In this document: piece after piece, positions 1 to 64,000 of the stretch
Position numbering within the stretch: the stretch's first letter is position 1
Layout of the letters: every line of letters starts with the position of its first letter
Notes under the pieces: model-generated
What the model saw: only the letters and a program-made list of their open reading frames with translations
The model's database searches: none
What the model was told of the DNA's origin: nothing
Source: Candidatus Woesearchaeota archaeon
GTDB taxonomy: Archaea; Nanobdellota; Nanobdellia; Woesearchaeales; ARS49
Assembly (NCBI GenBank): GCA_014729505.1
Contig: WJJS01000014.1
Coordinates: forward strand, 1 to 64,000
DNA length: 64,000 bases
Direction: 5' to 3'
Made by a program: the position numbers and the translations under genes

Positions 1-1
1 A

Positions 2-259
2 GGAAAAGCACTGCTTATTGAAACTGCAGAGGGGAACATACTTCGCTTTGAAGATTTTGAGACGATAAACGGACCAAACTTACATATCTACTTATCTGCA
101 AATCTTGACGATACAGATTACGTGGATCTAGGAGAACTCAAGGCAACCACTGGAAGCGTGAATTATAACATCCCGGATGGAACTGATACAGACAAGTACC
201 ACTATGTTCTCGTCTGGTGTGTGCCGTTTGAGGTATTGTTCAGTTATGCAGATCTGTAA
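2..259 (+). CDS. DM13 domain protein, C-terminal part (truncated by window start)
   Basis: Open frame from base 2 to TAA at 257: GKALLIETAEGNILRFEDFETINGPNLHIYLSANLDDTDYVDLGELKATTGSVNYNIPDGTDTDKYHYVLVWCVPFEVLFSYADL; typical DM13 pattern (LRFEDFE..NGPxLHIYLS, LGxLK, VWCxPFxVxF). Absent from the ORF track because it is partial. Confidence 0.85.
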   Translation, partial: GKALLIETAEGNILRFEDFETINGPNLHIYLSANLDDTDYVDLGELKATTGSVNYNIPDGTDTDKYHYVLVWCVPFEVLFSYADL

Positions 260-398
260 TAACAGTTTTTTTCTTCTTTTTCACCACTCCAGCAAACCAC
301 AAACCTTTATAAATCCATAAACTACAATAGTCACGGGGTGATTGCTATTCCACTGGACATATTGTCGTACATTATTAAAGGAATCTTTACAAGGCCAT

Positions 399-3281
399 AT
401 GGGTGTGACGTATCAGACGCGAGACTTTGCCGACGACGAGCTTTTACCTATTCTAACACCACTCGTTAGGCAATGGTTTAGTACTTCATTTACTTCTTTT
501 GCACCACCACAACGACGAGCGCTCATGCCGATACACAGCAGACTCAACACGCTTGTCTCGGCACCAACGGGTTCTGGCAAAACACTCACCGCATTTTTAA
601 GCATACTCAACGAGTTGGTAGATAGTGCACAAAAAGGAATACTGCGCGACCAGGTCTACTGTGTATACGTCAGCCCACTCAAAGCGTTGAACAATGACAT
701 CCAACGAAACCTTCTCAAACCTCTCAAAGAACTCTGTGAACTGGAAGGGGCAGATCTTGGCATACGAGTAGCAGTGCGAACAGGCGACACGACGCCGTAT
801 GAACGACAGAAGATGCTTCACAACCCGCCGCATATACTGATCACCACACCGGAGAGTCTTGCTATACTGCTTTCAACAAAACGATTCAGCCAACTCCTGT
901 GCAATGTGCAATGGACAATCATCGACGAGATACACAGTTTAGCAGAAAACAAACGAGGAGCGCACATGTCGCTTTCCATGGAACGATTGCAAAGACTCAG
1001 TCCTGGAATGTGCCGTGTCGGACTCAGCGCAACAGTAGCACCAATTGAAGAGATCGGAAGATATCTCGTCGGGCAGAACCGTGATGTACAAATCGTTGAC
1101 GCACAATTTGTCAAAAACTATGACTTACAAGTCATGTCACCTGTCAATAATCTCATTGACACACCGCATTTTGTCATGCACAAAGCAATGTACAGCTTAT
1201 TGCATAAACTCATACAAGAACACAAAACCACATTAATTTTCACCAACACCAGAGCCGGAACAGAACGTGTCGTCGACACGTTAAAGGAAAAATATCCAAA
1301 ATTCTACGATAAGAATATCGGCGCACATCACGGAAGCATGGGAAAAGAAATGCGCCACCAGGTAGAACAAGAACTCAAAGAAGGAAAACTCAAAGCATGC
1401 GTGTCATCAACAAGCCTTGAACTAGGCATCGACATCGGCAGCATAGACCTCGTCATTTGCCTAGGATCACCAAAAAGCGTAGCACGGTTTTTACAACGAG
1501 TGGGACGTGCAGGTCACGGACTCGGGGAGACAGTCAAAGGACGACTTATCGTGATGAACCGCGATGATCTAGTAGAATGCTCCGTACTACTCAAGTACGC
1601 TGTTGAGAAAAATATTGATCGCATACACATACCGCGGCTTTGTCTCGACGTACTTGCACAACAAATTGCCGGCATGGCTCTTGAAACGATATGGGATGAA
1701 CAAGAACTCTACACACTCATACGACAAAGTTATTGCTACAAAGACCTTACATGGAAATCATTCAACGAGATACTCAATTATTTGTCAGGAGAATTTGTCA
1801 GTCTTGAAGAACGATACATCTTTGCAAAGATCTGGCGAAACGAAGGAAAGATAGGAAAAAAAGGGCGCATGGCACGTGTTATCTACATGATGAACGTAGG
1901 CACTATTCCAGATCAAACATTTATTACAGTCAAGATAGGTGAACAAATAGTTGGACGACTCGACGAAGCATTCCAGGAAAAACTAAACCCTGGCGACGTG
2001 TTTGTACTGGGAGGAAGCATGTACATGTTCAAATACAGTCGAGGAATGACTGCACAAGTGGTGCCCACGCCAAACAGGCCTCCAACAGTACCTTCCTGGG
2101 TAAGTGAGAGTCTGCCGCTCAGCTTTGATCTGGCTTCAGGAATAGGAAAATTCAGACGGCTGGTGAGCGAACAATTACGGTTAGGAAAACAAAAAAAAGA
2201 CATTATTGCATTCATACACCACTACCTCTATGTCGACGACATGGCAGCCGAGGCTATTTATCATTATTTTAAAGAACAACATTCCTATTGTCAATTAATA
2301 GGTCATGACAAACAACTAGTTGTTGAAGAGATCAGTGATGAGATGGGAACAAGATACGTGTTCCATACGATGTTTGGAAGACGAGTCAATGACTGTCTAT
2401 CACGAGCTATTGCATTTATTGCAAGCCGTCGCACACAACGGGATGTGCAAGTAGCTATTACTGATAATGGGTTTACTATTGCAGGAGCGAAAAATCTCTC
2501 CATAAGGCACGTCATGGGATTGCTTAGAAGCGACAAAATAGATATGGTCATGTCGCGAGCGATTGAAAAAAGCGAAGTATACAAAAGACGATTCAGACAC
2601 TGTGCAGAACGGGCACTTATGATACTCAAAAAATATGCTGGTCGGAAAAAAAGCGTTGGACGCAGCCAAGTAAGCTCGACAATTTTGCTCAATGCCCTCA
2701 AGAGAATAAGCACAGAGTTTTCCATTATCGAAGAAGCGAAGCGCGAAGTACTCGAAGATCTCATGGACATCACCCAAACAAAAAAAATCGTCAAACGTAT
2801 TGAAGATGGTACAATACGGGTAGACTACCGGAAGTCAGACCTTCCATCACCATTTGGTTTTTCAATCGCACTACAGGGAAGAATGGATGTCATGAAAATA
2901 GAGGACCGCCACGAGTTTCTTCGTCGAATGCACGGGTATGTGCTGGCAAAAATCGCGGTTTCAGGACAAGATGTTGAAGTACCACAGGAACTATTGCAGC
3001 CATCATATGAAGAGTTGTGGGACAAACAGGAAAAAGAACAAGAAGAAAAACTACTGGACAAGAAAACACTGCTCATCCAGGACGCACAACAAGCAATTCA
3101 ACGACTCAAACTACCACAAGATTACGTGGAAAATTTTATACGACTCATTGAAGGAGAAACAACAGGATATCGAGAAGACTTTGTGCAATGGTTACAATCA
3201 ACATTTTCAGGGCCGGTACCAAAGGTTATCAGTGATGATCTGGCAAAGTTTGTCCTAGAAAAAAAGCAGCAGATAATATGA
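399..3281 (+). CDS. lhr: Lhr-like superfamily 2 ATP-dependent helicase
   Basis: Walker A APTGSGKT, DEIH, SATVAP, SSTSLELGIDIGSIDLV, QRVGRAGH motifs, about 960 aa. Start uncertain (ORF opens at a TTG at 342). TATA-like ctttataaat near 304-313. Confidence 0.9.
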   Translation: MGVTYQTRDFADDELLPILTPLVRQWFSTSFTSFAPPQRRALMPIHSRLNTLVSAPTGSGKTLTAFLSILNELVDSAQKGILRDQVYCVYVSPLKALNNDIQRNLLKPLKELCELEGADLGIRVAVRTGDTTPYERQKMLHNPPHILITTPESLAILLSTKRFSQLLCNVQWTIIDEIHSLAENKRGAHMSLSMERLQRLSPGMCRVGLSATVAPIEEIGRYLVGQNRDVQIVDAQFVKNYDLQVMSPVNNLIDTPHFVMHKAMYSLLHKLIQEHKTTLIFTNTRAGTERVVDTLKEKYPKFYDKNIGAHHGSMGKEMRHQVEQELKEGKLKACVSSTSLELGIDIGSIDLVICLGSPKSVARFLQRVGRAGHGLGETVKGRLIVMNRDDLVECSVLLKYAVEKNIDRIHIPRLCLDVLAQQIAGMALETIWDEQELYTLIRQSYCYKDLTWKSFNEILNYLSGEFVSLEERYIFAKIWRNEGKIGKKGRMARVIYMMNVGTIPDQTFITVKIGEQIVGRLDEAFQEKLNPGDVFVLGGSMYMFKYSRGMTAQVVPTPNRPPTVPSWVSESLPLSFDLASGIGKFRRLVSEQLRLGKQKKDIIAFIHHYLYVDDMAAEAIYHYFKEQHSYCQLIGHDKQLVVEEISDEMGTRYVFHTMFGRRVNDCLSRAIAFIASRRTQRDVQVAITDNGFTIAGAKNLSIRHVMGLLRSDKIDMVMSRAIEKSEVYKRRFRHCAERALMILKKYAGRKKSVGRSQVSSTILLNALKRISTEFSIIEEAKREVLEDLMDITQTKKIVKRIEDGTIRVDYRKSDLPSPFGFSIALQGRMDVMKIEDRHEFLRRMHGYVLAKIAVSGQDVEVPQELLQPSYEELWDKQEKEQEEKLLDKKTLLIQDAQQAIQRLKLPQDYVENFIRLIEGETTGYREDFVQWLQSTFSGPVPKVISDDLAKFVLEKKQQII

Positions 3282-4309
3282 ACGCTGACAGAGAAACGAT
3301 GAAAGAACATAAAAAACTACACGCTTTTTCCAAACGTTCACTTCTGAGAATTCCCCTGTTGCCGCTACTTGGACCGGTAGCATACGCACTGTCACCTGGC
3401 ATTAAGGAATGTGTTAAACAATATCCTGAGGCGGCAGGAACTGTAGAATTTACTTTATCTCGACTGGCACGAACAGTTGTTCGACATCCCATAAAAGTCA
3501 TTCCATTACTCTCGACAATAACAGATTGGGTAACACATTATTTTGGTGCACAAAGAGAGCAAAAGAACAGCAGACAATTCTTAATCTATACTACTTTAGA
3601 CGACACCATACCATTCAGACCAGAATGGGATACGCTGTACACTTACATGATTAGTCAAATAGGATACTTGACAGAGGAAGTATTGCAGCAATGCAGCACA
3701 AAGGAAGTGAAAGAAGTAGGTCGCATGTTTACACACCTCACAAAAATCAGTGCAGAAGTATTCAATACGTTACCTACGAGAATGGTGCGATTACGAAACC
3801 ATGATCGTATAAGCCTGAGAGCAGTACAGGCAATAGACGATCCGCTGAACTGCTGCCCGTCACTACATATCGCTTACAGCGTGTTAATAGATAATCTCAT
3901 GGGCAATGTGCTTGACACAAAATCAAGCAACCCACAATTATGGCGCGATGTGCGCATAGCATCAACAGGTATGTTTGACTCTGTATTGTATACGAAACAA
4001 CACGCTCTTGTCTGTGTCGCTACAGGAATACTGGCAGCGGAGATCGCATACAAACATTTTCACCCAAGAAGACCGTTCAACGACTTTGCCGATCTCTTTG
4101 GACAGATGAGTGGTGAAGTGCCGTATAAGGAGGTCAAACGATTATATCGCGATGTTCAAAAGCATTATTCTCGTACACGACATTTACCTACTGCAATAAA
4201 GGCACTTTTTGATCAAGAGGAATACCCGTTAGTCAGTGCCTCGCAGGCAGAAAACGAATACGTAAGACTACTCTCAAAAGAAACAGTACAACACATGAGA
4301 AAAACATGA
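3278..4309 (+). CDS. PAP2-like protein, divergent
   Basis: IPFRPEWDTLY, CCPSLHIAYS and TKQHALVCVATG resemble PAP2 C1-C3 region motifs; overlaps the stop of the lhr-like gene. Confidence 0.5.
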   Translation: MNADRETMKEHKKLHAFSKRSLLRIPLLPLLGPVAYALSPGIKECVKQYPEAAGTVEFTLSRLARTVVRHPIKVIPLLSTITDWVTHYFGAQREQKNSRQFLIYTTLDDTIPFRPEWDTLYTYMISQIGYLTEEVLQQCSTKEVKEVGRMFTHLTKISAEVFNTLPTRMVRLRNHDRISLRAVQAIDDPLNCCPSLHIAYSVLIDNLMGNVLDTKSSNPQLWRDVRIASTGMFDSVLYTKQHALVCVATGILAAEIAYKHFHPRRPFNDFADLFGQMSGEVPYKEVKRLYRDVQKHYSRTRHLPTAIKALFDQEEYPLVSASQAENEYVRLLSKETVQHMRKT

Positions 4310-4393
4310 GACCTGCGAAGGACATGGTGCACACCAAAACTTTAAATGCTCGTAAAACGGTGGTGACATAAAAACTAAAAAGGAGGTTATAAT

Positions 4394-4852
4394 ATGACAA
4401 GTTCAGTTGGAATGACAGGAGTACTGGGAACAACAACTAGAAAAATGCTCATCGACAAAATAGCAATGATTGTCGTTAGTTTGTTTTCTTTATCGTGGGG
4501 AATATGGGCTATTACCGGCTTTTCTATTCTGTGTTTCGGCACCTGCACGATGCCCGTATGGCCATTTGTCCTTAACGTTATAGTGGGAGCGTCAGTATTA
4601 TGGACGGGTTACTATACCTGGTGGCCTCTACTGCAACGATGGCCCACCGTTAACAAGCTCAACTTTATTGCTCTGACGATAGTGCTTGTTTTTGGACTTC
4701 GCGCAGTAAAGGATGTGGGAAATTGGTTCCAGTTTTTGACGATTCGCATCGCCAATGCAGTACCAGCCGGCGCCATTATTATGGGCATTATCATGCTCGC
4801 AGCATTTGCCTGGTTCACTTACCAGTTTGTAGTTCCGGTCCTGCGCCGCTAA
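4394..4852 (+). CDS. Small multi-pass membrane protein
   Basis: About 4 hydrophobic segments; SD aaaaggaggttataatATG. Confidence 0.7.
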   Translation: MTSSVGMTGVLGTTTRKMLIDKIAMIVVSLFSLSWGIWAITGFSILCFGTCTMPVWPFVLNVIVGASVLWTGYYTWWPLLQRWPTVNKLNFIALTIVLVFGLRAVKDVGNWFQFLTIRIANAVPAGAIIMGIIMLAAFAWFTYQFVVPVLRR

Positions 4853-4928
4853 TCACATAAAACACCAATCACAAGACACTGGACAATATAGCGCACCGTA
4901 TTTAAACGATTGTTGACTAGTAAGATGT

Positions 4929-5258
4929 ATGAAACTAAACTATACGACACAAAACCAACGATTACAAGTGCAAATAGACGCAAACGCAGTAAAGGATGCA
5001 TTCAAACAACTGGCAGAATTCCAGGAAGTATTTGACGAGCAACAATGCGGTGCATGCGAATCAAAGAATATCTACTTTCGTGTGCGCACAGTCGACGGAA
5101 ACGATTTCTTTGAAATGGCGTGCAAGGATTGCTATGCCAAACTAGCGTTTGGACAACACAAGACAGGTGGAGGATTATTTCCGAAACGAAAAAAACAGGA
5201 CGGCACGTTTGATCGCGAGAACAAAGGATGGTACAAGTGGAACGGTAACGGTAACTAG
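4929..5258 (+). CDS. Zinc-ribbon-containing protein resembling phage-type uncharacterised proteins
   Basis: CGACESKNIYFRVRTVDGNDFFEMACKDCYAKLAFGQHKTGGGLFPKR. Confidence 0.6.
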   Translation: MKLNYTTQNQRLQVQIDANAVKDAFKQLAEFQEVFDEQQCGACESKNIYFRVRTVDGNDFFEMACKDCYAKLAFGQHKTGGGLFPKRKKQDGTFDRENKGWYKWNGNGN

Positions 5259-5334
5259 TACAACAGCGAGGAGTAGAGAACATCGCCGGTAAAGATAAGA
5301 ACACTTAAATAATTCCTTATCTTCTTTTCAATGT

Positions 5335-5610
5335 ATGACAAGCCAACATAAAAAAGAGTTTCCCATAAAAGGATTCACATGGGTATGGTATATTTTTGGA
5401 TGGATCACTGGCGCAGGGAATGCACTATTCTGGCTTATAATGGCTCTGCTCTATATGAACAAGAAAGAAAAGAAATTTTTCAACAATAATTTTCACAAAC
5501 GCGTCGCCATCTGGGGCATGATTATGGCAATAGCATCAGTAGCGCTACTATTCCTCATCTTACTGGTCGCAGTAATCACAGCAAAAATCGGCAGCGCAAC
5601 AATGAACTAA
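5335..5610 (+). CDS. Small membrane protein
   Basis: Two hydrophobic segments, ORF 91 aa. Confidence 0.6.
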   Translation: MTSQHKKEFPIKGFTWVWYIFGWITGAGNALFWLIMALLYMNKKEKKFFNNNFHKRVAIWGMIMAIASVALLFLILLVAVITAKIGSATMN

Positions 5611-5861
5611 TGGTAAAAGACATGCTCTTTGGAAAGGAGAAAACACACCGTAAGAATTGTCAAGTCAAAAAAGAACTCGAATGGGCACGAGCATTACCAT
5701 TACTCGTATCCTTTTGTGCCTTCTTCTTTGTCTTTCTGGTTCACAAGTACTTTTACTCCATACCACCATGGCTTGCGGCACTCTTTGTCATACTCTTTGT
5801 ATGGTACCTTCTTTTTGCATTCTTTAGACTTGCACTATTCCACAAAAAAGATCGTTGCTAA
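5610..5861 (+). CDS. Small membrane protein
   Basis: 83 aa, two hydrophobic segments; TAATG overlap with the upstream gene. Confidence 0.55.
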   Translation: MVKDMLFGKEKTHRKNCQVKKELEWARALPLLVSFCAFFFVFLVHKYFYSIPPWLAALFVILFVWYLLFAFFRLALFHKKDRC

Positions 5862-5899
5862 CGATACTTTTAAATAACACTTTTTTTCGTGGTCGAGAC

Positions 5900-6688
5900 A
5901 TGGTGCGTGAGGACGAGTTGCAACGCTTTTGGAAGAGTTACGAACCACTGCTATCACTAGTTGAATCAGTCACAGCAGCAGACCCTTCATTTGACAGAGC
6001 GGAAATCCAAAAACGGGCAGCACGATTGCAATCACAATTACAAGTACCGCAGGGAATAACAGTGAACTGGAAGGCCTGCCAGGTCGGCATCGGACCTGCA
6101 TGGTACGACAAATTCATTATTGGAAACCTTCAATGGCAGCAAGGAAGTACCGCACTTACGCTCAGACCATGCTATGCACACCCAGCACACGCAGGAATCG
6201 TGCTCGATCGCCGCACACGCCATAGCAGAGGATTTTATGAACCAAACCTCTTCATACACTTTAATCCACGACCACGACCACAGTGGAAACATGTCGACAA
6301 AGAATTTGTAGAACGAGAAGATGTCAGCACACACGGCACTCTCATCGCATCGCGCATTACACGTTGCGGAAAATTCATCAGCAAAGAACTCGATAAAGCG
6401 TTTGACGCGCACCGCGTCTTACCGCCGTATTACACACGTGAAGAACTGGAAGAAATGAATCGCACAAAATACAGTACAGACTATCCTTCATGGATTCCAA
6501 GAAAAAGACGGGCGCCGGAAGTTATGATAGGCGTGCGACTTGCAAGCAACAAGAATCCGCAAGATGACAGTCCGTTCATCACAGATACTGGTTCAAAAGA
6601 ATACGTAGCAGAACTGCGTTTCCATCATAGCGTATTAGGAACAGGAGAATTGGACGCCACACTTGAACACCTTAAACAATACTTCTAA
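5900..6688 (+). CDS. Hypothetical protein
   Basis: Long ORF; MVREDELQRF start chosen. Confidence 0.6.
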   Translation: MVREDELQRFWKSYEPLLSLVESVTAADPSFDRAEIQKRAARLQSQLQVPQGITVNWKACQVGIGPAWYDKFIIGNLQWQQGSTALTLRPCYAHPAHAGIVLDRRTRHSRGFYEPNLFIHFNPRPRPQWKHVDKEFVEREDVSTHGTLIASRITRCGKFISKELDKAFDAHRVLPPYYTREELEEMNRTKYSTDYPSWIPRKRRAPEVMIGVRLASNKNPQDDSPFITDTGSKEYVAELRFHHSVLGTGELDATLEHLKQYF

Positions 6689-6697
6689 AGTTACCAG

Positions 6698-7450
6698 CTA
6701 TTCCTTCCTGTCAACAAGACAACTCCTACCAATATACGCAATACTGAGTTGCTTCCATTTCTCGTAATGCGGACTGTCAGTTTGCAGATGCACAGAACCA
6801 ATAGTGTGAGGAGATCCACGAGAAAGCAACGCTGAAACCGGTAAGGGTTGTACGAGGCGCAAAAAAGGATGTGCCGAAGGAATAAGATAACGAAGCTTGG
6901 AAAATCGTTTTGGAAACGCATTAAGACGATCAGGATATAGCGATACAGGTTCTTCAAAGAGCGCATTACCCGCAACTACTTCATGAACTGACTCACAAAA
7001 ACCATCAATCTTATCGGCAAGCGATACTATCTGCGCCTCAAGACAATCCTTAGTCAATGCATGAGTCAACAACAAACGATACTCATAACCATTAATTTGT
7101 GAAGGCCACCGCGCAGCGAGTTCCTCAATAGCGGCCAATTCTTTACGATGATTCTCTTCATGCTGTGCTTTAGTCCATTTCTCCTTATCATCCAATTGAT
7201 GATCGCCAGTCACTATTTCTGCATCATCATGCACCAACGCAAGTGTTAATGCCTTTGCAGGATCAAGAGCAGAACCATAAATCGGCACTGCACGGGTAAG
7301 TAATTCTCTAACAATAAGAAAGACACGATGAGAGTGCAAAAACAAATTCGTGCGATACCACATCGGTGTTCGACGCGGCACATTATAGCGCAAAATGGTC
7401 TTTAAAGATTCTTCACGGCCCTCAAAACCTTCAAAGGAAATCGCTTGCAT
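6698..7450 (-). CDS. HD-domain phosphohydrolase (YfbR/5'-nucleotidase-like)
   Basis: HSHRVFLIVRELL...LALVHDDAEIVTGD; HD superfamily signature. Start inferred. Confidence 0.75.
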   Translation of the reverse strand: MQAISFEGFEGREESLKTILRYNVPRRTPMWYRTNLFLHSHRVFLIVRELLTRAVPIYGSALDPAKALTLALVHDDAEIVTGDHQLDDKEKWTKAQHEENHRKELAAIEELAARWPSQINGYEYRLLLTHALTKDCLEAQIVSLADKIDGFCESVHEVVAGNALFEEPVSLYPDRLNAFPKRFSKLRYLIPSAHPFLRLVQPLPVSALLSRGSPHTIGSVHLQTDSPHYEKWKQLSIAYIGRSCLVDRKE

Positions 7451-7546
7451 ACCATTAGAAAAGAGCAAACACATAAATAAACTATGAAAACCACCCTATG
7501 GTAACTAACCAGTATCTTTAAATAACAACTGTGGATTCTCAAACCT

Positions 7547-9262
7547 ATGCTACGAACACATACTTGTGGTGAATTGAGAAAAGAGCACGAAGGAAAAAAA
7601 GTCGTACTCTGCGGATGGATGCACAGCCTTAGAGAACACGGAAACGTTGTCTTTCTTGATTTGCGCGATCGTTACGGCATCACGCAAATAGTGGCAAGCG
7701 ATACACTCAAAGATCGCCTGCAAAGTTTGAAGCGAGAATCAGTGGTACGCATTGCCGGAACTGTAGTTGCGAAACCAGAACCGAACGAGAAACTGGAAAC
7801 AGGAAACATAGAAGTACAAGCGCAAACACTCGAAGTGCTCGGGGAAGCAGACACGTTGCCAGTCGATTATCAAGACCCACACATTACTGAAGAATCAAGA
7901 CTCACATACCGATACCTCGATCTGCGACGACCAGACATGCAACATAATATCATTCTCAAACATAAAGCCGCTCTTGCAGCAAGAGAATTTCTTGACAAAG
8001 AACAATTCGTAGAAATAGAAACACCAATGCTCATGCGTCACACACCGGAAGGAGCACGAGACTATGTCGTGCCAAGCAGAATCAACCAAGGTTTATTTTA
8101 TTCACTACCTCAAAGCCCGCAGATTTACAAGCAAATACTCATGGTAAGCGGTTTTGATCGCTATTTCCAAATCGCAAGATGCATGAGAGATGAAAACCTG
8201 CGCATGGACAGACAACCGGAATTTACACAAATAGATATGGAAATGAGCTTTGTTGACGAGCAGGATGTTTTTGACGTGCTCGAGCGCATGCATGCGCACA
8301 TCTTTAAGCACACCTTAGGCATTGATCTGAAGGTCCCATTTGAACGGCTCACGTACAAACAAGCAATGGATCGTTATGGAAGCGACAAGCCGGACCTGCG
8401 CTTTGGACTGGAACTAGTTGACGTAACAGATATCATGAAAGAAACAGAAGTGCAGGCGTTTAAAGAAAACAAAACAGTATACTGCCTAAATGCAAAGAAT
8501 TGCGCAGAATTTTCAAGAAAAAAAATAGACAAACTCAATGATATTGCTCGCACCTATCACACAAAAGGAGTATTCTGGATGAAGGGCATTACGGACGGAC
8601 CACTTGCAAAACTGCTTGACGAAAATACTGCTCGTGCACTCGCAAAACGATGTGAAGCAGGAGAGCATGATCTGCTCGTCGTCATCGCTGATGATTGGCA
8701 AAAAGCAACAACTGCATTAGGACACTTGCGCAATGAAATCATAAAAGAAAAGGAACTACAACCAACAGAGCCATTCAAATTCGCCTGGATACACGATTTT
8801 CCCATGTTTGAGTGGGACGAAGAAGAAGCGCGTTGGGACGCCATGCACAATCCATTTAGCATGCCGCGAGAAGAACACCTCGAATACCTGGAAAAGGATC
8901 CGTCAAGAGTACATGCAAAACAGTACGACCTTACACTCAATGGAGTGGAATTAGGATCAGGATCTGTGCGAAATCACAAAAGAGAAATTCTCGAACGAGT
9001 GCTAAAAGTAATGGGACATGAATTTGAAGAAGCAACAAAAAAGTTTGGTTTCATGCTCAACGCATTTCGTTATGGAGTGCCACCGCACGGAGGATTTGCT
9101 GTAGGATTTGACAGACTGATAACGCTTATGTGCGGTCACACAGACATTCGTGAAGTCATAGCATTTCCAAAAAACAAGAAAGCACAGGGCATGATGGAAG
9201 GCAGCCCCTCAGAGATCGACAAAAAGCACCTCAAAGAACTCGGTCTACACCTTAACAACTAA
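7547..9262 (+). CDS. aspS: Aspartyl-tRNA synthetase, bacterial type
   Basis: MLRTHTCGELRKEHEGKKVVLCGWMHSLREHGNVVFLDLRDRYGITQIV, RYLDLRRP, FRYGVPPHGGFAVGFDRL; 571 aa with bacterial-type insertion. Confidence 0.95.
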   Translation: MLRTHTCGELRKEHEGKKVVLCGWMHSLREHGNVVFLDLRDRYGITQIVASDTLKDRLQSLKRESVVRIAGTVVAKPEPNEKLETGNIEVQAQTLEVLGEADTLPVDYQDPHITEESRLTYRYLDLRRPDMQHNIILKHKAALAAREFLDKEQFVEIETPMLMRHTPEGARDYVVPSRINQGLFYSLPQSPQIYKQILMVSGFDRYFQIARCMRDENLRMDRQPEFTQIDMEMSFVDEQDVFDVLERMHAHIFKHTLGIDLKVPFERLTYKQAMDRYGSDKPDLRFGLELVDVTDIMKETEVQAFKENKTVYCLNAKNCAEFSRKKIDKLNDIARTYHTKGVFWMKGITDGPLAKLLDENTARALAKRCEAGEHDLLVVIADDWQKATTALGHLRNEIIKEKELQPTEPFKFAWIHDFPMFEWDEEEARWDAMHNPFSMPREEHLEYLEKDPSRVHAKQYDLTLNGVELGSGSVRNHKREILERVLKVMGHEFEEATKKFGFMLNAFRYGVPPHGGFAVGFDRLITLMCGHTDIREVIAFPKNKKAQGMMEGSPSEIDKKHLKELGLHLNN

Positions 9263-9558
9263 CCAACCATCAATACTCCAAGTCCTGCAAAGAACAAAAA
9301 AGCAGATAAGGAATGCAAAACCACTTGTACTGGAGACTGTTTCTTACTCAACGCCCAAAAGTCCATATTATCGAGCAATTGTACGAGACCAAAAGCGCAT
9401 ATGGCAAGCAAAAAAAGAAGCGGAGCCAGCAATTCATCTTGATGTGCGACAAAAGTTCCTATGACAGAAACTACAAGCGCGGTGCCGAGAATCAAATAAA
9501 TTAAGCGCCACGTCCAATCACGGATAAACTCGTATTCGGGAGTGTCTTCAAGTACCAT
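9259..9558 (-). CDS. Small membrane protein
   Basis: Hydrophobic segments, 99 aa. Confidence 0.5.
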   Translation of the reverse strand: MVLEDTPEYEFIRDWTWRLIYLILGTALVVSVIGTFVAHQDELLAPLLFLLAICAFGLVQLLDNMDFWALSKKQSPVQVVLHSLSAFLFFAGLGVLMVG

Positions 9559-9941
9559 TAATTACGTCCCAGACAGCGTCCATTGATGTAAATAGATAAT
9601 TTATTGTAATGCCAGCGACCAACAATTTCTCTGTCTTTACACGGTCCTTTGACCAAAGAAAGGCGCCCGCTTGGACCAACACCCGTTACTGCGTCCTCCT
9701 GATCTGTAAACATGCCTGCAGCATAATTATGAAAGTTAGGCAACCAATTACCTGAGTGGAACGTCGCTTCAACAACAAGCAATCCCACTTTAATGAGATC
9801 TGTTTCGCCAACAAAAGGTGTGGGAGGTACAGATGTTGTGAGCAAGTGCGGGACATACGTTATCTTACGTTTGTTATCTTCAGGAATGTCGATAAGTCCC
9901 TTGACATCGCCAAGTTTATCAATCAGGCTCATTGTCACCAT
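9558..9941 (-). CDS. Hypothetical protein
   Basis: 127 aa ORF adjacent to the 9259-9558 gene. Confidence 0.5.
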   Translation of the reverse strand: MVTMSLIDKLGDVKGLIDIPEDNKRKITYVPHLLTTSVPPTPFVGETDLIKVGLLVVEATFHSGNWLPNFHNYAAGMFTDQEDAVTGVGPSGRLSLVKGPCKDREIVGRWHYNKLSIYINGRCLGRN

Positions 9942-10014
9942 ATCGTAGTAATGCTTATTTAAATCTTACGATATTCGGCAGGTTTATAAAGCACTCATAA
10001 CGCGTTTTGCAGGA

Positions 10015-10386
10015 GTGAAGATGGAAGATTTTAGCTATTTCAAAGAGCATCTCAACAGGTTACATCATTTTTTCAAACACCCTGCAAGAGGACTCTATTT
10101 CCTTTACAACGGAGAACATCTCTGGGAATACCAACTATTTGAAGACGTGGAAGAATCAGGAGTCCTTTCTTTTGTGCGCGCACGATACACGGTTGACGAA
10201 GAAATAATAGATCTGCTGCGGTCAGGAACCTGCCCACTGACAGCACAAAACAACCATCACGACTCGTGGGGCGTCAAGAAGTTTATTGAAGAAAAGGGAG
10301 CTACAATAGAATCACTGGAAAAAGCAGCACTACAACACTATTGCAGCTATTCACTTCCCTTTGTACGTTTTCCAAGACAACGCTAA
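10015..10386 (+). CDS. Hypothetical protein
   Basis: 123 aa ORF; TATA ggtttataaag upstream. Confidence 0.5.
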   Translation: MKMEDFSYFKEHLNRLHHFFKHPARGLYFLYNGEHLWEYQLFEDVEESGVLSFVRARYTVDEEIIDLLRSGTCPLTAQNNHHDSWGVKKFIEEKGATIESLEKAALQHYCSYSLPFVRFPRQR

Positions 10387-10763
10387 CCGGCAAGTCTTCT
10401 TCGAGGGTGTTCCAAGACCTGCACTAATTGTTCAACAAGCAGTGCATTAGCTTCAGTCGGCAAGTAGAACAACTCTACAAGGTCTCCAGGATCAATGTCT
10501 GCCTCGATCAGTTCTTCCATTTCAGAGACATTAATAGTATCATTACCGTCAAAAAGATAGCATTCATCAGCTTCTCTAGCCAGCAAGGCCAAGTTCTGGC
10601 AAAGCTCAGTATCCCACCCGGCAACAATAGCATGTGCCTTTCTCAGGTTTTGTTGTGTGTCACCCATTTTTAGTCTCCGCCAACTACGCAAAACACATTC
10701 AAGAAGTAGACACATTCGCTTGCAATGCGCCCACATTCCCGACGTGACGCATTGCCTTAGCAA
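10383..10763 (-). CDS. Hypothetical acidic protein
   Basis: Open frame; true start probably MGDTQQNLRK near 10667. Confidence 0.4.
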   Translation of the reverse strand: MLRQCVTSGMWAHCKRMCLLLECVLRSWRRLKMGDTQQNLRKAHAIVAGWDTELCQNLALLAREADECYLFDGNDTINVSEMEELIEADIDPGDLVELFYLPTEANALLVEQLVQVLEHPRRRLAG

Positions 10764-10949
10764 ACGAACGCAATAGTTAGCTTGCTGACTACATTGGAGT
10801 ACTCATAATTATAGGTTCCTTTTGTAGCCATACAGATAGTAAATCATACGTACTATTTAATTGTTGCGTCCAAAGAACCTCACAGAGCAAGCTGATCTTC
10901 GCAGCATGAGAAGCTAACACTTATATACCAATATGAATACTCAGCCACT

Positions 10950-12155
10950 ATGAAAAAGGTGGTGATAGTACTATTCCTATTGCTTACTATAATTCCTCTT
11001 AGTACAGCACAACTCGATGCTATCGATGAACTTGAACAAGACTTTAAGACGTTTGTAGGTCATGATTTAAGCATTGAACATGTAGACAAGATCGCAGTAA
11101 TCGTAGGGGAACGCATAAACCTTGCTGAACAAACAGCGTACTCCTTTGCCGCGGGAGAACTGCCAATACTGGTAGATGCCGAACAACTACAAGACAGAAA
11201 AGAAAACGAAAAACAACTGAACAAAACCAACAAAACAATCATTCTTATTGGAGGCCCATCACAAAGCACACTAACAGAAGTATTCTATTCACAGCTGACA
11301 AACGAGACAAAAAAAGACTACAGCGGAATAGTAGGAGTATATGGATTTGTAAACGGGCACAAAATAGTCATCTATTCAGATCGACGAGGATTTGAAAACC
11401 TGGCCTTTAACGCAATAGAATATTCGCCCCTCAAAGGACTCATTCCAGATAAATACATACCCCCAGCAGCAGCAGGACTTTCAGTCTTTTTGCTCATCAT
11501 CATTGATTTTATCACCAGCTATGCTGAGAATATCATTGGATTTATAGGCACGAAAAACAAGAAGATAAAGAAAGAATACAAAGGAACTCAAATCAAAGGA
11601 TTCCCAATACGTATCAGAGAATTGCTGGCCATCATGGGATGTGCAGCAATTTTTGCAGTTGCTATCACATGGACCTTTGCTGCAGGAACAACAGGATTTG
11701 CGCGAATACTTGCACTAAGCATGGGTCTTTCCAGTCTCATCTTTTTTATGACTGAACTAATTCGAATGATAGCAGCATATAGAAATCATCTTACCACGGA
11801 ATTCGTTATTTATCCATTAGGTGCTATCGTCACATTACTGTCTGCTTGGTTTGGAATGGTCTTTGGCAATCCAGGCAATGTCATATCCGAAGAAGACGAA
11901 CAACCGGGAAAAGTATACTATGTGATTATGATAGTCGTCTTTGCAATAGGTGTCGCACTCTTCCTTTACAATTTTTTCAGACCAACAGAGATCGCACAAA
12001 TTGCTATGACCACTGCAAGCACATTCTCACTTTTTGAATTCATACCGCTTTCGCCGCTTAACGGGAAAGATGTTTTTGAATGGAACAAAGGGGCATGGAC
12101 AATCACCTTCCTCTTGTTGTTACCAATCTATGTGCTGATCAATTTTGTCCTCTAA
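10950..12155 (+). CDS. Membrane protein with site-2-protease (M50)-like transmembrane core lacking metal ligands
   Basis: Signal peptide, extracytoplasmic domain (IAVIVGERIN..., TIILIGGPSQS), then FFMTELIRMIAAYRNHLTTEFVIYPLGAIVTLLSAWFGMVFGNPGNV and FEFIPLSPLNGKDVFEWNKGAW, aligning by eye with archaeal M50 HELAHK...EFxxxPLG...FGxxFAxPGxV and PLxxLDGxKVFxW. Confidence 0.6.
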   Translation: MKKVVIVLFLLLTIIPLSTAQLDAIDELEQDFKTFVGHDLSIEHVDKIAVIVGERINLAEQTAYSFAAGELPILVDAEQLQDRKENEKQLNKTNKTIILIGGPSQSTLTEVFYSQLTNETKKDYSGIVGVYGFVNGHKIVIYSDRRGFENLAFNAIEYSPLKGLIPDKYIPPAAAGLSVFLLIIIDFITSYAENIIGFIGTKNKKIKKEYKGTQIKGFPIRIRELLAIMGCAAIFAVAITWTFAAGTTGFARILALSMGLSSLIFFMTELIRMIAAYRNHLTTEFVIYPLGAIVTLLSAWFGMVFGNPGNVISEEDEQPGKVYYVIMIVVFAIGVALFLYNFFRPTEIAQIAMTTASTFSLFEFIPLSPLNGKDVFEWNKGAWTITFLLLLPIYVLINFVL

Positions 12156-13152
12156 CAGAAGACACACACGTTTTTTTAAGACGTTTAACATAGCGGGGAA
12201 TCACTTCAAGCATCTCAGACTTCAACTCCATTGAGACAGGCAATGCCTCAATAAGAGCATTCCAGTCGATCACAGGAAACACTGTTAATGTACAATCAAA
12301 TGATCGTCCTGATCGTCGCAACTGTTCTTCAAACATCATCGCTTCCTTACTCCCAAACATACGCAGAGCAGGAAACTTAGTAATTACATTAGCGCCAGCT
12401 TTTAGAAGAATACCAACATCGTTAGCTCTCCTTCCGGTAATACCTGCAATAATTCTCATACGCGGAAAAGCAATGCGCGTTTTAGCAACCCACCATGCAT
12501 AGTTCTCAATAGGCGGACCGACAGTAAAAGGAGTTCCTTTGACAGGCTTTAAAGCATAAAACGTAATCTGGTCCAAAGAATGTTCTCTAATAAAATCGTG
12601 AAGCAGATCAAGGTCTGAGACAGACTCTCCAAGACCAACAATAAACGCACAACTCTTCTTGAAACCCTCTGCGTTATTGTACAATTGCAGATAACCGCTC
12701 ATAGGTTTACTCGGACAGACCTGCTGTCGAAGGTCGGGATTAATTGTTTCAATAGACGCCACGACTCCCTGCACATAAGGTTTGAATCGTTGGAGCATTA
12801 TTTTATTCATCACTCCAAGATTTACCCAAATCTTTTCACCAAAAATATGAGAGAGAACACGAGCAATCTCCACCATTTCATCTACAGGATAAATACCATA
12901 ACCGCCAGTAATAAATTCCAAATCATACCCAAGAACCTTAGAAACCAAACCCTCAACAAAAATAGACGCGAGACGTCGACGCTGCTTTTTTGGATCCTCA
13001 GTTTGCTTAATCGTCGAACGATAACAAAACGTACAATCGCCAACACTACAATGCCAACTCAAAAAGAGACATTTTGAAAACGTCGTGGAATGAGGATGAT
13101 ATTTATTATACTCGCTGGCAGCCTTATCAAGTAATGCGGGCGTTATCTGCAT
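12139..13152 (-). CDS. Radical SAM protein (biotin-synthase-like) with Cx4Cx2C cluster motif
   Basis: KCLFLSWHCSVGDCTFCYRST, FITGGYGIYP, VNLGVMN; start MQITPALLDK. Confidence 0.75.
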   Translation of the reverse strand: MQITPALLDKAASEYNKYHPHSTTFSKCLFLSWHCSVGDCTFCYRSTIKQTEDPKKQRRRLASIFVEGLVSKVLGYDLEFITGGYGIYPVDEMVEIARVLSHIFGEKIWVNLGVMNKIMLQRFKPYVQGVVASIETINPDLRQQVCPSKPMSGYLQLYNNAEGFKKSCAFIVGLGESVSDLDLLHDFIREHSLDQITFYALKPVKGTPFTVGPPIENYAWWVAKTRIAFPRMRIIAGITGRRANDVGILLKAGANVITKFPALRMFGSKEAMMFEEQLRRSGRSFDCTLTVFPVIDWNALIEALPVSMELKSEMLEVIPRYVKRLKKTCVSSVRGQN

Positions 13153-13204
13153 ACGATCGCTTTGAACCGCAACTTTTATAAACGTTATGTTGAGAAGAAG
13201 ATAT

Positions 13205-13663
13205 ATGAGTGAAGCAAGAAGTTTGCAACAAGTGTTAACATTCAGAGAAAACGTCAGAAGAAACCTCCTACGACGAGCAAGAGCCGTCTTTAAGGAAAAC
13301 AATGATTGTCACGATTATTTCGCAGACATAACAATCGGTAGAAGAGCAACGCCAGAAGAAATTGAAAAAATAGTAGATGAAATGGAAATGGCAAATCCCA
13401 TCTATTGCTTAGGAGGACACGTGGTCTTTGGAGAACTGGAAACGACAAGAGTGTCGATAAGCGAAGCGAGATCACAAACAACTTCACGATATGTAGCAGC
13501 AGTACATCCTTATTTTCCACCGCAAAAAGATTTTGTGATAAACACTGCTCCAGACGAGGAACTCGAACACATTTCTTTAGGAACTTACGATCACGCCGCG
13601 TGGGAACGAGAATATCTCTCACGAAAAGCGCAAAGACGAGCATTACAACGAGTACAGGGATAA
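13205..13663 (+). CDS. Hypothetical protein
   Basis: ORF from MSEARSLQQVL; TATA tttataaacg upstream. Confidence 0.5.
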   Translation: MSEARSLQQVLTFRENVRRNLLRRARAVFKENNDCHDYFADITIGRRATPEEIEKIVDEMEMANPIYCLGGHVVFGELETTRVSISEARSQTTSRYVAAVHPYFPPQKDFVINTAPDEELEHISLGTYDHAAWEREYLSRKAQRRALQRVQG

Positions 13664-14121
13664 ATGCTCGTCAAACGTGGATCGGAATCCTTCATTAAAG
13701 GACAAAGCAAGTCATCTATACTGTACTGCTTAACGCGATGATGACCGATACCCGCCAAATGACCAATTTCATGAATTATAGTCTGAGCAATACCACGAAG
13801 TTTAAGACGGCCAGAAAGCGACGGGTACGTCCTGGCAAGAGCAAGACCCTCAGTCTCCCATGCCTGACCCCATATATCATAGTTTTCCTCCCGAATATTT
13901 GAACTCACCAGAGCAACAGCTAGCGGATCAAAACGTTGCACATATTCAAAATACACTTCTGCTTCAATTGGGCTATTCTTTGCACCAATAAAACGAGCTG
14001 CTTTTTGTACACGAATACGAGGCTCAAGAGCTCCAAGACCAACACCAACATACACACTGACGGTTTCAAGACTGGGTCTTGACAGTCGACAATCAACAGG
14101 CGCAATAAGTATCTTCACCAC
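13591..14121 (-). CDS. amzA: Archaemetzincin-like zinc metalloprotease
   Basis: HEIGHLAGIGHH...LLCPLM...CTRC. Confidence 0.8.
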   Translation of the reverse strand: MVKILIAPVDCRLSRPSLETVSVYVGVGLGALEPRIRVQKAARFIGAKNSPIEAEVYFEYVQRFDPLAVALVSSNIREENYDIWGQAWETEGLALARTYPSLSGRLKLRGIAQTIIHEIGHLAGIGHHRVKQYSIDDLLCPLMKDSDPRLTSIYPCTRCNARLCAFRERYSRSHAA

Positions 14122-14268
14122 TTAAAAGAAACAGATGCCAGTTTTAAACTTTTGCAAGTATAAAAGCTTTATGAAAAATATTTCTCGACGGTATTTCTGG
14201 AAACAAGCTTGATAATCGATTAATAAAGGTTCTGACACAATACTCAAAAAAGAGCTGAGGTGATACCA

Positions 14269-14358
14269 ATGTGGGATGAAACCATGCTTGAAGCAAAAGA
14301 AGCACGAGTACGCCTGTACGAAGAAACAGGACTCGTACCGGGTTTTCGCGTAGAATAA
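14269..14358 (+). CDS. Putative 29-aa microprotein MWDETMLEAKEARVRLYEETGLVPGFRVE
   Basis: SD gaggtgataccaATG; complete ORF 14269-14358. Confidence 0.45.
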   Translation: MWDETMLEAKEARVRLYEETGLVPGFRVE

Positions 14359-14414
14359 CTCGAAAGACATGGAGGGAGGGAAAAGCATAAATATAGCCCT
14401 CCTCCAGGTTTTTT

Positions 14415-15059
14415 ATGGCAGACAGTTTTATGATAACAAGTGCAGATCCAAGACTAGCACACCCACTGGAAGTACTGAACGGGGATCTCAACGGATTCTT
14501 TGAAGCGATGGCACGAGCCAGCAGTGACCCGTATACCGTTGATGGCCGATGGGCTGATACCGATGCAGGGGATGAACCTGTATCTTCACTTGATGTTATC
14601 CGTTATAGAATTCGCCATGCGGGATCACATATAGTTCCGGCAATGGCACTGCACCGTGAAGCGGAACCACTCTTTAGAAAGATCGATGAACTGGGCGCAG
14701 CACAGTCCTGGAACGAACTCTGTACAGCAGCAGAACACGCGCTAGGAATAGGTATGGACTATCATGCACTTGTTAGAAGACACCGACAAGCACGACCTGA
14801 AACCTACAAAGGGAAAACAGTACTACCATTTCTCCGTTTTCCATCATACCATTGCCTATTCAATGAAGCAGAATCAGCTAATGGCATGAACATACGACTG
14901 CGACAATTAAACGATACCATCGCACGAAGCAGACAACAAGCACTTGTGGAAGAACCAACGTACCGCTGGCAACCGATGACAGAACACAGAGATCACTATG
15001 CACAGAATAACCGCATAGTAAAAAGAGGAATTGAGAAATTAAGATTACTTATTGACTAA
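14415..15059 (+). CDS. Hypothetical protein
   Basis: 214 aa ORF; TATA-like ataaatata upstream. Confidence 0.6.
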   Translation: MADSFMITSADPRLAHPLEVLNGDLNGFFEAMARASSDPYTVDGRWADTDAGDEPVSSLDVIRYRIRHAGSHIVPAMALHREAEPLFRKIDELGAAQSWNELCTAAEHALGIGMDYHALVRRHRQARPETYKGKTVLPFLRFPSYHCLFNEAESANGMNIRLRQLNDTIARSRQQALVEEPTYRWQPMTEHRDHYAQNNRIVKRGIEKLRLLID

Positions 15060-15060
15060 C

Positions 15061-15609
15061 ATGCATCGATTACCACTCCACACTGTTTTTTCAAGATTGC
15101 GTGAACGGTTTGAAGAAGCATGTCTCGATCCATTAGTATGGAAGGAAAGAATTGTTAGACCTGGAGATCCATTTGACCACGAAGTAGTACAAAGAGCACA
15201 GGAACACATGCTCGTTCTTCAATTATTGGCAAACTTTCACTACACCATGTACGAATCGTTTCAGGAAGTTGATGAACAAGCACAAGAAGGACATGCAACA
15301 GACTTTTACGTTTCAGCACTGGACTGTGCAGACAAAGCGCGCAATTACGGATTGCTCATCAGCTCTTCATATCTCAAAGATGTGACAAATTTTGTCAGTT
15401 TTCCGAAGAGCATCTGGACAACAAGAAAGATAGAAACATTAGACGAGTGGAATGAAGAAATGCAATGGTTAAATGGAACAATACATCGAGATCGACTGCA
15501 ACCATTGTCCGGTTGGCAACAAATACTCAGACATGATCTTTATCAAAACAATATCATGGAATTAGAAACACTGCTGGACCACTGTCGAGCGGCAAGAACT
15601 AAAATTTGA
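15061..15609 (+). CDS. Hypothetical protein
   Basis: ORF directly following the 14415-15059 gene. Confidence 0.5.
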   Translation: MHRLPLHTVFSRLRERFEEACLDPLVWKERIVRPGDPFDHEVVQRAQEHMLVLQLLANFHYTMYESFQEVDEQAQEGHATDFYVSALDCADKARNYGLLISSSYLKDVTNFVSFPKSIWTTRKIETLDEWNEEMQWLNGTIHRDRLQPLSGWQQILRHDLYQNNIMELETLLDHCRAARTKI

Positions 15610-16957
15610 GCTTGCCCATACCGGGAAGACCTTTCTTACCAAATTTCTTCATCAACTGTTCAGGATTACCGCCCTTAAGCATCTTAAGCATCTTCTTACT
15701 CTGCTTATACTGTTTGAGAAGCTCACGAACATCAAGAACAGAAACACCAGATCCCTGACTGATACGATCAACACGAGAACCGTCGAGAATCAAAGGATCT
15801 TCAAGTTCCTCTTTAGTCATGGAATTCATTGCATGCTTCCAGGTCTTAAGCTTTCCTTCCTGTACTTTAAGCGCGTCCTTTGGAAGCTTTAACTGACCCA
15901 TACCAGGAATCATCTCCATAATTTTACCGAGAGATCCCATTTTGTTCATCGCTTCCATTTGACTATACAAATCAAGTAAATTAAACTCGCCCTTTAACAG
16001 TTTCTTCTCCAAATCCTTTGCATCTTCCTTAGAAATAGCAACCTCTGCCTTTTCAAGCAAAGCTTCAAGATCACCCATGCCGAGAAGACGGCCAACAAAT
16101 CCCTTTGGATTAAAACTTTCAAGATCATCAACCTTTTCACCAACACCAATAAATTTTATTGGTGTATCAGTCACAGCACACGCCGTTAACGCTCCACCAC
16201 CCTTTGCGGTACCATCCATTTTTGTGACAATCACGCCGGTAACTTGACAACTATCATGAAAAGCCTGGGCCTGTTTCTGTGCAGCTTGACCAATGTCAGC
16301 ACTAATAACAAGCAAACGTTCATCAGGTACTATCGTTTGATTAACATTACCAATCTCTTCAATCAAATCCTCACTTAACGCATCACGACCCGCAGTGTCA
16401 ACAATAACAAGATCAAACTTTTGCAGCTCATCGTTAATTTCGTTGTAGATAGCGACTGGATCTTTACTCTCCTTATTGATAAAATAAGGCGCCTTAATCT
16501 GTTCAGCGACCTGCTTCAACTGATCCATAGCCGCAGGGCGATGCACATCAAGACCGACAAGAGCGACTTTTTTACCGCGTTTCATATAATAGCGGGCAAG
16601 CTTGCCAGCAGTCGTTGTTTTACCAGAACCAAAGAGTCCGACAAGCATAATAGTGAACGGTTGTTTGGAATCGATTGGAATATCTTGCTTTTCACCGCCA
16701 AGAAATGCTACAAGCTCTTCATAGACAATGTTGATGAGCTGTTCTTTTTTTGTCAGTCCGGTAACTTCCTCTTTTTGTGCGCGCTCCTTAATACGCTGGG
16801 TTAGCGCGAGAACAAGTTTCACGTTCACATCAGATTGGAGTAGTGCACGTTGAATATCCTTAATCAGTTCGTTTAAGAGTTTTTCATCTACAAAAATGGA
16901 CTTTGCAATCTTTTGCAAAGTATTTTTCAATGAGGAACCGAGTTTGTCGAGAACCAT
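15599..16957 (-). CDS. srp54: Signal recognition particle 54 kDa protein
   Basis: GLFGSGKTTTAGKLARYY, DTAGRD, TKMDGTAKGGGAL, C-terminal M domain with IPGMGQLK. Confidence 0.95.
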   Translation of the reverse strand: MVLDKLGSSLKNTLQKIAKSIFVDEKLLNELIKDIQRALLQSDVNVKLVLALTQRIKERAQKEEVTGLTKKEQLINIVYEELVAFLGGEKQDIPIDSKQPFTIMLVGLFGSGKTTTAGKLARYYMKRGKKVALVGLDVHRPAAMDQLKQVAEQIKAPYFINKESKDPVAIYNEINDELQKFDLVIVDTAGRDALSEDLIEEIGNVNQTIVPDERLLVISADIGQAAQKQAQAFHDSCQVTGVIVTKMDGTAKGGGALTACAVTDTPIKFIGVGEKVDDLESFNPKGFVGRLLGMGDLEALLEKAEVAISKEDAKDLEKKLLKGEFNLLDLYSQMEAMNKMGSLGKIMEMIPGMGQLKLPKDALKVQEGKLKTWKHAMNSMTKEELEDPLILDGSRVDRISQGSGVSVLDVRELLKQYKQSKKMLKMLKGGNPEQLMKKFGKKGLPGMGKLKF

Positions 16958-17047
16958 ACACAGGAAATGGATTTGAATGTTTTTAAAAGTTATGCTATTA
17001 CGAAGCAATAAATAGTACCATGATTAAAAAAAGATCGAGGTGAAATA

Positions 17048-17548
17048 ATGAAAGCAATGATACAGCTTTTGTTCATTTTATTAATATCTCTTGCAGGTTG
17101 TGGATCGACTGGAACAGTAGTCATGAAGATTACTGACCTGCCCGCGGAGGACGTTACAAAAGCTGAAGTCACTCTGTCTCAAGTGCGAGTACACAGTACG
17201 GGAGTTGGAAATGAGACTGAAGCAGGATGGTCTACGGTCAATGAAGGACCGGTAACTTTTGATCTTGTACAACTGCGAAACAACGTCACGGCTCTTCTCG
17301 GACAAACAGAATTGACGCCAGGAAAGTATACTCAAATTCGTCTAAGTGTGGACGGCGCATCAGCAACGATTGCAGGAGAAGAAGTGGAACTAACCATTCC
17401 CTCAAATGAAATAAAACTTGTCCATCCTTTTGACATCGTTGCTGGTGAGACAGTCACATTAGTATTGGATTGGGACGTTGCAGAGGCAATACACCAAGCA
17501 GGCAATACGTACATTATGAGACCTACGATAAAAATAATGCAGGAATAA
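17048..17548 (+). CDS. DUF4382-like lipoprotein
   Basis: Lipobox LISLAGC; VMKITDLPAEDVTKAEVTLSQVRVH...; SD gaggtgaaataATG. Confidence 0.7.
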   Translation: MKAMIQLLFILLISLAGCGSTGTVVMKITDLPAEDVTKAEVTLSQVRVHSTGVGNETEAGWSTVNEGPVTFDLVQLRNNVTALLGQTELTPGKYTQIRLSVDGASATIAGEEVELTIPSNEIKLVHPFDIVAGETVTLVLDWDVAEAIHQAGNTYIMRPTIKIMQE

Positions 17549-17565
17549 TCCTGCAGATTTTTTGT

Positions 17566-18018
17566 ATGAAAATAACAAAAGATATTATTGAAAAAGCAGT
17601 AAAGCATATGTTACGTGTGCTCGACAAAGAAAATATAACAAGCGCAGAGAATCTACGACAATTTGAAACTCACGGTGCCGGACACATCTTTGCCGCAGAA
17701 GGAAACGATCTTGTGCGCGTGCACATGAAACCATCAAAAGACAATACATACGCTCATGTGTTTAGCTATGTAAAAGAAGGATTATATGTTACATTTAGTG
17801 GTCCAAAAGAAACTGAAAAAGTACCCATATCACCAGTTGAAATAAAAATAAACACGGCACACAGAAATTTTACAATATTTTGTACGTACAAGAAAAAATT
17901 ACCAGGTTTTGAAGCCTTCGATCGTACAGACGAGGGAGATTGGTTACAAGACAAAACAATGCCTTTAGACTACAAAACGATACGTGAAGAACTCAAAGCA
18001 TTACCAAGTTTGCTTTAA
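17566..18018 (+). CDS. Hypothetical protein
   Basis: ORF from MKITKDIIEKAVKHML. Confidence 0.6.
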   Translation: MKITKDIIEKAVKHMLRVLDKENITSAENLRQFETHGAGHIFAAEGNDLVRVHMKPSKDNTYAHVFSYVKEGLYVTFSGPKETEKVPISPVEIKINTAHRNFTIFCTYKKKLPGFEAFDRTDEGDWLQDKTMPLDYKTIREELKALPSLL

Positions 18019-18350
18019 GCGAGAAGCGTGCCGTAAGGAACATTTTTGTCAGGCTTAGCAAGAACAACCGAACCATCAGCATCATAAAAACCGGTGATTA
18101 ACACTTCTGACATGAAATTTGCAATTTGTTTGGTCTTGAAGTTTGTCACAGAGATGACTTGACGATTAAGCAAGGACTCTTTCGGGTACAGCGAAGTAAG
18201 TTGAGCACTCGACTTCTTCGCGCCGAATTCTCCGAAATCAACCCACCCCTTGAAAGAAGGATTCCACGCTTCAGGAAAGACCTCTGCTTTGGTAATCCTA
18301 CCCACTCTAAGGCCTACATTTTCAAAATCCTTCCGCGAGATATGCGTCAT
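18015..18350 (-). CDS. csaA: CsaA-like tRNA-binding domain protein
   Basis: LRVGRITKAEVFPEAWNPSFKGWVDFGEFGAKKSSAQLTSLYPKESLLNRQVISVTNF. Confidence 0.85.
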   Translation of the reverse strand: MTHISRKDFENVGLRVGRITKAEVFPEAWNPSFKGWVDFGEFGAKKSSAQLTSLYPKESLLNRQVISVTNFKTKQIANFMSEVLITGFYDADGSVVLAKPDKNVPYGTLLA

Positions 18351-18449
18351 ATGCTGCCTTCGACGATCACCATTTAAAAAAGTTCGCCAACAGATATTTA
18401 TATGCGCGAGAGGAAGCTTTAAATACTACTCCTTTTCTTTTCCGCGTAG

Positions 18450-19166
18450 ATGGCGAAGAAAAAGACAAGCAAAACAGCCGTAAAGAAGAAGAAATGGATA
18501 TCCATAAAAGCAAGAGCTCCCTTTGAAGGAGCTCTTATAGGGGAAACATACGTCAGCGATCCGGCACTCCAGGTAGGAACAAAAATGTCTGTAAGCATGA
18601 ACGCGATGACTGGAGAGCACAACAGACAGAACCTACAACTAAAATTCCTCATCTCAGAAGCACAAGAAGGAGTGCTGATAGCAGATTTGTTAGGAGCATA
18701 CATGCTTCAGACAACCCTAAAAAAACTCGTCAGGCGAAACAAAGACAAAATAGACGTGTCTGTAGTGGTAAAAACAAAAGAAGGAAAACCAGTAAGAGTA
18801 AAAGTTCTTGCCACGACAAGATACAAAACAACAGGAGTTGTGCTCACAAAACTCGTCAAACTCATCATGCTCCAACTCAAAAAAGTAGTTGGGAGCAAAA
18901 CATTCATAGAAAACGCACAATCATTTGTCAGCAGACAATTCAGCAAAGAACTTGCACGATACTTAAAGAAAACATATCCAATATCAATGTGCGAAGTACG
19001 AAGCTTTGAATTACTCGGCACGACGGAAGGATTAGTTCCTCCAAGTTCAAAAGAAGAACCAAAACAACCTGAGACCACCGTTGAACCAGTTGCAGAGAAA
19101 CGCAAAAACGTAAAAGAGTCAAAAACAGCAGAGAAAAAAGAACCCGCAACACCAGAAGCACAGTAA
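18450..19166 (+). CDS. rps1e: 30S ribosomal protein eS1 (S3Ae)
   Basis: WISIKARAPFEGALIGETYVSDPALQVGTKMSVSMNAMTGE...; lysine-rich N-terminus. Confidence 0.9.
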   Translation: MAKKKTSKTAVKKKKWISIKARAPFEGALIGETYVSDPALQVGTKMSVSMNAMTGEHNRQNLQLKFLISEAQEGVLIADLLGAYMLQTTLKKLVRRNKDKIDVSVVVKTKEGKPVRVKVLATTRYKTTGVVLTKLVKLIMLQLKKVVGSKTFIENAQSFVSRQFSKELARYLKKTYPISMCEVRSFELLGTTEGLVPPSSKEEPKQPETTVEPVAEKRKNVKESKTAEKKEPATPEAQ

Positions 19167-19263
19167 TTACAGTTCTGAATTATTCTCCTTTACTCTTACG
19201 GCCCTGCGCCCTACGATAATTTTTAAGAACAATTTCTCATTATCATTGAGAAGATCGTAACAA

Positions 19264-19554
19264 CTAGTCTACAGTAAACAATTCAGAATCATGATCGACG
19301 TCAAAGAGTCCTAAACGTGCACCAGCATCAAGCCAGCCATGAGCATAATTGAGCGCAGCAAACGCGGTGACAACGTCACCCTTCTCCTCAAAGTGTTTCG
19401 CGTCAGAAAAATAGCGCGAAGCCATATCAAGAAAATCCTCTGCTTTCTCCTGCCAATTAAAGGTCGCCTCAGGCGCAATCTTTGCCTTTTTTAATGCTCG
19501 TTCTGTTACATCAAAGTACTTGGCAAGCTTTTCTGCAGTCACTTTGTTTTCCAT
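19264..19554 (-). CDS. DUF357 family protein
   Basis: DFLDMASRYFSDAKHFEEKGDVVTAFAALNYAHGWLDAGARLGLF. Confidence 0.85.
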   Translation of the reverse strand: MENKVTAEKLAKYFDVTERALKKAKIAPEATFNWQEKAEDFLDMASRYFSDAKHFEEKGDVVTAFAALNYAHGWLDAGARLGLFDVDHDSELFTVD

Positions 19555-19610
19555 AACACAAGAAAAACCTTAAATACCTTAAAAGTCTTCCCATCTGCGG
19601 AGGTGGTAGA

Positions 19611-19931
19611 ATGGAAGATGGAAAATTATGGGCGATACTGTCGTACATCTTTCCTTTGTGGCTAGTCCCCTTATGGGTACTCAAACCGCGCAATGACTAT
19701 GCAGTTTTTCATGCACGACAAGCTTTGGGCCTGACTATACTAGCAATCATTGTACTGTTTGTGGCAGGCTTTCTTACCTGGATACCGATTGTAGGATGGT
19801 TTGTAGTGCAAGCGATACGACTCGCATTTCTCGTACTGTGGATCTTTGGCATAATTCATGCAGCAACGGACAAAAGAGAAGTCTTACCAGTAGTCGGACA
19901 CGAAATAGAAAAAATCCTAAAAAATATTTGA
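19611..19931 (+). CDS. Tic20/DUF4870-like small membrane protein
   Basis: MEDGKLWAILSYIFPLWLVPLWVLKPRNDYAVFHARQALGLTI. Confidence 0.7.
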   Translation: MEDGKLWAILSYIFPLWLVPLWVLKPRNDYAVFHARQALGLTILAIIVLFVAGFLTWIPIVGWFVVQAIRLAFLVLWIFGIIHAATDKREVLPVVGHEIEKILKNI

Positions 19932-19999
19932 GATCATTGATCTCATTTTTTCTTCGACAAAACGCTTTTATACAAGATTCTATCCGCAAAGGTAAACAG

Positions 20000-20155
20000 A
20001 AAGGCATAAAGCCTTTAAATCAAACAAAAAAAAACAAAAAAATGGGTCCGTAGCTCAAAGTCTCAAACTTTTAAGAAAAGTTTGATCAAAACAAAAAGGC
20101 ATAAAGCCTTTAAATCAAACAAAAAAAAGGAACAAAAAAATGGGTCCGTAGCTCA
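20000..20155. repeat. Imperfect direct repeat pair including a tRNA 5' fragment (copy 1 20000-20057, copy 2 20095-20155)
   Basis: Both copies read aaaggcataaagcctttaaatcaaac-(A-rich)-tgggtccgtagctca; only the second continues into a complete tRNA. Confidence 0.9.
20063..20085. other. Perfect inverted repeat (10-bp stem, 3-nt loop)
   Basis: TCAAACTTTT AAG AAAAGTTTGA. Confidence 0.85.
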
Positions 20156-20215
20156 GTCTGGCAGAGCAATCGGCTCTTAACCGATAGGTCGGGGGTTCAA
20201 ATCCCTTCGGGCTCA
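20142..20215 (+). tRNA. tRNA-Lys(CTT)
   Basis: gggtccg ta gctc agtctggca gagc a atcgg ctCTTaa ccgat aggtc gggggttcaaatccc ttcgggctc a; cloverleaf complete, CCA not encoded. Confidence 0.92.
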
Positions 20216-20218
20216 TCT

Positions 20219-20248
20219 CGAAACTGCTCGCGCAGTTTCGTGTTTTTT
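20219..20248 (+). terminator. Hairpin plus T-tract downstream of tRNA-Lys
   Basis: CGAAACTGC TCGC GCAGTTTCG followed by TGTTTTTT. Confidence 0.6.
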
Positions 20249-20441
20249 AGTCTGCAGCGCGGCACTTAACCAACTGCTAAAACCCCTCTCACACCATTCT
20301 TCAGACCAGTTCTCGACCACACCATGACCCGAACGGCGCGCTCGCTCCCTATAGTCGTCAGAAACACCGTCTTGAAGTTGCGTTCTATTTTGGCTTGACT
20401 CTTGCAGAAGTTTTATATTAGCAGTAAGTAGATTGCATTGC

Positions 20442-21119
20442 ATGAACTGGACAGTTGAGTATATAAAAAAAGAGACGCCGACAACGATAACACTGCATTT
20501 TACAACAGAAAAAGAAATTTCATTTCAAGCAGGCCAATGGTATTTGTTTGACGCTATTATCGACGAAAAAAAAATTAAAAGAGCATATTCGATCTCCTCA
20601 GCTCCATCAAAGAATGAAGCAGACGTAACCGTGACACTCGTTGAGAACGGCATATTCAGCACGTATCTTCACTCGTTACAACCCGGAGACACCATCAATG
20701 CAGAAGGACCATACGGCAGGTTCATTATTGACGAAGACGCAACAGAACTAGTGCTAATCGGTGCAGGAAGCGGAATCGCGCCATTAATGAGTATCATCCG
20801 CACAATTATTAAAAAAAATCTAGATATCAAAGTGACACTGCTGTACAGCTCAAAAACACAGGAGAATATCATTTTCTACAACGAACTGACACAACTTTCA
20901 AAAAGAGAAACCATACATGTACATCACACACTCACGGTCGAACAATGGAATGGAATGACAGGAAGAATAAACAAGGACAAAATAGAGCACTTGGTTACTG
21001 ATTTTTCAACACCAACATTTTACATCTGCGGACCTCCACTTATGGTAAATGCAGTACAACATATTCTCCTCGAGAAAAATGTAGAAGCACAACGCATTAA
21101 AACAGAGCGATACCACTAA
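20442..21119 (+). CDS. FAD/NAD-binding oxidoreductase (ferredoxin-NADP reductase-like)
   Basis: KRAYSISSAPS, GPYGRF, LIGAGSGIAPLMSIIR, FYICGPPLMVNAV. Confidence 0.85.
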   Translation: MNWTVEYIKKETPTTITLHFTTEKEISFQAGQWYLFDAIIDEKKIKRAYSISSAPSKNEADVTVTLVENGIFSTYLHSLQPGDTINAEGPYGRFIIDEDATELVLIGAGSGIAPLMSIIRTIIKKNLDIKVTLLYSSKTQENIIFYNELTQLSKRETIHVHHTLTVEQWNGMTGRINKDKIEHLVTDFSTPTFYICGPPLMVNAVQHILLEKNVEAQRIKTERYH

Positions 21120-21127
21120 AGGAATAT

Positions 21128-22003
21128 CTATTCTTGTAACGCAAGTTCCAATAATTTCAAAATACCCTCTTTACTTTTTGCCCCGGCAATCCATCGGCCC
21201 TTATGACAGTAAAGCGCGTCAGCAACACCAGTTACTATAACCAACTCCTCACCCTTAAGACCGGCCCATGAAGAGGGCAGCAGTTTTCGAGGCTCAAAAC
21301 CGTTAAGCGTTTTTGGAACGCCCTTTAATGTCCAATAACAATTCATATCAGGATAGACGACAAACAACGCATCAGATTCCTCAACCAATACTTTCGTAGG
21401 TAAATACTGGTCGAGAACAAGATACTTCATGCCTGGTGTAATCATCTTGCTAACTTCTTCATCAGCACGCTCCCGAGCCTTAATATGCGCTACTTGGCAA
21501 CTAATTACCTCTTTAGCAAATGCAACTGCGCGAACAAAACACTCATCATGAGAACGCGTATCATTCCAAGGAGGATTCATTAAGCGAATCACTGCAGAGA
21601 CAGTAAAAGGTTCATAAACAAGATTGTCAGCACATTGAACACCGCTATCAATGGCATCAATAGGTTGACAAAGCTTATGATCAATCTCAATAGCCAACGC
21701 TTTAGAACCCACTATTCTAGGCCCAAAATATTTCCAGACAATACCAAAAGAAGCAAAAGGAATACCATTATCTCGGACAAGAGAAAAATCCTTTTGATGA
21801 TGATCAAAACAACCCTTTGCAGGCTTGTACTCCCCGCCAATATCGATACAAAGATCTGCGCCGCTATACTCTTCAGGATCTCTTGTTCTGACGATCGTAT
21901 ACTCCTTTGGTTCTAGAGCAAGAAGCGCTGTTGCCACACCAAAAACCTCATCGGCATGAAAAGGTCCTGAATGTGTAGCAATAATGAGTTGATTTTTTGA
22001 CAT
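21128..22003 (-). CDS. MYG1/GAMM1 family protein (UPF0160)
   Basis: IIATHSGPFHADEVFGVATALL, IDIGGEYKPAKGCFDHHQKDF; start at MSKNQLIIATHS. Confidence 0.85.
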   Translation of the reverse strand: MSKNQLIIATHSGPFHADEVFGVATALLALEPKEYTIVRTRDPEEYSGADLCIDIGGEYKPAKGCFDHHQKDFSLVRDNGIPFASFGIVWKYFGPRIVGSKALAIEIDHKLCQPIDAIDSGVQCADNLVYEPFTVSAVIRLMNPPWNDTRSHDECFVRAVAFAKEVISCQVAHIKARERADEEVSKMITPGMKYLVLDQYLPTKVLVEESDALFVVYPDMNCYWTLKGVPKTLNGFEPRKLLPSSWAGLKGEELVIVTGVADALYCHKGRWIAGAKSKEGILKLLELALQE

Positions 22004-22028
22004 AAAGAAAGGTCTTATGATCTTGCCT

Positions 22029-22868
22029 TTAAGCTTTTTGGATCTCTTCAGACGTAGCAAGTAGACGCGGACTACGCGATCGATACTGTGTGGGCATCGC
22101 ATCCTTTTGCGGAGAAACTACAATATCAGTCCCTTGAGAAGACTGATAACGAACAGACCCATCAGGAAGTTTACGAGCGTACACACATTCACCCACAGGT
22201 GATGACCGCCACACACTACGAATACGCATATGTTCGCGATACAACGCAGGAGCAGCAGCTCTCAGGACTTCAAGAGATGAATCAGTTTCTTGAGAAGATG
22301 GACTGTCCATGTGCGATCTGAGATCAAAACGCGCGATCGCAGTACAGTCATCGTTCTCTTTTCTTCCAGGGCACAAATAAGGATTGTCTCTGATGCGAGG
22401 TTCTCCTCGAAGCAAGTCATCAAAAAAGCGCACAACAGACAACGTATGGCGACGAAAAAGACGATGATCTTGGGAAAAAATTGCTCTTTTATCATCCTCA
22501 CTCGAGAGAGGATCGGCATTGATTATCTGTCCCAAACTGGCATACATCGAGCAGGCCTTCGCGATTTCCTGCAAAAACCTGCAATGAAAGATCGTAGCAC
22601 GATAATGAGCTTGTGCCGACCACGAACCCATCACTGCTGCGCGATCAACAAGATCAATGCCCTTGCACTTGTAGGCAGTCAGTTCGTGCAACTTATGTAA
22701 CCAAAGAGCATGTGAGAGAGGACCTCGTTCAACCATAAGGGAAAGCAGAGCTTTTCTACCGCACTCCATATCATGCATATGATAGACTCCCTGACGCACA
22801 ATTTCTCTGTGTTTCTTATCCACCAATGAAACATATGAGGTAATCTTGGCCTCCAAAAGTGTTACCAT
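22029..22868 (-). CDS. Hypothetical protein
   Basis: Long ORF; start MVTLLEAK inferred. Confidence 0.5.
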   Translation of the reverse strand: MVTLLEAKITSYVSLVDKKHREIVRQGVYHMHDMECGRKALLSLMVERGPLSHALWLHKLHELTAYKCKGIDLVDRAAVMGSWSAQAHYRATIFHCRFLQEIAKACSMYASLGQIINADPLSSEDDKRAIFSQDHRLFRRHTLSVVRFFDDLLRGEPRIRDNPYLCPGRKENDDCTAIARFDLRSHMDSPSSQETDSSLEVLRAAAPALYREHMRIRSVWRSSPVGECVYARKLPDGSVRYQSSQGTDIVVSPQKDAMPTQYRSRSPRLLATSEEIQKA

Positions 22869-23030
22869 ACATCTGCACTGCAGCAATCAGTTATAAGCCT
22901 AAGGGTAAAAGCAACAAGATACTCGCCGCAGGCAAGAAAGCACAGCAAACCATATAAACACAAGCTTTATAAACCCCTCCTAACTTTTTTTGAACAGAGA
23001 GAGAAGGAAACGACCGGAAAACATTCCTTT

Positions 23031-23384
23031 TTGGTAGAAATGAAGCATATCAAGCCCTTACTGCCGAGCCTGCGTGAACGAAAACGCTATGTTGTCTTTG
23101 AGATCCTAGGGTCAGCAATAAGCCAAACACTGGCAGTCAGGACCATAGTCAAGGCAGCACGACACTTTATGGGAGAGCTAGGGCTTGCAGGAGCAGGACT
23201 CATATTCATTAAAGATAAGTATAAGAATAACCGCGGCATAGTTCGTGTAAACCATCGCTTTGTCGATCCGCTGCGAGCGGCGCTAAGCCTGATAAAAGAG
23301 GTCGAGGGCAAGCCAGTCATCGTACGAAGTCTTGGAACAAGCGGTATACTAAAAAAAGCTGCAATGAAATACATGGAGGGGTAG
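23031..23384 (+). CDS. rnp2: RNase P component 2 (Pop5)
   Basis: MKHIKPLLPSLRERKRYVVFEILG...; first gene of the proteasome-exosome superoperon; TATA ctttataaaccc near 22970. Confidence 0.9.
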   Translation: MVEMKHIKPLLPSLRERKRYVVFEILGSAISQTLAVRTIVKAARHFMGELGLAGAGLIFIKDKYKNNRGIVRVNHRFVDPLRAALSLIKEVEGKPVIVRSLGTSGILKKAAMKYMEG

Positions 23385-23387
23385 ATA

Positions 23388-24119
23388 ATGCAACCATTAC
23401 CACATCAAATAATGGGATATGATCGTGCGATTACTATGTTTAGTCCAGATGGACGACTATTACAGGTAGAGTACGCCAAAAAAACAGTAAAACAAGGAAG
23501 TACCGCAGTGGGACTCGTCTGTTCAGACGGAGTACTGCTCGTAGCAGATAAGCGCATTGTCAACAAACTCATCATTCCAGAAAGCGTACAAAAAGTATTT
23601 GAAATCGATCATCACATCGCTGCAGCAGCAAGCGGCATACTCTCAGATGCGAGAGTACTCATCGATCGATCACAAGTAAAAGCACAACAACACCGTGTCA
23701 GTTACGATACAGAAATAGATGTGATAAGCGTTGTCAAAGATATCAGCGCACTAAAACAACTGACCACACAAAGCGGAGGATTACGACCATTCGGTGTTAG
23801 TCTGCTCATAGCAGGAGTGGACAAATCAGGACCACAACTGTACCAGACAGATCCAACAGCAATATACTTTGCCTTTAAAGCAGCAGTGATAGGAGAATCA
23901 GATGTTGAAGTTAACGAAGTATTACAAAAAGAATACAAAGAAAACATGACCATTGATGACGGACTGCAATTAATCATCAAAACGTTTCACAAAATATTTG
24001 CCAAAAACTTTAACGTTGACAGAATAGAAGCAGCATATATACCGACAAAAAACCCTCAATTTACAGCAGTACCAAGAAGTACCGTAGAAAAGATCGTAAA
24101 AGATCTCAAAAAGAAATAA
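23388..24119 (+). CDS. psmA: Proteasome alpha subunit
   Basis: GYDRAITMFSPDGRLLQVEYAKKTVKQGSTAVGL. Confidence 0.97.
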   Translation: MQPLPHQIMGYDRAITMFSPDGRLLQVEYAKKTVKQGSTAVGLVCSDGVLLVADKRIVNKLIIPESVQKVFEIDHHIAAAASGILSDARVLIDRSQVKAQQHRVSYDTEIDVISVVKDISALKQLTTQSGGLRPFGVSLLIAGVDKSGPQLYQTDPTAIYFAFKAAVIGESDVEVNEVLQKEYKENMTIDDGLQLIIKTFHKIFAKNFNVDRIEAAYIPTKNPQFTAVPRSTVEKIVKDLKKK

Positions 24120-24799
24120 TGACAGATCATCTGGCAAAACTCAAGAAAGGATCGGAAAGCTTTGAAATAGTGATAAATCCAGAAGAAGCAATGGCATTTC
24201 GACAGGGAAAAGGAGAACTCGGCCAGGCACTTGTGTTTGAAAAGATTTTCAGCGACGCAAAAAAAGGTCTTGAAGCATCAGAATCCCGGTTGGAAGCAGT
24301 ATTTAACACGAGCGATCCCTTAGAAGTGGCAACTCAAATACTCCAGCATGGAGACATACAGGTTTCAAGCGAGTATCGCCAAAAAATAAGAGATCAAAAA
24401 CGAAAACAAATCATTAACTGGATACACCGGCACAGCATAGATCCGCGACAAAATACTCCACACCCGGTCACACGCATTGAAGCAGCACTTGAAGAAGCAA
24501 AAGTACGCATTGATGAGAACAAGGATGCTGAATCGCAAGTGGAAAAAATAGTTGATCAGCTGAAAGTCGTACTAGCAATACGAATAACTAAGAAAAGTCT
24601 AGCAGTTACCCTTCCGGCTGCACACGCAGCCAAATGTTTTCAACTCGTACGACAGTACGGCAAAGTGCTAAAGGAAGCATGGGATGAAAACGGCAACTGG
24701 ACAGGAACCGTTGAAATACCGGGCGGTTTAGAACCAGAATTCTATGAGAAAGTCAATGCGGCAACTCATGGACAAAATAACATCGAAGTGATACAATGA
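24119..24799 (+). CDS. SBDS ribosome maturation protein
   Basis: DIQVSSEYRQKIRDQKRKQIINWIHRHSIDPRQNTPHPVTRIEAAL. Confidence 0.95.
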   Translation: MTDHLAKLKKGSESFEIVINPEEAMAFRQGKGELGQALVFEKIFSDAKKGLEASESRLEAVFNTSDPLEVATQILQHGDIQVSSEYRQKIRDQKRKQIINWIHRHSIDPRQNTPHPVTRIEAALEEAKVRIDENKDAESQVEKIVDQLKVVLAIRITKKSLAVTLPAAHAAKCFQLVRQYGKVLKEAWDENGNWTGTVEIPGGLEPEFYEKVNAATHGQNNIEVIQ

Positions 24800-25482
24800 G
24801 TGAAAAACTTGAAATTCAAAACAAAGAAATTGTAGTCCCCGGCCAAGTATTGGCTGAAGGGATGGGATATGTGCCTGGAAAGGGAACGTACCGTGATGAC
24901 AAAGCAGTCGTTGCAGAACTCATGGGCATTGTTACAGTAGACGGAAAGGTCATTAAGATCATACCGCTACGAGGAAAATACATGCCAAAAGTACGAGACC
25001 GCGTTATAGGACGCGTCATCGACGTACTCATGAGCGGATGGCGACTAGACATTAACTGTCCATATGATGCAGTATTAAGCATGAAAGACGGCAGTTCAGA
25101 GTTCATTAGACGAGGGGCAGACCTCACCCAATACTATGCTCTGGGAGAATACGTATTCTGCCAGGTCAGTAATGTGACGAGCCAAAACCTCACCGATGTA
25201 ACAATGAGAGGCCAGGGACTTCGCAAACTCGAAGGCGGACGCATTATCGAAGTGAACGCGCAAAAAATACCGCGCATCATCGGCAAAGAAGGCAGCATGG
25301 TCATGCTGATCAAAAAAGAAACGAACTGTCAAATCTATGTCGGACAAAACGGACGCATATGGATAAGCGGAGAGCCGGAAAAAGAAAATATCGCCGTAGC
25401 AGCAATACGCTATATCGAAGAAAACGCTCACCGCAAAGGCGTCACGGACAGTGTCAAAGCATTAATGGAGAAATTACAATGA
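24796..25482 (+). CDS. rrp4: Exosome RNA-binding subunit Rrp4
   Basis: VVPGQVLAEGMGYVPGKGTY, S1 then KH domain IPRIIGKEGSMVMLIK. Confidence 0.95.
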   Translation: MSEKLEIQNKEIVVPGQVLAEGMGYVPGKGTYRDDKAVVAELMGIVTVDGKVIKIIPLRGKYMPKVRDRVIGRVIDVLMSGWRLDINCPYDAVLSMKDGSSEFIRRGADLTQYYALGEYVFCQVSNVTSQNLTDVTMRGQGLRKLEGGRIIEVNAQKIPRIIGKEGSMVMLIKKETNCQIYVGQNGRIWISGEPEKENIAVAAIRYIEENAHRKGVTDSVKALMEKLQ

Positions 25483-26180
25483 GTTACGATAAACGATACG
25501 ACGGACGAAAACCAGAAGAACTACGTCCAATGAGCGCCAAAGTAGGTGTCATACCAAACGCAGACGGAAGTGCAATGTTCCAGGTGGGAAACACTGTGTG
25601 TTATGCAGCAGTGTACGGCCCTCGAGAACTACATCCAAAATTTCTTCAAGATCCAAAAAAAGGCATACTTCGCGTTAACTACAACATGATGCCTTTCTCA
25701 GGTCATGGAGACCGTGTGAGACCTGGACGATCACGACGAAGTCAAGAAATTGCACTCGTCATACAAAACGCATTACTGCCAGTTCTTGATCTTAGCGATT
25801 ATCCAAAAGCAGTTGTTGATGTGTTTATCGAACTGCCACAAACAGACGCAGGTACACGCTGTGCAGGTATCGTTGCCGCATCAATGGCATTAGCACATGC
25901 AGGACTCAAAATGAAAGAGTTGGTAAGTGCAGTCGCCGTTGGAAAAGTGGGAGATTCTGTAGTTGCCGATCTTACCTATGATGAAGAAGCATTTGAAGGA
26001 GAAGGTGGCAGTACTGACATGCCAATGGCAATACTGGCAAATTCCGGAACAGTAAGCCTGCTTCAAATGGATGGGGAGATCAACAAAGAGCATCTTGCTA
26101 CAAGTCTCGACCTCGCAAAAAAGGCAGCACAACAAATTTCAGACTTACAGAAAAAGACCCTGAAGGAGTACTACCAATGA
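25479..26180 (+). CDS. rrp41: Exosome subunit Rrp41
   Basis: RYDGRKPEELRPMSAKVGVIPNADGSAMFQVGNT; RSRRSQEIALVIQNAL. Confidence 0.96.
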   Translation: MSYDKRYDGRKPEELRPMSAKVGVIPNADGSAMFQVGNTVCYAAVYGPRELHPKFLQDPKKGILRVNYNMMPFSGHGDRVRPGRSRRSQEIALVIQNALLPVLDLSDYPKAVVDVFIELPQTDAGTRCAGIVAASMALAHAGLKMKELVSAVAVGKVGDSVVADLTYDEEAFEGEGGSTDMPMAILANSGTVSLLQMDGEINKEHLATSLDLAKKAAQQISDLQKKTLKEYYQ

Positions 26181-26935
26181 AAGAACACTTACTCAAATCA
26201 CTGAAAAAAGGCGTTCGCTACGACGGAAGAAAACTCGATGAGTTTCGCAAAGTCACTGTCAGTTATGACGTCTCAAAAAGCGCAGAAGGATCGGCCAAAG
26301 TAACATTTGGAGGAACACACGTGCTAGTAGGAGTAAAAATGGGAGTGGAAACACCATACCCGGATACTCCTGACCGCGGTAACTTTATGGTCAATGCAGA
26401 ACTTACGCCATTATCAAGTAATAGGTTCGAATCTGGACCTCCAAGCATTGAAGCAATCGAGTTATCACGAGTTGTTGACAGAGGAATAAGAGAATCTAAA
26501 GCCATAGATCAAAAAGCGCTCTGTATCAAAGTAGCCGAAAAAGTATGGAGTGTCATGGTCGATGTAGTAACAGTCAATGCTGACGGGAATCTATTGGATG
26601 CAGCAGGACTCGGTGCTCTCGCAGCGCTAAAAGTTGCACGGTTTCCAAAATACGAAAACGACATTATCGATTACATGACACACACAGACAAAAAAGTACC
26701 TCTCGTTCGAGAACCACTGCCAGTAACCGTGTTCAAAATAGGAGAGTACCTGCTTGTTGATCCGCTGCCAATAGAAGAACAGTTGGCAGACGCGCGATTA
26801 ACAATAACCGTTACAGGAGACAATACTATTTGTGCCTTACAAAAAGGAGGGGAAGTGCCCTTGAGCAGCGAAGACATCCTCAGCATGACAGATATCGCAC
26901 TCAAGATTGCACCAGAACTACGAAAGAAACTCTAG
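26177..26935 (+). CDS. rrp42: Exosome subunit Rrp42
   Basis: GVRYDGRKLDEFRKVTVSYDVSKSAEGSAKVTFGGTHVLVGVKMG. Confidence 0.95.
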   Translation: MKEHLLKSLKKGVRYDGRKLDEFRKVTVSYDVSKSAEGSAKVTFGGTHVLVGVKMGVETPYPDTPDRGNFMVNAELTPLSSNRFESGPPSIEAIELSRVVDRGIRESKAIDQKALCIKVAEKVWSVMVDVVTVNADGNLLDAAGLGALAALKVARFPKYENDIIDYMTHTDKKVPLVREPLPVTVFKIGEYLLVDPLPIEEQLADARLTITVTGDNTICALQKGGEVPLSSEDILSMTDIALKIAPELRKKL

Positions 26936-26945
26936 GGGGCTGTCA

Positions 26946-27158
26946 ATGGAAAAACTCACAAAATTCGAACTTACACGGATTCTAGGAAGCCGTGCCTTAC
27001 AAATAGCAAGCGGAGCGCCGTTCTTGCTTAAATTAAAGGAAACAGAACTTGACGCGATAGGGTATAACCCAATAGAAATCGCGAAAATTGAACTGGAAAA
27101 AGGAGTACTTCCAATAACGGTAGCTCGACCAAAACCCTACATTGAGGAAGACCAATAA
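26946..27158 (+). CDS. rpoK: DNA-directed RNA polymerase subunit K
   Basis: MEKLTKFELTRILGSRALQIASGAPFLLKL...PIEIAKIELEKGVLPITVARPKP. Confidence 0.93.
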   Translation: MEKLTKFELTRILGSRALQIASGAPFLLKLKETELDAIGYNPIEIAKIELEKGVLPITVARPKPYIEEDQ

Positions 27159-27269
27159 TTCTCTTCCAGTCTTTTTTTATTTCTGATTTCTGCCATATCA
27201 CAGAAAAATGGTTAAAAGTGTAACAAATAAATCATAAACTTTATATACTCATATTCTTGAAGATATAGT

Positions 27270-27890
27270 ATGAAAAATACTGATTTGGAGCGGGTCGTAC
27301 GCAAGAGAATAGAACCGCTTGTTAATAACACCATACGGGACACCATAGGGATATCGCTACCGCAATTATCAAGCGATATCACCGATCGTCTCAAGCAGAA
27401 CCCACGATTTGTCATCGACACGTCCGTACCATTTAAAGAAGCAAAACGATTATTCAAAAAATACTTCCTGCAAAAACTACTCTGCACGTTCGGCAGCGTC
27501 ACAGAAGTCTCACGCATCGCAGGAATCAAACGAGAAAGCCTGCACAGACTCATAAAACAGTTAGACATCATCGCAGAAACTGACTTTCGACAATATATGA
27601 AACACGAAGCAATAAAATCAATCATTGCAGACTGTGTGGACACCTACAAACACTCATTACATCCCGCACGAGTCGATAGCATGTATGAAAAAATACCAAG
27701 ACTCACAGAAGATATCGTACGAGAACTGCCAGAAGAACAACAATCATTACACGACGCTGAAGAAGATTTTGAACGATCATTTTTGCGACAAGCACTAGCA
27801 GAAAATAACAGCAACATCTCAAAAACTGCACGGCGCATAGGACTGCGTTTTGAAACATTGCATCGCAAAATAAAAAAATTAGGACTCTAA
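27270..27890 (+). CDS. Putative DNA-binding protein with two Fis/NtrC-like HTH units
   Basis: FLRQALAENNSNISKTARRIGLRFETLHRKIKKLGL and FLQKLLCTFGSVTEVSRIAGIKRESLHRLIKQLDI. Confidence 0.7.
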   Translation: MKNTDLERVVRKRIEPLVNNTIRDTIGISLPQLSSDITDRLKQNPRFVIDTSVPFKEAKRLFKKYFLQKLLCTFGSVTEVSRIAGIKRESLHRLIKQLDIIAETDFRQYMKHEAIKSIIADCVDTYKHSLHPARVDSMYEKIPRLTEDIVRELPEEQQSLHDAEEDFERSFLRQALAENNSNISKTARRIGLRFETLHRKIKKLGL

Positions 27891-28238
27891 CTCATCAGGA
27901 TCAATGAGATCAGGATGCTGGACAGTGTCATAGACCAAACGTTTCTTCTCTGATTCTACCACCTTTCCCTCATCAACATACACAATTTTGAGATACGTCC
28001 ACTCCATAGGAGGATTATCAGGATAGATAGTAAACTCTCCCATGCGAGAAACAGTATACAGGCAAGCACATTTGAGAACAGTCCTGTTCCCTTTTGTCAC
28101 AGGGCGAGGATCATAGATACGATCAATAACAAAACTATAATGAGCCATATGATCACCAGTGCCCGCAGAGTCACCAAGAGTCTCTTCCTTTTCAATCTCC
28201 TGGGCGAACAATTTTTTTAAATATTCAGTATCCAACAT
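27879..28238 (-). CDS. Hypothetical protein
   Basis: 119 aa ORF. Confidence 0.5.
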   Translation of the reverse strand: MLDTEYLKKLFAQEIEKEETLGDSAGTGDHMAHYSFVIDRIYDPRPVTKGNRTVLKCACLYTVSRMGEFTIYPDNPPMEWTYLKIVYVDEGKVVESEKKRLVYDTVQHPDLIDPDELES

Positions 28239-28329
28239 ACATTACTAAAAGAAGAATTTCTATTTAAGTGTTATCAACAACAACAGCATACCAACACACA
28301 AACGACTTATCGCGCGAATCACTACCGCA

Positions 28330-28683
28330 TTACCGACGCCTGCGTCGACGGGGCAACAAGTACATAAGTTCAGCAATAACAGCAGTAACAATAAAGAAAC
28401 TCGTCAAACGCCAGAAAGGATAGACAGAACCCGCTAGAAACGTGATCAGCAAACTCGCAGTGCCACCAATCACGTAATGCGAGATCTCCCCCTTCTTCCA
28501 CGTAAAATGAATACGCGCAAGAACGACATATAACAAAATAAGATTTACCAGCAAAGCAATAATATCCCAAAAAAAGACAAACGAAAACATAACGATAAGA
28601 GCGACTAGAGCAACCACTCCAAGAATGTATCCATTAGACATGCAGGTGCTTTTACTTAGAGCGTTTATAAGCGTTTCGCGCAT
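28330..28683 (-). CDS. Small membrane protein
   Basis: Multiple hydrophobic segments; RRRRR C-terminus. Confidence 0.55.
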   Translation of the reverse strand: MRETLINALSKSTCMSNGYILGVVALVALIVMFSFVFFWDIIALLVNLILLYVVLARIHFTWKKGEISHYVIGGTASLLITFLAGSVYPFWRLTSFFIVTAVIAELMYLLPRRRRRR

Positions 28684-28718
28684 TTAGGGAAAACATTAAA
28701 AGCGATGAGCAGTAAGTC

Positions 28719-29066
28719 ATGACCATGGATAACTATAAAGGACCTATACTGCAATTGACCGTTGATCATGTCAGCTATGGTTGGAGACGACTGGGAGAAC
28801 AAACAGAACCATACGCGACACTACAACTCTCGAGAGTGTCGTTTGTAGACTGCAACGACCAGATACTGTCAACATACAAAAGACCTATGAGCATCTCATT
28901 ACACCGCGATCAGCTTAATGCACTACAACTCCTAGAGTATGAGTGGGACGGCAAACCAGAAGGCCTAAAACCGGTAGCAGAAGATCTTGAAGGGCGAACG
29001 TTTCAACTAGGAATGCAATTGCTTGGAAGAGTAGAACAACGCGAAATACGCGAACGCTCGGCATGA
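28719..29066 (+). CDS. Hypothetical protein
   Basis: 115 aa ORF overlapping the start of a GNAT gene. Confidence 0.5.
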   Translation: MTMDNYKGPILQLTVDHVSYGWRRLGEQTEPYATLQLSRVSFVDCNDQILSTYKRPMSISLHRDQLNALQLLEYEWDGKPEGLKPVAEDLEGRTFQLGMQLLGRVEQREIRERSA

Positions 29067-29530
29067 TCAGCATTAGTGAAGCAACAGTCCAAGACATACC
29101 ATTCTTGCAACGCTTTCAAGAACATATTCTACAAATGGAACGAGAATACGATCCATTCCATAAACCGGCTCCTGCGCGCATATACGAAGACCATCACTTC
29201 AAAAGATTGATTGCACGAAAAGACGCCGCAGTATTTGTTGCACAAGAAAAAGAACCAGTAGGATGCGCCCTTTGCATACTTTCTGCAAGCTCAGAACACT
29301 GGATGACGTACAGGAACAAAGGAACCATTGCTTTCGTGTATGTCAAACCGGACTATCGAAGAAAAAAAATCGGCCAGGAATTACTAAAAAAATGCATAGA
29401 CTGGTTGAATCAGAAAGGAGCAGACATGATAAGGCTAAAAGTATATGCACAAAACAAAGCGGCACATGAACTGTACACATCACTCGGATTCCAAGACTAC
29501 CTGACAGAAATGATACTTCCTAAAATTTAA
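29063..29530 (+). CDS. GNAT family N-acetyltransferase
   Basis: IAFVYVKPDYRRKKIGQELLKKCIDWLNQKGADMIRLKVYAQNKAAHELYTSLGF. Confidence 0.9.
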   Translation: MISISEATVQDIPFLQRFQEHILQMEREYDPFHKPAPARIYEDHHFKRLIARKDAAVFVAQEKEPVGCALCILSASSEHWMTYRNKGTIAFVYVKPDYRRKKIGQELLKKCIDWLNQKGADMIRLKVYAQNKAAHELYTSLGFQDYLTEMILPKI

Positions 29531-29568
29531 ATACCCATGCTCTCAATCTAACACAAAAAAGAGGTCAT

Positions 29569-31131
29569 ATGAGAGAACGCTGGGGATCAAAACTTACATT
29601 TATCATTGTAAGCGTAGGAAGTGCTGCAGGTTTAGGAAACATCTGGCGCTTTCCGTATCTCGTCGGTACGAATGGCGGCGGAGCATTTCTTCTGCCCTAT
29701 ATCTTGCTGTTATTCCTTCTAGGCATACCACTTCTCATGCTTGAATTTGGACTGGGACAAAAAATGCAGAGAGGAGCAGTTGACGCGTTTAGCAAAATCA
29801 AAGCAAAATGGGGCGGCATAGGTTTTGGTGCTCTACTGGTAGGGTTTGTCGTCTCGACTTACTATACTGTAATCATGGCATGGACATTACTCTATGCCTG
29901 GTATGCAACAGGACTGCAATGGGGCAGCGATCCAACAAGTTTTTTCAACAATGCATTACAAGTAGGAACACCAGGAGTCATTACCGCAATAGTACCATCA
30001 GTCGTCATTGCACTGTTACTTGTCTGGACGGTCGTCTTCTTCTCGGTGTGGAAAGGAGTAAAAGCAATAGGAAGAATCACAAAAGTTGTCGTACTCGTAC
30101 CAGTCGCCATATTACTGTTACTCCTAGTACAAGGACTATTCCTGCCAAACGCATGGGAAGGAATCGCATACTACATCACGCCCAATTTCCACGCACTACT
30201 CAACATCCAGGTATGGATGGCAGCTTTAGGCCAGATCTTCTTTAGTCTGAGCGTTGGTTTTGGCATTATGATAGCATACGCATCATATCAAGACAGAAAG
30301 TCAGACATTACAAAAAACGCGGTAATCATCGCACTCTCCGACGCCTTTATTGCCATCATCTCTGGATTCGTCGTCTTCAGCACTCTGGGATTTATGGCAG
30401 CAAAACAAGGAGTGCCCGTTGAAGAACTTGCACATTCAGGACCTAGTCTTGTCTTCATGGTCTTTCCACAAGCACTCAACCTTATGCCCTATGCCACTTT
30501 TTTTGCGGTCATTTTCTTTGCCATGCTCTTCATGCTTGGACTATCAAGCCAGATTTCAATGACTGAAGCCATCATCACAAGTTTTGCAGACAGGATGCAC
30601 AAATGGAACAAACAATTACTCACCTTTTTTGTCTGTGCAGTAACATTTGCCATAGGACTGATCTATGCCACGGACAGCGGACTGTTTATACTAGACATTG
30701 TAGACCATTTCGTAAATTACGGACTCATTCTCGTCGGATTACTTGAGGTTCTCGTCATCGGATGGATATTTGGAGCAGAACGACTGCGAACATTCATCGA
30801 TAATTGCAGCGAATGGCATGTCGGCCGACACTACAATACTCTGATACGATTCATCGCCCCAGCTCTGATAATCATCCTGCTCATCAATCAACTGCTTGCT
30901 GACACTCCCCTTGGAAATATCGTCGGCCATTATCTTGGCATTGAAAGCATCTTTGCACCATATGGAGATTACAGCACTTCACTACTCCTACTTTTTGGAT
31001 GGAGTGTACTTGCAGCAATCATTGTTGCCAGCATACTGTTTGGAATCCTTCAACACCCAAAACCTCGACGGAAAAAAGCGCGAGGAACAACAAGAAAGAA
31101 GCCACCAGCATTTGCTCGCAAAAAAATCTAG
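29569..31131 (+). CDS. Sodium:neurotransmitter symporter family transporter
   Basis: WGSKLTFIIVSVGSAAGLGNIWRFPYLVGTNGGGAFLLPYILLL. Confidence 0.93.
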   Translation: MRERWGSKLTFIIVSVGSAAGLGNIWRFPYLVGTNGGGAFLLPYILLLFLLGIPLLMLEFGLGQKMQRGAVDAFSKIKAKWGGIGFGALLVGFVVSTYYTVIMAWTLLYAWYATGLQWGSDPTSFFNNALQVGTPGVITAIVPSVVIALLLVWTVVFFSVWKGVKAIGRITKVVVLVPVAILLLLLVQGLFLPNAWEGIAYYITPNFHALLNIQVWMAALGQIFFSLSVGFGIMIAYASYQDRKSDITKNAVIIALSDAFIAIISGFVVFSTLGFMAAKQGVPVEELAHSGPSLVFMVFPQALNLMPYATFFAVIFFAMLFMLGLSSQISMTEAIITSFADRMHKWNKQLLTFFVCAVTFAIGLIYATDSGLFILDIVDHFVNYGLILVGLLEVLVIGWIFGAERLRTFIDNCSEWHVGRHYNTLIRFIAPALIIILLINQLLADTPLGNIVGHYLGIESIFAPYGDYSTSLLLLFGWSVLAAIIVASILFGILQHPKPRRKKARGTTRKKPPAFARKKI

Positions 31132-31316
31132 CTATGAGAAACGAACAACAAGAAAAGAAAAAACGAAAAAAATGTTGCAAACATGACACCTCTCAGACAA
31201 GAAAATAAAATTACAGAAATTTGTTTTTCACGACGGGAAATACGCACCTGACATCAAGCATTCTTGAAAAGAAATTGAACGCTTGCAGTACAAAAAAGAA
31301 CACAATTTCGAAACCT

Positions 31317-31327
31317 TTTTAATATAA
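31317..31327 (+). promoter_or_regulatory. TATA-box-like element
   Basis: ttttaatataa, about 35 nt upstream of the micro-ORF at 31359. Confidence 0.5.
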
Positions 31328-31358
31328 CACTTCATACATGTAGTAAAAGAGGTCACTA

Positions 31359-31424
31359 ATGAACATAACAACACCAAATCATTCTCACGGTGGTAAACAC
31401 CTAGGTATAAAAAAAAGGAGGTAA
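31359..31424 (+). CDS. Putative 21-aa leader peptide MNITTPNHSHGGKHLGIKKRR
   Basis: SD agaggtcactaATG; its stop codon lies inside the SD of the next gene (AAAGGAGGTAA). Confidence 0.55.
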   Translation: MNITTPNHSHGGKHLGIKKRR

Positions 31425-31430
31425 AGTCTA

Positions 31431-31649
31431 ATGGCAGCCAGAAGAAAAAAAGCAGCAAGTAAAAAGGCTACAAAGAAGAGAGGCGCAAAGAAGAAATCAG
31501 CCAAGAAGAAGTCAGCCAAAAAGTCCAGTAGAAAGTCTACGAAGAAGAAGGCATCCAAAAAGTCAACACGTAAGACCTACTACTGCCGAAAATGTAAGTC
31601 CAACCACTATGCATCAAGCAAGATTGGACGAGCACACAAGAAAGGGTAA
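31431..31649 (+). CDS. Histone H1-like lysine-rich protein with C-terminal Cys/His motif
   Basis: MAARRKKAASKKATKKRGAKKKSAKKKSAKKSSRKSTKKKASKKSTRKTYYCRKCKSNHYASSKIGRAHKKG; SD aaaggaggt. Confidence 0.8.
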   Translation: MAARRKKAASKKATKKRGAKKKSAKKKSAKKSSRKSTKKKASKKSTRKTYYCRKCKSNHYASSKIGRAHKKG

Positions 31650-31671
31650 TCCCTTTCTTTTCTTTTTTTCT
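31640..31671 (+). terminator. Hairpin plus T-rich tract
   Basis: AGAAAGGG TAAT CCCTTTCT followed by TTTCTTTTTTTCTT. Confidence 0.5.
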
Positions 31672-32267
31672 TATTCAAAACAAATTCTATAAGATCTCAA
31701 GGAAATGTTTTGAAGAGCAGTATCAACATTTAATAATTCGATAATGGAACCACTGCACGATCCACACACCGTAGAATACACCATACCGATGTCACAACGT
31801 ATTTCACGCTCATGCAACCCGCCAACAACACCTACGGGCGGGACCTGATGAAGACGTTTGAGTAGTGTAATGCGCTGACTGTCACGCAACCATCCTGTTG
31901 TAAATTGCAACTGCCCATTTCGCACAATGCGAAACGACTGTCGCATCTTCATCACTTCAGACTCCAAAGAATCATCCGCCATGTTCATATCTCTTAATCG
32001 TGCCAAGCGATCACTGGAACCGGCACCTTTTAGGAAAGCAGGTTCATCATAGAAAAGAAAATGATGCATGCCGCACGAAAAGCGATCAAACTCCAATCGT
32101 TTTTTGGCATATACTGCATCAGGCACTGCCATGCCAAACACTTTTGCACGACGACTGGAACCAAACAACTCAACAGGACGTTTTGAGCACAGACAAAGAT
32201 ACACAAACTCATAGCCAGGACGAGAATACTCTTCAACAGAACGCAATCGTACAAGCGCTTCACTCAT
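31671..32267 (-). CDS. Hypothetical protein
   Basis: ORF; MSEALVRLRSVEEYSR start inferred. Confidence 0.5.
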   Translation of the reverse strand: MSEALVRLRSVEEYSRPGYEFVYLCLCSKRPVELFGSSRRAKVFGMAVPDAVYAKKRLEFDRFSCGMHHFLFYDEPAFLKGAGSSDRLARLRDMNMADDSLESEVMKMRQSFRIVRNGQLQFTTGWLRDSQRITLLKRLHQVPPVGVVGGLHEREIRCDIGMVYSTVCGSCSGSIIELLNVDTALQNISLRSYRICFE

Positions 32268-32345
32268 ACACACAAGGAAAATTACATTCCTAAAAAAATG
32301 TTTTGCTTGCAAAGATTAATAAGCAACAAAAAACAAAGAACACAC

Positions 32346-32942
32346 ATGATACTGGGAACAGGAGCAGAAGCTATTGTCCGCAAAATAGGAGACAAAGTAG
32401 AAAAGGAACGCGTTGCCAAACAGTATCGCATTACACCACTAGATGTCAATCTTCGAAAGTCAAGAACGAGACGTGAAGCAAAAGTGCTGGAAAAACTAGA
32501 AACAGCCGGAATAGCAGCACCGCACCTTTTTGCAATGGATGATAAGAAAATGACAATTGACATGGAGTTTATTGACGGACAAAAACTGCGAGACATTATT
32601 CACGAAAATCCAGAGCATTATGGAAGACAAATAGGAGAGACTGTAGCAAAGCTCCATACACACCACATAATACATGCCGATCTAACCACTTCAAACATGA
32701 TCATCAGGAACGACCAACTGGTATTGATAGATTTCGGACTCAGCTTCTTCTCGCATAAAATCGAAGATAAGGCAGTAGATATTCACTTATTGTACCAAGC
32801 GCTCGAATCCACCCATCACAAAGACTTTTTGATCATTTGGGATTCATTTATCGCATCGTACAAGAAAAATTATGAAGAAAGCAACACCGTACTTCAACGA
32901 TTTGCCATCGTCCAACAGCGCGGAAGAAACAAGAACAAGTAA
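32346..32942 (+). CDS. bud32: Kae1-associated kinase Bud32
   Basis: MILGTGAEAIVRKIGD, KQYRITPLDVNLRKSRTRREAKVLEKL, HADLTTSNMI, LIDFGLSF. Confidence 0.93.
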   Translation: MILGTGAEAIVRKIGDKVEKERVAKQYRITPLDVNLRKSRTRREAKVLEKLETAGIAAPHLFAMDDKKMTIDMEFIDGQKLRDIIHENPEHYGRQIGETVAKLHTHHIIHADLTTSNMIIRNDQLVLIDFGLSFFSHKIEDKAVDIHLLYQALESTHHKDFLIIWDSFIASYKKNYEESNTVLQRFAIVQQRGRNKNK

Positions 32943-32955
32943 TGACGGACAACTA

Positions 32956-33669
32956 TCACTGCAACACAGGAGCAAGTTTTGAAAGAATATGAACCGCTCG
33001 CAAAGGATTGCCCCTGCCAACAGGAAAATAGCAGGGAACCACGCGAGCATCACAAGGACATACCTGACAATCAAATGATGATATGGTATCTTCTCTCATC
33101 ACTTTTTGATAATACTCTTCGAAAACAATTTTCTTCTTTGTGAGATGCGTAAAAGGAATATGGCCGAAAGTGACAATCATTTTTGGTTTGACTATCTCAA
33201 TCTCACGTTGGAGAATAGGAAGAAATGTTGCAATCTTCTTTGTTGATGGCAGTGCGGCATCAGAACCGGTCCATTTCACGATATTAGTGAAATAAAACGA
33301 TCTCTTCTTCAAATGATTCAGTACCGCTCTGGTAAAACCCAAGGACCAATCCGTACCATGCTTAATACGGTAATACAATTCTTCATCAAAAAGCCCTGCA
33401 CGAAAAAAGACACCCCAAACCTGCCTGGTACCAACAAAAGGAAATCGAGGACCCTTCCACGACGGAGAAGAACTAGAATTGCGTATCGTAGGATTGATGA
33501 ACACAAACATTGCCTTTGGTATCTTTGTCTGACCATTGCCAACGATTGGTATCAGCGTATTGCCAGGATCAATGCGTCTATTGAGTGTATACACTTCCGC
33601 CCATAATTCCTCCAGTGTTTTGCAAGAACGATACTGTTCAACCGGCATACACCTAGCAAAACAACTCAA
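32956..33669 (-). CDS. Uracil-DNA glycosylase superfamily-like protein
   Basis: FVFINPTIRNSSSSPSWKGPRFPFVGTRQVWGVFFRAGLF, FTNIVKW, VPCYFPVGRGNPLRA. Confidence 0.6.
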   Translation of the reverse strand: MSCFARCMPVEQYRSCKTLEELWAEVYTLNRRIDPGNTLIPIVGNGQTKIPKAMFVFINPTIRNSSSSPSWKGPRFPFVGTRQVWGVFFRAGLFDEELYYRIKHGTDWSLGFTRAVLNHLKKRSFYFTNIVKWTGSDAALPSTKKIATFLPILQREIEIVKPKMIVTFGHIPFTHLTKKKIVFEEYYQKVMREDTISSFDCQVCPCDARVVPCYFPVGRGNPLRAVHILSKLAPVLQ

Positions 33670-33811
33670 AGATATAATTATTTAGATTCTGGACAAGTCG
33701 AAACGTTTAAAAGTCATGAAAACCTGAAATGAGCGTTCATGGCATCGCTTTTACACAAAACAATTCAAGCGATACTTACAACGAGATATCAACATTCTAG
33801 AACGGGTCTCC

Positions 33812-34351
33812 ATGCTTTTTGATCACCATTACAGAAAAGGAGAACTCTTAGTCTCCAACCGCCTTATACTGCCCGCAGAGCACGTATGGTTTATTGGATC
33901 GGGAGATGCACACTGCATGTATGGTTGCGGACGTCTTCGAGGGACAGGAATTTACATCGCTGCACGCATGCATAAAAGAGGTCCTTACATCGCAGATGGA
34001 GAAGCCATAGCCGGAGAAATGGCGGCCATCGATGAAGCACACAGAGATGGGAAAAACACTGCCTGCTTTATAGCAATAGCACAACAATACTACAGAAACG
34101 ATGTTTCCTTAGCATGTATTCTCACTGAAGATCTCACCGGAGGAGGAAGATATCTCACATATGAATCAGGTTTTGAATATCTTATCAGAGAAAAAAATGC
34201 AGTTAAAGAACCATTCTTTGTCGATCCTCTATGCCCAAATATAGGAGAAGGAAAAGAATTTCAACAAGCAGAAGCAGTCATTACAGTGCCACGACGAACA
34301 GCACGAGCACACATACAACATTCGCTGTACACACTGGCAAAAACCTCCTAA
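33812..34351 (+). CDS. Hypothetical protein, possibly cytidine-deaminase-like fold
   Basis: GEAIAGEMAAIDEAHRDGKNTACFIAIAQ resembles the CDA helix/strand region; weak. Confidence 0.4.
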   Translation: MLFDHHYRKGELLVSNRLILPAEHVWFIGSGDAHCMYGCGRLRGTGIYIAARMHKRGPYIADGEAIAGEMAAIDEAHRDGKNTACFIAIAQQYYRNDVSLACILTEDLTGGGRYLTYESGFEYLIREKNAVKEPFFVDPLCPNIGEGKEFQQAEAVITVPRRTARAHIQHSLYTLAKTS

Positions 34352-34626
34352 TCAAGCATGTCCTTGACCACTTTCTTGAACGCTTCGATCTGTTTTTCAG
34401 TCAAAGAACCAAAACGAATATACTTAAGCTTGATATCACGAAGAAAAGCACTCTCCTCATACAATTCTTCTGGAATGTCAAAGAGTTTTTTCATCTCGGG
34501 ATCTTCAATAGGAGTGTTCAGTTCCGCCTTCAAACACTCATAACACACCGGAAAACGATTTCTAAACGTCACTTTGACATAATTCTTCTTACACTTCATA
34601 CATTTTTGTTTATAACTTCTAGCCAT
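34348..34626 (-). CDS. Zinc-ribbon protein
   Basis: MARSYKQKCMKCKKNYVKVTFRNRFPVCYECL. Confidence 0.65.
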   Translation of the reverse strand: MARSYKQKCMKCKKNYVKVTFRNRFPVCYECLKAELNTPIEDPEMKKLFDIPEELYEESAFLRDIKLKYIRFGSLTEKQIEAFKKVVKDMLD

Positions 34627-35177
34627 TACGAAAAACCACACTCCACTACTGTTAAAGATTTCCCTTTAAAATACGCCTCACACTCACCACTAACAGGATT
34701 TGCTGAGGGCATGTCACCACATATTGCACTTTGAGGACCTACAGCAGCAGGACTTGTTTGATACTCCAACTCACATTCGCGACAACAACGCGTCTCAAGA
34801 GGAACAGTGCCAAGAACAGAAATATTTTGAATGTTTTTCATGCGAGGGCCTAGAGAACATTGTTCATTAGGAGAACAGTTCTGAACATAAACTTCACCGG
34901 TCACTTCCACAATAGAATACTCAAATTGTTGAGCTCGCTCGCAATCGTTAACAAAATCAACCAGCAAATAGCCATCAACGACACCCATACAGCCCTTATC
35001 CACAAAAAATTCACCGCGGATAGTCGTAAGATGCGAATGCTCAACAGTAATAGCAAGATCTGCAGAGGTATTAGGATCGAAAGAAGGAACAGAATCTTTT
35101 GGGATCAACAACATACCACCATAAAAAGCAGCAATAGTAATGACTATAACCGCCAGAAGAATCACAAACAATCTCAT
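34626..35177 (-). CDS. Secreted or membrane-anchored cysteine-rich protein
   Basis: N-terminal hydrophobic anchor; about 11 Cys in the extracytoplasmic part. Confidence 0.6.
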   Translation of the reverse strand: MRLFVILLAVIVITIAAFYGGMLLIPKDSVPSFDPNTSADLAITVEHSHLTTIRGEFFVDKGCMGVVDGYLLVDFVNDCERAQQFEYSIVEVTGEVYVQNCSPNEQCSLGPRMKNIQNISVLGTVPLETRCCRECELEYQTSPAAVGPQSAICGDMPSANPVSGECEAYFKGKSLTVVECGFS

Positions 35178-35253
35178 ACGAACAAAAGAGATCCGGTACT
35201 AATAAACCTTTTGGCCAACAAGTCTTTTATACTTAATCAGTATAGAATAAAAT

Positions 35254-37596
35254 ATGAGACAGGTATTCAAACCTTCACATAGCGCCTTTGTTACATGGCA
35301 CGTCCTAAAAAACGCCATCTTCATCGTACTACTTTCAGGCATTATTACATCACTAGCAGGGTTCTTTATTGCCGCATCAAAGCCGGACTGGCTCGTGGCA
35401 TTCCTGATTTTTATGGCAGTATCCACTGTACTCATTATCTTGCTCAACTGGATGCTGCGCACCATAATATACAAAAAAGAAGAATATATCATCGATGATG
35501 ATCGCGTTTATCATCGCAGCGGATCACTATTTTCAGATCAGACAACGGAACTCAATATCCGCAATATCACTCACGTTACCATGCTCGTACCGTATATAGA
35601 GCACCGATTGTTCAAGACAGGAACAATAAGCATTCAATCAGCAGGAAGTGGCGCTGCAGAAGTCGTACTCGAATCAGTCAATAAACCAGACACTCTATAT
35701 GAAGCAGTACAGACAGCAATGCGCAAGAAAGGATTCGGTCTCAAAGGAAAAAAACTCATCCAAGAAGAACAACCAAGCACTATAGGCATATTACTAGGAA
35801 TAATTCCAAGTTTTTTAGGCCAGGTACTGGCAGGACTCGCAATACTCTTTGGAATACTCATACCATTTACTGCAAGCACACAACAAACAGGCATATTCAT
35901 TATACTGCTTATCATCTTCATACTGGGATATATTGCCATAGTGACAGGACTCGCAATACTGCGCTATCTTAATCAGAAAAAAAGACAATACCAACTTTAC
36001 GACGACATGATAACATACAAAGAAGGATTCCTTACTAGAAATTACAGCGTCATACCACTGGAAAACCTGGCAGACACATCGATTAAGCAAGGATTTATTG
36101 GACGACTACTCGGCATCTATGACGTGCACATTAGTTGTCAGGGAGCGGGTCAGGAAATCATCTTTTCCAATATGGAACGAGGAGATATTCTGGAAAAAAA
36201 TCTGGACACACTCATTGAAAAAACGGAAAGCCTGATCGTCAAAGGAAAAAAAGAGAAAGCATCGTCAAACAGAGTTACAAAAAAAGAAGTCCGAAAAGAA
36301 ACTGCCAAAAGCACGTACACCGCTCATTTTACGCCCGACATGAAGACTACATTGATGAGTTACATTATAGTCTTGCCAGTATTCATTGTCCTTTTCCCGC
36401 TATTGCCGATCTATTTTATTGCTCTCATTGTTACTATTATCACTGCACTGCTCACAAAATATCGCGTCAAACCAACAAGTTTCGAATCATACTTTGATAT
36501 TGGCGCTCGAACAACGACAACGTTTAGCGCAGAAAAAATCACCGCGATAATCCTCAATGAAGGACCTGTACAACGATGGTATCATACGCTTCGCATACAA
36601 TTCTGGTCGATAGGAGCAAGTTCTATACTTTCATTTCTCAATATCCCCTGGTCAAAAAATATCAAAAAAGAATTCCTCAAAAAAATAGGTATAGAAGAAG
36701 GACCGACGAGATATACCATTCATTCCAATTTCAAAGTCTCTGCATTCTTTAAAGCGACACTATACCTCACACTCTTTTTGCTCGCAGGCATAACAGTACT
36801 TCTTTTTCTCAATGTCCTGCTAGCAGCGGGAGGAATTGCAATACTCGCAGCACTCTACATCATTGGTATCGTCTATGCAATAATATATTACAAAACAGTG
36901 AGCCTCACCTTCCACAAAAACTATGTGCATTACGAACACGGCATATGGTGGAAACAATACTATTACGTCAAATACCACGATATCAAAGATATAACTATTG
37001 TCCAATACCCGTTTTCTTCACGAGGAAAAATAGAATTTAATGTGGCAGGCGAAACGGAAACGCAGGATGGAAAAGGAAACAAAAAAGTTGTCGCACACTC
37101 GCTCAAAATACATTACGTTGACAACATACATCAAAAAGACGAACTCATCGACAGAATACTCATAGAACACCCAAACGCACAACGAATACAGGAAATAGAG
37201 AACAATATTGAACACTACTCTCCACCACCCATTCTAAAAGATAAACCATCGCTTGGCAACAGCGTCACAATACTCCTTCTTGTTAGCGCCATCTTCTTTC
37301 CATTACTCATATTGCTACCCATCACCCTCCCACTTACTATTTTGACAGTGAAAATGAAAACAGCAGTGATCCAGCCCTATCGGGTCTATCTCAAGTCAGG
37401 CATTCTTTTTAAGCGACAGAAAAGTGTCGTCTTTTCCAAAATAGATCACATCAGTATCGGCCAGGGAGCATTCAATAAAATGTTTCACAATGGGACGATA
37501 ACAGTCAATACCATAGGAAGCAGTGAACCTGAACTCGTCATCGCAAACATACCGCGCTACAAAGAGTTCTCAGAAGAACTCAACAAACATTACTAA
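35254..37596 (+). CDS. Large membrane protein with repeated bacterial-PH-like (DUF304/bPH2) domains
   Basis: Repeated TM pairs followed by YxxYDDMITYKEGFLTRNYSVIPLENLADTSIKQGFIGRLLGIYDVHI-type segments. Confidence 0.8.
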   Translation: MRQVFKPSHSAFVTWHVLKNAIFIVLLSGIITSLAGFFIAASKPDWLVAFLIFMAVSTVLIILLNWMLRTIIYKKEEYIIDDDRVYHRSGSLFSDQTTELNIRNITHVTMLVPYIEHRLFKTGTISIQSAGSGAAEVVLESVNKPDTLYEAVQTAMRKKGFGLKGKKLIQEEQPSTIGILLGIIPSFLGQVLAGLAILFGILIPFTASTQQTGIFIILLIIFILGYIAIVTGLAILRYLNQKKRQYQLYDDMITYKEGFLTRNYSVIPLENLADTSIKQGFIGRLLGIYDVHISCQGAGQEIIFSNMERGDILEKNLDTLIEKTESLIVKGKKEKASSNRVTKKEVRKETAKSTYTAHFTPDMKTTLMSYIIVLPVFIVLFPLLPIYFIALIVTIITALLTKYRVKPTSFESYFDIGARTTTTFSAEKITAIILNEGPVQRWYHTLRIQFWSIGASSILSFLNIPWSKNIKKEFLKKIGIEEGPTRYTIHSNFKVSAFFKATLYLTLFLLAGITVLLFLNVLLAAGGIAILAALYIIGIVYAIIYYKTVSLTFHKNYVHYEHGIWWKQYYYVKYHDIKDITIVQYPFSSRGKIEFNVAGETETQDGKGNKKVVAHSLKIHYVDNIHQKDELIDRILIEHPNAQRIQEIENNIEHYSPPPILKDKPSLGNSVTILLLVSAIFFPLLILLPITLPLTILTVKMKTAVIQPYRVYLKSGILFKRQKSVVFSKIDHISIGQGAFNKMFHNGTITVNTIGSSEPELVIANIPRYKEFSEELNKHY

Positions 37597-37614
37597 AAAT
37601 CACGAGGAAAAAAC

Positions 37615-37869
37615 ATGGCTGGCGGAAAACATGCACATTACGTCCCCTGCATCAGATGCGGACAAAAAGCAGAACGGATACAAGAAGGAACAGAAAATGA
37701 CACATACGAATGCACGGTCTGCGGACATGAATTTATCATACACTGGGAAGAACCACCGGAAGAACCACAATGGCCAGTAAAAGAAACAACCGACGAGAAT
37801 AAAAGATCAGAGTCAACAGATCACGAGCATCAATCACACAACGAGCATTGCAATCCCAAACATGAATAA
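37615..37869 (+). CDS. Zinc-ribbon protein
   Basis: YVPCIRCGQKAERIQEGTENDTYECTVCGHEF. Confidence 0.65.
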   Translation: MAGGKHAHYVPCIRCGQKAERIQEGTENDTYECTVCGHEFIIHWEEPPEEPQWPVKETTDENKRSESTDHEHQSHNEHCNPKHE

Positions 37870-37988
37870 ACCAGATTGTTCTTCCGTCGCTTTCAATAGA
37901 TAATCAAATACAAAAGACCAGTCGATAGCGGAGCATATTCGATACACTTTTAAACCAAATTTTCATATCATTTTCAACACTAGTACGT

Positions 37989-38993
37989 ATGGAAATTACT
38001 CCTGAAATCAAGAAACAGCTTGAAGCACAAAAAGCGAACTGCATCTTTTGCAAAATCATCTCGGGAGAGATGGAAGGCACTAAAGTATATGAGGACGATA
38101 AAATGCAGGGCATCCTCGATATACGGCCGGCAGTAAAGGGCCACATCTTGCTCCTGCCAAAAGAACATTATCCTATCATGCCCTTTTTGCCTCCAGAAGA
38201 TTTCAAACATATATTTGGAAAACTGCCACAAATACTTAAAGCATTAAAAGAAACAACAGTGCGCACAGGAATTACGGTCTTTATCGCCAATGGAGGTGTT
38301 GCAGGACAGCAAAGCCCGCACTTTCTCATCCATGCACTGCCACGAGAAGAAGGAGATGGTCTTGACAAATACTCTTTTAGCGAGGACAAACACGTTGACA
38401 AGAATCAACAACAACAAATCAATCAGGTACTTGCAAAAAACCTCCCGGTCATGATGGCCAATCATTTCAAACGGCAACCAGCAGCCTGGCATGAAGGAAC
38501 AGGAGAACGACCAACACACCTCGACGACATACAACAAGTGCTCTACGAAGATGAACTCGTCGTGATCGCATCACCACCAGAACCACAAGCATTAGGACAT
38601 CTCATCGTGTATTCAAAAGAAGCAAACGCGATAGAAGACATATCGAGTATGGGTTCAAGCCATCTGTTTTATACAGCATCATACGGTGCCACTGCAGTAT
38701 TTGAAGGACTCAAAGCACAAGGCAGTAATATTATATTGAAAAGTGGTGTGAGCAGCGACAATCCAACAGGAAGGCTGGAAGTGCATATCCTTCCACGCTA
38801 CGAAAACGACGGACTTGATCTCATGTGGACACCACAGGAACGAGCAGACACGAGCATCGCAGGACCACTCAACGATGCCATGTTTGTCGTCGCAAACACC
38901 AAAGATACACTGCCAAAAATATACGCACGACTAACATTTGGTTCGCCAAAAGAAGAGATAGAGCACGCGATCAAACAAATACAGGAAAGCTAA
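37989..38993 (+). CDS. Tandem HIT-domain protein, both active sites degenerate
   Basis: [44 protein letters not shown]...[13 protein letters not shown]; second unit ...[15 protein letters not shown]. Confidence 0.85.
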
Positions 38994-39025
38994 GCTTTTT
39001 AACCAATTCTGAAAACGTTACAAGT

Positions 39026-39973
39026 ATGAATTCAGTCTTCCCAAAGCTTAAAGGGCCAGCAATACTTAGTCCGATGTCAGGAGTAACCGACGTAGCTTTT
39101 CGCATGCTTTGTCGACGATACGGAGCAGCTCTCACGTATACAGAGTTTGTTAACAGCACCGGGCTTATACGCGGCAGTATGAAAGCAGAAGAGATGATCC
39201 GCACCGATCCTTTGGAAAAACCCGTCGCTTGCCAATTATTCGGCAATTCAATAAGTGACGTCATAGAAGCAGCAAGAACAATTGAAGATAGATTTGACAT
39301 TATCGACGTAAACTGTGGATGTCCGGCATGGAAGGTTATTAAAATCAGAGCAGGAAGTGAAATGCTACGAAACCCAGAAGAGATAGGACACTTTGTCAAA
39401 GCACTCGTCTCTGCAGTGAAAAAACCTGTAACAATCAAAATAAGAAGTGGCATTGACAAGAATCACATCAACGCAGTGGAAGTGGCGCGTATAGCAGAAA
39501 AAGCCGGAGCTGCAGCAATTGCAGTGCACGGACGAACACAGAAGCAAGGGTATCGAGGGGAGGCAGACTGGGACATCATTAGGAAAGTTAAGGAAGCAGT
39601 GAACATTCCTGTGATCGGCAATGGCGATGTGTTCACTCCAGAAACATTTAAGAAACGACTTGAAGAAAGCAGAGTAGATTACATCATGCTTGCACGCGGA
39701 GCGATAGGAAAACCATATCTCTTCGCGCAGGTACAAGAGTATTTGGAAACGGGCGCATACCACGAGTATAATTCTTTAGACTGTTTTAAGGAGTACTTAA
39801 CGATTGCAGAAAAGTATAACACCCATTGGTCAATCGTCAAAACGCACGCAATGCAGTTCACGAAAGGTCTTGTTGGAGGAGCTGCGCTACGACAACAACT
39901 CAATGATTGCGAAACGTACAACGAGCTTAAAAAAGCAGTCGAAGTGTACGAAGGAAAGTACGTCTTGACATAG
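39026..39973 (+). CDS. dus: tRNA-dihydrouridine synthase
   Basis: [63 protein letters not shown]. Confidence 0.92.
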
Positions 39974-40039
39974 TCATACTTCCACAAGATTTAAAAACGC
40001 GCCAACACCCAACAGGCGTAACACTTTGGAGGGTTATAC

Positions 40040-40837
40040 ATGGAAAAAGAGAGTCACAAAGATACTGCTCACGCAGAAAAAAAGCATCACACAAAAACAG
40101 AAAAACAACAAGCATCACAAAAAGCGTCACACAATCCGGGAACGCTACTCACGGTCCTGCTTGCTGTCGTACTCTTACTCAGCGTTGTCAACTTGTACAG
40201 CACATGGACGCTACATCAGAAATTCGAAGTAACAGGAGCAGCAGTGGTACCTACAGCTGCGCCAAACAACTTACCAGATACTGTACCGCCGACACCTACA
40301 GGCGCTGCTGCGCCAATCGCAGTTGATGCAGACGATGACGCGGTAAAAGGTGATGAGAATGCGCCGGTTGAGATTATTGAATTTAGCGATTATGAATGTC
40401 CATTCTGTGCGCGATGGTATACACAAACATACATCCAGTTAAAAGAAAACTATATCGATACTGGAAAAGTAAAACTCGTGTTTCGCGATTTCCCTCTAGG
40501 ATTCCACGCGAACGCACAAAAAGCAGCAGAAGCAGCAGAATGTGCGGGAGAGCAAGGAAAATATTATGAAATGCACGACCTGCTTTTTGAAAACGGCGTA
40601 AGCGGCGGCGTGACAGCTTTCAAGCAATACGCTGCTACACTTGGACTTGACACTGAAGCATTCAACAGCTGTCTTGACAGCGGACAAATGGCTGCAGAAG
40701 TGGCTGCTGACATGGCCGCAGGACAAGCAGCAGGTGTAAGTGGAACACCCAGCTTCTTTATCAACGGTGTCAAACTCGTTGGAGCACAACCATACGAAGC
40801 GTTCCAGCAAATCATCGACCAACAACTAGCCCAATAA
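40040..40837 (+). CDS. DsbA-family thioredoxin-like disulfide oxidoreductase
   Basis: TM anchor then VEIIEFSDYECPFCARWYTQTYIQLKENYIDTGKVKLVFRDFPL; GVSGTPSFFINGVKLVGAQPYE. Confidence 0.92.
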   Translation: MEKESHKDTAHAEKKHHTKTEKQQASQKASHNPGTLLTVLLAVVLLLSVVNLYSTWTLHQKFEVTGAAVVPTAAPNNLPDTVPPTPTGAAAPIAVDADDDAVKGDENAPVEIIEFSDYECPFCARWYTQTYIQLKENYIDTGKVKLVFRDFPLGFHANAQKAAEAAECAGEQGKYYEMHDLLFENGVSGGVTAFKQYAATLGLDTEAFNSCLDSGQMAAEVAADMAAGQAAGVSGTPSFFINGVKLVGAQPYEAFQQIIDQQLAQ

Positions 40838-40902
40838 GGGCATTTTTTTCTTTTTCTCCACTTTTCAAAAGGTTTTTAAGACATACTATCCAAGTCGCAC
40901 GT

Positions 40903-41412
40903 ATGAAAAAGCCTCGCATAGTTCTCGTCTACACAGATTATAATTGGTTTGCTGATGACGCTCATAGAGCGCGCCGCGCATTTGACGAGAACCCAGAAGA
41001 ATTTGCCAGACGCATTGAAGAAAATCCCAGAAGAGCATACACGGGTTTTTGTGGTCTGGAAGGAAGCATCGCAGAACCGCAACGCGCAGGACAATTTGAA
41101 AGAGAACTGCAATATGTTCGTCCAGGACCGTTACGACCCTTTATCGAACTGGACTTTACCGCTCCAAGAATACTCTATCGCCGCATTGAAATAGGCGACA
41201 TTCCACTGGAAGTCGAGCAGGCATATCCTTTAGTGCGTGACGCAATAAGGGGAGAGGGAGAATTCGCAGCAATGGAATGGCAAATGAACGGAAAAAACCA
41301 CATAGATCTTGTCGTGACATACGTTAATACAGGTTCGCGCTACCTAACTGTTATCGAGCAATTACACCATGATTTTGACGTTGAAGAAACAAAAATTACT
41401 CACGCGTTTTAA
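40903..41412 (+). CDS. Hypothetical protein
   Basis: 169 aa ORF. Confidence 0.5.
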   Translation: MKKPRIVLVYTDYNWFADDAHRARRAFDENPEEFARRIEENPRRAYTGFCGLEGSIAEPQRAGQFERELQYVRPGPLRPFIELDFTAPRILYRRIEIGDIPLEVEQAYPLVRDAIRGEGEFAAMEWQMNGKNHIDLVVTYVNTGSRYLTVIEQLHHDFDVEETKITHAF

Positions 41413-41416
41413 TCAA

Positions 41417-41791
41417 TTATTCAATGCTGTACCGCAGAATAAACCTAGGAGTTTTCTTTCCCTCATACTCGATCTCTTCAATAAACATCGGCAAGGGTCG
41501 TGCCCAGAGTACGCGATCACCCATCTCTTCAGAAACATAATGTGCCTGGTAGAGAACGTAAGGGATCGAGGTATCAAATTCTTTTGGCAAAAGACCTTGA
41601 TGATCAAGGACTACACGACCGTCTTCGAGCCATACACACAATTCCAAAGAAGGATCTTCGCTATACTTTGCTGTAGCAATACTCAACGAATCGCTCGTGA
41701 CAGATCCAAGTTCTGCTATGCCGAGAACACTATACAGTTTCTTGTTTTTAGCGTGCTGATAGATGCCTAACTTGAGAGGACTAGAACTCAT
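41417..41791 (-). CDS. DUF1653-like protein
   Basis: LGIYQHAKNKKLYSVLGIAELGSVT...VLWARPLPMFIEEIEYEGKKTPRF. Confidence 0.7.
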   Translation of the reverse strand: MSSSPLKLGIYQHAKNKKLYSVLGIAELGSVTSDSLSIATAKYSEDPSLELCVWLEDGRVVLDHQGLLPKEFDTSIPYVLYQAHYVSEEMGDRVLWARPLPMFIEEIEYEGKKTPRFILRYSIE

Positions 41792-42134
41792 CGTCTGCTT
41801 CAAGCGCTTTGAGATATCCCTTCTTGCGCAAGACCTCGACTTGTAAGCGCGTATACTTGTAAATAACGTCGCCCTTCTCGTCACCGCCAAGCTCCCATGG
41901 TTCAATAAGCAACACATTGCCCTCGCGAACCCATAATCGTCGTTTAAGACGGCCAGGAATGCGGCAGATACGTGTCTTACCATCCATACAACGCACTTTC
42001 ATACGCGAACCACCGACACGCTGTTCACATATGCCAATAACCTGATTGCCCTTTGGAAGTCTTGTTCGTCTGATCTCTTCTTGCTGTTGTTCAAGCAATT
42101 CCTTTTCAGTTAACGGTTTTTTTGGTGGAGCCAT
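41781..42134 (-). CDS. eif1A: Translation initiation factor aIF1A
   Basis: GQVIGICEQRVGGSRMKVRCMDGKTRICRIPGRLKRRLWVREGNVLLIEPWE-like S1 fold. Confidence 0.95.
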   Translation of the reverse strand: MAPPKKPLTEKELLEQQQEEIRRTRLPKGNQVIGICEQRVGGSRMKVRCMDGKTRICRIPGRLKRRLWVREGNVLLIEPWELGGDEKGDVIYKYTRLQVEVLRKKGYLKALEADDEF

Positions 42135-42211
42135 CTACTGGTGTAATTTACGACGGGGTTTATAAGTGTTTGCTAAGTATGCACACAAAAATTCTCATCG
42201 CAGAAAAAACA

Positions 42212-42541
42212 TTATATGGGGAGGGGATCGTCTTGAACATACGAAAGTCCATTTTGCAGGGCGATTTCAGCTTTTTGCAATTCCGCACCAAGATATGCCG
42301 CATGATCCAAACGGGAAACAAGGTTTTCGCGAATAATCGTGTTATAAATCTCTTCAGCACTGCGGCCCTCGATAACAAGTAAAACCTTATGTTCGTAATT
42401 GCAAAAGCGAACCTTAATCAGCTTAGCAAACGGTTTAATCGTGAAATAGCCCTTTGGATCTGCGCGCCATTCCTTAAGACTGTTATAACTCGCACGAATA
42501 ATGCGAGTCGGAGGAACTTCTACTTGCGGGTGAATAATCAT
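42212..42541 (-). CDS. DUF4346-like protein
   Basis: DPKGYFTIKPF...SRLDHAAYLGAELQKAEIALQNGLSYVQDDPL. Confidence 0.7.
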   Translation of the reverse strand: MIIHPQVEVPPTRIIRASYNSLKEWRADPKGYFTIKPFAKLIKVRFCNYEHKVLLVIEGRSAEEIYNTIIRENLVSRLDHAAYLGAELQKAEIALQNGLSYVQDDPLPI

Positions 42542-42592
42542 GGAGTACTGCTCGGGGATAATTATTTATAAAGGTTATGCAGAAATATCCGA

Positions 42593-43198
42593 ATGATCCC
42601 ACATCTGAGCCGCATGCATTTCTTAGCACAATTACAGGATCACGGACTGCATCAACACCAGATAATCCTCAAAGCCATCAGTCAGGCAGTACGATCACAT
42701 ATGAATCAAAAAAGGGACGACGGTTCATCATATCTAGAACAACACATCTATCCGGTTGCCAGCACCGTCATAACATTCTGCGATCAAACAGACGAGGCAT
42801 TGACACCGTTACTTATCTGTGGCGCGCTACTGCATGATACACTAGAAGATGACAATAATCTCAGCGCAGAACACTTACACACGCTCTTCGGCGAACAACT
42901 CACCACTCTTATCATAGAAGTGACAAAACCTTGTTTGAACACGTATCCAGGCACAACAACCTGGGACAAAAGGATGGCCAGAGACAAAGAATACCTGACA
43001 AACATGAAGAAAAAAAGCCGAGAAGCACGCATTATAAAACTAGCAGATCGATTAAACAACCTGCGCTGTTTGGGCACGAGCAGGATCGCAGGAAAACAAC
43101 AACGATACGTGAGAGACACAAAACGATACTATGTGCCACTGGCAGAAGAATTCCCCTGGTTTCTTCAAAGAATAAAAAAAGAAATGAAAAAATACTAA
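42593..43198 (+). CDS. RelA/SpoT-type HD hydrolase (MESH1-like), no synthetase domain
   Basis: LLICGALLHDTLEDDNNLSAEHLHTLFGEQLTTLIIEVTKP, ARIIKLADRLNNLRCL. Confidence 0.75.
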   Translation: MIPHLSRMHFLAQLQDHGLHQHQIILKAISQAVRSHMNQKRDDGSSYLEQHIYPVASTVITFCDQTDEALTPLLICGALLHDTLEDDNNLSAEHLHTLFGEQLTTLIIEVTKPCLNTYPGTTTWDKRMARDKEYLTNMKKKSREARIIKLADRLNNLRCLGTSRIAGKQQRYVRDTKRYYVPLAEEFPWFLQRIKKEMKKY

Positions 43199-43209
43199 GA
43201 AGTGATCAC

Positions 43210-44316
43210 TTATACCGTCCCGTAGCAACCTGCAGGATCATCAACATACACCAGACTCACGACGGGCGCGTTATCTTTTGAAGACGGTTCTCCAGCAAGA
43301 TCTGTTTTCCAAGCGGGAACATGCAGCCAGTCTTGCACGGACGCATCCCAGACCCAGGAAGTACGAATGTTACAATTCTGCAGCGCAGAAGGAATATCCG
43401 TAGTATCAAGCCAGGGAGTAATCCAGCCAACACCGTAATATCCCGAACCAACATACACGTCATTCATCGACACATATCGATTTGCATCATACCAAATCGT
43501 GCCATCAGTGTCGAAATACGCCATCTGCGCTCCCTGAGCAATATCCGATTGTGAAAGACCCATCACTTTTGGACTGGCAGTAGGATATACCATTTCCCAC
43601 TGATTATCAATAGCCATATACATATACTTTGGAGACGGACCTGAGACTATTTGAGCTGGATCATGCAATCCGCTAAGATAATTCCAACCCTTCCACACAG
43701 GAACATCTTCCATAGTCCATGTTTGTATACCTGGAATAACAAGATTTATCACGGGCCTCATAAGTTGAGAATGCTTGCAAAAAACCACATGGTTGCCGCC
43801 ATAAGGATCAACATAATATCCAGTGTAATTAATGTTGGCGATACCAAACGCGTTTGCATCAAATGTGATATTCACGACCTGCCGATCACCGGGCGTTCCA
43901 TAACGACTCAAAGAACTACTGTTTGGCGGTGAATAATACGCACCAATCTCAAGAGCATTCGGACTGTAAATGAATCGTTCAGGTCCGGGATCGCTGCGGA
44001 GAAAACGAAGAACAGGCGGCGCGTCACCCTGCCAACGCAATTCGTTACCTGCAAGCGCAGTCATATCACTGTCACCAACATTAATTAACGTGAGATTTGC
44101 ATGCACTGTATCTCCCACTCGATGAGGACCTGTCACATTCAACACACACGTCACTGCAGGATACGGATAAGGATTGCCAGGAGGGGGAATGATAATACCT
44201 CCACCACCGCCACCTCCGGCTCCGCCTCCGCCGCCACCACCGCCATCCTGGGCGGCAACGATACCGAAACTACAGAGCGCAATAATGGAGAACAGGAGTA
44301 ATTTTGCAACATTCAT
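43210..44316 (-). CDS. Secreted protein with polyglycine tract after signal peptide
   Basis: MNVAKLLLFSIIALCSFGIVAAQDGGGGGGGGAGGGGGGGIIIPPPGNPYPYP. Confidence 0.65.
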   Translation of the reverse strand: MNVAKLLLFSIIALCSFGIVAAQDGGGGGGGGAGGGGGGGIIIPPPGNPYPYPAVTCVLNVTGPHRVGDTVHANLTLINVGDSDMTALAGNELRWQGDAPPVLRFLRSDPGPERFIYSPNALEIGAYYSPPNSSSLSRYGTPGDRQVVNITFDANAFGIANINYTGYYVDPYGGNHVVFCKHSQLMRPVINLVIPGIQTWTMEDVPVWKGWNYLSGLHDPAQIVSGPSPKYMYMAIDNQWEMVYPTASPKVMGLSQSDIAQGAQMAYFDTDGTIWYDANRYVSMNDVYVGSGYYGVGWITPWLDTTDIPSALQNCNIRTSWVWDASVQDWLHVPAWKTDLAGEPSSKDNAPVVSLVYVDDPAGCYGTV

Positions 44317-44427
44317 TGTAACACCTCTTTGGTATCACAAAACACCCATTGCATATAAATTTTCTTACCATTTTAAGATATTGTAGAGTGCACAAGACTT
44401 AAATACGTAAGAAACTCTTACAACAGA

Positions 44428-45411
44428 ATGTCAAAAAAGAGGTCGTCAAAGAGCAAAAAAGCAAAAGCGGCACAGGAACCGAAAGACTGGTTTGGACGCG
44501 TCACACGAGCAGGGACAATCATCTGGAGCGTGTTTACCGGACTCATTACTCTCATGCTTATCCTTTTATTTCTCGGCGTCATAGCTCTGCCAAACGGCAC
44601 AGGACTTGGAGAAGGAAACGTTGCAGTACTGCGCGTTGACGGACTCATCACGACTGCAAGTACGGGAGGTCTTGGGACTGCTATTAGCAGTTCAGAAATA
44701 CTTGTCAAACGTATCAAAGAATTAGATAAGGATCCGACCATACACGGCCTCATACTAGATATCAATTCTCCAGGCGGAAGTCCGGTTGCAAGCGACGAAG
44801 TGGGGCGAGCGCTTAAAAAATTCAGCAAGCCAACCGTAGCGGTTATTCGAGAAGTAGGAGCGTCCGGGGCTTACTGGATCGCCACCGCAACAGACCATAT
44901 CATTGCCAATCGCATGTCAGTTACCGGATCAATCGGTGTAACAAGTAGCAGTTTCGGCCTTGAAGGACTCTTGCAGGATTACAATATTACTTATAGACGA
45001 CAGGTGGCTGGCAGACTCAAAGATGCAGGCACTCCCTTTCGAGAACCAACACAAGAGGAAAACGAACTCTTCCAAGACGTACTCGACAGTATATATGACG
45101 AATTCATAAAAGAAGTCGCAGAAAACAGACATCTGGAAGAAGCGTATGTCCGCGATCTTGCAACAGGATTCGTGTATCTTGGAAGCGAAGCGCTCGACTT
45201 GCAACTCATCGACCAACTAGGCACGATGGACGACGCCAAAGAATTCATGCACAGTACACTCAACAAAAGCGTGGAACTTGCGTATTACAAAGAACCATCA
45301 TCACTTTTTGATCTTTTCGGTGGCGTGATGAGCGATCCGTTTTACTTTATGGGAAGGGGAATAGGCGATTCTATGCAGACATCAAAAAACCCGCCATTCA
45401 TGCTGCAGTGA
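44428..45411 (+). CDS. sppA: Signal peptide peptidase SppA (S49)
   Basis: ILDINSPGGSPVASDEVGRALK, VIREVGASGAYWIATATDHIIANRMSVTGSIGV. Confidence 0.93.
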   Translation: MSKKRSSKSKKAKAAQEPKDWFGRVTRAGTIIWSVFTGLITLMLILLFLGVIALPNGTGLGEGNVAVLRVDGLITTASTGGLGTAISSSEILVKRIKELDKDPTIHGLILDINSPGGSPVASDEVGRALKKFSKPTVAVIREVGASGAYWIATATDHIIANRMSVTGSIGVTSSSFGLEGLLQDYNITYRRQVAGRLKDAGTPFREPTQEENELFQDVLDSIYDEFIKEVAENRHLEEAYVRDLATGFVYLGSEALDLQLIDQLGTMDDAKEFMHSTLNKSVELAYYKEPSSLFDLFGGVMSDPFYFMGRGIGDSMQTSKNPPFMLQ

Positions 45412-45449
45412 GCAAAAGTATTAAATAACCTCAACTGTTTTCTACTATT

Positions 45450-47543
45450 ATGAAAAAGAGGGTGCTGGTTGGAGTAGTACTATTACTAGCGTTTTGCACG
45501 GCCGTTGCAGCTCAGCAGGCAGCAGTCTTCTGCACCTACTCCAGTACTCAAGGCATTCCCGATTACGCATTATTTCACTGCGGCAATTACTGGGATTGCG
45601 GAGTCAACGGCGTAGAAATGGAACGCGTTTGCACATCAAGACCCTATAATATTACCTTTACTTGTGCATACCCACCACAATGGTACGCTAATAATATGAC
45701 AACAAACTATTTAGGTCATAATTGTCCGGGACAGGTATACTTTCAATACGGTCCTGGCGGAGCAATAACAGCATACGGCGAAGTATCGCAAGGAACCGTA
45801 CCCAGCGGCACCTTTGCAACACCAGCACCACAACCCAGTTTTCCAAGCGGATCATTTTGCGCAGTATTACCAAGTTACACCTTGTTTGGTGTGACTAGCT
45901 CAAACGTTCCTGCACAAACACAAGTTATTATCAGCCCAAACGTTCATCCAGCGTTCCCACTTATTAATCCAGTATGCACAAACGTTCCTGCAGGAACACC
46001 TATCCCGCCAGCACTGCCAGGAAATATCACTCCGGGAATGCCCATACCACCAGTATTTCCTCCACTGCCAGGCATCACAAGCACTACACCACCCAGTCTA
46101 CCACCTATTGCACCTTCAACTCCACCACCATTACCTAACATCAACGGTTCTTCAGGAGCATTACCAACAGCAGCAAACATGTCAGGACCGGTGCACATAA
46201 CACCAACACTGAACGGTTTTCACCATCCCATCTTCTTTCCCACAGAAACAGCAGTCATGATCATCTCCGCGTATAATACGTTACTTGGAGCAGTCCAACT
46301 CGACACCGTCGCTACAGAAGTGTGCACAAATCACGCAAGCTATGTCAATGCCAGTATTAACGCTGCAGCACTCGTAACCAATGCAAACACGTTCTGTATG
46401 ACAAACAAAAGCCTGCTTGGAGGATACCCCGTCGCCATACCAGCATACGGGGTAACAGATTTCAACGCCACCTACACTATAGAAGCTACGGATGACTTTA
46501 ACTTCACCGCAGGATATATCTTTGCACCATCACCAGTCACGTTCAGACTCGTTGAAGTAACAACACCAAGAAAGATCAAACTGCCAAATGCAACAGTCGT
46601 ATCAACAGTCAACACCATTACTGGAAAAAACTATTCAGTAAATGACAGCGTAGAAATCCGAAAAACAGCAGATATCAATCCAATACTCCAAGCAATGGAC
46701 GTCAAGATCAATGTCGGAGGATTTGCACAAATATTTGGAAGTGGAGGATTCAATATCATCATAGCAACACCAAGCACGACGATTCTCAACGGAACAGCAA
46801 CACTATCCAACAATTCCATAATCCTTAGCAAAGACACCACACTACAGGCAAACACGATCACATGCGGCATCGATGTGTTTGACGGAGGACGGGGAGTGCA
46901 CAGACTCGACGATCCGCTGATAATAGGTCAAGTCATAACAAACGGCTGCACAGTCACCGCAAACACTCTATCAGGAGTAGCCACCTCCACAGTCACCAAT
47001 GTGATAAAAAGAGGAGGAGGCGGTGGTGGTGGCGGACGCAGCGGAAGCTACCGCAATAATGTAAACACGATCATCAATGCCACAAATACCACTTCAATAA
47101 TTGATTCAGCCACCAGTCTTGTGACAGACAGTCTTGCACTAATCGTCGACAATCCCATCGCTACAGCAATAGGAGAAGTCATTAGCGTCATCGTAGGAGA
47201 CGTTGAACGAGCAGAAATAGCCACCTGCAGCGACGGTCAACGAAACCAGGGAGAAACAGGCGTTGATTGTGGAGGGCCATGCAGCGGAACATGTCCAAGA
47301 GTAGAAGAACCAGCACTCATACCACAATGGGGCTATCTTGCCATGTTCTTACTTCTCGCAGTAGTACTGAGTGTGCTCGTCGCGACCCTAGCTGTACGAC
47401 AGGCAGGACCAAAAAAACCTAGTATTTCGGAGCCACTGCCGAAAACCCTCCTGAAAAGTACACCCTTAAATCGTCCAGGTTCACCACAGCCAGTTTCTCG
47501 TCCGCAATCCGCGAACAAGCCACGTTTACCCAACAATCAATAA
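45450..47543 (+). CDS. Large cell-surface protein, C-terminal TM anchor
   Basis: Signal peptide, Pro-rich linker, polyGly tract, CSDGQRNQGETGVDCGGPCSGTCP motif, TM, basic tail. Confidence 0.7.
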   Translation: MKKRVLVGVVLLLAFCTAVAAQQAAVFCTYSSTQGIPDYALFHCGNYWDCGVNGVEMERVCTSRPYNITFTCAYPPQWYANNMTTNYLGHNCPGQVYFQYGPGGAITAYGEVSQGTVPSGTFATPAPQPSFPSGSFCAVLPSYTLFGVTSSNVPAQTQVIISPNVHPAFPLINPVCTNVPAGTPIPPALPGNITPGMPIPPVFPPLPGITSTTPPSLPPIAPSTPPPLPNINGSSGALPTAANMSGPVHITPTLNGFHHPIFFPTETAVMIISAYNTLLGAVQLDTVATEVCTNHASYVNASINAAALVTNANTFCMTNKSLLGGYPVAIPAYGVTDFNATYTIEATDDFNFTAGYIFAPSPVTFRLVEVTTPRKIKLPNATVVSTVNTITGKNYSVNDSVEIRKTADINPILQAMDVKINVGGFAQIFGSGGFNIIIATPSTTILNGTATLSNNSIILSKDTTLQANTITCGIDVFDGGRGVHRLDDPLIIGQVITNGCTVTANTLSGVATSTVTNVIKRGGGGGGGGRSGSYRNNVNTIINATNTTSIIDSATSLVTDSLALIVDNPIATAIGEVISVIVGDVERAEIATCSDGQRNQGETGVDCGGPCSGTCPRVEEPALIPQWGYLAMFLLLAVVLSVLVATLAVRQAGPKKPSISEPLPKTLLKSTPLNRPGSPQPVSRPQSANKPRLPNNQ

Positions 47544-48114
47544 AAGGAAAGTCTTCTAACAAACTCGGACTCAAGGTATCAAAAGCAAACACATAGTACT
47601 GTTTGTCACCGCGCTCGAGAAGTTCGTGCACTCCCTTCATCTTTAACTCGACAGAGTATTTGTTGATTTTGTTATCATTTTGGCCTATCTTAGTCGAGAC
47701 AAGAATGCCAACCTTTTCAGCATGAAGGAACTTCATAATGTTAACTTTGCGACGCGTATGATGCTTTTCGATATCCTCTTTTTCAATAGGAAAAAAACCC
47801 TTACTGATTGGATGATAGCAATACACCGGTTTTGCCGTCATATACGCGACCTGCAACGGATGAAACTGTCCGGATCCCACAAATAAAAAACAATCAACAT
47901 CAGCAGTCAAAGCAGCATCTGCACGACAACCAAGCGTTTGACCAAGAACAGTCACCGTCTTGCCAGCCTCCTCGATCTGCTTTTTCCACTTAGGCAATTG
48001 CTTAAGAAACTGAATAGTCGTAAAAAGACCAATGCGCTTGGGAAGCTTCTCGATATGCTTCAAAGGGATGTCTACTGCATCCTTTACACTTGCATGAACA
48101 AACATAGTTTTCAT
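47419..48114 (-). CDS. dph2: Diphthamide biosynthesis protein Dph2, short form
   Basis: VLGQTLGCRADAALTADVDCFLFVGSGQFHPLQVA, FIDCWVNVACSRIADE; lacks the first Cys domain. Confidence 0.85.
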   Translation of the reverse strand: MKTMFVHASVKDAVDIPLKHIEKLPKRIGLFTTIQFLKQLPKWKKQIEEAGKTVTVLGQTLGCRADAALTADVDCFLFVGSGQFHPLQVAYMTAKPVYCYHPISKGFFPIEKEDIEKHHTRRKVNIMKFLHAEKVGILVSTKIGQNDNKINKYSVELKMKGVHELLERGDKQYYVFAFDTLSPSLLEDFPFIDCWVNVACSRIADEKLAVVNLDDLRVYFSGGFSAVAPKY

Positions 48115-48151
48115 AAAAAAAGGAAACGTCTTTTCAGTCTTAAAAACCTTG

Positions 48152-48937
48152 TCATAAACACTGAGTATACGTTGAAGCCCACAATTCTTTGATAGACCGC
48201 TCAGCAATCGGTTTCAAATTGATAATATCCTCCTCATTATATGCGAGAAGCTTGTCAAGATAGAACCGTTGCCTTGTTGAAGCCCACTGATTCCACAAAT
48301 GCACCGCTTCAAGACCCGTCGTGCCCTCCACGTCATCAGGACGGGCAATACCCATCATTTTCTCAATCTTTTTCAAACCGCCCTTATACCCGAGCTTTGC
48401 ACAAACATGACGCAAATCAATATGCACATGAGGAAAACGCAGGCCAAAAAACTTTTCAATGACAGGAAGATCAAAACTGGAACCGTTAAACGTTACAAGC
48501 AATTTGTACGGCGTGATCGTTTTGATAAACTCATCACGATCAAGATTAAAACCGCGAACAAACATTTTGGATTCGCTACCATTATACACGCCGATTACAG
48601 TAATATCGCCATAATACCCGCTCGTCTCAATATCAACAAAAAGACATTCATCGCGCAAAAGATCATACAATCGCCATTGTTCACTCGACGGGCAACGATT
48701 GATAAAAAACTGATAATCCTCAACAAACAACTTGTTTTTGGCAAGCCTAATATGCTCATCATACTCTTCTTTTGTCGACAACGAAAGCCCGCCAATTGTC
48801 TTTGCAGAAAGAAAACTATTCCAATCCTTAATACCCTGACGCCACAACATCACTTCTTTTTTTATACCAACCTTAGGAAGGAAGATGAAACTCTTACGAA
48901 TCACGACGAAAAAAAATAATAACATGTATAAATACAT
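48152..48937 (-). CDS. RNase H-like exonuclease domain protein (YprB-like)
   Basis: CLFVDIETSGYYGDITVIGVYNG, LVTFNGSSFDLPVIEKFFG, YNEEDIINLKPIAE. Confidence 0.8.
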   Translation of the reverse strand: MYLYMLLFFFVVIRKSFIFLPKVGIKKEVMLWRQGIKDWNSFLSAKTIGGLSLSTKEEYDEHIRLAKNKLFVEDYQFFINRCPSSEQWRLYDLLRDECLFVDIETSGYYGDITVIGVYNGSESKMFVRGFNLDRDEFIKTITPYKLLVTFNGSSFDLPVIEKFFGLRFPHVHIDLRHVCAKLGYKGGLKKIEKMMGIARPDDVEGTTGLEAVHLWNQWASTRQRFYLDKLLAYNEEDIINLKPIAERSIKELWASTYTQCL

Positions 48938-48952
48938 TGGGGTCGTACATGT

Positions 48953-49711
48953 CTAGTGATTTTTCGTACGATACCGTCGAAGACGACGAAACACCATATT
49001 TGCACGACGCACCCGAAGACCCTCATGAAACTCTTCATTAAGCGTCTTTGCAATCATCTTGTTTGACACCCGCGCACCGTATTGATACTCAGGATCCATG
49101 GAAAGCTCTACAGCACGCCTGAGTTCCTCTTCGCTCCAAGGAGTCATACCCTGCATGCGACAACTCTTTTTTGCAGCATCAGCACGTTGCTCACTTGATA
49201 ATGCATGAATACCGCGACCCTCTTCGTACAAACGACGACCGGTTCTTGCACTAATCTCGCTACGTTTTTTGTCATCAAGGCCAAAAACGCCCTTACAATT
49301 CTTTTTTGTAGTACTACCACCCTTTGATCGCGCCCTGCGCTTTTCCTCATCAGACATCGCATACAATCCAGTTTGAGACTGCGCCTGCAAACGAGAACTG
49401 CTAACACCGGAGCGTCGTTTTCTGCGCAAACAAATCTCCTCGAGCTCTGAAGAAGGAATAAGGCCTGTATAAGGCGCTGAAAGAGGACCATCATAACCCG
49501 TAAGCGCATAACCGACTGCTTTAGTCATTACTGCAGATAAACGGGCATACGCCGTATCCAATTCAAGGCACTCAACAATATCAGCATGACGCAGCCCATC
49601 GCGGTACAGTGTAGCAATCTCGGGAAACTGCCTTTGCAATTTTTGGCCCACACGAATCGCAAGAGCAATAGCTCTGACCTTTTTACGCTTGTCAACACTC
49701 ATAGCGGGCAC
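48953..49711 (-). CDS. Hypothetical protein with three about 25-aa KGG-like repeats
   Basis: GLYAMSDEEKRRARSKGG / GVFGLDDKKRSEISARTG / GIHALSSEQRADAAKKSC. Confidence 0.6.
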   Translation of the reverse strand: MPAMSVDKRKKVRAIALAIRVGQKLQRQFPEIATLYRDGLRHADIVECLELDTAYARLSAVMTKAVGYALTGYDGPLSAPYTGLIPSSELEEICLRRKRRSGVSSSRLQAQSQTGLYAMSDEEKRRARSKGGSTTKKNCKGVFGLDDKKRSEISARTGRRLYEEGRGIHALSSEQRADAAKKSCRMQGMTPWSEEELRRAVELSMDPEYQYGARVSNKMIAKTLNEEFHEGLRVRRANMVFRRLRRYRTKNH

Positions 49712-49772
49712 AAGCAGAGACTAGAATATAATTATTACGGAAAAGAGTACAGAAAAGAAAAAAAGAAAGCTC

Positions 49773-50162
49773 CTAGAGCTTAATGTTGATTTTAATGTTC
49801 TTTTGCTTTGCAAGCGCGATAATATCGTTTTTTGTAGTTGCAGCAAGCTCTGCTTGCATAAGCGCTTCCCAATCATCGTCACCGGCCTTTTCCATTTCCT
49901 TATATAACTGCGCCAGCTTTTCATTATGCTCTTTACGCGTAGCAAGATATTTCTGATACTGCGGAGATCCCTTGAGATTCTCAAAAATCTGCTCACTGAT
50001 TTTTTCAATGTCACCAGGATCAAGACTTTGGTCCATTAAAGGCTCCAACAGCTTAGGCCCCATATTACGAATAACCTGGCTGCGCACTACCTCCAAGGGC
50101 ACTCTTGCATCATCTAAAAGCACAAGAAGATCTTCATATTTTTTGAAATCCATTACATACAC
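49773..50162 (-). CDS. Hypothetical protein
   Basis: ORF; start MDFKKYEDLL likely; SD aatgaggtgt upstream on the minus strand. Confidence 0.55.
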   Translation of the reverse strand: MYVMDFKKYEDLLVLLDDARVPLEVVRSQVIRNMGPKLLEPLMDQSLDPGDIEKISEQIFENLKGSPQYQKYLATRKEHNEKLAQLYKEMEKAGDDDWEALMQAELAATTKNDIIALAKQKNIKINIKL

Positions 50163-50259
50163 CTCATTTGTTATGGGTCATTAAGAAGTAGGATTGCTTA
50201 AAAATCTTTTGATACTACAACGATATCACTCGAATTACCTATTTTTCATAGCGAAAAAG

Positions 50260-50269
50260 TTTAAATAAA
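50260..50269 (+). promoter_or_regulatory. TATA-box-like element upstream of class II RNR
   Basis: tttaaataaa preceded by gcgaaaaag; predicted TSS near 50290. Confidence 0.5.
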
Positions 50270-50292
50270 AACCGCCGTTAACAAAAAGCAGC

Positions 50293-50352
50293 AAAGGGGT
50301 TGATGCAAAACTTTGCGAGCAAAGAATTTCTCCGACGAGAAAAGGGGTTGAT
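50293..50352 (+). promoter_or_regulatory. Structured leader: duplicated aaaggggttgat flanking two tetraloop hairpins
   Basis: Repeats at 50293-50304 and 50341-50352; hairpins CTTTG-CGAG-CAAAG (50311-50324) and TTTCTC-CGAC-GAGAAA (50327-50342). Confidence 0.55.
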
Positions 50353-50355
50353 ATC

Positions 50356-52632
50356 ATGGACACACTATCTGCACAGGATCATTGCAAAGACGTACAATTC
50401 GCTATAGAAAAAGGAGTGCGGTTAAGCCCCCAGGCAGTGCACATACTGAACAACTCACAACATTTCGATGGTCTTGGACGCATCATATTTTTGGATCGCT
50501 ATTCATTAAAAAGTAAACGGGATGAAATAGGGGTAGGCGACTGTGTTATCGCGATTGTCGTTGAAGATTACAAGTTCCCAAAAAAAGAAATCGGCATCGT
50601 CAAAGCAATGCCTACAAAAGACAAAGTCGTTTTGCACATGGTAACAGGCCTGCACGCAAGCGAAGAAAGCAATTACGAACTCACCGTTGACCTGCTCAAA
50701 TGCGACAAACCAGTAGAATCAATAGATGACGCGCTCAAAAGAGTGGCACGGGCAGCAGCCAGCGTTGAAAAAGAGGATTTACAGGATTACTACTTCAATC
50801 TCTTCTACGAACAACTGGCAAACAAGCACATACAACCGGCAGGACGTATCATGACAGGAGCAAACGTGAAGGGATCAAACAATTACACAAGAAATCTTAC
50901 GCTCTACAACTGTTATGTATTGCCAAGTCCAAAGGACAGCAGATACTCCATAATCAATGAAACCTTCTTCTACATGATGGAAACAATGGCCCGGGGCGGA
51001 GGAGTAGGAATAAACCTGTCAAGCCTGCGACCAAAATATGCGTATGTACGAGGCGTTCACGGCAAAAGCAGTGGAGCAGTAAGCTGGGGAGGACTGTACT
51101 CCTTTGGCACCGGACTCATCGAGCAAGGAGGTAGCAGAAGAGGAGCACTCATGCTCATGATGGAAGACTGGCACCCGGACATTATCGAATTCATACAAGC
51201 AAAAACACAAATGGGACGCATAGAAAATGCGAACATCAGCGTGCTCATATCAGATCCGTTCATGGAAGCAGTAAAGCAAGACAAGGAATGGAACCTTGCC
51301 TTCCCCGATTACGAAGCAATGGACAAAGACCATTACAACAGGGAATGGGACGGGGATCTGCCAAAATGGAAAGAAAAAGGCTATCCAGTAAAAGTATACA
51401 AAACAGTCAGAGCACGAGACATGTGGGATACACTCATACGCTCAGCACATTCAAGTGCAGAACCAGGCATAGTCTTCCTCGACAGATACAACACACTGAG
51501 CAATTCATGGTACTTTAACCGCATCTGCTGCACAAATCCCTGCGGAGAACAGGGACTGCCAGGATGGGGCGTGTGCAACCTCGGACACCTGTACCTGGCA
51601 AGTTTTGCACGACAAACAGGAGAAGACGAAGAAGGGCCACTCTATGAAATGGACTGGGACGCGCTCAAAAGAGCAGCACGAACTCTTAATCGATTCCTGG
51701 ACAACGTTATAGATCTCAACCCGTACCATTTTGAAGCAATGGAGAAAAACCAGAAAAGTGAACGACGTGTTGGAGGAGGTACACTTGGTCTTGGAGAATT
51801 ACTCATCAAACTTCGCGTCAAATACGGCAGTCCGGAATCAATACCGCTCATCGAACAAATTTACAAAACAATAGCTACAGAAATGTACAAGGAAAGCTGC
51901 AGCATTGCACAAGAAAAAGGTTCATTTGCTAAATTTGACAGCGAAAAATTCCTGAAAAGCGGATTTATGAAACAAATGCCAGACGACATACGGGAAATGG
52001 TCAAACAATACGGAATACGCAACGTAACACTAACCACACAAGCACCAACAGGAACAGTAGGATCAATGCTCAGCACATCGACAGGAATAGAACCATTTTA
52101 TTCATTTGAATACTACCAGCAATCACGATTAGGATTTCACAAAGTACTTATCAGACTCGCGGAAAAGTACAAACGGCCCGATGGCTCACTACCAGATTAC
52201 TTCGTCGGCGCTATGGACCTCAAACCATTAGAACACGTACGAGTCCAAGCAGCAGTGCAACGCTGGACAGACAGCAGCATCAGCAAAACAGCAAACGCGC
52301 CCAACAATTTCACCGTCGAGCAAACAAAGCAACTCTACGAACACGCTTATGACCTGGGATGTAAAGGAGTCACCATTTACCGTGATGGCTGCCGAAACGA
52401 GCAAGCACTCAGCCTCGATGCAGATGCAGAAAAGAAAAACGCGGCATCAGCGCGAGGCGAGCTTGACTCAGACCTTGCAAGAGAAACAGTGAACGTTCCT
52501 GATGAGAGCGAGTACGGAGCAGAAGTCGGCCAGACCTGCCCGCAATGCCGCGAAGGAACAATGGTCAAACTAGGGGGTTGCACAGAATGCTCCAACCAAT
52601 GCGGGTTTAAGGGCAGCTGCGATATGAAGTAG
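50356..52632 (+). CDS. nrdJ: Adenosylcobalamin-dependent (class II) ribonucleotide reductase, catalytic residues intact
   Basis: YNCYVLPSP, CTNPCGEQGL, VCNLGHLYL, TQAPTGTVGS; C-terminal CPQC/CTEC cluster. Confidence 0.93.
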   Translation: MDTLSAQDHCKDVQFAIEKGVRLSPQAVHILNNSQHFDGLGRIIFLDRYSLKSKRDEIGVGDCVIAIVVEDYKFPKKEIGIVKAMPTKDKVVLHMVTGLHASEESNYELTVDLLKCDKPVESIDDALKRVARAAASVEKEDLQDYYFNLFYEQLANKHIQPAGRIMTGANVKGSNNYTRNLTLYNCYVLPSPKDSRYSIINETFFYMMETMARGGGVGINLSSLRPKYAYVRGVHGKSSGAVSWGGLYSFGTGLIEQGGSRRGALMLMMEDWHPDIIEFIQAKTQMGRIENANISVLISDPFMEAVKQDKEWNLAFPDYEAMDKDHYNREWDGDLPKWKEKGYPVKVYKTVRARDMWDTLIRSAHSSAEPGIVFLDRYNTLSNSWYFNRICCTNPCGEQGLPGWGVCNLGHLYLASFARQTGEDEEGPLYEMDWDALKRAARTLNRFLDNVIDLNPYHFEAMEKNQKSERRVGGGTLGLGELLIKLRVKYGSPESIPLIEQIYKTIATEMYKESCSIAQEKGSFAKFDSEKFLKSGFMKQMPDDIREMVKQYGIRNVTLTTQAPTGTVGSMLSTSTGIEPFYSFEYYQQSRLGFHKVLIRLAEKYKRPDGSLPDYFVGAMDLKPLEHVRVQAAVQRWTDSSISKTANAPNNFTVEQTKQLYEHAYDLGCKGVTIYRDGCRNEQALSLDADAEKKNAASARGELDSDLARETVNVPDESEYGAEVGQTCPQCREGTMVKLGGCTECSNQCGFKGSCDMK

Positions 52633-52669
52633 TCGAAAGGTTTTAAAATGTTCTAAAAGTCAGGACTCT

Positions 52670-53425
52670 ATGACTGTTGTGACAAAAATTATTCTCTTTT
52701 CAGATCTCCATTACGGCAAAACTATGAAAGGAGATTTTGGAAAACACATCAATACGCACGGAGATACGATGAAGTAATTAGTAAACGCAAGCACCTTTGT
52801 CGAACAGGAAAGAATCGATCACCTCATCAATCTCGGAGACCTTATCAGTTGCGATACAAAAGAACAAATGGACTTGTTATGGAAAAAAGTAAACATTCTG
52901 TTTGACAAACGCATGCACCATATTTTTGGCAATCATGATCTTGATCATCTGACTCTCGACGAATTGAAAACACTCAGCGGACAAGAAGAAAAACAAGTGT
53001 TTTTCACTCCGGGCTTTCGCCACATCATTGTCTCTGCATATCGCAATACTACCGGTATCGACGTAGCGCCCGACACACTATCCTGGCTTACCTCACAACT
53101 CAACAACAAAGGTGAAAGAGTCATAGTATACATGCATTATCCGATTTCTGAAGATCCGGACAATCTCAGCTATTATCATAAAAACCATCCTGAACGAGCA
53201 TTTGTGAGACAAGCAGCACAACTGCGACAACTACTCAGCACCTCAAATTGCAGCGCCTTTATCAATGGCCATACACATTTTCCCTTTGACAAGAAAATTA
53301 ACGGACTGCGTCATATTACCGTGCCATCATTCGCAGAAGATGATAAAGGAGTGCCCATGGCTGCAGCAGGAATACTAGAACTGACAAACGCTACAATCAA
53401 ATATCACTTACTCAGTTTCAGGTAA
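52670..53425 (+). pseudogene. Metallophosphoesterase (calcineurin-like) interrupted by in-frame TAA
   Basis: 52670 ATG: MTVVTKIILFSDLHYGKTMKGDFGKHINTHGDTMK*LVNASTFVEQERIDHLINLGDLISCDT...IFGNHDLDH...YMHYP...NGHTHFP; all motifs in one frame, TAA at 52775-52777. Confidence 0.75.
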
Positions 53426-53983
53426 CACAAAATCCTCATCCATCACATACAGATCAAGAGATGTTGCTATAATTTCGTAGGGAGGAGAGGTTTTGGGAGA
53501 AAACCTTGTATAGACGTGCACGCCGTCGAGAAAACAGAGTTCTAATCCAACAGTTTCGTTTTGCACAACAGCGGATGCGCTGTAGCACTGCGACTCACGA
53601 TCAAGTAGTTGCCGTGAATCAGTAGGTGTGAAGACCACAGTATCAAGACGAACAGGCAGCAAAGCAAAAGAGAGCTTGTCAATCGCAAAGGCCTGTTCAT
53701 CACACGTCCACTTTGTCGGCCCGGGTATGCACCACGTCATAGTTCCAGGACGGTCCTTACGATAAAATTGTCGCGTCTCACGTTCAGGACTTCCACTAAT
53801 AGTAGTATCAACACGACGAAATTCGGATGACTGATACACGGTAAACACTGTAGAACTCTGCACACCATCTTCAAACACCACATACGTTACGTAATGTTCG
53901 GGCTGTTCATTGAGCATTTCCACAACATCAACACCAGTACACGCGACGAAGAAAAGAAAAAGAAAGGGAAGAAAACGTTTCAC
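53408..53983 (-). CDS. Lipoprotein, paralogous to next gene
   Basis: Lipobox FFVACTG; LELCFLDGVHVY. Confidence 0.6.
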   Translation of the reverse strand: MKRFLPFLFLFFVACTGVDVVEMLNEQPEHYVTYVVFEDGVQSSTVFTVYQSSEFRRVDTTISGSPERETRQFYRKDRPGTMTWCIPGPTKWTCDEQAFAIDKLSFALLPVRLDTVVFTPTDSRQLLDRESQCYSASAVVQNETVGLELCFLDGVHVYTRFSPKTSPPYEIIATSLDLYVMDEDFVLPETE

Positions 53984-54588
53984 TGGAATCCCGGCACTAT
54001 ATTGAATACGCTGTCATCAACTTGAAAACGAATTCTGTCTGCTTTAATTTGGACGAACACCTCGTCGGACGTTGGACCGCTCATATATGCAAGCACACCA
54101 TCAAGATAACATATTTCTGTTGGTGGCGGCGCGTCATATCCCCGACTGCGCAACGGATTTCCTTCTTTTTCAATAAGTTCAAAACATTCGGTTTTTTCAC
54201 CCAACACATTGCGAGAGGACAGTTCAGCAACAGTATAAAAATCCAAACCCGTTGGTTCAAAATTGAAAGGATGAGGGGTGTCCGGCACTTCACACTCAAA
54301 ACCAGTCCCCTCAAAATAGCACCTAAAATGATCCATACCCACATCAAGCGCGGTAACCGCAAACTCTTCACTTTGAACGTCAATACGACGGTTCTCACCT
54401 TTCTCATAAAACTTTAACCACATATTTTCAGAGTAATACGCATCACTGAACACTGCAGTGTATTCGGCTTCATACTCCACATCATTTGTAGTTAACTTTT
54501 CCAGACGAGCCTGCGGTGAAGAACAGCCAAGAAGAAACAACAAGGACAATACACATACAATTATCATCATACTTTTCAAGTTCATCAC
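53980..54588 (-). CDS. Lipoprotein
   Basis: Lipobox LFLLGCSS; TEICYLDGVLAY. Confidence 0.65.
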   Translation of the reverse strand: MMNLKSMMIIVCVLSLLFLLGCSSPQARLEKLTTNDVEYEAEYTAVFSDAYYSENMWLKFYEKGENRRIDVQSEEFAVTALDVGMDHFRCYFEGTGFECEVPDTPHPFNFEPTGLDFYTVAELSSRNVLGEKTECFELIEKEGNPLRSRGYDAPPPTEICYLDGVLAYMSGPTSDEVFVQIKADRIRFQVDDSVFNIVPGFQ

Positions 54589-54718
54589 CTCTTTTTACCA
54601 CCTAAACACTACAGAATATATAATGATTCTGCATTATTCGCGAATGTTGTCATAGGATATTTATAGTAACTACTAGTCTAACTAAATCAATATAAATCAC
54701 CACTCTCTAGCAGTGTAC

Positions 54719-56866
54719 ATGCAGATTCATCATACGATTCAAAAGGTTGTCAAGAGAAACGGCACTATCGTACACTTCGACCCTGAAAAGATTCACACCG
54801 CATTAACAAAAGCACTCATCAGCACCGGAGAGACCGCAGTAGATGAAGCAGTTACGCTAACAAAACAAGTCGTCAGAGAAATAGATAAGAATTTCTACCA
54901 GCCAACAGTTGAACAAGTACAAGACGTCGTCGAGCGAGTACTCATGAGCAACGGTCTTGCAGTAACTGCAAAATCATACATCCTCTACCGCGAAAAAAGA
55001 AAAGAAGCAAGAGATGAACGCAAGCAACTACTTGACGGCATGGAATCACAACTCAAACTCTGCGTAAACTCATTGCTTTTGTTACGATCACGTTATCTTC
55101 GAACAGAAGGGGGAAAACTCCTTGAAACACCAGAACAACTCTTTACCAGAGTAGCAAAATCCATTGCTTCGGTAGACAAACAATACAAACAAGACCCTCA
55201 CGCATCACAAGAACAATTCTATCACGTCATGAGTACACTAAAGTTTCTTCCGAACTCTTCTGCACTCATGCATGCCGGTACAAAACATCAACAACTCTTT
55301 GCGATCTACGCACTACCAATTCACGACAGCGTCGAAGACATCTTTAACGCTGCAAAATACCAAGCAATCATTCAGCAAAGCGGAGCAGGAACAGGATTTA
55401 ACTTCTCAAAAATACGTCCACGATCAAGCACTGTTCGCGATCAACCAGGAATCGCTGCAGGACCCATACAACTCATGAAAGTATTTGATCACGTCGCAGA
55501 CAGCATACTGCAAGGAGGAAAACGACAAGGAGCAAACATGGGCATCCTTCGAGTAGACCATCCAGACATCCTGCAATTTATCTCGCTCAAACAGGACGGT
55601 ATAGCACTCAAGAACTTCAATATCAGCGTAGGACTCACTGAGAAATTCATGAACGCCGTTGAAAAAGGAGAAGATTTCACACTGCGACATCCGACAACAA
55701 GAAAACCAGTACAAACCATACCTGCGCGACACATTTTCGACCTGCTCATCCTCAACGCCTGGAGAAACGGAGATCCGGGAATACTCTTTTTGGATCGCAT
55801 CCATTATTCGAGAAGCAACCCGCTCATAGGAAAAGAGCAACTCTGCGCGACAAGCCCCTGCGGAGAACAACCACTCTATCCATACGAAGGAGCAATACTC
55901 GGCTCCATCAATGTATCACGCTTTGTCAGCAATGACAGCATAGACTGGGCAGACCTCAAAAAAACAGTGCACACTGCAGTGCACTTTCTCGACAATGCAA
56001 TAGATGCAAACCAGTATCCGCTTCCCGCCTCTGAAGTGATCTGCAAACAAAACAGGAGAATAGGACTTGGCATAATGGGTTTTGCAGACCTGCTCTTTCA
56101 ACTACGCATTCCTTTTGATAGCAATGAAGGAGTAGCACTTGCAGAAAAACTCATGCGCTTTATCTCAGAAAACGCAGATGCAGCCTCACGAACACTAGCA
56201 CAACTTCGAGGACCATTTCCACATTTTGAACGAAGCATCTACCAGCACGGACAAATCATACGCAACGCTTCGCGCACGACGATCAGTCCCACAGGATCAC
56301 TCAGCATAATAGCAGGATGCAGTTCCAGTGTTGAAGCAGTATTTTCACTGTCGTACACGATGCGCATGCTCGGAGACAAAGACGTACTCATCACGAATCC
56401 CTACTTTGAACGAGCATTACAGCAACAGGGCCTTCGCACAAAAGAACTCATGAAACAAGCAAGCACGAGCGTCTCAATACAAAACATAGACGCTATTCCT
56501 GATGACATAAAAAAAATCTTTAAAGTATCATATGACATCTCGCCGGAATGGCAGGTAAAAATGCAGGCAGCATTCCAAAAATACACGGACAACTGCATCA
56601 GTAAAACAGTCAATTTCCCATCATGGGCTACAACAAGCGACGTGGCAGACGTGTTTTTTCTTGCATACAAACTCGGATGCAAAGGAATCACTATCTACAG
56701 AGACAAAAGCAAAGAGGACCAGGTCATAGGAGTCAACATACAAAAGAAGACACCGCCAGGCGAGCTGCAGGAAAAATATTACTGCCCGGAGTGTGAAGAA
56801 CCACTTGACGAACAAGAAAACACACTCACCTGCAAAGAGTGCGGTTTTTCGAGGTCGCGAGTATGA
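54719..56866 (+). CDS. Class II RNR-like paralog with ATP-cone, lacking both redox cysteines
   Basis: ATP-cone KVVKRNGTIVHFDPEKIHTAL; QGGKRQGANMGILRVDHPDILQFI; SPCGEQPLYPYEGAILGSINV; LFAIYALPI; SPTGSLSIIAGCSSSVE; C-terminal zinc ribbon. Confidence 0.92.
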   Translation: MQIHHTIQKVVKRNGTIVHFDPEKIHTALTKALISTGETAVDEAVTLTKQVVREIDKNFYQPTVEQVQDVVERVLMSNGLAVTAKSYILYREKRKEARDERKQLLDGMESQLKLCVNSLLLLRSRYLRTEGGKLLETPEQLFTRVAKSIASVDKQYKQDPHASQEQFYHVMSTLKFLPNSSALMHAGTKHQQLFAIYALPIHDSVEDIFNAAKYQAIIQQSGAGTGFNFSKIRPRSSTVRDQPGIAAGPIQLMKVFDHVADSILQGGKRQGANMGILRVDHPDILQFISLKQDGIALKNFNISVGLTEKFMNAVEKGEDFTLRHPTTRKPVQTIPARHIFDLLILNAWRNGDPGILFLDRIHYSRSNPLIGKEQLCATSPCGEQPLYPYEGAILGSINVSRFVSNDSIDWADLKKTVHTAVHFLDNAIDANQYPLPASEVICKQNRRIGLGIMGFADLLFQLRIPFDSNEGVALAEKLMRFISENADAASRTLAQLRGPFPHFERSIYQHGQIIRNASRTTISPTGSLSIIAGCSSSVEAVFSLSYTMRMLGDKDVLITNPYFERALQQQGLRTKELMKQASTSVSIQNIDAIPDDIKKIFKVSYDISPEWQVKMQAAFQKYTDNCISKTVNFPSWATTSDVADVFFLAYKLGCKGITIYRDKSKEDQVIGVNIQKKTPPGELQEKYYCPECEEPLDEQENTLTCKECGFSRSRV

Positions 56867-56882
56867 AAGAGGGAAGAGAATA

Positions 56883-57482
56883 ATGAGTACATTAGGATTA
56901 GTACAGGTTTTTACAGGCAACGGAAAAGGAAAAACATCGGCATCCCTAGGCATAGCACTGCGAGCTGTCGGACAGGGATTCAAAGTATACATGATACAAT
57001 TTCTCAAAAGCGGAGACACAGGAGAACTGTTTTCAGTCAAAAAATACCTGCCAAATATTAAAATAGTACAATTTGGCAAAGAAGCGCTTGAAGAACAACA
57101 GGTCAAAATATTCCAGTTCGATGGTGAAGGAACCATAAAACCAGTAGGACCAAAGAACGGCAAGTACTACATTTTTCTACCAGACCGAGAAGAACAGGAA
57201 CCTTCACGACGAGCCCTCGAACATGCATTTCACGTCGCAAACAGCGGACAATACGACATTCTCATACTCGACGAAATTAACAATGCATTGGCAAAGGGAT
57301 TGGTTACCATTGAGGAAGTACTAAAACTAATAGATGAAAAGCCGGACAGTGTAGAGCTGATTTTGACAGGAAGGGATTGTCCTGAAGAAATACGAGAACG
57401 TGCAGATCTGGTCTCAGATATTAGAGAAGTCAAACACCCTTTTAGTAAAGGGATACTCGCTCGCAGAGGCATTGATTACTAA
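56883..57482 (+). CDS. cobO: Corrinoid (cob(I)alamin) adenosyltransferase, CobO/BtuR type
   Basis: LVQVFTGNGKGKTSASLGIALRAVGQGFKVYMIQFLKSG; DILILDEINNALAKGLVTIEEVLKLI; LILTGRDCPEEIRERADLVSDI. Confidence 0.93.
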   Translation: MSTLGLVQVFTGNGKGKTSASLGIALRAVGQGFKVYMIQFLKSGDTGELFSVKKYLPNIKIVQFGKEALEEQQVKIFQFDGEGTIKPVGPKNGKYYIFLPDREEQEPSRRALEHAFHVANSGQYDILILDEINNALAKGLVTIEEVLKLIDEKPDSVELILTGRDCPEEIRERADLVSDIREVKHPFSKGILARRGIDY

Positions 57483-57521
57483 GACGCTAGTTTTTTAATT
57501 TCTTACACATTCTAGATACCC

Positions 57522-59065
57522 ATGAAATCACATACTTCAATTGAAAAAGCACTGAATGCACCCAACACCGTTGAAACCCTGAATCTTTCAGGACAGAAAA
57601 CACTTGAAAACCTACCGACCAGCATCAGTACCTTTCGTAATTTAAAAAAACTCTATCTGCAGGACACGAGCATACGCACAAGGCCATCGAGTCTTGCACA
57701 GTGCAAAAAACTTGAAGTCCTTGATCTTCGGGGAACAAACATTAGCACATTTCCACGAGTCATCCTGCAACTCAAACACCTCAAAGAACTCTACTTTTAC
57801 TCAGAAGATCCTGATTATGCCCCGCAACAACGTTGAAAAGCGTACCACAGAAATTAGGCACATTACGCGCACTTGAAAAACTGCACTTCACGAATATGAA
57901 CATCAAAGAATTGCCCCCATCCTTTGCCCAACTAACCGCACTCAAGGAACTCAGCATCAGCGGAACACAACTCAAAGAATTCCCTACAGCACTCTATACG
58001 TTCAAAAAATTGAACACGCTATATTTTGGTAACAATCACTTCATGAGCTTTCCCGACGATATCGGCCGTTTGAAACAACTGAAAGTCCTTGGATTTATCA
58101 ATGGAGGTATCACGCAATTGCCAGAAAGTCTGAGCCAACTCAAGCTGAGAGAACTATACATTAGCTATAACGGTTTTAAGCAGGTACCCCACAGTATTCT
58201 TGGCCAGAAAAGACTCAAAAAATTGGGCCTGCGAGCAATTGGAGGTCTTAGAGACGTTACAGATGACCTGCGAGAACTGCGACAGCTTGAATGGCTGGAT
58301 CTGGGCAATAACAAACTCACTCGAGTACCCACTGCAGTACAGCATCTGAAAAAACTCAAGGTCCTGCTTCTTGATCACAACAACATCGACGATATTGGTA
58401 AGATGCCTGCATCATTACAAGAAATAGATTTAAGCCGCAACGCGGCAAAAAACCTCGGACCATATATTGGGAATCTGAAAAATCTTCAAATATTGCGAGT
58501 ACTTGAGACACCACTTCACTCACTGCCTGTTGGACTAACACAGTGTACACAACTCAAAAGTCTCGACCTGTACCGCACAAAAATAACAGGATTGCCCATG
58601 GGCTTTGAGCAATGGAAGAACCTCGAAGAACTGGATTTGGGGTTTACAAAGATCACAGGCCTACCGCCAAAAATAGGAGAACTACAACGTCTTCGCGCAC
58701 TACGACTCATGGACACCACACTTGGCACGCTTCCTGCAGAACTTGGTCGTTGTAAGCGTCTTAAAGAATTACGTGCGATACGCGTAGGACTGACAGTGTT
58801 TCCACAATGCATTCTTGACATGAAGAAGTTGCAAACACTTGTTCTTGACGGTAACAGGATCAGTACGATTCCTGACACTATAGGAACCCTTACGCGATTA
58901 GAAGAGTTAAGTCTGAGCGGCAATCCCATCACCACACTACCAGCAAGCATCAAAAAATTAAGGGCGCTGAAGCGTTTGGATATCTGTGCAACACAAATAC
59001 CTCCAGCAGAGACACAACGTCTCACAGGTCTTGTGACTCAAGCAAGAGTGTACACAACATACTAA
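57522..59065 (+). pseudogene. Leucine-rich-repeat protein split over two frames (57522-57836 and 57833-59065)
   Basis: Both ORFs carry about 23-aa LRRs (LxxLPxSIxxLxxLKKLYLxxTxI); repeat phase continues across the frame change at TTGA 57833-57836. Confidence 0.7.
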
Positions 59066-59184
59066 CGTCTGATAGCAGTAAGCGCGAGGAACAAGCACTA
59101 TATTTACTATATGGTAAATTATATCGTTCTGCGTAAGCTTTATAACGTTACTCGTCTACCACCGTCCTGGAGAAAAAAAGAGGC

Positions 59185-59583
59185 ATGGCAAAACGAAAGA
59201 AACGAAGAACTACAACACGTAAGAAGAAAGAAGACTCTGCATTTGTCGCATCTCTACGACGCCACAAAGATCCGGCAAACTTTACACTACACGTAGTTTC
59301 AGCACCAGTACTTGCCATAGGCTTATGGATGCACAACTGGGTGCTTCTCGCCATAGGCGCGTTCTACCTTTTCTGCGGTTCCCTCTACGCACTTCTGGGA
59401 CCAAAAACAGCAGAAGAAGTATGGATCACACTCTACAAATCAAACGTCAACAAATGGTTCTCATGGTTAGGTCTCGTACTAATCGGTATCGGACTGTGGA
59501 ATCAAAACATCACCGTTATTCTCGTCGGCGTAGCCTGTATCTTATTTGGACTGCTCTATGCAGCGATAGTACGTGATTTCTAA
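59185..59583 (+). CDS. Membrane protein with highly basic N-terminus
   Basis: MAKRKKRRTTTRKKKEDS then 4 hydrophobic segments. Confidence 0.65.
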   Translation: MAKRKKRRTTTRKKKEDSAFVASLRRHKDPANFTLHVVSAPVLAIGLWMHNWVLLAIGAFYLFCGSLYALLGPKTAEEVWITLYKSNVNKWFSWLGLVLIGIGLWNQNITVILVGVACILFGLLYAAIVRDF

Positions 59584-59596
59584 AGGAAGGAGCAAT

Positions 59597-60076
59597 TCAT
59601 CGTTTCTTGAGTGCAGTAACTTGATCATCGATAAAACGCACCACCACATCCTTGTACACCAAATCAAAAGCACCAAGAGGACCTAATTCGTGACGCTCAA
59701 GCTCAGGACCTACTTGCTTGTGCACCTCTTCAAGGGTCATGCCACCCTTAATACCGTACTCACCCTTCTCATAAAAACGAAGAATATCCTGCACGCCCAA
59801 GAGCTCTTCAGCATTTGCGTCCCTCGCCACGTGATAAATATGCTCAGGAACATATTTGCCCTTCGGTAATTTGTTTGGTACAGGATTTGGAACAAACATG
59901 GAAAGCCAGAACACAAGCGTCTTCTTATCAAAAGCCATAAACGACAAATACTTCTCCTTTTTGCCCGCAATATCCTCTTTAATCGCCGCCAGCGTACGCG
60001 CATCAATCGTTTCGGGCTTTACCTTGCGCTCATTAACAAAATGGACATGAACAATACCCTGAGGAATACGCTGCAT
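59597..60076 (-). CDS. Hypothetical protein
   Basis: 159 aa ORF. Confidence 0.6.
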   Translation of the reverse strand: MQRIPQGIVHVHFVNERKVKPETIDARTLAAIKEDIAGKKEKYLSFMAFDKKTLVFWLSMFVPNPVPNKLPKGKYVPEHIYHVARDANAEELLGVQDILRFYEKGEYGIKGGMTLEEVHKQVGPELERHELGPLGAFDLVYKDVVVRFIDDQVTALKKR

Positions 60077-60151
60077 GAAGAGCCAAACGAAGCGCAGCTA
60101 TAAAAAATGAACGCCAAAATATTAAAAAGATCAGACAATGGAACACACGAT

Positions 60152-60640
60152 ATGACAAAAGAACTCATCTTCATGGACGGAGAATTTGCAGGACTGCGAG
60201 CTAACGGCACCGACCTGTTATCCATCGCACTGATCAAAGAAACAGGAGAAGAACTATACCTCGAATTAGAGTATGAAGGAGAAGTAGATGACTGGGTGCG
60301 CGACAATATCATACCCATGCTCAAAGGACCAAAAGTGAGTAAGAAAGAAGCAAAACAAAAGATCCTTGAGTTTGTCGGACCTAGCAAGCCATTCATGGTT
60401 GCTTATGTTAATCAATTTGATTGGATGGCAATCTGCGGACTCTTCGGCGTCTTTGATGTACCGTTCTACTGGAAACCCATTGACTTTTGCAGCATACTGT
60501 ATTCGAAAGGTTTTGATATCACACTCGGCATAGAAAAAATGGCCCTCGATGTTGGAATCAACATCAACAACTACACAAAACACCACGCGCTTGACGACAC
60601 ACGATTAATGAAAGACATGTGGGACAAACTACAGAACTAG
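60152..60640 (+). CDS. DEDD-type exonuclease/RNase H-like protein
   Basis: ELIFMDGEFAGLRANGTDLLSIALI; VAYVNQFDWMAI; HHALDDTRLMKDMW. Confidence 0.65.
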   Translation: MTKELIFMDGEFAGLRANGTDLLSIALIKETGEELYLELEYEGEVDDWVRDNIIPMLKGPKVSKKEAKQKILEFVGPSKPFMVAYVNQFDWMAICGLFGVFDVPFYWKPIDFCSILYSKGFDITLGIEKMALDVGININNYTKHHALDDTRLMKDMWDKLQN

Positions 60641-60680
60641 AACGTAAATTCTTTAAACGAGACGCAAAGAAACGCCATTC

Positions 60681-61055
60681 ATGGTATTCATCATCTACGA
60701 CAGATACATCAGAGGATCAGTCATTCACTACGTGCCCTTCGAGCAGGAACACTTTCGCGCAGCAGAACAACTTTTAGCAAAAGATCCTCGATTCACATAC
60801 CTACAGAGAGTCCGTGCATATCAACAAGGTGCAGATATCGCGCAATTCATAGATAATACGCTCATACAATTTTCGTCCACACTAGTAACAGATATCACGA
60901 TACGAGAAATGATTAAACAATCAGGAGCACAATACTATATGTACAGTCACGATATCACAAAAAGACCGATAGAAGAACTACTCACAGATCCTAGGCCCGT
61001 AAATGATGCATCACTCTGCAGTACGCAGAGACAAGATCATCAAGATCGCGCGTAA
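60681..61055 (+). CDS. Hypothetical protein
   Basis: 124 aa ORF; converges with the gene at 60991-61458. Confidence 0.45.
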   Translation: MVFIIYDRYIRGSVIHYVPFEQEHFRAAEQLLAKDPRFTYLQRVRAYQQGADIAQFIDNTLIQFSSTLVTDITIREMIKQSGAQYYMYSHDITKRPIEELLTDPRPVNDASLCSTQRQDHQDRA

Positions 61056-61458
61056 CCGTCTGTTGTAACGATGTCAATTGCGCATCATTTAGCTCAGTAG
61101 CCCAGCGAGCCTGGCGATACTTCAGCATTTCAAAAGTCTCGCGCAGGACACCCCACTGCACCTCATGAGGGGCAGTAGAAGAATACGATAGAAACCGCTG
61201 CTTTCCATCAATAAGCAAGTCCACACGGGAACGAAGCACATGCTCGTATAAACGACCATCGTTGTATGATTTGCTCAATGCAGGTTCAAGCAATACCATC
61301 GACAAACGACTGCCAACCAGCATCTCATCATCAGGATCAAACCACAATAAGTCACCAGATTTCGCAGCGCCAAGATCACTATGAACCTCAAAAGGGACAT
61401 GAGCATCACGATAACGTTCACGAATCGCTAAAAGAGCATCTTTTACTGCTGACTTCAT
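60991..61458 (-). CDS. Hypothetical protein
   Basis: 155 aa ORF. Confidence 0.5.
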   Translation of the reverse strand: MKSAVKDALLAIRERYRDAHVPFEVHSDLGAAKSGDLLWFDPDDEMLVGSRLSMVLLEPALSKSYNDGRLYEHVLRSRVDLLIDGKQRFLSYSSTAPHEVQWGVLRETFEMLKYRQARWATELNDAQLTSLQQTVTRDLDDLVSAYCRVMHHLRA

Positions 61459-61495
61459 GTTATCTTACTGCATTTTACCGCTTATAAGACTTGTC

Positions 61496-62167
61496 CTAAA
61501 ATAATTCCCTATATTGTCTAAGAAACTCCACCGTATGCTCGCCCTGCACAAATCGAAGTCGAAGCTGAGGATGACACTCAATCAAATCGCCCGAAGACAA
61601 ATCAACATTATTATGGGGAGGAATATAGTTACCATTCAGTTTTGTGCCATTTGTAGAGCCTAAATCGCGCAACTGATAGCGGCGATCATCATAAGGACGA
61701 TGTTCAGTTTCAGGATTAAGAGCACGACGCGTACCGATAAGCGCATGAAAACCAGAAAGAGCAGACAATGTTGCAGTAATATCACACAAACCAGAACGAC
61801 CAATAGACCAGGGCTTTCCCGCACGGTCCTTTTCGCGAACCAGGGGAATACAATAACATTTTCGAGGAGCAAGCGTTGCCACACGTTCCAGGCGCGCAGT
61901 AGTATCGGCCGTTATTGGAAGTGGCCGGGGCTCTTCAAGAATACCTACAAGAAACGGATGATTGTACCGTTGCATAAAACCGTTATCACCATACTTATCG
62001 AGGCAGTCACAAAACTGTCTTGGGTTACGTAGTGGACGTTTCATACTCTGCGGAATCGCCTTTTCATACTTAAAGAAATAGGCCATCTCAGCAGTGATAA
62101 CACGACGTGAGAAAGCCTTAAATACCCCCTTGCGTACATCGGGCGAAGATTTTGGAGGTCGTACCAT
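61496..62167 (-). CDS. FHA-domain protein
   Basis: WSIGRSGLCDITATLSALSGFHALI...YQLRDLGSTNGTKLNGNYI. The true start may be internal because 62166 on the plus strand starts another ORF. Confidence 0.75.
   Translation of the reverse strand: MVRPPKSSPDVRKGVFKAFSRRVITAEMAYFFKYEKAIPQSMKRPLRNPRQFCDCLDKYGDNGFMQRYNHPFLVGILEEPRPLPITADTTARLERVATLAPRKCYCIPLVREKDRAGKPWSIGRSGLCDITATLSALSGFHALIGTRRALNPETEHRPYDDRRYQLRDLGSTNGTKLNGNYIPPHNNVDLSSGDLIECHPQLRLRFVQGEHTVEFLRQYRELF
62118..62125 (+). promoter_or_regulatory. TATA-box-like element for micro-ORF 62166
   Basis: ttaaatac, about 45 nt upstream of the ATG. Confidence 0.4.
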
Positions 62168-62249
62168 GGAAGAATGTCCTATGTGCGGAGAAGAAGTAGC
62201 AAAACTCTGCCCTGATTGCGGCGAATGCGAAGACTGTTGTGAGTGCTAG
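62166..62249 (+). CDS. 27-aa Cys-rich zinc-finger microprotein MEECPMCGEEVAKLCPDCGECEDCCEC
   Basis: Perfect SD GGAGGT at 62154-62159; four CxxC-type pairs. Confidence 0.65.
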   Translation: MEECPMCGEEVAKLCPDCGECEDCCEC

Positions 62250-62289
62250 GCGTCAGGATCACGCTTACATCCTTAACCTTTTTTTCTTT

Positions 62290-62799
62290 TCACTTTCCCA
62301 CATTCTTTGAGAGACGCGACTGAAGATGCACATCATAAGGTTCTCTTTTGTGACGATGAATAGCATAATTATGCTCCATACGCTCAATAAGCTGGCCAAC
62401 CTTATGAGGCGAGGGCATACGATTAGCAGCAAAAAGATGCGGCTGAAAACCAGGATTATTGACAAATACATCACCATAATTAAGCAATCGCTGCCACAAC
62501 TTTTGTCGCACCTTCAAATCCATCATATCATCGTAATAGACAGAATATGATTGTCGTGACAACACACCGCGACGCACCGTGATCTTATTCGTCGCAACTG
62601 TCATCGAATGACTGCGCACAGACAATTCAGTGTGCACTATAACAGCACCACCAAGAATCACCGGAACATACATATACAGTACGCCGGCAAAAAACAGATA
62701 CGCACCAACACCAAGCAGACAAAAAGAAAAGAGATACCTCAAAGGAAAAGCGCGACGTACTTGCGTAATTGTAACAGGTAGATTCTTGAGGTTCACCAT
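62290..62799 (-). CDS. bPH2/DUF304-like membrane protein
   Basis: Two TMs then HTELSVRSHSMTVATNKITVRRGVLSRQSYSVYYDDMMDLKVRQKLWQRLLNYGDVFV. Confidence 0.75.
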   Translation of the reverse strand: MVNLKNLPVTITQVRRAFPLRYLFSFCLLGVGAYLFFAGVLYMYVPVILGGAVIVHTELSVRSHSMTVATNKITVRRGVLSRQSYSVYYDDMMDLKVRQKLWQRLLNYGDVFVNNPGFQPHLFAANRMPSPHKVGQLIERMEHNYAIHRHKREPYDVHLQSRLSKNVGK

Positions 62800-62857
62800 C
62801 TCTTAGTACTCCTCAAGAATGGGTCGTATAAAATAGTTTCGCAGCCAAACGTAACGA

Positions 62858-62947
62858 TTACTTACTTGGCGGTTGAGGTTCAGGATCTGGTGTTGGAGGC
62901 TTTGGAAGCGGGTCCGGTTTTGGTTTTGGCGGTGCAAATCGTGTCAT
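62858..62947 (-). CDS. Putative 29-aa proline-rich microprotein MTRFAPPKPKPDPLPKPPTPDPEPQPPSK
   Basis: Complete ORF; TATA-like tttaagta about 27 nt upstream, consistent with a leaderless mRNA; no SD. Confidence 0.4.
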   Translation of the reverse strand: MTRFAPPKPKPDPLPKPPTPDPEPQPPSK

Positions 62948-63043
62948 AAAAGGAGTCAATGAGATGGTTTACTTAAATGTTTGGTAGAAAAAAGGTGAAA
63001 AAAAAGAGAAATAATTAGTCGCAGAGAAATCCTACACAAGCAA

Positions 63044-63088
63044 TTATTTCTTCTTCTTACTGTCAGCCTTCTTTTTTTTCTTAGCCAT
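63044..63088 (-). CDS. Putative 14-aa lysine-rich peptide MAKKKKKADSKKKK
   Basis: Near-perfect SD aggaggtgaacATG on the minus strand; complete ORF. Confidence 0.5.
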   Translation of the reverse strand: MAKKKKKADSKKKK

Positions 63089-63229
63089 GTTCACCTCCTA
63101 GGAGTGTGTCGGAGATCCCGTTCATGGTACTTATTTGTCACGTGTAAAATCACAACAAGAAAGCAGATCTCTGGTAGGAACATACAACGATAGCCACATT
63201 TATATACCGGAACATGTTGATACCAGGTA

Positions 63230-63812
63230 ATGAAACAAGTGGATCCGGAACAACCCATTCTTACAAAAAACGATCAAGAAGTACTCAAGAGAATGCTTGA
63301 AAAAGCAAAAATGCCGGATGCAGAAATCGCAAGACAACTACGACTATCCCAACAAGCCATATTCAAAATACGTCAAAAAGCTCGAAGACAAAGGAATCAT
63401 CCAGGGATACATGCCAATTATCGATTTCAAAAAATTAGGGATACACGTACTGGTCGTTCTCGAAGTAAAAGTAACACCTCTTGTATGGAACTCACTATCG
63501 GAAACACACGTTGCACAACGACTGCGAGAAGTGCCACAAGTAATCAGCGCGTACCGCGTACCAGAATCAGAAATCACACATGTACTCGTCATGGGCTTTA
63601 GAGACATCGAACAAAAAGACCGCATTCTCATGAAACTGCAAACACGATTCAGTCAGGAAATCATCATCAAAGCAGCGTACCCTATCAGCGTGAACCGCAT
63701 CATCACCATGAGTCCTGTTGGATTACTGCGCGAAGTCCTCGATAAAAAAGAACCGTCCCTAGAATACCTGTTTCTCAAAAATCGCGGTAGTAAAGCACAA
63801 CGGCACGATTAA
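63230..63812 (+). pseudogene. Lrp/AsnC-family regulator with +1 frame change at about 63374
   Basis: LTKNDQEVLKRMLEKAKMPDAEIARQLRLSQQAIFKIR (frame 1) continues as KKLEDKGIIQGYMPIIDFKKLGIHVLVVLEVKV (frame 2) if C63374 is skipped. Confidence 0.8.
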
Positions 63813-63908
63813 TTACTAAAAATACTCCCAAAAAACAAGCTGTCAGTACAGTGTACGGGTTTGCTCAGAGTGCAACACCACTCACTGCATGAGACGCTCT
63901 GAACACAT

Positions 63909-64000
63909 ATGAAAAACTACCATCTTACACACCTGCGAAAAAAACATCACACCCCAGAACACTTTGAACGACGACAATCATACTTCCAGCGAGTATACCT
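63909..64000 (+). CDS. Partial CDS running off window end
   Basis: MKNYHLTHLRKKHHTPEHFERRQSYFQRVY... Confidence 0.4.
   Translation, partial: MKNYHLTHLRKKHHTPEHFERRQSYFQRVY

Follow-up and report, generated by a model that had tools for sequence, protein, structure and literature searches.

What can a ribonucleotide reductase (RNR) still do once the cysteines that reduce its substrate are gone? The question is raised by a 64,000-nt stretch of a Woesearchaeota contig (hereafter the window), in which a class II RNR (NrdJ) paralog with an altered active site lies 2.1 kb downstream of an intact RNR. The features on which the argument turns are listed here. Sites in the paralog carry its own numbering and are matched by alignment to NrdJ of Thermotoga maritima (Tm; 1xje/1xjk), with equivalents in E. 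coli (Ec).

50356..52632, + strand: intact class II RNR with C225, NPCGE, CNLG and Cys-rich tail, no ATP-cone
54719..56866, + strand: altered class II RNR (NrdJ) paralog, 715 aa, ATG at 54719
54743..55006, + strand: ATP-cone, residues 9-96 (Pfam PF03477, E 6.9e-22)
55304..55306, + strand: Ile196 (ATC), replacing the reducing Cys C134 Tm / C225 Ec
55325..55327, + strand: Asp203 (D141 Tm / D232 Ec), effector 3'-OH contact, in 54/54 paralogs
55415..55417, + strand: Arg233 (R171 Tm / R262 Ec), effector phosphate contact, in 54/54 paralogs
55523..55525, + strand: Arg269 (R207 Tm / R298 Ec), loop 2 substrate phosphate contact, retained
55853..55855, + strand: Ser379, replacing Asn (N320 Tm / N437 Ec)
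55859..55861, + strand: Cys381 (TGC), radical Cys (C322 Tm / C439 Ec), retained
55865..55867, + strand: Glu383, base carboxylate (E324 Tm / E441 Ec), retained
55892..55894, + strand: Ala392 (GCA), replacing the reducing Cys C333 Tm / C462 Ec
56285..56299, + strand: SPTGS substrate-phosphate loop, retained
56783..56863, + strand: C-terminal zinc ribbon, zinc Cys 689/692/705/708 present
56883..57482, + strand: cobO/btuR ATP:corrinoid adenosyltransferase (PF02572, E 5e-54)

Active site of the window paralog

The frame of the paralog is open through 56866 with no in-frame stops (a GTG is also present at 54713), and Pfam recognizes in it the RNR barrel (PF02867, 1.5e-114) and all-alpha domain (PF00317, 4.2e-19). 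The NCBIfam model TIGR02504 awards it 605.6 bits against a cut-off of 399.95, a score on which automated pipelines could well label it a reductase. About 25 nt 5' of its ATG is a ATATAAAT stretch (window 54689-54718) that resembles leaderless archaeal promoters. At window 57522-59065, two leucine-rich-repeat ORFs overlap in different frames and are possibly a single frameshifted gene.

Judged by its residues, the protein cannot be an ordinary reductase. By alignment, all four electron-carrying Cys are absent and the radical Cys is present: Ile196 and Ala392 replace the reducing pair, and Thr702 and Ser713/Arg714 occupy the redox-shuttle positions of the zinc ribbon, where there is no Cys pair. 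A sequence-only reading of the window had placed ATC at 55304, TGC at 55859, GCA at 55892 and a change from Asn to Ser; the codon positions are correct, and the T. maritima alignment agrees on the residues. It had also called the SPCGE finger loop, the ATP-cone, the SPTGS loop and the zinc ribbon retained. This is true of the first three and half true of the last: the four zinc Cys are there, spaced as in the ribbon of S. nassauensis (zinc Cys 920/923/936/939, redox Cys 933/945; PMC5704485), and the redox pair is missing. With SPCGE as its finger loop, the paralog does not match the NxCxE motif of class II. Might other cysteines occupy the lost positions, as that reading had allowed? The alignment of the paralog group contains no conserved candidate column for a replacement.

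Structural work assigns contacts with the ribose 3'-OH to Asn437/Glu441 (N320/E324 in T. maritima), contacts with phosphate to Arg298, plus Ser91 in T. maritima, and contacts with the effector to Asp232 and Arg262 (PMC4728125). In the window paralog Ser180 is retained alongside Arg269, Asp203 and Arg233, the last two matching D141/R171 of the T. maritima dNTP specificity site. The position of T. maritima K158 is taken by Gln220, as likewise in 61 of 106 canonical rows. An AlphaFold model built from 6 sequences, with a mean pLDDT of 67 and values under 50 in the active-site loops, is unfit for judging active-site geometry. Chance does not explain the substitutions, since the columns on either side are conserved and comparable losses occur in 53 other genomes.

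Losses across one archaeal order

Relatives co-occurring with an intact RNR and bearing the same substitutions had been suggested as a check. Co-occurring relatives exist, and their substitutions vary. In 59 related genomes there are 12 NrdJ paralogs with altered active sites or without other conserved catalytic features, and a survey of 341 genomes of the order uncovered many more, for a total of 54 NrdJ paralogs missing at least one catalytic residue. Within these 54, C225 is lost in 21, C462 in 34, and N437 is changed or unaligned in 48 (22 Ser, 20 Asp, 2 Gly, 1 Thr, 3 gaps). E441 is lost in 12, of which 7 have Asp, leaving E or D in 49/54. The radical Cys is lost in two (G013 and G023) and kept in 52, although alignment of the finger loop is uncertain for G011 and G016, members of the same, most eroded clade, and the loss could reach 4/54. 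The equivalents of D232 and R262 are lost in none. The phosphate loop keeps its Pro in 53/54, Thr in 51/54 and Gly in 54/54; the C-terminal shuttle Cys are absent from nearly all. Substitutions are varied, and no newly conserved catalytic residue takes the place of those lost. The 106 other rows have no loss at C225, N437, C439, E441, C462, D232 or R262, zero loss at the five catalytic sites being the definition of the split between altered and other. Both reducing Cys are present in about 15/54 (patterns CSCEC and CDCEC), where reduction via a small-molecule donor may still be possible; others have C225 alone.

Parsimony counts 13 changes at C225, 13 at N437, 14 at C462 and 3 at E441, as against one at C439 and none at D232 or R262. 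Were lability the same at all four Cys/Asn sites, one change or fewer at the radical Cys would have P = 1e-4, by a rough, post hoc test that treats changes as independent. The radical Cys is encoded by TGC in 32 paralogs and TGT in 19, and use of both is consistent with synonymous turnover under constraint.

To judge from the trees, altered NrdJ paralogs arose several times independently in this one order. A quick IQ-TREE unites L007 (G001), L013 (G025) and the window protein in a clade of three (SH-aLRT 97), whose sister is the canonical pair L005/L006. Even within this clade the losses differ: I196/S379/A392 in the window protein, A196 alone in L007, and G379/T392 in L013. On that tree the altered label changes 5 times, and supported branches force at least 4 of these changes. 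On a larger FastTree the label is spread over several separate clades; the 9 changes counted there (at least 5 forced) are relative to tail-less rows only and do not number origins. In certain members of family f63 nothing but the tail Cys is missing, a hint that the tail can be the first part to go. Three tandem NrdJ genes of another genome (L146, G112:C60:700-7000) have intact active-site residues, and the C-terminal Cys are absent from all of them.

Five sister-order NrdJ sequences, from within the same taxonomic class, are all canonical. A wider scan of genome contigs gave just 6 relatives, all of them bacterial and with canonical versions of the motifs used, and a scan of viral contigs gave one RNR, distant and canonical. 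A literature search, with most subscription papers outside its coverage, found no published description of such paralogs.

Partners, cones and selection

A second RNR barrel is present in 52 of the 54 genomes that have an altered paralog, the exceptions being G254 (89% complete) and G332 (67%). By hand-compiled coordinates, paralog and second RNR share a contig in 34 genomes, with gaps of 43-5180 bp (median about 2 kb), and are unlinked or on different contigs in 18. No such closeness is found among the 13 genomes of the window's family that have two canonical NrdJ, where no pair lies within 10 kb; in a different family, however, G191 carries a tandem pair of canonical copies. The partners are spread over several distant subfamilies. 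In the 40 partner regions examined, motifs are intact wherever they can be read through the finger loop; some ORFs are incomplete in the fetched range or bear inteins, and several have no C-terminal Cys in the part covered. Class III NrdD was considered as a candidate for the true reductase here and rejected: the Pfam NRDD family search found no gene, matching one fragment in G245 and, below threshold, two places inside NrdJ genes. PF13597 has no match in the window genome.

Several details of these regions may be recorded. An intein-like insert interrupts canonical NrdJ at the radical-Cys codon (NP / C...VVHN / CGEQ) in L055 (G038:C17:16500-20300) and L071 (G012:C14), and inteins are probable in several further partner RNR ORFs of 1200-1800 aa. 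The intact RNR beside the altered paralog in G001:C25 (L074 5517-7779) is read as a 426-aa and a 335-aa ORF that overlap, through a frameshift or assembly error. Directly 5' of the intact partner there is, by sequence, an NrdR-like gene in L074 5050-5520 (G001), L082 15118-15582 (G013), L083 15536-16003 (G023) and L085 9069-9551 (G016).

The stop codon of the window paralog is 17 nt from the start of cobO. It is tempting to take this as proof that the paralog uses AdoCbl, an argument that was dropped: canonical nrdJ is flanked by cobO in most cobO-bearing relatives. Since cobO mostly adjoins canonical nrdJ, the window paralog sits in an inherited nrdJ-cobO place. In genomes without cobO, a gene that by sequence resembles PduO-type cobalamin adenosyltransferases is found near the RNR genes (L080 9060-9593, L082 10339-11034, L083 11399-11932, L086 7816-8334).

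The sequence-only reading saw no recognizable ATP-cone in the intact RNR at 50356, and Pfam finds none. Its suggestion of allosteric control in trans has a mixed fate. Of 46 pairs with readable N-termini, 29 have a cone on the paralog only, 9 on both proteins, 8 on the partner only, and none lacks a cone altogether (Fisher P 9e-5), but this is not independent evidence, because the 8 partner-only pairs belong mainly to family f10 and come from few lineages. That no readable pair is without a cone favors the suggestion; that nine pairs have cones on both proteins does not. A rule of exactly one cone per pair was true of the first eight linked pairs and, with 9/46 having two, had to be relaxed to at least one. 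Trans-allostery between the paralog and the intact RNR is possible.

Selection was assessed by Nei-Gojobori dN/dS in close pairs from four clades of related altered paralogs, a sample outside which the window lineage lies. Five pairs with the radical Cys gave 0.048, 0.060, 0.041, 0.066 and 0.051, and a sixth, G256/G323, was saturated. The pair without it, G013/G023, gave 0.058, compared with 0.046 for their intact NrdJ. All values are approximate, most pairs being highly diverged at synonymous sites, yet at 0.04-0.07 in six close pairs they imply that the altered genes are functional. The clade of G011, G016, G013 and G023 is the one in which erosion is further advanced, and purifying selection on the last two means that a radical-free function exists in a relative, favoring regulation there.

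A radical without reduction?

I propose, with a probability of roughly 0.42, that the window protein is a radical-competent, reductase-dead, effector-binding companion of the intact RNR. It would be derived from an ordinary class II RNR of the nrdJ-cobO type and would work alongside the intact enzyme. It would still bind AdoCbl, generate a thiyl radical on Cys381 under the control of dNTP and ATP, and be able to take the 3'-H from a nucleotide that it binds. Delivery of two electrons would be impossible, so any turnover would be redox-neutral, an elimination or isomerization and not a reduction. E. coli and Lactobacillus enzymes in which these Cys are mutated do start the reaction, releasing base and 3'-keto products. 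The output of the paralog would feed or tune the dNTP pool of its intact neighbor. Telling against the proposal are the selected lineage without a radical Cys, the lack of any newly conserved catalytic residue across the group, and the roughly 15 paralogs in which both reducing Cys persist. Its weakest point is the step that comes after the radical has formed. The fuller version, an AdoCbl-dependent, allosterically controlled thiyl-radical enzyme, repeatedly derived from RNR and performing redox-neutral nucleotide chemistry beside the intact RNR (2'-dehydration giving a 3'-keto-2'-deoxynucleotide, for instance, or isomerization), is rather unlikely to be right as it stands.

Radical chemistry or a regulatory subunit were the choices offered by the sequence-only reading. 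They were the right ones, and both survive, the near-invariance of the radical Cys being set against a selected lineage that lacks it. A regulatory pseudoenzyme would bind dNTP effectors and ATP/dATP and modulate the adjacent intact RNR in trans, through a hetero-oligomer or by sensing effectors, its radical Cys serving to pack the finger loop or awaiting decay. This is only slightly less probable than the radical companion. It draws on the invariance of D232/R262, the 34 linked pairs, the cone table, and the purifying selection on G013/G023 (0.058, against 0.046 for the intact partner gene); moreover, the C-terminal domain of class II enzymes is able to act between subunits (PMC5704485). Against it stands the almost constant presence of the radical Cys and carboxylate while neighboring catalytic residues turn over. 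Partners from several distant RNR subfamilies make a conserved hetero-dimer interface harder to maintain, and the cone-less paralogs, mostly of f10, weaken the cone table as noted.

Could the paralog reduce ribonucleotides after all, by unconventional means? A small-molecule reductant (a thiol or formate) might act directly in the active site, as in formate-dependent class III, making the Cys pair and tail dispensable. One Cys plus formate suffices in class III (PMC4390871), S. nassauensis NrdJ stripped of its Cys-rich domain is active with DTT (PMC5704485), shuttle loss accompanies the other losses nearly always, and some paralogs do keep both active-site Cys or C225. I nevertheless consider the idea improbable: the window protein and several clades have neither Cys and so no thiol beneath the substrate, Asn437 is lost too, almost every genome has a second RNR, and E441 is kept, a residue absent from most class III enzymes, in which formate is presumed to fill its role (PMC4390871). 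Least credible of all is that the gene is a decaying relic, left after an acquired RNR replaced the old nrdJ. It does occupy the inherited place, with a distant intact RNR 2.1 kb upstream, and losses differ between its two nearest relatives. But in-frame stops are few among altered ORFs and absent from the window ORF, dN/dS is low in all six measurable pairs of the four (related) clades, and the paralogs have been retained long across many genera.

Four known systems invite comparison. With T. maritima NrdJ (1XJE; TIGR02504) the window paralog shares the barrel fold, radical Cys, Glu base, phosphate loop, effector Asp/Arg, ATP-cone and zinc ligands, but not the reducing Cys pair, the Asn of NxCxE or the C-terminal redox pair. 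Class III NrdD likewise has no full Cys pair and no C-terminal Cys relay (PMC4390871); it is, however, a glycyl radical enzyme in which the Glu base is mostly absent, whereas the window paralog matches PF02867. Beta-herpesvirus R1 homologues such as the catalytically inactive M45 of MCMV are also RNR large subunits repurposed without ribonucleotide reduction (PMC12282084), but M45 is a viral class I R1 that targets host signaling by aggregation, and the window paralog is cellular, of the AdoCbl class, retains its radical Cys and stands beside an intact RNR. The tail-less NrdJ of Loderer 2017 similarly co-occurs with a complete class II RNR; the available part of that paper reports loss of the tail alone, while the present group has lost active-site residues too (PMC5704485).

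According to a 2015 review, the active-site Cys pair is found in all class I and II RNRs (PMC4390871), and a 2022 survey found NPCXE in 3175 of 3347 class II sequences (95%; PMC9669993). The paralog group breaks both rules, several times independently in one order, while the radical Cys and the allosteric site persist. It also carries a warning, that an equivalog model, TIGR02504, admits a protein unable to be a normal reductase. These paralogs would represent a natural separation of radical initiation from reduction, which makes a thiyl radical in an RNR fold without its reductant something that can be put to the test.
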